This document shows positions 1 to 31,787 of a DNA stretch of 31,787 nt, one piece after another (the stretch's first letter is position 1; every line of letters starts with the position of its first letter). The translations under genes and the position numbers were made by a program. The notes beneath the pieces were generated by a model. It saw nothing but the letters and a program-made list of their open reading frames with translations, did not search any database and had not been told where the DNA came from. The DNA lies in the IMG/VR virus record IMGVR_UViG_3300017752_000084, positions 1 through 31,787 of that record, one strand, 5' to 3'. The stretch comes from a virus.

Positions 1-2
1 AT

Positions 3-1913
3 ATTGCAGATAGAAGATTCATAACCAGATTAGATGGTGGTGGAAGAGGTGGTTGGAAAGACCCATTAGCACAATCATTTATGTGTGAACCACAAGGTGG
101 AATGTTCTTATCATCAATTGATATTTTCTTTGCATCTAAGTCAGAAAACTTACCTGTATCAGTAGAAATCAGAAACATGGTAAACGGATACCCAGGACAA
201 GTAATATTACCATTCTCAGTGGTAACTAAGAATCCATCAGATGTTACCACTTCTGTAGACGGTTCAGTTGCAACAACATTTACATTCGAATCACCAGTTT
301 ATATAGAAGAGGGTGCAGAAATGTGTTTCGTTGTTCTATCTAATTCAAATGATTACGAAGTGTTTATTTCAAGAATGGGTGAACCAGATATCGTTTCTGG
401 TGAAACAATATCAGGACAACCTTATGCAGGTTCATTATTCTTATCACAAAATGCATCTACATGGACTGCAGAACAAACAGATGATATGAAGTTCAACATG
501 AAGATATGTTCATTCGATACAACAAAAACACCTGATTTAAGATTTAACAATAGTGCATTACCTTCTCATACATTGCAGAATAATCCTATTGAAGCATTAT
601 CAGGTAAAAACTTTGTTAAAGTATATAACTATTCTCATGGAATGTATACAACTGCATCAAGTGTAGTAATTTCAGGTGCAACTGGAGATAAACAAGGTTC
701 TGCTTTAACTATTAGTTCAGAAACTATATCAAGTGGAACTTTAAACAACAGTGCGACAACAACTGGAACACAATCTGCTACAACTGGTAACGGAACAGGA
801 ATGGTAGTCGAAGTGATTTCATCTTCAAGTGGTGCTTTAACTAGTTGTAAGATTATAAATCCAGGTCAAGGTTATATAGTGGGTGAAGATGTCAGTTTCC
901 AAGAGAGTGGAAATGGTGCTACAATAACTGTTAATGTTGATACAGTAGGAGAAACAATCGGTGGTATACCAGTAGATGCAATTAATACTACATTTAATAC
1001 AATAAAAGAGATTGGTATTGATTCCTTCTGTGTGACACCAGATGTATCTGCATATGACTTCAAAGATAATTATACTGCACCTTCAAATACAGTGAGTGGT
1101 GGTACAAATGTAATGTCAACAAGAAATTATTATTTTGATACATTACATACAATGATACCTAGTTTACAGTTTAAAAACACAAGAATATATTCAAGTGTTT
1201 ACATGTCTCCAATGCAATCACCAGAAGGATTTGCAAATGGAAGTAATCATGTTAAGAAAACAGTCACAGAATTTGTCACACTAAATGACAATGTGCATTT
1301 TGACAGTCCTCATGTAATTTCATCCACAGTGAATGAATCTGCTTACAATGGTGGTTCAAAATCATTTACATGTCAGTTGCAATTACAATCATTCAATTCC
1401 AACTTGTCTCCTATAATCGATGTAGGAACTTTAGGTGCTATTGGTATTATGAATAGACTGAATAATATTGACAGTGCAACTAGTAAAAAGGTTGATGGAA
1501 CAACAGAATCATTACCAGAAGGAACAGTTTATGTTGCATCTACTGAACCTGAGGGTGATAACAATGCAATGGTATATTGTACAAGAAAAGTTAACTTGAA
1601 GACTCCTGCAACTGCATTGAGAGTCACAGCAGATTTATTTAAACCTGCAACAACAGACATCAAGTTCATGTATAAAGTTCTGAAGAACGATGACTCACAA
1701 CCTTGGGATGACTTGGGTTGGGAATATTTCAATACAGACGGTTCTCCAGATTCAACACTTGAATCAGATGCAAGAAACTTTAAAGAATATGATTATACTG
1801 CAGAAGGACTTTCAGAGTTCTCATCATTCTCAATTAAAGTAGTAGGGCAAGGAACCAATACATGTGAAATACCTTTAGTAGCGGCATTAAGATGTATTGC
1901 ATTGGCAACATAA
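3..1913 (+). CDS. Large virion structural protein, DUF4815-like, 5'-truncated by the window
   Basis: The reading frame is open from base 3, so the gene begins upstream of the window; the first visible Met (base 81) is internal. Just before it the frame reads DPLAQSF, followed by a segment on 'SSIDIFFASKSENLPVSVEIR' lines. This pairing is typical of a large baseplate or fibre-associated protein of T4-like marine phages (DUF4815-type). Around bases 690-960 is a Ser/Thr/Gly-rich beta insertion with a NPGQGYIVGED motif, like the small beta domains that decorate phage structural proteins. The C-terminal part is beta-rich with few charged clusters and no membrane segment. It is followed after 1 nt by a small conserved gene and then by fibre genes, which fits a baseplate/fibre junction role. 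The exact T4 counterpart (a gp10-type protein is possible) cannot be fixed from sequence alone. Confidence 0.7.
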   Translation: MADRRFITRLDGGGRGGWKDPLAQSFMCEPQGGMFLSSIDIFFASKSENLPVSVEIRNMVNGYPGQVILPFSVVTKNPSDVTTSVDGSVATTFTFESPVYIEEGAEMCFVVLSNSNDYEVFISRMGEPDIVSGETISGQPYAGSLFLSQNASTWTAEQTDDMKFNMKICSFDTTKTPDLRFNNSALPSHTLQNNPIEALSGKNFVKVYNYSHGMYTTASSVVISGATGDKQGSALTISSETISSGTLNNSATTTGTQSATTGNGTGMVVEVISSSSGALTSCKIINPGQGYIVGEDVSFQESGNGATITVNVDTVGETIGGIPVDAINTTFNTIKEIGIDSFCVTPDVSAYDFKDNYTAPSNTVSGGTNVMSTRNYYFDTLHTMIPSLQFKNTRIYSSVYMSPMQSPEGFANGSNHVKKTVTEFVTLNDNVHFDSPHVISSTVNESAYNGGSKSFTCQLQLQSFNSNLSPIIDVGTLGAIGIMNRLNNIDSATSKKVDGTTESLPEGTVYVASTEPEGDNNAMVYCTRKVNLKTPATALRVTADLFKPATTDIKFMYKVLKNDDSQPWDDLGWEYFNTDGSPDSTLESDARNFKEYDYTAEGLSEFSSFSIKVVGQGTNTCEIPLVAALRCIALAT

Positions 1914-1914
1914 T

Positions 1915-2127
1915 ATGAAAGAGTATGCACAAGTTGAAGGTCATTCTAATCTCGTAAGAGATGAAGAGTCATCTGCAATTGTAAATACAGACATTGAACA
2001 GTGGAGACTTGCTAAACAAAGAAAATTAAAGTTTAAAGCTCAGACAGATGAGATAAATAATTTAAAGACTGAAGTGATTGAAATTAAAACGATACTTCAA
2101 GATATACTAGGAAAGTTAAATGGCTAA
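1915..2127 (+). CDS. Small conserved T4-like phage protein with C-terminal coiled coil
   Basis: This 70-residue protein starts MKEYAQVEGH. The same opening and overall form (an EG-H/P-L-RD segment, then 'IVNTD', then a basic stretch and a Leu/Ile heptad coiled coil) is common in small proteins beside the baseplate/fibre genes of T4-like marine phages. I chose the ATG at 1915 over the in-frame TTG at 1897, because the ATG follows the upstream stop directly and gives the family's usual N-terminus. Residues from about 45 to the end (NNLKTEVIEIKTILQDILGK) form a short coiled coil, so it probably oligomerises or binds another helical partner. It overlaps the next gene by 8 nt, suggesting coupled translation. 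Function unknown. Confidence 0.75.
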   Translation: MKEYAQVEGHSNLVRDEESSAIVNTDIEQWRLAKQRKLKFKAQTDEINNLKTEVIEIKTILQDILGKLNG

Positions 2128-3220
2128 AACAGTAGATAATTACAGCACTATAGAAGAATTCAGGCAGAAGTATAATGAACTTGCAGTTGATGTTGGTGAA
2201 GTTCAAGGACTAAGACCTGCATTAGGAGATAATCTAGTCGATGCTGTTAACGCAGTTGAAGATAAAGCATTCTATTTTGGAAGATATAGATATACCGCAA
2301 CTGCAAATCAACAGACATTTACAGGTGCTGATGGACAAGGAAATATTCTTAAATATAAAGGAAATAGAGTTCAAGTATTTAAGAATGGTGCATTGTTAGA
2401 AGAAGCACAAGATTGGCAAGTTGCCGGTCTTGCAGGTGCTTTCTATTATAGCATACAGTTAGTGTCTCCGGCAAGTGCAGGTGATTTAATACAAATCTTT
2501 GCTTATACAGGTTCTTTCGAAGGAACTGCAACATCTTCTGCAATACTTTCATTCTTTACAGAAACATTACAGAACACTATCTATAATACAAATACAAATG
2601 GTATTATACTTCAAGGAGATAATTCATCTCCTACAACTACTCTACAAAGTGGATTCAATATTCAACTTGCAGGTAAGACTTATGCAGAAGATAATATATC
2701 ACTTGCAAGTGGTAAAACTCTAACAGGAAATGTTATTGGTGATTTAACTGGTGATGTCACAGGAAATGTCACTGGAAACCTAACAGGTAATGTCACAGGA
2801 AATGTTTCAGGTAGTGCAGGAACAGTCACAAGTATAACTACACATTCTGCTTCTACTCTATCAGATATTAATTATACATCTGCACCATCTGGTGGTCAAG
2901 TTTTGGCATGGGATGCTACCAATAATTATTGGGAACCTGTCAATCCAACAAACACAACAGACTCAGTATCAGAAGGTAATAATCAGAAATACTTTACAGA
3001 TACAAGAGTAAATGCAATCATTAATGCACAAGACGGTTTATCTAAAACTTTCGCTGCAGGTACTTCCGACCCTTTAGATGGTGATATAAATATCAGTGTT
3101 AACACATCAGAGGGAATAAAAATCGTTAGTGATAATGTCGTGATGGATAAGACAATTACAAGTTCTGCACCTTCAGGAACAGGCAGTACATCATCAGGTC
3201 ACATATGGTTTGTAGTATAA
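2120..3220 (+). CDS. Tail-fibre-like virion protein with GNVTG repeats
   Basis: The 366-residue product has a short helical N-terminus (YSTIEEFRQKYNELAVDVG). It is followed by a beta module of the 'VQVFKNGALLEEAQDW...GDLIQIFAYTG' type, also present in the 7765-8592 protein. From about residue 208 it carries a run of GDLTGDVTGNVTG units, a low-complexity phage fibre repeat also seen near the C-terminus of the 10280-11764 protein. Then comes the fibre motif SEGNNQKYFTDTRV, and the C-terminus (SAPSG...SGHIWFVV) resembles the SAPTGSDGAVGDMWILYS end of 10280-11764. It overlaps the preceding small gene and is followed 3 nt later by a repeat protein. The role as a fibre or adhesin component is inferred from shared modules and position; receptor specificity cannot be told. 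Confidence 0.75.
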   Translation: MAKTVDNYSTIEEFRQKYNELAVDVGEVQGLRPALGDNLVDAVNAVEDKAFYFGRYRYTATANQQTFTGADGQGNILKYKGNRVQVFKNGALLEEAQDWQVAGLAGAFYYSIQLVSPASAGDLIQIFAYTGSFEGTATSSAILSFFTETLQNTIYNTNTNGIILQGDNSSPTTTLQSGFNIQLAGKTYAEDNISLASGKTLTGNVIGDLTGDVTGNVTGNLTGNVTGNVSGSAGTVTSITTHSASTLSDINYTSAPSGGQVLAWDATNNYWEPVNPTNTTDSVSEGNNQKYFTDTRVNAIINAQDGLSKTFAAGTSDPLDGDINISVNTSEGIKIVSDNVVMDKTITSSAPSGTGSTSSGHIWFVV

Positions 3221-3223
3221 ATT

Positions 3224-4660
3224 ATGTCAGAAGAAATTTATGTAAATACTGGTGGGACTTTTCAACAACCGTTTAATGATAGGCAACCCGCTAACGCACA
3301 GCAACCTTATATTGCTAATGCTCAGCAACCATATATAGCGAACGCACAAACACCTTTTACATATCAAAACAGGACTCCATTCACATATAGGAATCCAACA
3401 AACGCACAGCAACCTTATATTGCAAATGCTCAACAACCATATCCGTATATTGCAAATGCTAGAAATCCTTATATTGCAAATGCTCAACAACCATATCCGT
3501 ATATAGCAAATGCAAGACAACCAATTATTGCGAATGCTCAGCAACCATATCCATTTACATATACGGCAAATGCAAGACAACCATATATTGCGAATGCAAG
3601 GCAACCGTCTACTTACAATGCTAGATATCCTGCTGGGTACAGAAATCCTGTATCAGCACAAAACCCATTTACATATCAGGCAAGATATCCTGCGAATGCT
3701 CAATCACCAAGTAATGCACAACAACCATTTACTTACAATGCAAGGACACCTTTTACATATCAAGTTCCTTTTACATATCAAGCAAGAACACCTGTTTCAT
3801 CACAAACTCCTGTGATTTATGATGTATTTGGTGGTGGAAGTTCATCAACTGCAAATATCGAATCAACATCAGATGTGGGTCAAGCACCATTTCTTGCCAA
3901 AGTAAACACAGATGTCGGTATGTCTGCGAATGAATGGTGGGGTGCGGCATCACCACATATGGCACAAAATCCTAATTCAGCATTTGCTCCAGGTAATCCT
4001 TATTATCCTGCAAATCCTTTAGCCGCTTCTAGTTTACAGAATCTCGCTTATGAGTGGAAGACAGTGCAAAGTCAGAACTTTAATTTTAGTTTTGGTGAAG
4101 CTTTTGCACAGTTCTATGTAGGATTTATTAAGACATCTGCACCAGGATTTATTTACTATGGGTATTCTGGAGGTACCTCAGCAGCAATGTCAAATACATT
4201 TGGTCAAAATCCATATTATATCAAAATTGTTCCTACTGAATTTGGTAATAATAATGTAGTTGATGATACATGGACATTCTCTATTAAATATACCGTTCAA
4301 TCACAATCCATTTTTAACGGTGGTACAGATTCGGAACATCCTGCCAATAGACAATATTCCACAAACTATACTGCAGGTACATTCTATAATTTGTATTCAG
4401 GTTCTTCATCAGCAGGTAATATGAGTGGAACAGCTAATTTTAGGCAGTTTATGTGGAAAGCAGTATCTAGTTCAAATCCAGGTAATAGTACCGCAATTGT
4501 CAGTGCTTCAGGATTGATATTTACAATTAGAGCAAGTAAATCTGGTCAGACAACTTACTATACACATTTCATTGCATCAAATGGTACTTCTGCTGGTGGT
4601 CACTTAGGAAATGATATACATCTTGTTAGTAGTTATGGTAGTTATAAACTTGCAGTATAA
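3224..4660 (+). CDS. Repeat protein A: Pro/Tyr repeat stalk plus C-terminal globular domain
   Basis: This is a 478-residue protein in three parts: a short N-terminus, residues 21-200 made entirely of Pro-anchored units such as QPYIANAQ and TPFTYQNR, and a non-repetitive C-terminal domain from about residue 205 to 478. The C-terminal part is rich in Tyr, Trp, Ser and Gly (for example NEWWGAASPHM and GTFYNLYSGSSS) and looks like a beta-rich globular head. I do not recognise a family for it. No signal peptide or membrane segment is visible. The layout of a repetitive stalk and a terminal head suggests a fibre or adhesin, which is inference. It starts 3 nt after the preceding gene and is followed 12 nt later by a second repeat protein. 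It is the only one of the four repeat proteins here with a large C-terminal head. Confidence 0.8.
   Translation: MSEEIYVNTGGTFQQPFNDRQPANAQQPYIANAQQPYIANAQTPFTYQNRTPFTYRNPTNAQQPYIANAQQPYPYIANARNPYIANAQQPYPYIANARQPIIANAQQPYPFTYTANARQPYIANARQPSTYNARYPAGYRNPVSAQNPFTYQARYPANAQSPSNAQQPFTYNARTPFTYQVPFTYQARTPVSSQTPVIYDVFGGGSSSTANIESTSDVGQAPFLAKVNTDVGMSANEWWGAASPHMAQNPNSAFAPGNPYYPANPLAASSLQNLAYEWKTVQSQNFNFSFGEAFAQFYVGFIKTSAPGFIYYGYSGGTSAAMSNTFGQNPYYIKIVPTEFGNNNVVDDTWTFSIKYTVQSQSIFNGGTDSEHPANRQYSTNYTAGTFYNLYSGSSSAGNMSGTANFRQFMWKAVSSSNPGNSTAIVSASGLIFTIRASKSGQTTYYTHFIASNGTSAGGHLGNDIHLVSSYGSYKLAV
3284..3823 (+). repeat. Pro/Tyr repeat array in protein A (24 units)
   Basis: By hand the 180 residues encoded here parse into 24 consecutive units. 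Each starts x-P and nearly all end in R or Q (for example QPYIANAR, TPFTYQNR, YPANAQ, QPYPYIANAR). Lengths are 6, 8, 10 or 12 residues, never odd. The DNA copies differ mostly at third codon positions: Pro is cca, cct or ccg, and Ala is gca, gct or gcg, while the peptide stays constant. The array is therefore held at protein level and is not a fresh DNA expansion. Confidence 0.9.
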
Positions 4661-4672
4661 TGGAGATAGATA

Positions 4673-5383
4673 ATGCCATCAGCTAATCAACCAGTTATCG
4701 TACAACAACCTTATATTGCTAACGCAAGTTATCCTGCAAATGCAAGACAACCATATATTGCTAATGGAAGAAATCCATTTACATATAGAAATCCATTTAC
4801 ATATCGTGTACCTTATATTGCGAATGCAAGGCAACCTTTTACCTACAGAAATCCTGTAAGTTATCGTGTTCCCTATATTGCAAATGCTCAAACACCATTC
4901 ACATACAATGCAAGGTCACCATTTACTTATCAGAATAATGCTACAGGTCGGAATCCGTTCACATATCAACATAGAGTTCCCTTTACATATAACGCAACTG
5001 GTAGAACACCTTTCACTTATCAGAATAGACAACCTAGTACATATGAGACACAAGGTCAAACACCCTTTACATATCAGAATAGGTCACCTTTTACATATAG
5101 AAATCCTGCAAGTGCTAGACAACCTTACATTGCTAATGCGAGGCAACCTTCTACATACAGTCATAGGTCACCTTTCACATATCAGAATAGAACACCTTTT
5201 ACATATACCGTTCCTGTTCCAGGTACCAGACAAATCGGTCCTGTGGCAAAAGTTAAACAAGTTTGGATTAATGATAACGGAACATTAAGAAAAGCAAGTG
5301 AAATGTACATAAATAATTCTGGAACTGCATCAAAGGTTCATCAGACTCAACCCACAGCACAATTAACAGAACCTAATTCATAA
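4673..5383 (+). CDS. Repeat protein B: Pro/Tyr repeats with C-terminal WINDNGT-type tail
   Basis: The protein has 236 residues. After about ten residues it is almost wholly composed of Pro-anchored repeat units (residues 12-179). A short C-terminal segment then reads VKQVWINDNGTLRKASEMYINNSG. This looks like a tandem pair of the 'W/YxNxxGTxK' elements common in phage fibre proteins, related in style to the N-terminus of repeat protein C (11817). The start at 4673 has a GGAG about 7 nt upstream. There is no signal peptide, membrane segment or catalytic motif. Its place directly after protein A suggests that the two products act in the same structure. Fibre or stalk function is inferred, not shown. 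Confidence 0.8.
   Translation: MPSANQPVIVQQPYIANASYPANARQPYIANGRNPFTYRNPFTYRVPYIANARQPFTYRNPVSYRVPYIANAQTPFTYNARSPFTYQNNATGRNPFTYQHRVPFTYNATGRTPFTYQNRQPSTYETQGQTPFTYQNRSPFTYRNPASARQPYIANARQPSTYSHRSPFTYQNRTPFTYTVPVPGTRQIGPVAKVKQVWINDNGTLRKASEMYINNSGTASKVHQTQPTAQLTEPNS
4706..5209 (+). repeat. Pro/Tyr repeat array in protein B (22 units)
   Basis: The 168 encoded residues parse by hand into 22 units of 6, 8, 10 or 12 residues, including NPFTYR, VPYIANAR, TPFTYQNR, VPFTYNATGR and SPFTYQNNATGR. Every unit has even length. Two longer units carry an inserted NATG, which could be read as an insertion of four residues that keeps the two-residue register. Confidence 0.9.
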
Positions 5384-5395
5384 GTTCTAAATTCG

Positions 5396-5403
5396 TATAA
5401 ATA
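5396..5403 (+). promoter_or_regulatory. T4-type late promoter TATAAATA, 5 nt before the ATG of 5409
   Basis: An exact match to the T4 late promoter -10 element lies in the short gap between 5383 and 5409. T4 late transcripts start about 6 nt after this element, which would put the start at or next to the A of the ATG. No Shine-Dalgarno sequence is visible. A weak dyad (CGTATA / TATATG, bases 5394-5411) spans the promoter and the start codon. Confidence 0.75.
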
Positions 5404-5408
5404 GTTAT

Positions 5409-5744
5409 ATGGCTATTATCGCAAATTTATATATTGACCAAGGAACCGACTTCACAATTACAGTAGATGTGACTGATGCAGCGGGAGATGTCCTTGATTT
5501 GACTAACTATACTGCATTAGCACAGATGAGAAAAACATACAGTTCTTCTAGTGCTTCAGTAGCATTTACAACTTCGATATCAGCATCGAATGGTCAAGTC
5601 ACATTGAGTTTAAATGATACTCAAACCAATTCCTTAGAAGCAGGTCGATATGTTTACGATTTAAATATTACAAGTCCTGGTGGGTTAACTACTAGAGTGG
5701 TCGAAGGACAGGCAGTAGTGACACCAGGTGTAAGTCGGAGTTAA
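5409..5744 (+). CDS. Small Ig-like/BppU-like baseplate or fibre protein
   Basis: The 111-residue protein starts MAIIANLYIDQGTDFTITVDV and continues with 'DLTNYTALAQMRKTYSSSS' and 'LEAGRYVYDLNITSPGG'. This pattern (an N-terminal strand with a DQG turn, D-L-T-x-Y-T, a central Q-M-R-K, and a C-terminal G-R-Y-x-Y-D-L) is a small beta-sandwich seen often in T4-like marine phages and resembles the N-terminal fold of baseplate upper proteins. There is no catalytic motif. Its own late promoter ends 5 nt before the ATG, so it is probably translated from a leaderless late transcript. It is followed 2 nt later by a small fibre-related gene. Structural role inferred. Confidence 0.7.
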   Translation: MAIIANLYIDQGTDFTITVDVTDAAGDVLDLTNYTALAQMRKTYSSSSASVAFTTSISASNGQVTLSLNDTQTNSLEAGRYVYDLNITSPGGLTTRVVEGQAVVTPGVSRS

Positions 5745-5746
5745 TT

Positions 5747-5992
5747 ATGTCGAACATTAAAGGAACAGTTTCAAGAGTTGCAGGTATCTCAGGTAGAGTG
5801 GGTGGTACAGGAAACATTCGTGCCAAACAAGTTGCAATAGGTTCAGGTGGTGGTGGAACAGATTTATCTGCTAAATCTATCAACGAACTTGCAGATGTGA
5901 ATGCAACAGAAACAGATGATGGTCTTCTTTCATATGACCAAGCATCAGATAAATGGACAACAACCACCACAATTGATGGTGGAACATTCTAA
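5747..5992 (+). CDS. Small fibre-associated protein ending in IDGGTF
   Basis: This 81-residue protein has a Gly/Arg-rich N-terminus (SRVAGISGRVGGTGNIRAKQVAIGSGGGG). A phage fibre motif of the 'ELADVNATETDDGLLSYDQASDKW' type follows, ending in IDGGTF. The same last six residues close the 6142-7740 protein, and a variant (VNGGSF) closes 10020-10280. It is probably a short accessory fibre or connector protein. It starts 2 nt after the preceding stop and is followed by the longest intergenic stretch in the window (149 nt). Function beyond fibre association is unknown. Confidence 0.65.
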   Translation: MSNIKGTVSRVAGISGRVGGTGNIRAKQVAIGSGGGGTDLSAKSINELADVNATETDDGLLSYDQASDKWTTTTTIDGGTF

Positions 5993-5996
5993 AACA

Positions 5997-6003
5997 CTAA
6001 ATA
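5997..6003 (+). promoter_or_regulatory. Possible late promoter, CTAAATA variant
   Basis: CTAAATA lies 4 nt after the stop of the preceding gene and upstream of a structured 149-nt gap. It departs by one position from the T4 late consensus core. If active it would give a leader of about 130 nt for the fibre gene at 6142. Confidence 0.35.
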
Positions 6004-6018
6004 ACTATACAAATCAAG

Positions 6019-6106
6019 GATACCAACCAGTGAAGGTATCGACCCACATTGTGAGTGGATAGAATTTTTATATATTATGTAATCACGACCTCGACAGTGA
6101 CAGGTC
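6019..6106 (+). other. Intergenic region with three successive inverted repeats
   Basis: The 149-nt gap 5993-6141 has no ORF of note. It holds three short dyads in a row: GATACC/GGTATC (6019-6024 with 6035-6040, loop 10), CCAC/GTGG (6044-6047 with 6055-6058, loop 7) and GACCT/AGGTC (6087-6091 with 6102-6106, loop 10). None is followed by a clean U-tract, so they are not obvious terminators, and the region does not fold as a tRNA by eye. A structured mRNA leader for the fibre gene at 6142 or a small RNA is possible. The last 12 nt before the ATG hold AGGA (6130-6133) as ribosome binding site. Confidence 0.4.
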
Positions 6107-6141
6107 ATTAACAATAACACAATTTTTATAGGAAAATAAAA

Positions 6142-7740
6142 ATGGCAACAGTAATTCAGATTAAAAGAAGTACAGGTGTTTCAGCTCCAGCAGTCTCAGA
6201 CTTATCGGAAGGTGAATTAGCGTATGTACAGGACAGGTCGAATTCAGGTGCTGGTGCGAAACTATACATTGAGTCAGTAGATTCAGATAACTCTACACCC
6301 CTAATCCAAGCGATTGGTGGTAAGTATTATACTGATATTCTTTCTGGTTCTTCTGCTACACCATCCAACTTTAAAGTTGGTAATGGTTCAACGGCAGGTG
6401 CTAGTCTTTCACTAATGGAAGACAGTGATAACGGAACAAACTTTGTTGCGTTAAAAGCTGCTGACACATTAGGTGCATCAACAACCTTTACTCTTCCTGC
6501 GGCAGACGGTTCTGCTAACCAGGTTATTGCAACAGACGGAAGTGGAGCACTTTCATTTGTATCAACGACTTCAACTTTAGCTGGTGCTTCAGACTCAGAT
6601 ATTTCTTCACCTACTTCAGCACAAATTCTTGTGCATGACGGTTCAGATTCATTTGACAATGTTAGCGTATCAGGAGATGCAACATTAGCTGCAAACGGTG
6701 CTTTAACAATTGCTAACTCAGCAGTTGAAACAGCAATGATTGCTGATGATGCAGTGACTTTAGACAAATTAGCAGATGCTTTGTGGGTAACACAATCAGA
6801 AGGTATTAGTTCAAACGATAACGACACTACTATACCTACTTCAGCTGCTGTTAAAGACTATGTAGATAGTTTAGATAGAGATGACGATTTAAACATTGCA
6901 GGTTCTTCAGGAACAGGTACAGTTGATTTAGACACTCAATCATTAACAGTCACAGGTACAGCAAACGAAGTTGAGACTTCAGCAAGTGGACAAACTATAA
7001 CAGTTGGTCTTCCTAACGATGTCACAATTGCAAATAACTTAACAGTTTCAGGAAACTTAATATCAGACGATATTACAACTGCAACTTTAACAACATCTGG
7101 TAACTTAACAGTCACAGGTAACTTGACAGTTAACGGTACTACAACTACAGTAAACTCAACAACAGTAAATATTGCTGACCCTGTATTTGAACTAGGTGAT
7201 GATTCTTCAGATGACAATCTTGACAGAGGTATTAAATTTAAGTACAACTCAGGTGGTGCTAAAATTGGTTTCTTTGGTATGGACGATACAGACGGTTCTT
7301 TCGTTGCTCTTACAAGTGCAACAGATAGTTCATCAGTATTCTCTGGAACTGCTATGGCAGGTAAATTCGGAAACTTAACTCTTGCTAACGCAAGTATGAG
7401 TGGAAGTATTGACTCTTATGCAGGTTCAGCTCCTACAGATGGTCAGTTATTAATTGGAGATACTTCATCAGGAGTATTTGACGCTGCTACTTTAACTGCA
7501 GGAGAAGGACTTGACATCACTAATGGTGCAGGTGCTATTACTCTTTCAGCGGAAGATGCAACAGCATCCAACAAAGGTATCGCAAGTTTCTCAGGCACTT
7601 ACTTCACTGTAAGTTCAGGAGATGTAGCTATCGATGACGCAACTACTACTGCAAAAGGTATTGCAAGTTTCCATGCGGATAACTTCACAGTATCAAGTGG
7701 TTCGGTTACAGTCACAGCTATAGACGGCGGAACATTTTAA
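6142..7740 (+). CDS. Long tail-fibre-like protein with Mtd-like N-terminus
   Basis: The protein has 532 residues. The N-terminus (MATVIQIKRSTG...SDLSEGELAYVQD...AKLYIE...GGKYYTDIL, residues 1-70) matches the major-tropism-determinant N-terminal type found on many marine phage fibre proteins. Residues about 320-355 carry the 'TGNLTVTGNLTVNGTTTTVNSTTVNIADPVFELGDDSS' type segment shared with 9112 and 10280. The C-terminal third holds tandem 'TTAKGIASF...NFTVSSGDV' repeats and ends IDGGTF. It is beta-rich and low in aromatic residues, with no membrane segment. It follows the structured gap and has a weak AGGA ribosome binding site. Likely a fibre shaft or receptor-interacting protein; which end binds a receptor cannot be told. 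Confidence 0.8.
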   Translation: MATVIQIKRSTGVSAPAVSDLSEGELAYVQDRSNSGAGAKLYIESVDSDNSTPLIQAIGGKYYTDILSGSSATPSNFKVGNGSTAGASLSLMEDSDNGTNFVALKAADTLGASTTFTLPAADGSANQVIATDGSGALSFVSTTSTLAGASDSDISSPTSAQILVHDGSDSFDNVSVSGDATLAANGALTIANSAVETAMIADDAVTLDKLADALWVTQSEGISSNDNDTTIPTSAAVKDYVDSLDRDDDLNIAGSSGTGTVDLDTQSLTVTGTANEVETSASGQTITVGLPNDVTIANNLTVSGNLISDDITTATLTTSGNLTVTGNLTVNGTTTTVNSTTVNIADPVFELGDDSSDDNLDRGIKFKYNSGGAKIGFFGMDDTDGSFVALTSATDSSSVFSGTAMAGKFGNLTLANASMSGSIDSYAGSAPTDGQLLIGDTSSGVFDAATLTAGEGLDITNGAGAITLSAEDATASNKGIASFSGTYFTVSSGDVAIDDATTTAKGIASFHADNFTVSSGSVTVTAIDGGTF

Positions 7741-7764
7741 TAACGCTTAATCTAGGAGAATCAG

Positions 7765-8592
7765 ATGGCAACAGTAATTCAATTTAAAAGAAGTGCTACT
7801 CAAAATAGTGTTCCTGCAACTAGTGATTTAACACTAGGTGAATTAGCAGTCAACACTTATCATGGTAGATTCTATACTGAAAAGAACGATGGTTCTGCTT
7901 CAGTCGTAGAAGTTGGGTCTAACCCAGCAACTCTTACTGTTAACGACGCATTCTCATTTCCAACAGCAGATGGTTCTTCGAATCAGGTCTTAAAGACTAA
8001 CGGTTCAGGAACTTTAGATTGGTCAGACCAACCAAGTAGTGGTATTGTTGTATACACATACACAATATCTTCTACTACAACATCAATCACAGGTAATGAT
8101 GATAGTTCAAACTCATTATCATATACAAGTGGTTCAGAACAGGTGTACATCAACGGTGTTAAATTAGTTGGAGGTGGTGCAGACTATACTGCAACTAACT
8201 CAACAACATTAACACTTGCTGAAAATGCCTTATCTGGTGATGTCGTACAGGTTGTTGCTATAACAGCGGCAAGTAATCTTGTCCAAGGTTTCTTTACACA
8301 AGGAACTTTCACAGCAACAACTGCAGACCAGGTCTTATCGTCTAACGCAGTTGCGAATAAAGCGGTTAAATATGTTATTAATGCCACTCACGCATCGGCA
8401 GGAACTCACGCAGCTGAGGTTCTACTGATAAATGATGGTACCAATTCATATTTTGTGCAATACGGTGATGTTTATTCATCATCTTCATTGTTCACTTTGA
8501 GTTCAGATGTTGATTCAGGAAACATGAGACTTCTCATGACACCTGCCAACACTAACACAACAGTGGATACTTTCCAAATTAGACATAGTTAA
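7765..8592 (+). CDS. Fibre protein with Mtd-like N-terminus and shared C-terminal beta domain
   Basis: The 275-residue protein starts MATVIQFKRSA with SDLTLGELAVN at about residues 20-30, paralogous to the N-terminus of 6142-7740. A middle module (EQVYINGVKLVGGGADYTATNSTTLTLAENALSGDVVQV, about residues 125-170) resembles the 'FKNGALLEE..GDLIQI' module of 2120-3220. The C-terminal ~100 residues (VKYVINATHAS...EVLLINDGTNSYFVQYGDV) match the C-terminal domains of 8603-9013 and 9112-9945. A good AGGAGA ribosome binding site precedes the ATG. Its modules suggest an adhesin assembled by domain shuffling. Confidence 0.75.
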   Translation: MATVIQFKRSATQNSVPATSDLTLGELAVNTYHGRFYTEKNDGSASVVEVGSNPATLTVNDAFSFPTADGSSNQVLKTNGSGTLDWSDQPSSGIVVYTYTISSTTTSITGNDDSSNSLSYTSGSEQVYINGVKLVGGGADYTATNSTTLTLAENALSGDVVQVVAITAASNLVQGFFTQGTFTATTADQVLSSNAVANKAVKYVINATHASAGTHAAEVLLINDGTNSYFVQYGDVYSSSSLFTLSSDVDSGNMRLLMTPANTNTTVDTFQIRHS

Positions 8593-8602
8593 GGAGTAGA
8601 AA

Positions 8603-9013
8603 ATGGCTAAAACAAACGCATTCAAAATCGCTGAGTTGATAAGAGTCTTCTCTTACGATACCAGTGGCGATGTTATCACTACTTCTAAAGAACTAGATAC
8701 TAAACATAGAACTTCAAGTTCTTTGACAACAACTGCAACTACAGAGGTAAATTTAGATACCTTTGCTCATGCTTCATATAGAGCAGCGAGATACATTGTA
8801 GCAATGTCAAGTGGTTCGGATTTCCATTCCACAGAAATAGTATTAGTACATGACGGAAGTGCGGTAACAATGACACAGTATGGCACACTTAAATCTGCTA
8901 ATCTAGCAACCTTTGATGCAGACATCTCAGGTTCAGATGCAAGATTGAGGGTAACACCAGCGTCCAGCAGTTCTACAACTATTAAGTTCCATAGGGTCTT
9001 AGTAGGAGCGTAA
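8603..9013 (+). CDS. Fibre-related protein consisting mainly of the shared C-terminal beta domain
   Basis: This 136-residue protein has a short N-terminal part (MAKTNAFKIAELIRVFSYD), then the domain 'LDTFAHASYRAARYIVAMSSGSDFHSTEIVLVHDGSAVTMTQYGTL...RLRVTPASSSSTTIKFHRVLV'. The same domain closes 7765-8592 and 9112-9945. A conserved E-x-x-(V/L)-x-H/N-D-G pair followed by Q-Y-G is visible in all three. It starts with an AAGGAG ribosome binding site 10 nt after the upstream stop and ends just before a strong terminator, so it closes a transcription unit. It may be a stand-alone version of a multimerising or receptor-binding tip domain; this is inferred. Confidence 0.75.
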   Translation: MAKTNAFKIAELIRVFSYDTSGDVITTSKELDTKHRTSSSLTTTATTEVNLDTFAHASYRAARYIVAMSSGSDFHSTEIVLVHDGSAVTMTQYGTLKSANLATFDADISGSDARLRVTPASSSSTTIKFHRVLVGA

Positions 9014-9033
9014 AACTTCTTTACATTATACGG

Positions 9034-9062
9034 AAAGGGGAACTTCGGTTCCCCTTTTTTTT
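9034..9062 (+). terminator. Rho-independent terminator with UUCG tetraloop
   Basis: A perfect 7-bp stem GGGGAAC / GTTCCCC (9037-9043 with 9048-9054) closes on TTCG and is followed by eight T residues (9055-9062). AAA at 9034-9036 can pair with the first Ts. It lies 20 nt after the stop of 8603-9013 and 20 nt before a late promoter, so it separates two transcription units. Confidence 0.95.
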
Positions 9063-9081
9063 GGTCCTACTTCTCAAATGT

Positions 9082-9089
9082 TATAAATA
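9082..9089 (+). promoter_or_regulatory. T4-type late promoter TATAAATA upstream of 9112
   Basis: An exact TATAAATA lies between the strong terminator and the ATG at 9112, predicting a start near 9095. It sits in the left arm of a perfect 7-bp dyad, TGTTATA-AATAG-TATAACA (9079-9097). GAGATTC gives only a weak ribosome binding site. Confidence 0.8.
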
Positions 9090-9111
9090 GTATAACACAA
9101 GAGATTCTTTT

Positions 9112-9945
9112 ATGGCAACAAAATCTAAATTTTATGCAGACCTAGGATTAGAATCAGCAAGTAATTTGCAAGTTGATGGTAATGCAACCATTACAGGTAA
9201 TTTAACAGTTAACGGTACAACGGTAACAGTTAATTCTTCCCAAACTTCAGTAGCTGATTCAATGTTAGAACTTGCAAACGGTAATACAAGTTCAGATACA
9301 CTAGACATTGGGTTCTATGGTAATTATGATGACGGATTATCAGATAGTGGTGCTACAGAATTTACAGGTCTATTCAGAGATGCAACAGATTCCACATGGA
9401 AATTATTTGATGGTCTTGAAGTAGAACCTGGTTCGACTGTTAATATAACAGGAACAGGATATGCACTTGCAGATATACTCGTAGGAGATTTAACTGCAAC
9501 AACTATCACTGCAACTAATAGTATCACAGGTGCTTCGATTGTTTTCCCAACATCAGATGGTACAAGTGGTCAGGCAATAGTCACAAATGGTTCAGGAACC
9601 TTATCCTTTGCAACAGTATCAGGTGGTTTAGATGGTGGAACTATAACAACCACATCAACAACTGCAACTACAATGGATAGTTTTGCAATAGGAACATATA
9701 GAAGTGCGAAATATCAAGTTTCAATCTCAGATTCAACAAGTGGAGACTATCAACATACAGAAGTCTCAGTAGTTCATGACGGAACTAGTGCATACTTTAC
9801 CCAATACGGAACAATTACAACAGATACAAGTGAATTAGCTACATTTGGAGTAGACATAAACATAAATACTCTCAGAATCAGAGTCACATCTGCTTCAACA
9901 AATTCAACTGTATATAAATTTAAAAAAATACTTGTAGATATCTAA
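9112..9945 (+). CDS. Fibre protein with GNLTVNGTT module and shared C-terminal beta domain
   Basis: The 277-residue protein opens MATKSKFYADLGLESASNLQVDG. At about residues 28-55 it has TGNLTVNGTTVTVNSSQTSVADSMLELANG, paralogous to segments in 6142-7740 and 10280-11764. The middle reads GYALADILVGDLTATTITATNS. The C-terminal ~105 residues (YRSAKYQVSISDSTSGDYQHTEVSVVHDGTSAYFTQYGT) are the shared beta domain of 7765 and 8603. It therefore joins the N-terminal type of one paralogue with the C-terminal type of another. It is transcribed from its own late promoter after a strong terminator. Fibre or adhesin role inferred from shared modules. Confidence 0.75.
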   Translation: MATKSKFYADLGLESASNLQVDGNATITGNLTVNGTTVTVNSSQTSVADSMLELANGNTSSDTLDIGFYGNYDDGLSDSGATEFTGLFRDATDSTWKLFDGLEVEPGSTVNITGTGYALADILVGDLTATTITATNSITGASIVFPTSDGTSGQAIVTNGSGTLSFATVSGGLDGGTITTTSTTATTMDSFAIGTYRSAKYQVSISDSTSGDYQHTEVSVVHDGTSAYFTQYGTITTDTSELATFGVDININTLRIRVTSASTNSTVYKFKKILVDI

Positions 9946-9952
9946 AAAACCA

Positions 9953-9974
9953 TGTCCGAGAGGGCACGACTTTT
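9953..9974 (+). terminator. Weak candidate terminator after 9112-9945
   Basis: A 5-bp stem TGTCC / GGGCA (one G-T pair) with a GAGA tetraloop (9953-9966) has A6 on its 5' side and ACGACTTTT on its 3' side. The short stem and the offset T-run make it weak, but its place between a stop codon and a late promoter fits. Confidence 0.4.
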
Positions 9975-9981
9975 ATAAATA
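9974..9981 (+). promoter_or_regulatory. T4-type late promoter TATAAATA upstream of 10020
   Basis: An exact late promoter element lies 38 nt before the ATG at 10020, predicting a start near 9987 and a leader of about 33 nt that contains AGGAC as ribosome binding site. A 5-bp dyad (TTATA / TATAA, 9973-9990) surrounds it. Confidence 0.75.
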
Positions 9982-10019
9982 TCTGTATAATAACACATTC
10001 TTAGACTAGGACAACGAAT

Positions 10020-10280
10020 ATGGCAACACAAAACACATTTGTAGTAGAGTATGGGATTACCGTTGGCACCACCGAAATTATATCATCATCTGGAAAACTT
10101 GTCGCAGCAGCGATTTCAGAATTAGATACTGATAATCTTTCAGAAGGTTCAACAAATCAATACTTTACTAATGCAAGAGCTAGAACAGCTATATCACTTG
10201 CTTCAGGAGAAACAAACCTTTCTTACAACTCATCAAATGGTGAACTCAGTTTACCAGGTGTTAACGGAGGGTCATTCTAA
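10020..10280 (+). CDS. Short fibre paralogue ending in VNGGSF
   Basis: The 86-residue protein has an N-terminus (FVVEYGITVGTTEIISSSGKLVAAAI) that aligns by eye with the N-terminus of the next gene (FNIKNGLSVGGVEVINSSGDLVAGGV). It also holds the fibre motif SEGSTNQYFTNARAR and ends VNGGSF, a variant of the IDGGTF ends of 5747 and 6142. It is either a shortened paralogue of the 10280 protein or an accessory subunit sharing its attachment end. Its stop overlaps the next start (TAATG), so translation is probably coupled. Confidence 0.7.
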   Translation: MATQNTFVVEYGITVGTTEIISSSGKLVAAAISELDTDNLSEGSTNQYFTNARARTAISLASGETNLSYNSSNGELSLPGVNGGSF

Positions 10281-11764
10281 TGGCAGGCGAAAAGAATTTT
10301 AATATCAAAAACGGTTTATCCGTTGGTGGTGTAGAAGTAATCAACTCATCAGGCGACTTAGTTGCTGGTGGTGTAGGAACTGCAGTACAAGAAGCAATTG
10401 CAGATAAAATTGGTGGAATAATTCAAGGTTCAGGTTCAACAACTGTAACCTATGATGACGCTGCAGATACTATTACAATCTCATCAACAGGTAAAACAAC
10501 AGAAGAAATACAAGATATCGTTGGTGGAATGATGTCAGGTAATACCGAGGCAGGTATTACAGTTGCATACGAAGACGGAGACGGAACTGTAGACTTTACA
10601 GTAAGTCTTTCTTCATTCGATACAGATGCATTATCAGAAGGAAGTTCAAACCTTTATTATACAGATGCAAGAGCAGACGCAAGAATAACAAATGCATTAG
10701 TTGATGAAGATAATATGTCATCTAATAGTGCTACTAAACTTCCATCACAGCAATCAGTAAAAGCATATGTTGATGGACAAACAACAGACGAAACTGCAGA
10801 AGGTTCATCAAATCTTTACTATACAGACGCAAGAGTTCAAACATTCCTAGGTGGTGGTTCTCTATCAGGTCATATCATACCAAATGCCGATGTCACATAC
10901 GACTTAGGTTCTACTTCGAAACAATGGAGAGATATCTATGTTGGACCTGGGTCTTTATATGTTAACGGACAACAAGTAGTATCTGATAACTCAGGAACAA
11001 TTACTGTTTCTGCTGATGCAGACCAAAATGTTAGTGTTCAAACAAGTGGTTCAGGTGATGTAGAACTTAATCCTACTGGAACTGGTACAATTCAATTAAA
11101 AGGTGGAGTACAAGTCACAGCAGGTAAGAATGTATCATCATCAGACGGAAATGCAATCTCTTTTGCTAACTCAATTGATGTAGATGCAATCGAATCCAGA
11201 AGTACAGACACAAACTTAGTTCTTAGTGCAAACGGAACAGGTGTAGTTGCAGTTAGTGATTCACTAACAGTTTCAGGTAACTTAACAGTTTCAGGAACTA
11301 CAACAACTGTAAACTCAGAGACTATCTCACTTGCAGATAATATCATTGCATTAAACAGTAATTTCACTTCAGGTTCACCAACAGAAGACACTGGTATCAG
11401 TGTGACTCGTGGTGGTTCTGCTTCTAAGACACTTATTTGGGACGAAACAAATGATAAATGGACAGTAGGTTCAGAGACTTTTGTTGCAGGAACATTTGAA
11501 GGAAACTTAACTGGTAATGTCACAGGAAATGTCACAGGTAGTTCAGGTTCAACAACTGGTAATGCTGCTACAGCAACTCTTGCTACAAATGCTCAAGGAT
11601 TGACTGGAACTCCAAATATTTCAGTTGGAACAATTGCTTCAGGTGCAATAACAATAACAAATGCAACAAACAGTGGTGGTACAGCAAGAAATATGTACCA
11701 ATCAACATCTGCTCCAACTGGTTCAGATGGTGCAGTTGGTGATATGTGGATTCTTTACTCCTAA
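10280..11764 (+). CDS. Long tail-fibre-like protein
   Basis: The 494-residue protein starts MAGEKNFNIKNGLSVGGVEV, paralogous to 10020-10280. It carries two copies of the fibre motif SSNLYYTDAR (about residues 123 and 178) and a segment 'VTYDLGSTSKQWRDIYVGPGSLYVNG' typical of phage fibre shafts. The TVSGNLTVSGTTTTVNSETISLADNIIALN segment (about residues 330-360) is shared with 6142 and 9112, and a GNLTGNVTGNVTG run (about residues 411-423) is shared with 2120-3220. The C-terminus, MYQSTSAPTGSDGAVGDMWILYS, is a common phage fibre end. It is translationally coupled to 10020. It is the last protein of the fibre cassette before repeat proteins C and D. Confidence 0.8.
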   Translation: MAGEKNFNIKNGLSVGGVEVINSSGDLVAGGVGTAVQEAIADKIGGIIQGSGSTTVTYDDAADTITISSTGKTTEEIQDIVGGMMSGNTEAGITVAYEDGDGTVDFTVSLSSFDTDALSEGSSNLYYTDARADARITNALVDEDNMSSNSATKLPSQQSVKAYVDGQTTDETAEGSSNLYYTDARVQTFLGGGSLSGHIIPNADVTYDLGSTSKQWRDIYVGPGSLYVNGQQVVSDNSGTITVSADADQNVSVQTSGSGDVELNPTGTGTIQLKGGVQVTAGKNVSSSDGNAISFANSIDVDAIESRSTDTNLVLSANGTGVVAVSDSLTVSGNLTVSGTTTTVNSETISLADNIIALNSNFTSGSPTEDTGISVTRGGSASKTLIWDETNDKWTVGSETFVAGTFEGNLTGNVTGNVTGSSGSTTGNAATATLATNAQGLTGTPNISVGTIASGAITITNATNSGGTARNMYQSTSAPTGSDGAVGDMWILYS

Positions 11765-11783
11765 TATAGGGGTTCAGAATCTT

Positions 11784-11791
11784 TATAAATA
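11784..11791 (+). promoter_or_regulatory. T4-type late promoter TATAAATA upstream of 11817
   Basis: An exact late promoter element lies in the 52-nt gap between 11764 and 11817. The predicted start is near 11797, giving a leader of about 20 nt without a clear Shine-Dalgarno sequence. A three-codon ATG ORF at 11805 precedes the true start. Confidence 0.75.
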
Positions 11792-11816
11792 CTAACAATA
11801 ATTAATGGGTAACTAA

Positions 11817-12704
11817 ATGGCATCAGGTTCACAAAAGGTAAAAACACCTTCAGGTTGGAATTCAACTAGAGGGGCATGGGTTAAGGCAGCTGATGGTACA
11901 GACCAAGGTACATGGAAAGATGTAGAACAGATTTATGTAAAAACTCCAGCAGGTTGGAATAATGCATCAGGTCAACAAACAGTTCAACAACCTTATCCAT
12001 ATATTGCTAATAGTCAGACTCCATACATTGCGAATGCGCAACAACCATATCCGTATATAGCAAATAGTCAGACTCCATATATTGCAAATGCTCAGCAACC
12101 ATATCCGTATATTGCTAATGGTCAACAACCATACATTGCGAATGCTCAGCAACCATATCCTTATATAGCAAATAGTCAAACACCATATATTGCGAATGCA
12201 CAACAACCTTATCCTTATATTGCGAACAGTCAAACACCATATATTGCTAATGGTCAACAACCATTTACATATCAGAACAGGTCACCGTTCACATACAGAA
12301 GCCCTGTAAACGGTCAACAACCATACATTGCGAATGGTCAAACCCCATTCACATATCAGAACAGGTCACCTTTCACATACAGAAATCCTGTGAGTTATCG
12401 TGTACCTTATATTGCGAATGCGAGAAATCCATTTACATACAGGCATCCATTTACATATCGTGTGCCTTATATTGCGAATGCGAGAAATCCATTTACATAT
12501 AGAAACCCATTTACATATCGTGTCCCTTATATTGCGAATGCTAGACAACCATACATTGCGAATGCTAGACAACCGTACATTGCTAATGCTCAGCAACCTA
12601 GTACATATCAATTCCTATATCAGGCACCGTATCCGTTCTATCAACCGTTCGGCGGCGGTGGTGGCTTCCAATCAAATCCATTCGCTCACTTTGACCAGAG
12701 ATAA
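11817..12704 (+). CDS. Repeat protein C: GTWK-type N-terminus plus long Pro/Tyr repeat stalk
   Basis: The protein has 295 residues. Residues 1-50 hold two copies of a 'VKTPxGWN' element (KVKTPSGWN and YVKTPAGWN) and GTWKDVEQIYV, a beta element common at the ends of phage fibre and baseplate-associated proteins. Residues 58-269 are continuous Pro-anchored repeats. The first ten units form five 54-bp super-repeats (QPYPYIANSQTPYIANAQ type). The C-terminus is Pro/Tyr/Gly-rich (APYPFYQPFGGGGG). There is no signal peptide or membrane segment. Its N-terminal element resembles the C-terminal tail of repeat protein B, so B and C carry similar caps at opposite ends. Transcribed from its own late promoter; fibre stalk role inferred. 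Confidence 0.8.
   Translation: MASGSQKVKTPSGWNSTRGAWVKAADGTDQGTWKDVEQIYVKTPAGWNNASGQQTVQQPYPYIANSQTPYIANAQQPYPYIANSQTPYIANAQQPYPYIANGQQPYIANAQQPYPYIANSQTPYIANAQQPYPYIANSQTPYIANGQQPFTYQNRSPFTYRSPVNGQQPYIANGQTPFTYQNRSPFTYRNPVSYRVPYIANARNPFTYRHPFTYRVPYIANARNPFTYRNPFTYRVPYIANARQPYIANARQPYIANAQQPSTYQFLYQAPYPFYQPFGGGGGFQSNPFAHFDQR
11988..12623 (+). repeat. Pro/Tyr repeat array in protein C (27 units; first ten as five 54-bp super-repeats)
   Basis: The 212 encoded residues parse into 27 units of 6, 8 or 10 residues. Bases 11988-12257 are five exact-length 54-bp copies encoding a 10-mer plus an 8-mer. The later part alternates VPYIANAR with pairs such as NPFTYR NPFTYR, giving a 60-bp period. Copies differ mainly at synonymous positions. 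Confidence 0.9.
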
Positions 12705-12737
12705 TGATTATGAATATACTAAGAGGAGTTAAATAAC

Positions 12738-13454
12738 ATGGCAATTGGATTCTATTTTGCACCTGCAATAGGAAATAAAAGGGGACCTTTCACTTATCAA
12801 GCAAGGACACCTTTTACTTACAGTGCAAGGACACCGTTTACCTACAATGCTAGGTATCCTGCTAATGCTCAATCTCCTAGTAATGCGAGACAACCATTTA
12901 CATATAATGCTAGATATCCTGCGAATGCAAGACAACCTAGTAATGCTAGACAACCGTTTACCTACAATGCAAGGTATCCTGCTGGGTACAGAAATCCTGT
13001 ATCTGCACAGCAACCATACATTGCGAATGCTAGACAACCATTTACATATAATAATAGGTCACCTTTCACCTATAGAAATCCTGTATCTGCACAGCAACCA
13101 TATATTGCAAATGCAAGAAGTCCCTTTACATATAGTAATAGACAACCTGGTACATATGCTAGACAAGGTCAGACTCCGTTTACATATCAAAACAGACAAC
13201 CTGGTACATATGCTAGACAAGGTCAGACTCCGTTCACTTATCAGAACAGGTCACCTTTCACATATGCAAGACAAGGTCAAACACCATTTACCTATCAGAA
13301 CAGACAACCTGGTACATATGCTAGACAAGGTCAGACTCCGTTCACTTATCAGAACAGACAACCTGGAACATATGCAACACAAGGACGAACACCAGTTATC
13401 CGTTGGGATGGTAGTTTATCACAAACTTGGCCAGCAACTCCAGTCTCATCATAA
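12738..13454 (+). CDS. Repeat protein D: almost wholly Pro/Tyr repeats
   Basis: The protein has 238 residues: a short hydrophobic N-terminus (MAIGFYFAPAIGNKRG), repeats from residue 16 to 217, and a short C-terminus ending TWPATPVSS. The second half is dominated by an 18-residue super-repeat, QPGTYARQGQTPFTYQNR, with a 54-bp DNA period. A strong AGAGGAG ribosome binding site lies 13 nt upstream of the ATG. The N-terminus is too short and lacks the charge pattern for a convincing signal peptide. It follows protein C by 33 nt, as protein B follows protein A. Structural or adhesive role inferred; no family recognised. Confidence 0.8.
   Translation: MAIGFYFAPAIGNKRGPFTYQARTPFTYSARTPFTYNARYPANAQSPSNARQPFTYNARYPANARQPSNARQPFTYNARYPAGYRNPVSAQQPYIANARQPFTYNNRSPFTYRNPVSAQQPYIANARSPFTYSNRQPGTYARQGQTPFTYQNRQPGTYARQGQTPFTYQNRSPFTYARQGQTPFTYQNRQPGTYARQGQTPFTYQNRQPGTYATQGRTPVIRWDGSLSQTWPATPVSS
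12783..13388 (+). repeat. Pro/Tyr repeat array in protein D (26 units)
   Basis: The 202 encoded residues parse by hand into 26 units of 6, 8 or 10 residues, all even. From 13143 onward the units pair into 54-bp super-repeats starting at 13143, 13197, 13251, 13305 and 13359. Copies 2 and 4 are nearly identical in DNA, while copy 3 between them is diverged. Confidence 0.9.
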
Positions 13455-13462
13455 AATAACAC

Positions 13463-13499
13463 CTAAATATCTGTATTAATTAAACTAATACAGATATTT
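13463..13499 (+). promoter_or_regulatory. CTAAATA late-promoter candidate overlapping a 14-bp hairpin next to the 13501 start codon
   Basis: CTAAATA (13463-13469) overlaps the left arm of a perfect 14-bp dyad: AAATATCTGTATTA (13465-13478), loop 7 nt, TAATACAGATATTT (13486-13499). The right arm ends 1 nt before the ATG. Transcripts reading through from upstream would fold the whole hairpin over the ribosome binding region. A transcript starting at about 13475 would lack most of the left arm. The hairpin followed by TTTT could also act as a terminator for the repeat genes. Confidence 0.6.
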
Positions 13500-13500
13500 T

Positions 13501-15132
13501 ATGGCAAATCCAGAATTCATAGACATTAAAACAGTCGAAGATGTCGACAAGATAGTTCCTGTTGATTTTACAGATGTTGAAAATGCCTTTTCAATCAGAC
13601 AAAACACTCCTCATTATCACTTAGGTTCTATTAGTGTTAATCGTGTTCTCAAAGATATCAATCCTTGTTATCAAGTTTTAAAGAAAATTTTTGAATCAGG
13701 TAAAATACCACCCCTTAAATTGTTTACATGGGGTGATGTGATGCAAGATAGAAAAGAAGATAACTTAATTACTATGCATGGTTTGAAACACCATTCTTTA
13801 ACATATCAAACATTCTTACCTCATGGGTATACTTGTTCACCTACAAAAGAAATGTTTCCATTAGGAATGAATACAAAAATGTCTCCCACTCCAGAAGACC
13901 CAAATGGTACAAGGTCTATTTTAAATGGTGCTAGAGGTATGGATGAAAGAGATATAGACGAATCGTTTTCATTAAAAGAACTATGGGATAGTTCTTATTA
14001 TCATGCGGCGAAAGCACATTGGTTAACTCAAAGTATTATAGAAGAAGGACTGTGGGCACCAATTCAAGGAGTTATTCTAAAGGATTCATCATGGGGTGAT
14101 GAAAAATTTAAATTCTTTGTTCATCCAGGTTCTGTTCGTTCAGGTGTTATTGAAGAGATGCAAGACCCTAATATGTTATGTCATTTCTTTGACCCATTAA
14201 ATAAAGTTCCTGCAGTAGAACCTGCAACAGTCGATGAGTTCTTAGATTATTGGAAAGACTTACTCGCAAAAAGAGGAATTACACAAGACAATCTATCATT
14301 CATTATAACAGGTGGAGTTATAGAAGTCAATAGTGAGTTTGCAAATGTCGGTGATTTTAGACCTAAAATCTATGAATTCAATAAGAAAGTACATGAACTT
14401 TCAAAAGGAAAACCATTAAACATATACATTGGTTATGATTCTACACATAATAATATAGAAGAAATAACGAAGTTCTCTATTGAACAATCAATCAAAAAAA
14501 CTTTCTCTGGTAATGAATCCGCAAATAGATTTATACCTGAGATAAAGTATCTTGACTATTCAAAGATTCCAGTGTATAATAGGGAGTATAAGAATCAATC
14601 TACTGCGTTTACATACAGTAGATTTTTAATACCTTACTTAGAAAACTATGAAGGTTTTAGTATGTTTATTGATGATGATATTCTGTTTGAAGAAACACCA
14701 TTGCCAATGTTCTACTATTTAAATCCTGATGATGCTGTTGCTTGTATTCAGTATCCACAATATGAACATGACTCTGTTAAGTTCAATGGTGAAATAAACA
14801 TAGACTATCCATGTAAATTGTGGTCTTCATTAATGATATTTAACAATGGACATGAAGACTGTAAGAAACTAACACCAGAAGTTGTGAACACATGGACAGG
14901 TGCTCAATTACATCAGTTTGAATGGACTGATAAAATTAGTAAGATACCTGAACACTATGTCTTTACAGAAGGATATGACAATCCTGAAACTAAATGGCAA
15001 TGTGCTGGGTATCATTATACAAGAGGTGGTCCTTGGATAGATGATATGGATATATCTAATATTAAAAGACTATCACATTACGACAAAATTAAACTCGCAA
15101 GAGACAACCTAAATAATTTGAATAGAGGATAA
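13501..15132 (+). CDS. Two-domain protein with C-terminal GT8-like glycosyltransferase
   Basis: The protein has 543 residues. From about residue 305 it resembles GT8-type transferases: an N-terminal strand with IGYDSTHNN, then STAFTYSRFLIPYL, a DxD-type metal site in MFIDDDILF (Asp391-393), WSSLMIFNNGHEDCKKLTPEVVN, LHQFEW, and HYTRGGPW near residue 505. Such enzymes transfer sugar from a nucleotide-sugar donor. The N-terminal ~290 residues are a separate domain that I do not recognise; it has a KFFVHPGSVRSG motif (His208 to Arg213) seen in other phage hypothetical proteins. The gene follows the repeat proteins and starts without a Shine-Dalgarno sequence directly after a 14-bp hairpin. A likely target is a virion protein or host surface glycan, but no substrate is indicated by sequence. 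Confidence 0.75.
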   Translation: MANPEFIDIKTVEDVDKIVPVDFTDVENAFSIRQNTPHYHLGSISVNRVLKDINPCYQVLKKIFESGKIPPLKLFTWGDVMQDRKEDNLITMHGLKHHSLTYQTFLPHGYTCSPTKEMFPLGMNTKMSPTPEDPNGTRSILNGARGMDERDIDESFSLKELWDSSYYHAAKAHWLTQSIIEEGLWAPIQGVILKDSSWGDEKFKFFVHPGSVRSGVIEEMQDPNMLCHFFDPLNKVPAVEPATVDEFLDYWKDLLAKRGITQDNLSFIITGGVIEVNSEFANVGDFRPKIYEFNKKVHELSKGKPLNIYIGYDSTHNNIEEITKFSIEQSIKKTFSGNESANRFIPEIKYLDYSKIPVYNREYKNQSTAFTYSRFLIPYLENYEGFSMFIDDDILFEETPLPMFYYLNPDDAVACIQYPQYEHDSVKFNGEINIDYPCKLWSSLMIFNNGHEDCKKLTPEVVNTWTGAQLHQFEWTDKISKIPEHYVFTEGYDNPETKWQCAGYHYTRGGPWIDDMDISNIKRLSHYDKIKLARDNLNNLNRG

Positions 15133-15135
15133 ATT

Positions 15136-15723
15136 ATGAATAAAGAAACAATGAACGCATTAGTTTTTTGTGAGAACAGAAATCTATATATAAGAAAACC
15201 AAATGGTCTTGAATATGACTTTGACAATGTTGATAAACCAGCATTAGGTTTTGAATTTGAAGTTATAATTTACGATGATATCGAAGTTAAAATTTTAAAT
15301 TGGGACAAATCAAAAGGGTTTGACCAACAAGAACAAATACCTTTAAACGCAGATGAGATAGAAATGGTTGAACAATACATTTCAAACTCAGAACCACCAG
15401 AAGGAGTAAACTTACATAATCAATATTGTAATATGTTGAGTAAGTATGTACAAGGAGAACATGAACAAATTGCCGAGATTTATGGATTTAGTAATCTTCA
15501 AATTGTTATAATTGCTGGTAGAGAAGGTTCAAATCATCCTTTAAGAGGAAATGCAAGAAGAGTATTAGAGTATATTGATAATACTCACACAATCTTCTAT
15601 GATATTACAGATGAAATATTTGCCACTAGAGAAGATTTATTACAAGATTATGACCATTATAGAAGGCAGATACCTCAGGCAACAATGGCAACAGGTCATG
15701 CTGAGTTAGGCAACAATTCATAG
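15136..15723 (+). CDS. Conserved hypothetical protein
   Basis: This 195-residue acidic protein has no recognised family. The N-terminal half is beta-like (ALVFCENRNLYIRKPNG, ALGFEFEVIIYDDIEVKILNW), and the rest is mostly polar and helical with several Tyr and Asp. There is no membrane segment or clear catalytic motif. It starts 3 nt after the glycosyltransferase stop, and its TAG overlaps the GTG start of the next gene by one base, so it is translated as part of the same unit. It may be a partner of the glycosyltransferase or the oxygenase by position only. Confidence 0.7.
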   Translation: MNKETMNALVFCENRNLYIRKPNGLEYDFDNVDKPALGFEFEVIIYDDIEVKILNWDKSKGFDQQEQIPLNADEIEMVEQYISNSEPPEGVNLHNQYCNMLSKYVQGEHEQIAEIYGFSNLQIVIIAGREGSNHPLRGNARRVLEYIDNTHTIFYDITDEIFATREDLLQDYDHYRRQIPQATMATGHAELGNNS

Positions 15724-16439
15724 TGAAAGTAGTTCATATTGATAAACCATTTAAGATACAGGATATGCCTTTAAAGGATATCTATGTGCTAGACAATTGG
15801 TTATCTACTGAACTATATCACTACTTTGATAAACTAATTACTCATAATTCATGGTGGTCTAAAACCAATTCTGTCACTAGTGATAGTCCTACAGGACTTC
15901 CACACCATTCTTTTTGGGGTGCATCTTTCTTTGGCCAAAATTTCGAATTAGAACCAGATATGAAACCCTCAGATACATACTTTGTTAAGTATCTAATAAA
16001 AAGATTAGAAACAGAGTTTGGTTTTAAGTATACTCGTTTTCAATATGCAGGTCTAAATTCACAAACACAAGGTTGTCCAGGTACCATACATACTGATTGT
16101 AGACCTGATGATGTTTGGAATATTTCATTCTTGTACTACCCAAATAGATTTTGGAATAAGAATTGGGGTGGAACTTTAAGAATGCTTGATGAAGGTCATA
16201 GTGGTTTAGATGGAAGACAAGAACACATTGAGAAACATCAGAAAGCAGAAGTAGAGTTTGTTCCAAATCGTCTTGTTATATTTGATGGAAGAATACCTCA
16301 TGGTGCAGATGCACCAAATGAGAGTGCAAGATATATGGATAGAAAATCTTTGGTGATTAGAGGTGATGAAGTAGAATTAGTAAAAGATTCAAATTTACTT
16401 TACAAAGATTTTACTAAACATAAAGGAAGGTTTTTATAA
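15723..16439 (+). CDS. Putative 2OG-Fe(II) oxygenase (prolyl-4-hydroxylase-like fold)
   Basis: The protein has 238 residues and a GTG start that overlaps the preceding stop. The double-stranded beta-helix iron site is visible: His123-x-Asp125 in GTIHTD, the distal His193 in GRIPHGADAP, and Arg203 in SARYMDRKSL for 2-oxoglutarate. WNISFLYYPNRFW and WGGTLRMLDE between them match the usual core strands. The family oxidises substrates using O2 and 2-oxoglutarate; members hydroxylate proline in proteins, among other targets. The substrate here is unknown. The stop overlaps the next start (TAATG). Nearby Pro-rich fibre genes make a virion target worth testing. Confidence 0.75.
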   Translation: MKVVHIDKPFKIQDMPLKDIYVLDNWLSTELYHYFDKLITHNSWWSKTNSVTSDSPTGLPHHSFWGASFFGQNFELEPDMKPSDTYFVKYLIKRLETEFGFKYTRFQYAGLNSQTQGCPGTIHTDCRPDDVWNISFLYYPNRFWNKNWGGTLRMLDEGHSGLDGRQEHIEKHQKAEVEFVPNRLVIFDGRIPHGADAPNESARYMDRKSLVIRGDEVELVKDSNLLYKDFTKHKGRFL

Positions 16440-17383
16440 TGCCAACAATAGAATTCACAGCATACAACGAAAAGACCCTAAAAACAAGTAAACCTGTTCT
16501 TGCATCTACAGTTCAACCAGAATGGTGGAAGAAGATGAAGATAAATGAGATAGTTAGAGGTGATAAACAACAAACTATCAGAGCATGTCCTGCTATGCAA
16601 GACTGGTTAACTATGGGGTATTATCTAGTTGCAGAAGAAGATGTATTTGTTCAAATAGAAGGTAAAAAATCACACGCATGGTCATACCAAGATTCTAAGA
16701 TAGGTTCTTCATCACATCCAGACACACAATTTGGGAATGCATTTATTCCTGAAAAAAGAGATGGACTTCCAGTAAAAGATGCATTTAAGTTTAGAAATCC
16801 TTGGAACATAAAGACCCCACCAGGTTATTCAACATATTACTTAGACCCATTTTTACATCAAAACAATTTCTTTAGTGTTTGGCCTGGTATCATTGATACT
16901 GATAAGTTTAACTTAAACATGGACAATGCACAAATTATATTTTATCCTAAGACAGATAAGTCCTTTATGATAAAAAAAGGAACTCCTTTAGTTCAAGTAA
17001 TACCATTTAGAAGAGAAGAATGGTCTTCAAGTGTTCAGATAAAAGACCCCAAAACCTATATTGATAATCTATCAGATAGTACATCACCATACCATGAAAG
17101 TGATGCTGTATCTTTACACATAAAATATGCTGAAGTAAAAGAAGAGGCAGAAAAAAAGAAAGAGACTCCTAGAAAGTCTGTTCAAGCAGCTATAAACGAA
17201 GCAAACTTATTAGAAGATGCAGGATTAGGTCCGTATAGAAAGGTCGGTATGCATATACCAAAAGTAAAATTGTTCTCAAAAAAAGATAATCAATTAGAAA
17301 TACCCAAAGAATGCCCTATGCATGGTAAAACTAAAGAAGAGATACAATTGGAAATGAATTTTGGAGATGATGATGGCAGTTAA
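16439..17383 (+). CDS. Conserved phage protein, DUF6065-like
   Basis: The protein has 314 residues. Features shared with a conserved family in marine T4-like phages are RACPAMQDWLTMGYYLVAEED (residues ~48-68), FRNPWNIKTPPGYSTYY (~117-133), a VWPGIIDTDKFN element, and MIKKGTPLVQVIPFRREEW (~178-196). The C-terminal ~90 residues are charged and helical and end in MNFGDDDGS; CPMHGKTKEE resembles a short metal-like site but is incomplete. The function of the family is not established as far as I know. It is coupled to the preceding oxygenase by TAATG, and it overlaps the next oxygenase gene by 11 nt. Confidence 0.65.
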   Translation: MPTIEFTAYNEKTLKTSKPVLASTVQPEWWKKMKINEIVRGDKQQTIRACPAMQDWLTMGYYLVAEEDVFVQIEGKKSHAWSYQDSKIGSSSHPDTQFGNAFIPEKRDGLPVKDAFKFRNPWNIKTPPGYSTYYLDPFLHQNNFFSVWPGIIDTDKFNLNMDNAQIIFYPKTDKSFMIKKGTPLVQVIPFRREEWSSSVQIKDPKTYIDNLSDSTSPYHESDAVSLHIKYAEVKEEAEKKKETPRKSVQAAINEANLLEDAGLGPYRKVGMHIPKVKLFSKKDNQLEIPKECPMHGKTKEEIQLEMNFGDDDGS

Positions 17384-18086
17384 ATTACTATTTCCTACAC
17401 CCCTTTTTATGGTCGATTTACTAGACCCAAATTTAGAACTAGGTCTTGACGAGAATTATTTTCGTTTACTCAAAAGAGAAGTTGATGAGATGAGAAAAAA
17501 CGACCCTAAAGGTCGAAAAATATCAAATGCAGATACAGGTTGGCAATCAAATGATGGTGTTGATAAACACCCAGCATTTAGAAAACTATGGAAAGTGGTT
17601 GAAGAATACATAACAGATGAGGTATGGGATTTTTGGGGATTGAGTAAAGGTAAAGGACATGTTTTAGATTTGCATAACTCATGGGCAAACATAAATGATA
17701 AAGGTGCATGGAACAAACCACATAAACATAATGGTTGTTGGTTATCAGGTGCATTGTATATTCAAGCAGAAGGAGATGAGGGTGCTTTTGTTGCCTTGGC
17801 AGATACATCTCCTGTTATGGGTGATTTTCCTAATAGTCCTAGACTCTCAGAGAAAGACGAATTCAAACCTAAGACAGGAATGTTATTTGTATTTTTGAGT
17901 GGGTTGACTCATATGGTAGAACCAAATCTAACCGATAACGATAGATATAGTGTATCTTTCAATGCAGGTTATAAATATAGAACAAATAAAGGACCTTTTG
18001 TACCTGAAGGATATACACATTTAGAGTCACTATTTGATATAACACCTGACGGAAAACTTCTTCAAGTATCTATGTTGGAGGAGTAA
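17373..18086 (+). CDS. Putative 2OG-Fe(II) oxygenase, 2OG-FeII_Oxy_5 type
   Basis: The protein has 237 residues from the ATG at 17373. I prefer this over TTG 17361 and the ATGs at 17367 and 17370, because GGAG at 17363-17366 is well spaced and the family starts with a 'LFPTP' strand near the N-terminus (here MAVKLLFPTPLFMVDLLD). The core shows HNSWANIN, then WNKPHKHNGCWLSGALYI (His117/His119), GMLFVFLSGLTHMVEPN (His180) and RYSVSFN (Arg191), the iron and 2-oxoglutarate ligand pattern of this family. Such genes are frequent in T4-like marine phages and their substrate is generally unknown. It overlaps the upstream gene by 11 nt, so translation is probably coupled. Confidence 0.8.
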   Translation: MAVKLLFPTPLFMVDLLDPNLELGLDENYFRLLKREVDEMRKNDPKGRKISNADTGWQSNDGVDKHPAFRKLWKVVEEYITDEVWDFWGLSKGKGHVLDLHNSWANINDKGAWNKPHKHNGCWLSGALYIQAEGDEGAFVALADTSPVMGDFPNSPRLSEKDEFKPKTGMLFVFLSGLTHMVEPNLTDNDRYSVSFNAGYKYRTNKGPFVPEGYTHLESLFDITPDGKLLQVSMLEE

Positions 18087-18091
18087 GATTC

Positions 18092-18099
18092 CATAAATA
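18092..18099 (+). promoter_or_regulatory. Late promoter variant CATAAATA, 5 nt before the ATG of 18105
   Basis: CATAAATA differs from the T4 late core by one base and ends 5 nt before the start codon, predicting transcription from about the A of the ATG. It lies in the left arm of an 8-bp dyad ATTCCATA / TATGGAAT (18088-18111) whose right arm holds the ATG. The only Shine-Dalgarno-like run (GGAGGAG, about 18078) is over 20 nt upstream. Confidence 0.65.
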
Positions 18100-18104
18100 G
18101 TTGT

Positions 18105-18365
18105 ATGGAATTAGTAATAGATGCTCATGTAATTTGGAACATACTCATAACGGTAGTATTAGCACCGTTGGGGTTTCTTATAAGGTCAGTTTTATCTGAA
18201 CAAAAAAGACTTGATATACTTGTAAATAAAACGAGAGAAGAAGTTGCTAGAGACTATGTGACTCGACAAGAAATTGAAATGGATATGGAAAGATTGATGA
18301 GAACCATAACAAGAATAGACGAAAAGATAGATAGACTTCAAAGTAAAACCTATTTCCAAGAATAG
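18105..18365 (+). CDS. Small membrane-anchored coiled-coil protein
   Basis: The protein has 86 residues. Residues ~9-30 (VIWNILITVVLAPLGFLIRSVL) form a single hydrophobic membrane-spanning segment. The rest is a charged helix (RLDILVNKTREEVARDYVTRQEIEMDMERLMRTITRIDEKIDRLQSK) with heptad-like Leu/Ile spacing. This form is known from small proteins next to gene 13 in T4-like marine phages; I do not know a proven function. Holin- or spanin-like roles are possible but unsupported. It has its own late promoter and a probable leaderless start. Confidence 0.75.
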   Translation: MELVIDAHVIWNILITVVLAPLGFLIRSVLSEQKRLDILVNKTREEVARDYVTRQEIEMDMERLMRTITRIDEKIDRLQSKTYFQE

Positions 18366-18371
18366 TATCTG

Positions 18372-18379
18372 TATAAATA
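18372..18379 (+). promoter_or_regulatory. T4-type late promoter TATAAATA upstream of gene 13
   Basis: An exact element lies in the 42-nt gap before 18408, with predicted start near 18385. An 8-bp dyad, ATAGTAAT (18377-18384) with ATTACTAT (18402-18409), spans from the promoter to the start codon. Its left arm would be just upstream of the late start site. Confidence 0.8.
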
Positions 18380-18407
18380 GTAATAGACCTTAAAATGGAA
18401 CATTACT

Positions 18408-19223
18408 ATGGCAAAACCAAATAGCAAAGCAACCTTTAAAGAATACATCAAAAGAAGACTTGGTGCACCTGTCCTTGAAATCAATGTTGATGATGACCAG
18501 TTTGATGACAGAATCGATGAAGCAATGCAATACTTTCAGGAGTATCATTACGATGGTTCTATAAAAACATACCTGAAACATCAACTCACATCAGATAATC
18601 TAACTAAAATGAAGACTGATACGAGTATCACATCAAATCCAGCAGGTACACACGACTACTCAAACACTGCATTTAAAGAACAAAAAAACTATATTGTTCT
18701 TCCAGAGTTTGTTCTTGCCGTAATGAACATATTTCCATTTAATGATAAACACAATTTAAATATGTTTGACCTTAGATATCAAATGAGACTTAATGATATC
18801 TATGATTTAACATCAACAAACATTCTAAACTATTCAATGGTTCAACAACATATAAGTATGTTAGATGATTTACTAGTTGGGCAAACACCAATAAGATACA
18901 ATACTCATCAGAATAGACTATACTTAGACATGGACACTTCAAATGTAAGTGCTGATGAGTATATCATTGTAGAATGTTATAGAAAGATAGACCCTACAGA
19001 CATGACTGATATATACAATGATATGTGGTTGAAAAAATATGCAACTGCATTGGTCAAGTATCAATGGGGAGAAAATCTATCTAAATTCTCAGGTGTTGCA
19101 TTACCAGGTGGGGTGACATTAGATGCAACTCAGATGAAGACTGAAGCACAAGAAGAGATTACAAGATTAGAAGAAGAGTCAAGGTTGAATTTTGATATGA
19201 TGCCAATCGACTTAATGGGTTAA
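18408..19223 (+). CDS. gp13: Neck protein gp13
   Basis: The 271-residue protein has the T4 gp13 family layout: KATFKEYIKRRLGAPVLEINVDDDQFDDRIDEAMQYFQEYHYDG at the N-terminus and a C-terminal 'AEEYIIVECYRKIDPTDMTDIYNDMWLKKYATALVKYQWGENLSKF' type segment. gp13 binds the portal face of the filled head with gp14 and forms the neck that accepts the tail. Length is somewhat below T4 (309). It is followed 4 nt later by gene 14 and preceded by a late promoter. Identity is supported by both motifs and the 13-14-15-16-17 order. Confidence 0.93.
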   Translation: MAKPNSKATFKEYIKRRLGAPVLEINVDDDQFDDRIDEAMQYFQEYHYDGSIKTYLKHQLTSDNLTKMKTDTSITSNPAGTHDYSNTAFKEQKNYIVLPEFVLAVMNIFPFNDKHNLNMFDLRYQMRLNDIYDLTSTNILNYSMVQQHISMLDDLLVGQTPIRYNTHQNRLYLDMDTSNVSADEYIIVECYRKIDPTDMTDIYNDMWLKKYATALVKYQWGENLSKFSGVALPGGVTLDATQMKTEAQEEITRLEEESRLNFDMMPIDLMG

Positions 19224-19227
19224 TACT

Positions 19228-20082
19228 ATGCCGACAAATGTATTTTTTAACCATGCAGTTAATACTGAACAACATCTTTATGAAGATTTAGTTGTTGAAT
19301 CACTAAGATTCTATGGACATGAAACTTATTATCTACCAAGAGAAATAGTAGAAGAAGATACTATTCTTGGAGAAGATGTACAATCATCTTTTGGTGATGC
19401 ATATTCTGTAGAAATGTATTTAGATAATGTTGAAGGTTTCGAAGGAGAAGATTTATTCTCCAAGTTTGGTATTCAAACACAAGAAGAATGTACATTTACT
19501 CTTGCACTTCGAACATGGGAAAGATTCATTTCCCTAGATTCAAATTTAGTCACATCACTTAGACCCAACGAAGGAGATTTAGTATACTTTCCTATGTCAG
19601 GTTCTATGTTTGAAATCAGATATGTTGAAGACCAAAATCCTTTCTATCAGATAGGTAAACTGTTTGTCTTTAAACTCAAATGTACATTGTTCGAATACTC
19701 AGGAGAAGACTTCGATACAAATATTGATGCAATTGATATTGTTGAAGACCAACAAGCATATACAATTCAATTAACAATGAATTCAAGTGGTTCAGGTGAT
19801 TACGCAGCGAATGAAGCAATTAAGATTGGAAGCACAACGATTGGAGAGGTTACCTCTTGGAAAGCATCTACACATCTACTTACAGTTAAAGATGTAACCA
19901 CAACGATTCAGGTTGGTGATACAATAACTGGTGCAGTTAATAATGCATCTTATACAGTTGCGAGTATTAGAGATATTCTAACTATGAATGATGGTACTGG
20001 TGCTGATAACGCAGACATTGAAACCAAGGCAGATGGATACTTAGACTTCTCAGAAACAAACCCATTTGGTGAGGTCACATAA
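19228..20082 (+). CDS. gp14: Neck protein gp14
   Basis: The 284-residue protein starts MPTNVFFNHAVNTEQHLYEDLVVESLRFYGHETYYLPRE, the hallmark opening of gp14. LRPNEGDLVYFPMSGSMFEIRYVED and GKLFVFKLKCTLFEYSGEDFDT follow in the core. The family completes the neck by closing the head-tail connector. From about residue 190 there is a beta insertion (SGDYAANEAIKIGSTTIGEVTSW...VGDTITGAVNNASYTV) that T4 gp14 (256 residues) lacks as far as I recall. It ends with TAATG overlapping the start of gene 15. Confidence 0.93.
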   Translation: MPTNVFFNHAVNTEQHLYEDLVVESLRFYGHETYYLPREIVEEDTILGEDVQSSFGDAYSVEMYLDNVEGFEGEDLFSKFGIQTQEECTFTLALRTWERFISLDSNLVTSLRPNEGDLVYFPMSGSMFEIRYVEDQNPFYQIGKLFVFKLKCTLFEYSGEDFDTNIDAIDIVEDQQAYTIQLTMNSSGSGDYAANEAIKIGSTTIGEVTSWKASTHLLTVKDVTTTIQVGDTITGAVNNASYTVASIRDILTMNDGTGADNADIETKADGYLDFSETNPFGEVT

Positions 20083-21125
20083 TGTTCGGTACCCATTTTT
20101 ATAATGAAACAATTAAAAGGGCAGTTTCAATCTTTGGAACTCTTTTCAATAATATAACACTTAAAAAAGTTAAGTCTGATGGAACTATTCTTGCAGAACA
20201 GATAGTTCCTATATCATATGGTCCTAAACAGAAATGGTTAGAGAGAATAACTGTTGACCCAAAAGAAAGAGATGGCAACATTACAGGCATGACCTTTCCT
20301 AGAATGGCATTTCAACTTACAGGTTTTGAATATGATGCATCTCGTCAACAAAACAAACTAATAAGACATAGTAAATCTGCATTAGAATCTGACGGAGTTA
20401 AAAGAGGTTATCAATACAATCCTGCACCTTATACTTTAAACTTTACATTGTCTATTCTAACTAAGAATATGAATGATGCATTACAAATTGTAGAACAAAT
20501 ACTACCATACTTTCAACCTGAATATACAGTCACAATGAAGATGATTGATTCTATGGCAGACCATAGAGATGTTCCGATTATATTGAGTAGTGTTCAATTT
20601 GAAGACAATTATGAATCAGGTTTTGAAGAAAGAAGATTCATAGAATATACTTTAGAGTTTAAAATGAATCTATACTTCTTCGGTCCTGTTTATACTGGTG
20701 CAGTTATTAAGAATGTTATAGAAAGAGATTATATAAATTCAGACAAAGCAGGTTTCACTTCAACACAAATTCAAAGTTCAGGTCTTGTAAAAGAAGTTAA
20801 ACATTATGAACCTGCCTTTGACGCAATGGCAAATGCAGTATCTAACTCAAATACAGTGAACTTTTCAAGTGCAATAAATAGTAAGATAAGTGTAAACGAT
20901 GAAGTGTTTGGTACAAACTTAACAACAAATCCTACCATATCATCGATTGCAAGTGATAAATTATCAATAGTATTGAACAATGCAATTACTATTGATGCAA
21001 ATACGAAGTTGTTATTTGTTGGTTCAGTAGACCCAGGTGATACATTCGTAGTTGCAGAAACAGTGAGTTTTTATGATGACGGAGGTTCTTCAACATTTGC
21101 AGAAGACACCACAAGTGATGGTTAA
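20082..21125 (+). CDS. gp15: Tail completion / sheath terminator gp15
   Basis: The 347-residue protein starts MFGTHFYNETIKRAVSIFGTLFNNITLKK and continues with 'PISYGPKQKWLERITVDPKE' and 'YTLNFTLSILTKNMNDALQIVEQILPYFQPEYTVTMK', the gp15 signature. gp15 caps the tail tube and sheath and joins the tail to the neck. T4 gp15 is 272 residues. The excess here is a C-terminal Ser/Asn-rich beta segment from about residue 245 (SNSNTVNFSSAINSKISVNDEVFG to the end). The start overlaps the gp14 stop; gene 16 follows after 2 nt. Confidence 0.93.
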   Translation: MFGTHFYNETIKRAVSIFGTLFNNITLKKVKSDGTILAEQIVPISYGPKQKWLERITVDPKERDGNITGMTFPRMAFQLTGFEYDASRQQNKLIRHSKSALESDGVKRGYQYNPAPYTLNFTLSILTKNMNDALQIVEQILPYFQPEYTVTMKMIDSMADHRDVPIILSSVQFEDNYESGFEERRFIEYTLEFKMNLYFFGPVYTGAVIKNVIERDYINSDKAGFTSTQIQSSGLVKEVKHYEPAFDAMANAVSNSNTVNFSSAINSKISVNDEVFGTNLTTNPTISSIASDKLSIVLNNAITIDANTKLLFVGSVDPGDTFVVAETVSFYDDGGSSTFAEDTTSDG

Positions 21126-21127
21126 TT

Positions 21128-21523
21128 ATGCCCAAAGATATAGATAAAAAATTAGATGATGTCTTAGACATTCAATCTACAATCAAAAAGGAAACCACTG
21201 CAGTGGTAATTCCTAAAGAAAGGTCTCAAAACATTGAGACTGATTACAAATACACCAGAGAAAACTTATATGGTCTTGTTGAAAGAGGACAAGATGCAAT
21301 CGAAGGAATCTTAGATGTCTGTAAAGAGACTGAGAATCCTCGTGCATATGAAGTTGCAGGTCAATTAATTAAAACAGTTGGTGAGACTGCAGAGAAACTC
21401 ATCGATGTTCAACAAAAGTTAAAAAAACTTGAAGATGAGGACCAGAAAGTAAATACACAACACAACCATTTATATGTTGGGTCAACTGCAGAATTACAGA
21501 AGTTCTTAAAGAAAAACAAATAG
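21128..21523 (+). CDS. gp16: Small terminase subunit gp16
   Basis: The 131-residue protein is highly helical. It has an N-terminal LDDVLDIQST, then TDYKYTRENLYGLVERGQDAIEGILDVCKETENPRAYEVAGQLIKTVGETAEKLIDVQQKLKKL, the central coiled-coil core of the gp16 family. This is followed by QHNHLYVGSTAELQKFLKK. gp16 recognises DNA and stimulates gp17. It lies between gene 15 and a methyltransferase gene, so here it does not directly abut gene 17 as in T4. Confidence 0.93.
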   Translation: MPKDIDKKLDDVLDIQSTIKKETTAVVIPKERSQNIETDYKYTRENLYGLVERGQDAIEGILDVCKETENPRAYEVAGQLIKTVGETAEKLIDVQQKLKKLEDEDQKVNTQHNHLYVGSTAELQKFLKKNK

Positions 21524-21526
21524 ATT

Positions 21527-22273
21527 ATGATACCAAACGAAGTAAGGTTTTTTAAAACTGCCTATTGCTTTACCGACTCTCAAAGAAACTCAGCATATGA
21601 AAGTTGGATATCAGAGAATGTTAAAGACAAAATAGTCATAGACCTAGGTGCTGGTTCAGGCATACTATGTTATCTTGCTGTCAAGTATGGTGCAAAGAAA
21701 GTTTATGCACTAGAAAGAAGAGGTGAACTTATCGATAGAATGAAAGAGATTCTAGGAGATAGTGTAGAGTACATTCATGGTGATTTACTTGAAACAGAAT
21801 TACCTAAATGTGATATCTATTTACATGAATGGTTAACATCAGAGTTGTGGAATGAAAAGAGATTCCTTAAAAACTTCTATGAAGAAGGAGATAAAGAACT
21901 CGAAGTTGGTCACATACTTGATTTAGTAGAGTATGCAACGAAACATGACTTTATAGATAAACTATATCCAAATAAAGTAGAACTATCGGTCATCAGAGGG
22001 GAATCGATTGGGTGTCCAGAAGATATAGGTTATGATAAACACTCTAAATATTCCAAAGAGTTTTTACAGGATTATTATCCTGATATAAAGGAAAATCACA
22101 TATACAAGAATAGTATAGAACATAAAAGAGTATTTTTGAGAGGAGATTTAAAGAGTTTGAAACACTATAGAACAACTGATTATTTGGGTTGGAGTTTCTC
22201 ATTCGATGGTAAATATGAAATATCAAATCATTTGCCTATATCTCATTGGGGTTTAAGACATGGTACAACCTAA
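21527..22273 (+). CDS. PRMT-like SAM-dependent methyltransferase between terminase genes
   Basis: The 248-residue protein shows most of the marks of protein arginine methyltransferases. Motif I is VIDLGAGSG (residues 37-45) and the acidic residue after the second strand is E63 in VYALE. An HEWLTSELWNE stretch (100-110) has its two Glu (E101, E110) nine apart, as in the PRMT double-E loop, and PISHWG (237-242) matches the THW loop. The protein ends seven residues after SHW, so the C-terminal part of the usual PRMT beta-barrel is absent. These enzymes methylate arginine from S-adenosylmethionine. The target is unknown. It starts 3 nt after gene 16 and its 3' end overlaps gene 17 by 14 nt, so it is translated with the terminase genes. 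Confidence 0.8.
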   Translation: MIPNEVRFFKTAYCFTDSQRNSAYESWISENVKDKIVIDLGAGSGILCYLAVKYGAKKVYALERRGELIDRMKEILGDSVEYIHGDLLETELPKCDIYLHEWLTSELWNEKRFLKNFYEEGDKELEVGHILDLVEYATKHDFIDKLYPNKVELSVIRGESIGCPEDIGYDKHSKYSKEFLQDYYPDIKENHIYKNSIEHKRVFLRGDLKSLKHYRTTDYLGWSFSFDGKYEISNHLPISHWGLRHGTT

Positions 22274-23840
22274 AAACGAGGGTTACTTAGGTAACACTTT
22301 AGTCAAAAGGTCAGGTATTGAAACTAAGTATACCGACCAGGAAATGCAGGAGTATGTGAAATGTTCACAAGACCCTTGTCATTTTATTGAGAACTATACA
22401 CAAATTATATCACTAGATGAGGGTATGGTACCCTTTAAACTTCGTGGGTACCAAGACAAACTCATCGAACACTACAACTCAAATCGTTTTAATATCGTTC
22501 TTGCATCTCGTCAGAGTGGTAAATCAATCACATCTTGTGCGTATCTATTATGGTTTTTACTCTTTAATCCAGAAGTCACTGTTGCTGTTTTGGCAAACAA
22601 AGGTGCAATTGCAAGAGAAATGATTGCAAGAATGGTAACCATGTTGGAAAGTGTTCCCTTTTTCCTACAACCTGGAGTAAAAATACTTAACAAGGGGTCC
22701 ATAGAATTTGCAAACGACTCAAAAGTAGTCGCTGCGGCAACTTCCAGTTCCAGTATCCGTGGATTGTCTATCAACCTCTTGTATCTTGACGAGTTTGCTT
22801 TCGTAGACGATGCAGAGACATTCTATACTGCAACATATCCTGTTGTCACATCTGGTAAAGATTCTAAAGTTATTATCACATCTACTGCAAATGGTGTTGG
22901 TAATATGTTCTATAAGATATATGAAAGTGCAGTTCACAACCAATCTGAATATAAACACTTTCTTATTAACTGGTTCGATGTACCAGGAAGAGATGACGAA
23001 TGGAAGAAAGAGACAATTGCAAATACATCAGAAGCACAATTTGAACAAGAGTATGGAAACTCATTCTTAGGAACAGGTAATACTCTTATAAATTCTAATA
23101 CATTATTGGGTTTAATGGCAAAAGAACCAGATTGGAATAAAGATGGTGTTAAAGTATATGAGAAACCTAAAGAAGGACACACATATATCACTACTGTTGA
23201 TGTATCTAAAGGTCGTGGAATAGACTATTCTACATTTACTATTATGGACATATCAGTGAAACCATTCAGACAGGTTTGTACCTATAGAGATAATATGATA
23301 TCTCCTATGTTATTTCCAGACCTAATTGCAAAGTATACTAAACCATATAACGAATCATTAGTAATCATTGAGAACAATGCAGAGGGTGGAATGGTTGCAA
23401 CACAACTACATTATGACATAGAATATCCAAATGTCTTTGTTCAAGGTATGAGTAAAGCAGAAGATATCGGTGTGACAATGACTAAACGAATTAAAAGAAT
23501 CGGTTGTTCAACATTAAAGGAATTACTAGAAGAAAATAGAATGTCGATATGTGATAGAGATGGCATCACCGAGCTCATGACTTTTATAAGTAAAGGTAAC
23601 AGTTTTGAAGCAGATAGAGGGTTTCATGACGATATGGTCATGAATCTAGTATTATTTTCATGGTTTGTCACAACAGACCATTTCTATCATTTGACTGATA
23701 GACAGGTTAAAGAACTGTTATATGCAGAACAACAAAAAACAATAGAAGACGATATATTGCCACCAGGAATATTCGATACAGGACAAAACAATACAGAGTC
23801 CTTTGTCGATGCTGATGGAGATAGATGGTTTTTGGATTAA
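22260..23840 (+). CDS. gp17: Large terminase subunit gp17 (ATPase and nuclease)
   Basis: The protein has 526 residues, shorter than T4 gp17 (610). Walker A is SRQSGKS at residues 83-89, Walker B is LLYLDE (Asp177, Glu178), and the coupling motif is TSTAN. The C-terminal RNase H-like nuclease has Asp314 in TTVDVSKGRG, Glu in IIENNAEG, and Asp457/458 in FHDDMVMN. It docks on the portal, cuts concatemeric DNA and drives packaging with ATP. The start overlaps the methyltransferase gene by 14 nt. It ends before a 98-nt gap holding two late-promoter-like elements. Confidence 0.97.
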   Translation: MVQPKNEGYLGNTLVKRSGIETKYTDQEMQEYVKCSQDPCHFIENYTQIISLDEGMVPFKLRGYQDKLIEHYNSNRFNIVLASRQSGKSITSCAYLLWFLLFNPEVTVAVLANKGAIAREMIARMVTMLESVPFFLQPGVKILNKGSIEFANDSKVVAAATSSSSIRGLSINLLYLDEFAFVDDAETFYTATYPVVTSGKDSKVIITSTANGVGNMFYKIYESAVHNQSEYKHFLINWFDVPGRDDEWKKETIANTSEAQFEQEYGNSFLGTGNTLINSNTLLGLMAKEPDWNKDGVKVYEKPKEGHTYITTVDVSKGRGIDYSTFTIMDISVKPFRQVCTYRDNMISPMLFPDLIAKYTKPYNESLVIIENNAEGGMVATQLHYDIEYPNVFVQGMSKAEDIGVTMTKRIKRIGCSTLKELLEENRMSICDRDGITELMTFISKGNSFEADRGFHDDMVMNLVLFSWFVTTDHFYHLTDRQVKELLYAEQQKTIEDDILPPGIFDTGQNNTESFVDADGDRWFLD

Positions 23841-23845
23841 CTAAA
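23839..23845 (+). promoter_or_regulatory. Possible late promoter, CTAAATA variant, at the end of gene 17
   Basis: CTAAATA overlaps the gene 17 stop codon and lies about 50 nt upstream of a perfect TATAAATA. It could be a second, weaker start for the sheath gene. Supported by sequence similarity only. Confidence 0.3.
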
Positions 23846-23892
23846 TATACACATAGAGGGTAAAAAGAAACATCCATTGGGTTATATAAACT

Positions 23893-23900
23893 TATAAATA
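23893..23900 (+). promoter_or_regulatory. T4-type late promoter TATAAATA upstream of gene 18
   Basis: An exact late element lies 38 nt before the ATG at 23939, with a good AGGAGA ribosome binding site in the leader. It should drive the highly expressed sheath and tube genes. Confidence 0.85.
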
Positions 23901-23938
23901 ATCTAGTAAACAACTTTTTACATTAACAGGAGAAAAGT

Positions 23939-25927
23939 ATGGCATTTCAAGTATCACCAGGCGTTCAAGTCTCAGAAATAGACTTAACAAATGTTGTGCC
24001 TGCAGTATCTAGCACTACTGGTGCTTTTGCAGGTCAATTTAAATGGGGACCTGTTGATGAAGTAAAAACAGTTTCAGATAGTAAGGGTTTGATAGATGAG
24101 TTTTCTTCACCTGCAAACACAAATGCTGGAGCTGAAGACTTTTATTCAGCAGAAGCGTTCTTGAAGTATGGTTCATCATTAAGAGTAGTTAGAATTTCTA
24201 ACATGTGTTATAGTGCAAACGCAGCGGGAGCTGGGACATCACTATTAAAAAATGATGCAGAATACGAAAGCACCTATAAAGGTGGAACTCAGTCCGGTAC
24301 AGTCGGTTCTTGGGTGTCAAGATATGCGGGTTCTTTAGGCAACTCAGTAAAAGTTGCTATGTGTGCGTCAGCAAACGCATATTATAACGACTCAGTTACC
24401 ACTGTAGGTGGTACTGAAGCAGTAGGTCAAACTGTAATTTCAGTTGCAGCCTCAAATGTATTCAATGTTAGAGACCAGATTAAGTTCCAAGGCGACAATA
24501 ACTTCTATAGAGTAGTTAACAAACCTTCAGCAACTTCAATCACTATCGTTGCATTAAATCAACCAGCAAATACTGGATTATTAGTTGCTCAAGCAAATGG
24601 AAACAATATCGATAGATATTGGGAATTCCATAACTTGTTTGACAATGCACCAGGTATATCAGCAGGTCAGGCAGCAGTCAGCGGTACTGCAGACGAAGTT
24701 CATGTTGTAGTAGTTGATGAAGACGGAGAAATCAGTGGAACACCTAACAGTGTTTTAGAAACACATGGTTATATGTCACTTGCATCAAACTCAAAAGACT
24801 CATCAGGTAGAAGTAATTACTATAAGAATGTAATTGCAAGAGATTCAAAATGGATTTGGTGGTCAGGACACGAATCAACAGTTATTTCTAGTTCAACAGT
24901 AGACAGAACACACGCACAATCAGTATCAGCGGCATTTTTAAGACCAGCATTACCATTCAGTACATCGTTATCTGGTGGTTCAGACGGAAGAAGTCCAACT
25001 GCAGGTCAAAAATACGGTGCATGGGATACTCATTTCTCAGACGGAGATACAGTAGATATCTCTTTCCTAATTTGTGGTTCTACAAGAACAGACAATGGTT
25101 CAGGTGTCGACCAAGATACAGTTTCAGACCATAACACAATAGTTAACCAAGGTATCTTACTTGCAGAAGCAAGAAAAGATTGCATGTTCATATGTTCACC
25201 AAGAAAAACATCAATCGTTGATGTTTCTTCAGAATCTACACAAGTTGCAAATGTTAAAGCAGACTTTAGTAATGTGACTTCAAGTTCATATGCAGTGTTA
25301 GATTCAGGTTGGGTATATTCATACGATAGATTTAATGACAAATATTGCTGGGTTCCAGGAAACGGACACACTGCAGGTATCATGGCAAGGTCAGACTTGT
25401 TGAGAGACCCATGGTTCTCACCTGCTGGATTCAGTAGAGGTCAATATCTAGGTATTACTAAACTTGCTTTCAATCCAAAACAAGCAAGTAGAGATGACCT
25501 ATATCGTGCAAGAATTAATCCAATCGTCACATTCCCAGGACAGGGAACAGTGTTATTTGGTGATAAAACAGCATTAACAACACCTTCAGCATTCGATAGA
25601 ATCAATGTCAGAAGATTGTTCATAGTATTAGAGAAAGCAATAGCAGCGGCTGCTCAAGCACAATTGTTTGAGTTCAACGATGCATTCACAAGAGCACAGT
25701 TTAGAAGTGCAGTAGAACCTTTCCTAAGAGATGTTAAAAACAGAAGAGGATTAGTAGACTTCTCAGTTATTTGTGATGAAACAAATAATACAGATACAGT
25801 GATTGACAGAAACGAATTTGTTTGTTCAATCTTTGTAAAACCTGCTCGTTCTATTAACTTTATTACATTGAACTTTGTAGCTGCGAGAAGTGGTGTAGAG
25901 TTTAGTGAAATCTATTCAGCAGTTTAA
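23939..25927 (+). CDS. gp18: Tail sheath protein gp18
   Basis: The 662-residue protein matches T4 gp18 length (659). The N-terminus MAFQVSPGVQVSEIDLTNVVPAVSSTTGAFAGQFKWGP is the sheath family opening. The C-terminal part carries RDPWFSPAGFSRG, KLAFNPKQASRDDLYRARINPIVTFPGQGTVLFGDKTA and INVRRLFIVLEKAI, strongly conserved in contractile sheaths. The protein forms hexameric rings that contract to drive the tube. Its own late promoter and AGGAGA site fit a high-copy product. Gene 19 follows after 12 nt. Confidence 0.98.
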   Translation: MAFQVSPGVQVSEIDLTNVVPAVSSTTGAFAGQFKWGPVDEVKTVSDSKGLIDEFSSPANTNAGAEDFYSAEAFLKYGSSLRVVRISNMCYSANAAGAGTSLLKNDAEYESTYKGGTQSGTVGSWVSRYAGSLGNSVKVAMCASANAYYNDSVTTVGGTEAVGQTVISVAASNVFNVRDQIKFQGDNNFYRVVNKPSATSITIVALNQPANTGLLVAQANGNNIDRYWEFHNLFDNAPGISAGQAAVSGTADEVHVVVVDEDGEISGTPNSVLETHGYMSLASNSKDSSGRSNYYKNVIARDSKWIWWSGHESTVISSSTVDRTHAQSVSAAFLRPALPFSTSLSGGSDGRSPTAGQKYGAWDTHFSDGDTVDISFLICGSTRTDNGSGVDQDTVSDHNTIVNQGILLAEARKDCMFICSPRKTSIVDVSSESTQVANVKADFSNVTSSSYAVLDSGWVYSYDRFNDKYCWVPGNGHTAGIMARSDLLRDPWFSPAGFSRGQYLGITKLAFNPKQASRDDLYRARINPIVTFPGQGTVLFGDKTALTTPSAFDRINVRRLFIVLEKAIAAAAQAQLFEFNDAFTRAQFRSAVEPFLRDVKNRRGLVDFSVICDETNNTDTVIDRNEFVCSIFVKPARSINFITLNFVAARSGVEFSEIYSAV

Positions 25928-25939
25928 GGAGAGTAAAGA

Positions 25940-26437
25940 ATGGCAACAATAGACCAATTTAAAGCAAACTTAATCGGAGGTGGACCAAGAGCCAACCGAT
26001 TCAAAGTCTTTATCCCTAGAACAGGAAACAAGATAGAATTCTTATGTAAAGCTGCCTCTCTTCCAGGTTCTTCATTCTCTGAAACCGTAGTCAAGTATAT
26101 GGGTAATAACCTAAAACTTCCTGGTGAAAGAGCATACGAAGACTGGACAGTAAGCATCATTAATGATGTTAACTTTGAGGTCAGAACAGGTCTTGAAGCT
26201 CATATGAATGAAATACAAGGAACAGGAACAGGTGTCGGTTCAACAACTTTAGACTACTTAGTAGACAGAGCGTTTGTTGAACAATTAGACAAGGCAGATA
26301 ATGTACTTGCAAGATACGAATTCTTTAACATGTATCCTAAATCAATCGCAGCAATAACATTGGATTATGATACGACTGATGCTTTAGAGACATTTGATGT
26401 AGTATTCTCTTTTTCCCATTGGGAAAGAGTAGTTTAA
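25940..26437 (+). CDS. gp19: Tail tube protein gp19
   Basis: The 165-residue protein is about the T4 length (163). It shows GGGPRANRFKVFIP, FLCKAASLPGSSFSETVVKYMGNNLKLPGERAYEDWTVSIINDVNF, and a C-terminal YDTTDALETFDVVFSFSHWE, all typical of gp19. It stacks as hexamers to form the inner tube for DNA passage. AAGGAGAG gives a strong ribosome binding site. The last codons form a 9-bp hairpin in the mRNA. Confidence 0.97.
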   Translation: MATIDQFKANLIGGGPRANRFKVFIPRTGNKIEFLCKAASLPGSSFSETVVKYMGNNLKLPGERAYEDWTVSIINDVNFEVRTGLEAHMNEIQGTGTGVGSTTLDYLVDRAFVEQLDKADNVLARYEFFNMYPKSIAAITLDYDTTDALETFDVVFSFSHWERVV

Positions 26438-26463
26438 ATAGTGAGATAGCACCTAAAAAGGTG
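26409..26463 (+). other. Two hairpins at the gene 19-20 junction
   Basis: The first is a 9-bp stem with a 3-nt loop (26409-26417 with 26421-26429, one G-T pair) inside the last codons of gene 19. The second is CACCT-AAAA-AGGTG (26450-26463) in the gap. Neither is followed by a proper T-run, so they are not classical terminators. They could limit readthrough or stabilise the 3' end of the abundant tube mRNA ahead of the gene 20 promoter. Confidence 0.45.
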
Positions 26464-26464
26464 T

Positions 26465-26472
26465 TATAAATA
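26465..26472 (+). promoter_or_regulatory. T4-type late promoter TATAAATA, 5 nt before the ATG of gene 20
   Basis: An exact late element ends 5 nt upstream of the portal gene ATG, so the predicted transcript would begin at or next to the AUG. No Shine-Dalgarno sequence lies at a normal distance; the only AGG belongs to the CACCT/AGGTG hairpin. Confidence 0.75.
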
Positions 26473-26477
26473 ATAGT

Positions 26478-28019
26478 ATGGAATTATTCGGGTTTGAAAT
26501 CACTCGTAAGAGGGATGAATTAAGAGCGACAGAGGTTGACAAAAAGGCAATCTCTTTCGTACCGCCTGTCGATGATGACGGCACACCAGTTATACAATCA
26601 CAACCAGGTGGTTTTATTACAGGTGGTGCATATGGGTCATACATCGATATGGAAGGTGGTATCAAAAATGAGGGAGAACTCATTAAAAGATACCGTGAAA
26701 TATCTTTAATACCTGAATGTGATTCTGCTATTGAAGATATAGTTAATGAGTGTATTACTTCTGATACTTCGGATAGGATAGTATCACTCGACCTCAGAGA
26801 TGCAAAACTCTCTGATAGCATCAAAAATAAGGTGCAAGAAGAGTTCTATCACATCCTAAACATAATGAGATTCAATCAGAATTCTCATGAATTATTCAGA
26901 AAATGGTACATCGATGGTAGAGTCTACTTCCATAAGGTTGTGGATTCTAAACGACCTAAGGCAGGTATCGTTGACATTAGAAACATTGACCCAATAAAGA
27001 TTAAGAAAGTTCGTAATATTGAGAAAGAAAGAGACAATAAAACGAATGTTGAAAAGATTACAAAGATGGAAGAATTCTATCTTTTCAACGATAGAGGTTT
27101 TGATAAGAGTGGTTCTGGAGAAGGAAACACCGTTAAGATTGCACCAGAGGCAGTATGTTATACTACTTCAGGTTTACTAGACTACACTAAAAATGTTGTA
27201 GTTGGTTATCTTCATAAAGCAATGAAGACAGCAAATCAATTATCAATGATAGAAGACGCACTTGTTATCTACAGGATATCAAGAGCACCAGAAAGAAGAA
27301 TCTTCTACATTGATGTCGGTAACTTACCCAAAGCAAAAGCAGAACAATACTTATCAGAAGTTATGAACAAGTATAGAAATAAACTTGTTTATAACGCACA
27401 GACAGGTGAAATCAAAGACGATAGAAAACACATGTCTATGATGGAAGACTTCTGGTTACCAAGAAGAGAAGGTGGAAGAGGAACAGAAATCTCTACACTT
27501 CCAGGTGGTCAGAATTTAGATGACATTGCAGATATAGAATACTTTAAGAAGAAACTATATCGTGCATTGAATGTACCTATCTCTCGTATGGAATCAGATA
27601 ATGGTTTCAACATGGGTAAATCATCAGAGATTACGAGAGACGAATTGAAGTTTAACAAGTTTACTAATAGACTTCAAAAGAAATTTGCAAGAGTATTCAA
27701 TGATATATTGAGAACTCAATTGATTTTGAAAGAGATTGTAAGTGCAGAAGAGTTTGATAAAGTTAAAGATTTTATTCAATACGATTGGGCAACAGACAAC
27801 CACTTTACAGAATTAAAAGATGCAGAAGTATTAAGAGAACGAATGGACACTCTAGGACAAATGAGTGAATATGTCGGCAAATACTTCTCAGATGAATACA
27901 TCAGAAAGTATGTGTTGCATCAAACAGAGGAAGATATCAAAATCATCGACTCTCAAATAAAGAAAGAAGGTGGTGGAGATGAAAGTGAAAAAGGCGAAGA
28001 CGACTTCGGAGGATTTTAA
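26478..28019 (+). CDS. gp20: Portal vertex protein gp20
   Basis: The 513-residue protein is near T4 gp20 (524). Family hallmarks are ELIKRYREISLIPECDSAIEDIVNECI, HELFRKWYIDGRVYFHKVVD, IRNIDPIKIKKVR, and ALVIYRISRAPERRIFYIDVGNLPKAKAEQYL. EDFWLPRREGGRGTEISTLPGGQNL, ALNVPISRMESDNGFNMGKSSEITRDELKF and VKDFIQYDWATDNHFTELKDAEVLRERM follow. It forms the 12-subunit portal that nucleates the prohead and docks the terminase. It ends in an acidic/Gly-rich tail. A late promoter directly abuts the start codon, suggesting a leaderless message. Confidence 0.98.
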   Translation: MELFGFEITRKRDELRATEVDKKAISFVPPVDDDGTPVIQSQPGGFITGGAYGSYIDMEGGIKNEGELIKRYREISLIPECDSAIEDIVNECITSDTSDRIVSLDLRDAKLSDSIKNKVQEEFYHILNIMRFNQNSHELFRKWYIDGRVYFHKVVDSKRPKAGIVDIRNIDPIKIKKVRNIEKERDNKTNVEKITKMEEFYLFNDRGFDKSGSGEGNTVKIAPEAVCYTTSGLLDYTKNVVVGYLHKAMKTANQLSMIEDALVIYRISRAPERRIFYIDVGNLPKAKAEQYLSEVMNKYRNKLVYNAQTGEIKDDRKHMSMMEDFWLPRREGGRGTEISTLPGGQNLDDIADIEYFKKKLYRALNVPISRMESDNGFNMGKSSEITRDELKFNKFTNRLQKKFARVFNDILRTQLILKEIVSAEEFDKVKDFIQYDWATDNHFTELKDAEVLRERMDTLGQMSEYVGKYFSDEYIRKYVLHQTEEDIKIIDSQIKKEGGGDESEKGEDDFGGF

Positions 28020-28022
28020 TAA

Positions 28023-28184
28023 ATGAATGATATCGCAAAAGAAATTGTAGACCAGATTGAAGATGGTAAAATGGAAAATGCCAAAGAAACTATTTTTCAA
28101 GGTTTACATCAAAAAGCTGCCGAGAATATCGACATGAAAAGAGTCGAATCTCAGGTAAATTGGATGGATAAAAAAGAGGACTAG
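28023..28184 (+). CDS. Small prohead core protein, gp67-like
   Basis: The frame starts at ATG 28023 and ends at TAG 28182-28184, giving 53 residues (MNDIAKEIVDQIEDGKMENAKETIF...). The pattern (a short helix, 'I-x-x-G/N-x-x-x-A-K-x-x-I/F', then 'A-x-x-I-D-x-x-R/K-V-E', ending in acidic residues) resembles T4 gp67, the prohead core protein PIP, which also follows gene 20. T4 gp67 is longer (80 residues) mainly through an acidic tail. It starts 3 nt after gene 20 and is followed by 28186 after 1 nt. Identification rests on position and pattern. Confidence 0.65.
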   Translation: MNDIAKEIVDQIEDGKMENAKETIFQGLHQKAAENIDMKRVESQVNWMDKKED

Positions 28185-28185
28185 T

Positions 28186-28485
28186 ATGAAATCGTTTCAG
28201 CAAATGACATTAGAACTTAACGAAGCAAAAGTAAAGTTGCCTAGTGGTCATAAACAACTTAAAAATGAAGTAGTTAAAGCTGGAAGTAAGAAGTACGACC
28301 TAACTTATTCACAAAAAGGTAAAGAAGTTTTTGTATTTTTAGATGGAATGGACACAGGTGATACATACAAAAACTTAAAAGATGCTGAGAAAAGCATGAA
28401 AGACATTAAGAATGTTTTAAAATCTATGGGAGAATCATTCTCTATAGACGAATTTAAGGAGTTATTCAATGAAACTAATATCTGA
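28186..28485 (+). CDS. Small protein in the gene 68 position (prohead core candidate)
   Basis: The protein has 99 residues: MKSFQQMTLELNEAKVKLPSGHKQLKNEVV, then a KYDLTYSQKGKEVFVFLDGMDTGDTYKNLKDAEKSMKDIKNVLKSMGE segment. It is charged and probably mixed alpha/beta. T4 has gene 68, another prohead core protein, at this place between 67 and 21; similarity cannot be claimed from reading alone. A GAGG site precedes the ATG. It overlaps gene 21 by 17 nt, so translation is coupled to the protease gene. Confidence 0.6.
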   Translation: MKSFQQMTLELNEAKVKLPSGHKQLKNEVVKAGSKKYDLTYSQKGKEVFVFLDGMDTGDTYKNLKDAEKSMKDIKNVLKSMGESFSIDEFKELFNETNI

Positions 28486-29122
28486 ATATAACGATTACGC
28501 AATATCACCTGTAATCATCGAACAAAACGAGAAAGGTGAGAAAGAATACTACATCGAAGGAGTATTCATGCAATCAGAAATCAAAAATAGAAACGGCAGA
28601 GTTTATCCAAAAGACATAATGGAAAAAGAAGTTGGTCGTTATAGAAAAGAATTCATTGAAAAAGACCGTGCATTCGGTGAGTTGGGACATCCAGAAGGAC
28701 CAACAATCAATTTAGATAGAGTTTCACATTTAATTACATCACTAGAAGAAGATGGTGATAATTATGTGGGACGAGCAAAGATTTTAAGCACTCCAAATGG
28801 TCAAATCGTAAGAAGTTTGATTTCAGATGGTGCTAAATTAGGTGTTTCATCAAGAGGTTTAGGTTCACTTGAATCAAAAGGTGATGCACAATATGTTAAG
28901 GGTGACTTTCAGTTGGCAACAGCTGCGGACATCGTTGCAGACCCAAGTGCTCCTGAAGCCTTCGTTGAAGGTATATACGAAGGAGTAGAGTGGGTAATGG
29001 AGAATGGTATTCTCAAAGCAGTTGAACTTGAAGCAATGCAGAAGCAAATCCGCACTGTCCAAGCATCAAAAATAGAGGAAACCAAGTTAAATTTATGGAA
29101 AAGGTTCGTTGAGAGTCTCTAA
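28469..29122 (+). CDS. gp21: Prohead core protease gp21
   Basis: The 217-residue protein is close to T4 gp21 (212). Conserved elements are IEGVFMQSEIKNRNGRVYPKDIMEKEVGRY, AFGELGHPEGPTINLDRVSH with the catalytic-type His74, GAKLGVSSRGLGSL with Ser127/Ser128 at the nucleophile position, and TAADIVADPSAPEAFVEGI. The enzyme is a herpes-assemblin-like serine protease that trims scaffold and capsid proteins at (L/I)-x-E sites. AAGGAG precedes the ATG inside the previous gene. Confidence 0.96.
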   Translation: MKLISEYNDYAISPVIIEQNEKGEKEYYIEGVFMQSEIKNRNGRVYPKDIMEKEVGRYRKEFIEKDRAFGELGHPEGPTINLDRVSHLITSLEEDGDNYVGRAKILSTPNGQIVRSLISDGAKLGVSSRGLGSLESKGDAQYVKGDFQLATAADIVADPSAPEAFVEGIYEGVEWVMENGILKAVELEAMQKQIRTVQASKIEETKLNLWKRFVESL

Positions 29123-29124
29123 CA

Positions 29125-29132
29125 TATAAATA
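29125..29132 (+). promoter_or_regulatory. T4-type late promoter TATAAATA, first of a tandem pair before gene 22
   Basis: An exact late element lies 2 nt after the gene 21 stop and 49 nt before the gene 22 ATG. Confidence 0.75.
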
Positions 29133-29145
29133 AAAAGTAAACTAT

Positions 29146-29153
29146 TATAAATA
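29146..29153 (+). promoter_or_regulatory. T4-type late promoter TATAAATA, second of a tandem pair before gene 22
   Basis: A second exact element lies 13 nt after the first, in the loop of a 6-bp dyad TAAACT / AGTTTA (29138-29159). The leader contains AGGAGA. No TATAAATA is visible between genes 22 and 23, so these two probably also serve the major capsid gene. Confidence 0.8.
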
Positions 29154-29180
29154 AGTTTAATACTCAAACAGGAGAGAAAA

Positions 29181-30533
29181 ATGGCAGAGTTAGAAAATAA
29201 CCTAGAAACAGTTGAAGAAACTGTTGAAACAGTTGCAGAGGCAGGACAACCTGACGCTAAAGCTGAAAAGGGTGACACCAAACCTGTTAAGCAAGGTTCA
29301 TCTGATGCGGAGAAAATAGAATCCGGAAAAGGTGAGGTCGTAAAACCTGAAGAAAATCCTGTTGACAAGTCTGTCGACTCAGTTAAAAAGGCTGGTGGCG
29401 AAACTAAACAAGTTAAAGATGCAGTAAACAAATCTGCACCTGCTCCTGAGAAATCAGAAAAACTTAAAGAAGATGACGATTCTGAGAAAGAAGTTGTGAA
29501 AGCAACTAAAATGGAATCAATCAAGGCGATTGTCAACAATATGAAGGATATGACCAAAGAGGAACTTCAAAAAACTTTTGGTGAAATGTCAGAAGAAGAA
29601 GTTGACGAGACCTTGACTAAAGCAGAAGTCGCAAGAAAAATCGTTGAAATGCTAAAAGGAATGGACGAAGCATCAGTGCTTAAAGTTGCCGAGAAGTATG
29701 AAGACGAGGAAGAAGAGGAAGAGGAACAGAAAGAAGCAGTTGAAGAAACTGTTGATACTGCAGAACTCGAATCTTCATTGGTAGAGATAGAAGTTGAAGA
29801 CGACCTCAATGCAATCTCAGAAGCATTAGACTTATCAGAAGAAAATGCCGAGAAAGCTAGAACAATCTTTAAAGCAGCAGTACAAAGTAAAGTTGCAGAG
29901 ATTAAAGAGTCTTTAGAATCTCAGTATTCAGAAGAATTAAAAACCTCAGTGGAAAAAGTTAAAGGTGACCTTTCGGAAGCAGTTGACAAGTATCTAACAT
30001 ATTGTGCAGAAGAGTGGACGAAAGAAAACGAACTTGCAATAGAAAGAGGTTTGAGAGCGGAAATGACCGAGAACTTTATCGAAGGAATGAAAACATTGTT
30101 CACAGAACATTATGTTGAAGTGCCAGAAGATAAGTACAATGTCATGGACGAACTCGCAAATAGACTCGATGAAATGGAACAAAAACTCGACTCAGAAGTT
30201 TCCAAGAATATGGAAGTGACTGAAGAGATTGATTCATTGAAGAGAGCAAATGTGGTCAGAGAAGCCTGTGAAGACTTAACTGAATCACAAAAAGAGAAAA
30301 TGGAATCACTTTCAAACGGAGTAGACTTCAAAGATGTAGAAGACTTTAGTGATAAAGTTGCGGAAATCAAAGAAGCATATTTCGGTAATATTGAAGGCGA
30401 TAACATTGCAGAAGAGATGAATGTGGAAGAAGGAACAGGTTCTTTTGAAGATGAGAAATCATTAGAAGAAGTTCTTGACCCAACTATCGCAAGATACTCA
30501 TCTGCTATAAGTAAACTAAAACCATTAGGTTAA
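29181..30533 (+). CDS. gp22: Prohead scaffold core protein gp22
   Basis: The protein has 450 residues, much longer than T4 gp22 (269). The first ~110 residues are a disordered Glu/Lys/Pro-rich region, followed by helical segments and an acidic run (EDEEEEEEE near residue 177). The family core is visible at about residues 265-340: VDKYLTYCAEEWTKENELAIERGLRAEMTENFIEGMKTLF, then EVPEDKYNVMDELANRLDEMEQKLD. The C-terminus is coiled-coil with PTIARYSSAISKL. The protein forms the internal scaffold and is degraded by gp21 at maturation. Confidence 0.94.
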   Translation: MAELENNLETVEETVETVAEAGQPDAKAEKGDTKPVKQGSSDAEKIESGKGEVVKPEENPVDKSVDSVKKAGGETKQVKDAVNKSAPAPEKSEKLKEDDDSEKEVVKATKMESIKAIVNNMKDMTKEELQKTFGEMSEEEVDETLTKAEVARKIVEMLKGMDEASVLKVAEKYEDEEEEEEEQKEAVEETVDTAELESSLVEIEVEDDLNAISEALDLSEENAEKARTIFKAAVQSKVAEIKESLESQYSEELKTSVEKVKGDLSEAVDKYLTYCAEEWTKENELAIERGLRAEMTENFIEGMKTLFTEHYVEVPEDKYNVMDELANRLDEMEQKLDSEVSKNMEVTEEIDSLKRANVVREACEDLTESQKEKMESLSNGVDFKDVEDFSDKVAEIKEAYFGNIEGDNIAEEMNVEEGTGSFEDEKSLEEVLDPTIARYSSAISKLKPLG

Positions 30534-30552
30534 TTTAAAGGAAAAATGTAAA

Positions 30553-31787
30553 ATGTTTTTATCAGAAAATTTACAAGAAAAATGGTCTCCTATACTTGAA
30601 CATTCAGATTTGCCAAAAATCGAAGACAACTATAAGAGAGCAGTAACCGCAGTTATCCTTGAAAACCAAGAGAAAGCTCTTAACGAAGATAGAACTACTC
30701 TTGAAGAAGCTGCACCTTTAAATGCTACTGGCTCTGCTATAAGCAATTGGGACCCAATCCTAATTTCTTTAGTAAGAAGAGCTATGCCAAATCTCGTTGC
30801 TTACGACATTTGTGGTGTTCAACCAATGACTGGTCCTACAGGTCTTATCTTTGCTATGAAAGCAAGATATCATGACGATGTAAACGCGACAAGAGACGGA
30901 ATGTCAGAAGCACTTCATAACGAAGCTCGTTCAGACTATTCTGCGTCTCCTCAAACTACATCTACTTCAGTAGGTTCAGACCCAATTGGTGACCCATTCG
31001 ACACATCATCTCCTTCATACGCATCTACAACAGGTGCAGGTATGTCAACAGCTTCGGCTGAGAGTTTGGGTGACGGAGCAGGGAATCACTTTGCAGAAAT
31101 GGCTTTCACTATTGAGAAAGCAACTGTGACTGCAAAATCCAGAGCATTAAAAGCTGAGTACACACTCGAATTAGCACAAGACCTCAAAGCAATCCACGGT
31201 CTTGATGCAGAATCAGAATTAGCAAACATCTTATCATCTGAGATTCTTGCTGAAATCAACCGTGAAGTTATCAGAAATGTTAACTTACAAGCAAAAACTG
31301 GTGCAGCTTCAACAGCTTCAGCAGGTACTTTCAACTTAGATGTTGATGCTAACGGAAGATGGTCAGTTGAGAAATTCAAAGGTTTGATTTTCCAAATCGA
31401 AAGAGAAGCTAATGTTATTGCAAAAGAAACAAGAAGAGGAAAAGGTAACTTTATCTTATGTTCTTCTGATGTTGCTTCTGCATTATCAATGGCTGGAGTA
31501 TTAGATTATACTCCTGCTCTATCAACTTCTTTGAATGTTGATGACACAGGCAATACTTTTGCTGGTGTTCTTAACGGAAAAGTTAAAGTCTATATCGACC
31601 CTTATGCAGGTGTTGACTACATGACTGTTGGTTATAGAGGGTCTAACCCTTACGATGCTGGTTTATTCTACTGTCCGTATGTTCCATTACAAATGGTTCG
31701 TGCAGTTGGTGAGAATACTTTCCAACCTAAGATTGGTTTCAAAACAAGATACGGAATGGTATCTAATCCTTTTGTCGGTGCTACACC
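30553..31787 (+). CDS. gp23: Major capsid protein gp23, 3'-truncated by the window
   Basis: The frame starts at ATG 30553 after AAAGGAAAA and is open to the window end, giving 411 complete codons; T4 gp23 has 521 residues. Conserved parts are MFLSENLQEKWSPILEH, SNWDPILISLVRRAMPNLVAYDICGVQPMTGPTGLIFAMKARY, AEMAFTIEKATVTAKSRALKAEYTLELAQDLKAIHGLDAESELANILSSEILAEINREV, and the end region SNPYDAGLFYCPYVPLQMVRAVGENTFQPKIGFKTRYG. A gp21 processing site of the (L/I)-x-E type is LEE|A after Glu52, equivalent in place to T4 Glu65. It forms the hexamers of the head. About the last 50-100 residues lie beyond the window. Confidence 0.98.
   Translation, partial: MFLSENLQEKWSPILEHSDLPKIEDNYKRAVTAVILENQEKALNEDRTTLEEAAPLNATGSAISNWDPILISLVRRAMPNLVAYDICGVQPMTGPTGLIFAMKARYHDDVNATRDGMSEALHNEARSDYSASPQTTSTSVGSDPIGDPFDTSSPSYASTTGAGMSTASAESLGDGAGNHFAEMAFTIEKATVTAKSRALKAEYTLELAQDLKAIHGLDAESELANILSSEILAEINREVIRNVNLQAKTGAASTASAGTFNLDVDANGRWSVEKFKGLIFQIEREANVIAKETRRGKGNFILCSSDVASALSMAGVLDYTPALSTSLNVDDTGNTFAGVLNGKVKVYIDPYAGVDYMTVGYRGSNPYDAGLFYCPYVPLQMVRAVGENTFQPKIGFKTRYGMVSNPFVGAT

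Follow-up and report, generated by a model that had tools for sequence, protein, structure and literature searches.

What does a methyltransferase gene placed between the two terminase genes of a T4-type phage encode, and on what would its product act? The stretch of DNA analysed here (the window, 31,787 nucleotides) carries such a gene within a T4-type run of neck, terminase, sheath, tube, portal, protease and major capsid genes. From the sequence, an earlier note had taken the product for a protein arginine methyltransferase (PRMT) rather than a DNA or small-molecule methyltransferase. To our knowledge, protein arginine methylation by PRMTs has been studied almost wholly in eukaryotes.

A PRMT-like protein encoded between terS and terL

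PHROG and Pfam matches identified TerS upstream and TerL downstream of the gene, in agreement with the placement given in the earlier note, and the overlap of its frame with gene 17 by 14 nt was confirmed. Translation of the window from the ATG to the stop gave a protein of 248 aa. Motif I, the acidic post-I residue (E63) and the two glutamates E101 and E110, nine residues apart, all lay where they had been claimed, as did the SHW loop near the C-terminus (residues 239-241). The features are collected in Table 1.

Table 1. Features of the terminase region of the window and sequence elements of the methyltransferase
Feature	Coordinates	Strand	Basis
TATAAATA, resembling a T4-type late promoter and preceding the neck-terminase run to which the methyltransferase belongs	18372..18379	+	pattern match only
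Terminase small subunit TerS (gp16)	21128..21523	+	PHROG 445 (phrog_445), 5.5e-44
PRMT-like class I SAM methyltransferase, 248 aa	21527..22273	+	ORF, sequence, profile and fold searches
733 bp inserted in comparison with L075, a relative whose terS-terL site is empty	21527..22259	+	blastn, flanks 88% and 93% identical
D17-x2-R20-x3-Y24, counterpart of the PRMT D..R...Y segment	21575..21598	+	aligned with PRMTs
Motif I VIDLGAGSG, residues 37-45, predicted SAM binding	21635..21661	+	alignment with PRMTs
E63, post-I acid (ribose-binding Glu in PRMTs)	21713..21715	+	conservation
Double-E loop E101-WLTSELWN-E110, proposed guanidinium clamp	21827..21856	+	conserved; aligns with PRMT double-E
P148, equivalent to the proline conserved between the domains of PRMTs	21968..21970	+	conserved; aligns with PRMT proline
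S239-H240-W241, THW-loop counterpart	22241..22249	+	profile alignment opposite THW
14-nt overlap of methyltransferase 3' end and terL 5' end	22260..22273	+	ORF coordinates
Terminase large subunit TerL (gp17)	22260..23840	+	Pfam Terminase_6N, 7e-23

The assignment to PRMTs was borne out by sequence, profile and predicted fold. A single-sequence phmmer search against PDB sequences gave a best E-value of 8e-10 and a profile hmmsearch against the PDB ranked PRMT3 first (1.5e-12); nearly all matches listed in either search were PRMTs, aligned without shift across motif I and the double-E. When the phage profile was compared with a profile of seven bacterial PRMTs, the two aligned over their full length (99.5%, E 2.4e-23), pairing D17, R20, E63, E101, E110, P148 and GW with their PRMT equivalents and setting SHW opposite THW. 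The C-terminal half alone scored 20.7 in such a comparison against a maximum of 16.5 among 30 column-shuffled decoys, a modest support. The AlphaFold2 model of the window protein (pLDDT 86.5, pTM 0.86) retrieved only PRMTs among its best 50 Foldseek matches in the PDB (E around 1e-10, prob 1.00), and the same held for the best 50 of an independently modelled relative about 29% identical to it (L093). A structure match outside the PRMTs, which had been named as evidence against the assignment, thus did not appear among the best matches of two lineages.

The window protein is nevertheless a reduced PRMT-like variant and not a canonical PRMT, because the superposition of its model on PRMTs is loose (TM 0.47-0.62, around 0.5; rmsd about 12 A), its barrel stops after the HW loop and PRMT_C (PF22528) finds no match. 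The profile matched none of 14 phage records even at E 10, and only seven residues separate SHW from the C-terminus, so that the part of the barrel beyond SHW is indeed missing as the earlier note had stated. At the place of the dimerisation arm, the model has only a 10-residue helix (174-183) between long strands; type I PRMTs are stated to require homodimerisation (PMC8623767). The sequence FFKTAY at residues 8-13 resembles the type I helix X YFxxY in the close family, with a different spacing, and is lost in distant relatives. The double-E stretch HEWLTSELWNE matches only in part the full PRMT consensus SExMGxxLxxExM (PMC12925635). In PRMT2, an Arg contacts the SAM carboxylate, a Glu contacts the ribose and the double-E forms salt bridges (PMC8623767). 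Judging from sequence and model, the window protein probably works like a PRMT, although the full barrel, a defining PRMT feature, is absent.

The putative catalytic residues are conserved under purifying selection

Scans of viral contigs recovered about 40 close relatives of the methyltransferase and many distant ones. The residues that never varied among 22 aligned homologues, which are 66-85% identical to the window protein, were D17, R20, Y24, E63, E101, E110 and P148, together with the core of motif I, GW222 and SHW; loss of the double-E and SHW residues in close homologues, the other finding that would have spoken against a PRMT, was therefore not seen. This invariance also indicates that the ORF and its motifs did not arise by chance. 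In a set of 20 sequences that extends to 25% identity, both Glu and both Trp never changed, nor did the R of D..R or the inter-domain proline; the D of D..R and the H of the HW loop were kept at 90% or more. The post-I position was invariably E63 in one alignment of relatives and D in some distant ones. The SHW loop varied among relatives to THW (L041, L042, L083 and L093), NHW, NQW, NSW, NNW and SSW, and its H was variable outside the terS-terL slot (NQW, NSW, NNW). PRMT5 likewise has an FSW loop. Pairwise dN/dS values were 0.12-0.29 in most pairs, which denotes purifying selection; TerS and TerL gave 0.05-0.07.

The sequence itself is not new, since UniProt D6PIP9, a viral protein without a functional name in the tables searched, is 98% identical and thus practically the same protein, already deposited. 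A tblastn search of 50,697 annotated phage records returned no real relative: its matches were generic SAM-motif or chance hits, among them a P-SSM2 gene that sits in a sugar-biosynthesis cluster. The scan of a genome collection gave three weak matches, confined to the SAM motif. A defence role was considered and set aside, as the only PADLOC match, to mad2, covered 65 residues of a generic SAM domain. psbA was not found in 14 related contigs, which are partial, so this gene gave no sign of a cyanophage.

The gene is a mobile cassette

Among related contigs carrying both terminase genes, a homologue occupied the terS-terL junction in 41 of 72 and the junction was empty in the other 31, so that the synteny suggested earlier (16-methyltransferase-17) recurs in part of the group and is lacking in the rest. 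Most slot homologues overlap terL by a length similar to the 14 nt seen here. By blastn against the empty site of L075, the insert begins exactly at the place of the terL ATG. Three contigs whose TerS and TerL are about 93% identical to those of the window have no such gene (L074, L075 and L079), and three others with equally similar terminases (L076-L078) have a version of the methyltransferase only 34% identical. Seven contigs with an empty junction yielded no copy elsewhere. In C48C1, the nearest named phage by TerL (55%), terS and terL adjoin without a methyltransferase gene. With an RSCU correlation of 0.90, its codon usage gives the gene no foreign mark. The gene is a mobile cassette, and searches of Pfam and PHROGs assigned no nuclease family (HNH, GIY-YIG) to the window protein; no nuclease was found in the terS-terL slot either. 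After a short methyltransferase gene, the slot of three contigs (L108:2468-3007, also L121 and L127) contains a further ORF, which is about 180 aa long and matched nothing in Pfam or PHROG.

Related enzymes also occur between the ribonucleotide reductase genes nrdA and nrdB. Two contigs (L028:3987-5726 and L039:3984-5750) encode there fusions of 580-589 aa whose methyltransferase part falls within the window clade. The fusion partner is a PHROG-2954-like domain with an HxD...H oxygenase-like motif, a reading made by eye and from PHROG 2954, itself labelled ferrochelatase; Pfam and PDB searches with this N-terminal domain returned nothing useful. A second, deep clade also lies near ribonucleotide reductase (RNR) genes, between nrdA and nrdB in L227 and L228 and upstream of nrdB in L046. 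Deep phage PRMT-like groups were seen in L046, L227, L228, L211, L231, L234, L047-L049 and L051-L058, near nrdB or adjoining a helicase, a ClpP-like head protease or a sheath-stabiliser-like gene.

Expression, substrate and alternative readings

The late-promoter-like TATAAATA sites and the place of the gene in the packaging run suggest that the methyltransferase is expressed late. The window has eleven exact sites on the + strand (3085, 5396, 9082, 9974, 11784, 17970, 18372, 23893, 26465, 29125 and 29146), and many of them, like late promoters in T4, lie a short way ahead of structural genes. These same two features could point to an enzyme aimed specifically at virion or packaging proteins, a special case of arginine methylation that excludes no other and to which we give rather low odds. 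RG and RGG motifs are few (only three RGG in the window), closely related enzyme domains lie between nrdA and nrdB, and phages with TerS and TerL about 93% identical lack the gene or carry a version of it that is 34% identical. Since related domains occupy the nrdA-nrdB junction, the location of the gene is no pointer to terminase or to fibre proteins. The terminase and virion targets raised in the earlier note thus found no support, and the arginines of the fibre repeats have nothing in their favour beyond arginine content. The presence of related enzymes in both packaging and nucleotide-metabolism operons, together with their fast turnover, makes a neighbour-specific target such as terminase less likely; a host or broadly available protein suits a gene that turns over rapidly and changes place better than terminase itself does. 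Two arginine-rich proteins with very little K are encoded upstream of the neck genes, at 12738-13454 (10.5% R) and 4673-5383 (8.5% R), and from their composition they are conceivable substrates.

The scarcity of RGG, with no RGG-rich protein in the window, and the smaller surface that a reduced barrel and short arm leave for a protein in the model would also suit an enzyme with PRMT-type fold and guanidinium clamp acting on something else, be it a free guanidino compound, a short peptide or another nucleophile. We hold this to be unlikely, because, by sequence and by fold alike, the great majority of the solved structures that it matches are enzymes acting on protein arginine.

Catalysis itself could be questioned from the slot proteins that have lost their active site. 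Counting unique complete sequences in the terS-terL slot, with contigs cut short set apart, 43 had both E and [ST]HW, 14 had none of them and 0 were mixed. The degenerate proteins were monophyletic in the tree (support 99/98), and their confinement to a single clade argues for one loss event rather than many. One of them (L124) is near full length without catalytic residues, while others have only 178-200 aa. L081, L082, L102, L111, L121, L124, L125, L127 and L129 have lost both Glu and HW, and most of them the barrel as well. From these sequences, the joint loss of the Glu pair and HW fits a single functional unit, and the clade, which is under purifying selection (dN/dS 0.15-0.34), is a candidate group of phage pseudoenzymes. 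Catalytically dead PRMT 'prozymes' such as TbPRMT3 are known (PMC12925635). Such persistence without active-site residues could mean that the window protein, too, acts chiefly as a partner or regulator, for instance of terminase, and not as a catalyst, with SAM binding as a relic. We judge this improbable, since no catalytic residue is missing from the window lineage or from about ten further deep lineages; moreover, the 31 empty slots and the related copies at nrdA-nrdB show that the gene is not a required part of the terminase. Finally, an ordinary rRNA, ribosomal-protein L11 (PrmA) or nucleic-acid methyltransferase is very improbable, given that the matches to RrnaAD (25.1 bits, cut-off 24) and PrmA (23.3, cut-off 22) barely exceed the Pfam cut-offs and span only 30-65 residues at the SAM site instead of the whole family domain, that the N6-adenine N-x-P-Y type motif is absent (the position reads LHEW) and that PRMTs rank higher in both sequence and fold searches.

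Discussion

The explanation that we consider likely is a reduced, phage-adapted PRMT-type enzyme with arginine clamp chemistry, carried as a promoter-less cassette and transcribed late with the packaging genes. By homology to PRMTs, its Rossmann domain would hold SAM through motif I, E63 and R20, while the guanidinium of the substrate arginine would be clamped between E101 and E110 with the SHW loop behind. D17 and H240 would be the likely proton relay, a role that we presume from work on PRMT1 and PRMT3. The methyl group would pass to a guanidino nitrogen, with catalysis, a protein substrate and the product type all deduced from these likenesses. The promoter-less gene would move among tight gene-pair junctions, terS-terL and also nrdA-nrdB, and in the window phage it would be transcribed together with the late packaging genes. 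On sequence and model, the window protein most likely N-methylates protein arginine late in infection; here catalysis, arginine, the protein carrier and late expression are what we infer, while the kinship in sequence, profile and fold, the conservation, the purifying selection and the presence, absence and shifts of place of the gene are what the analysis shows.

A broader proposition, for which we see about even chances, is that uncultured marine T4-like phages harbour a large, hitherto unnamed radiation of reduced PRMTs that methylate arginines of host or phage proteins and move between homing-endonuclease-type junctions (terS-terL, nrdA-nrdB), sometimes as oxygenase-like fusions, and that include a conserved pseudoenzyme clade. 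If true, arginine methylation would be a phage strategy. Our literature search found nothing on phage PRMTs and no paper using the phrases bacterial or prokaryotic PRMT; what appears to be new here is the assignment to PRMTs, along with the mobility, the radiation and the clade of pseudoenzymes. Because many uncultured marine phages retain all the key active-site residues, the idea that phages drive arginine methylation has become open to test. A compact phage enzyme with a complete clamp and without the rest of the barrel would show which part of a PRMT is truly needed, and the natural occurrence of intact forms, fusions and forms stripped of their catalytic residues, several sharing one slot, makes the benefit to the phage directly testable.

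Comparison with known systems

The phage protein shares with the type I-like PRMTs (PRMT1, PRMT3, CARM1, PRMT6, PRMT8 and yeast Hmt1) the Rossmann domain, motif I, the post-I acid and the D..R segment, as well as the double-E spacing of 9, the inter-domain proline, a THW-like loop, the order of these elements and the predicted fold. It differs in being phage-encoded, in reading SHW where they read THW, in its size (248 aa against a PRMT catalytic core of over 300) and in its chain, which stops after the HW loop where the PRMT barrel goes on. Bacterial PRMT_C-containing proteins have the same catalytic elements and align with the phage profile over its full length but, unlike the phage protein, they have a complete barrel recognised by PF22528, are chromosomal and are in some cases fused to TPR-like repeats. 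Such bacterial PRMT-like proteins, as judged from sequence, are uncommon but real. Among 398 sampled Pseudomonadota genomes, 11 (L151-L161) gave PF22528 scores above the cut-off, some of the proteins having TPR-like repeats. The TbPRMT3 prozyme resembles the degenerate slot clade in being retained without double-E and THW; it is found outside phages, as the partner of an active PRMT.

The junctions have their own counterparts. In T4, the homing endonuclease gene mobE occupies the nrdA/nrdB junction (PMC2988022). Homing endonucleases are known from both kinds of junction, near terminase as well as RNR genes (PMC10448857). The nrdA-mobE-nrdB arrangement is the same kind of junction, whereas the PRMT-like cargo has no nuclease domain. 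Millard et al. 2009, as cited in PMC5083919, described a hyperplastic region of cyanomyoviruses. The marine cyanophage S-RIM32 has hypothetical genes between gp16 and gp17, a variable cargo in the same junction. Upstream of gp17, S-CAM1 carries a 2OG oxygenase and G6PDH, and P-TIM40 carries ptoX and an endonuclease, where the phage described here has a PRMT-like cargo.
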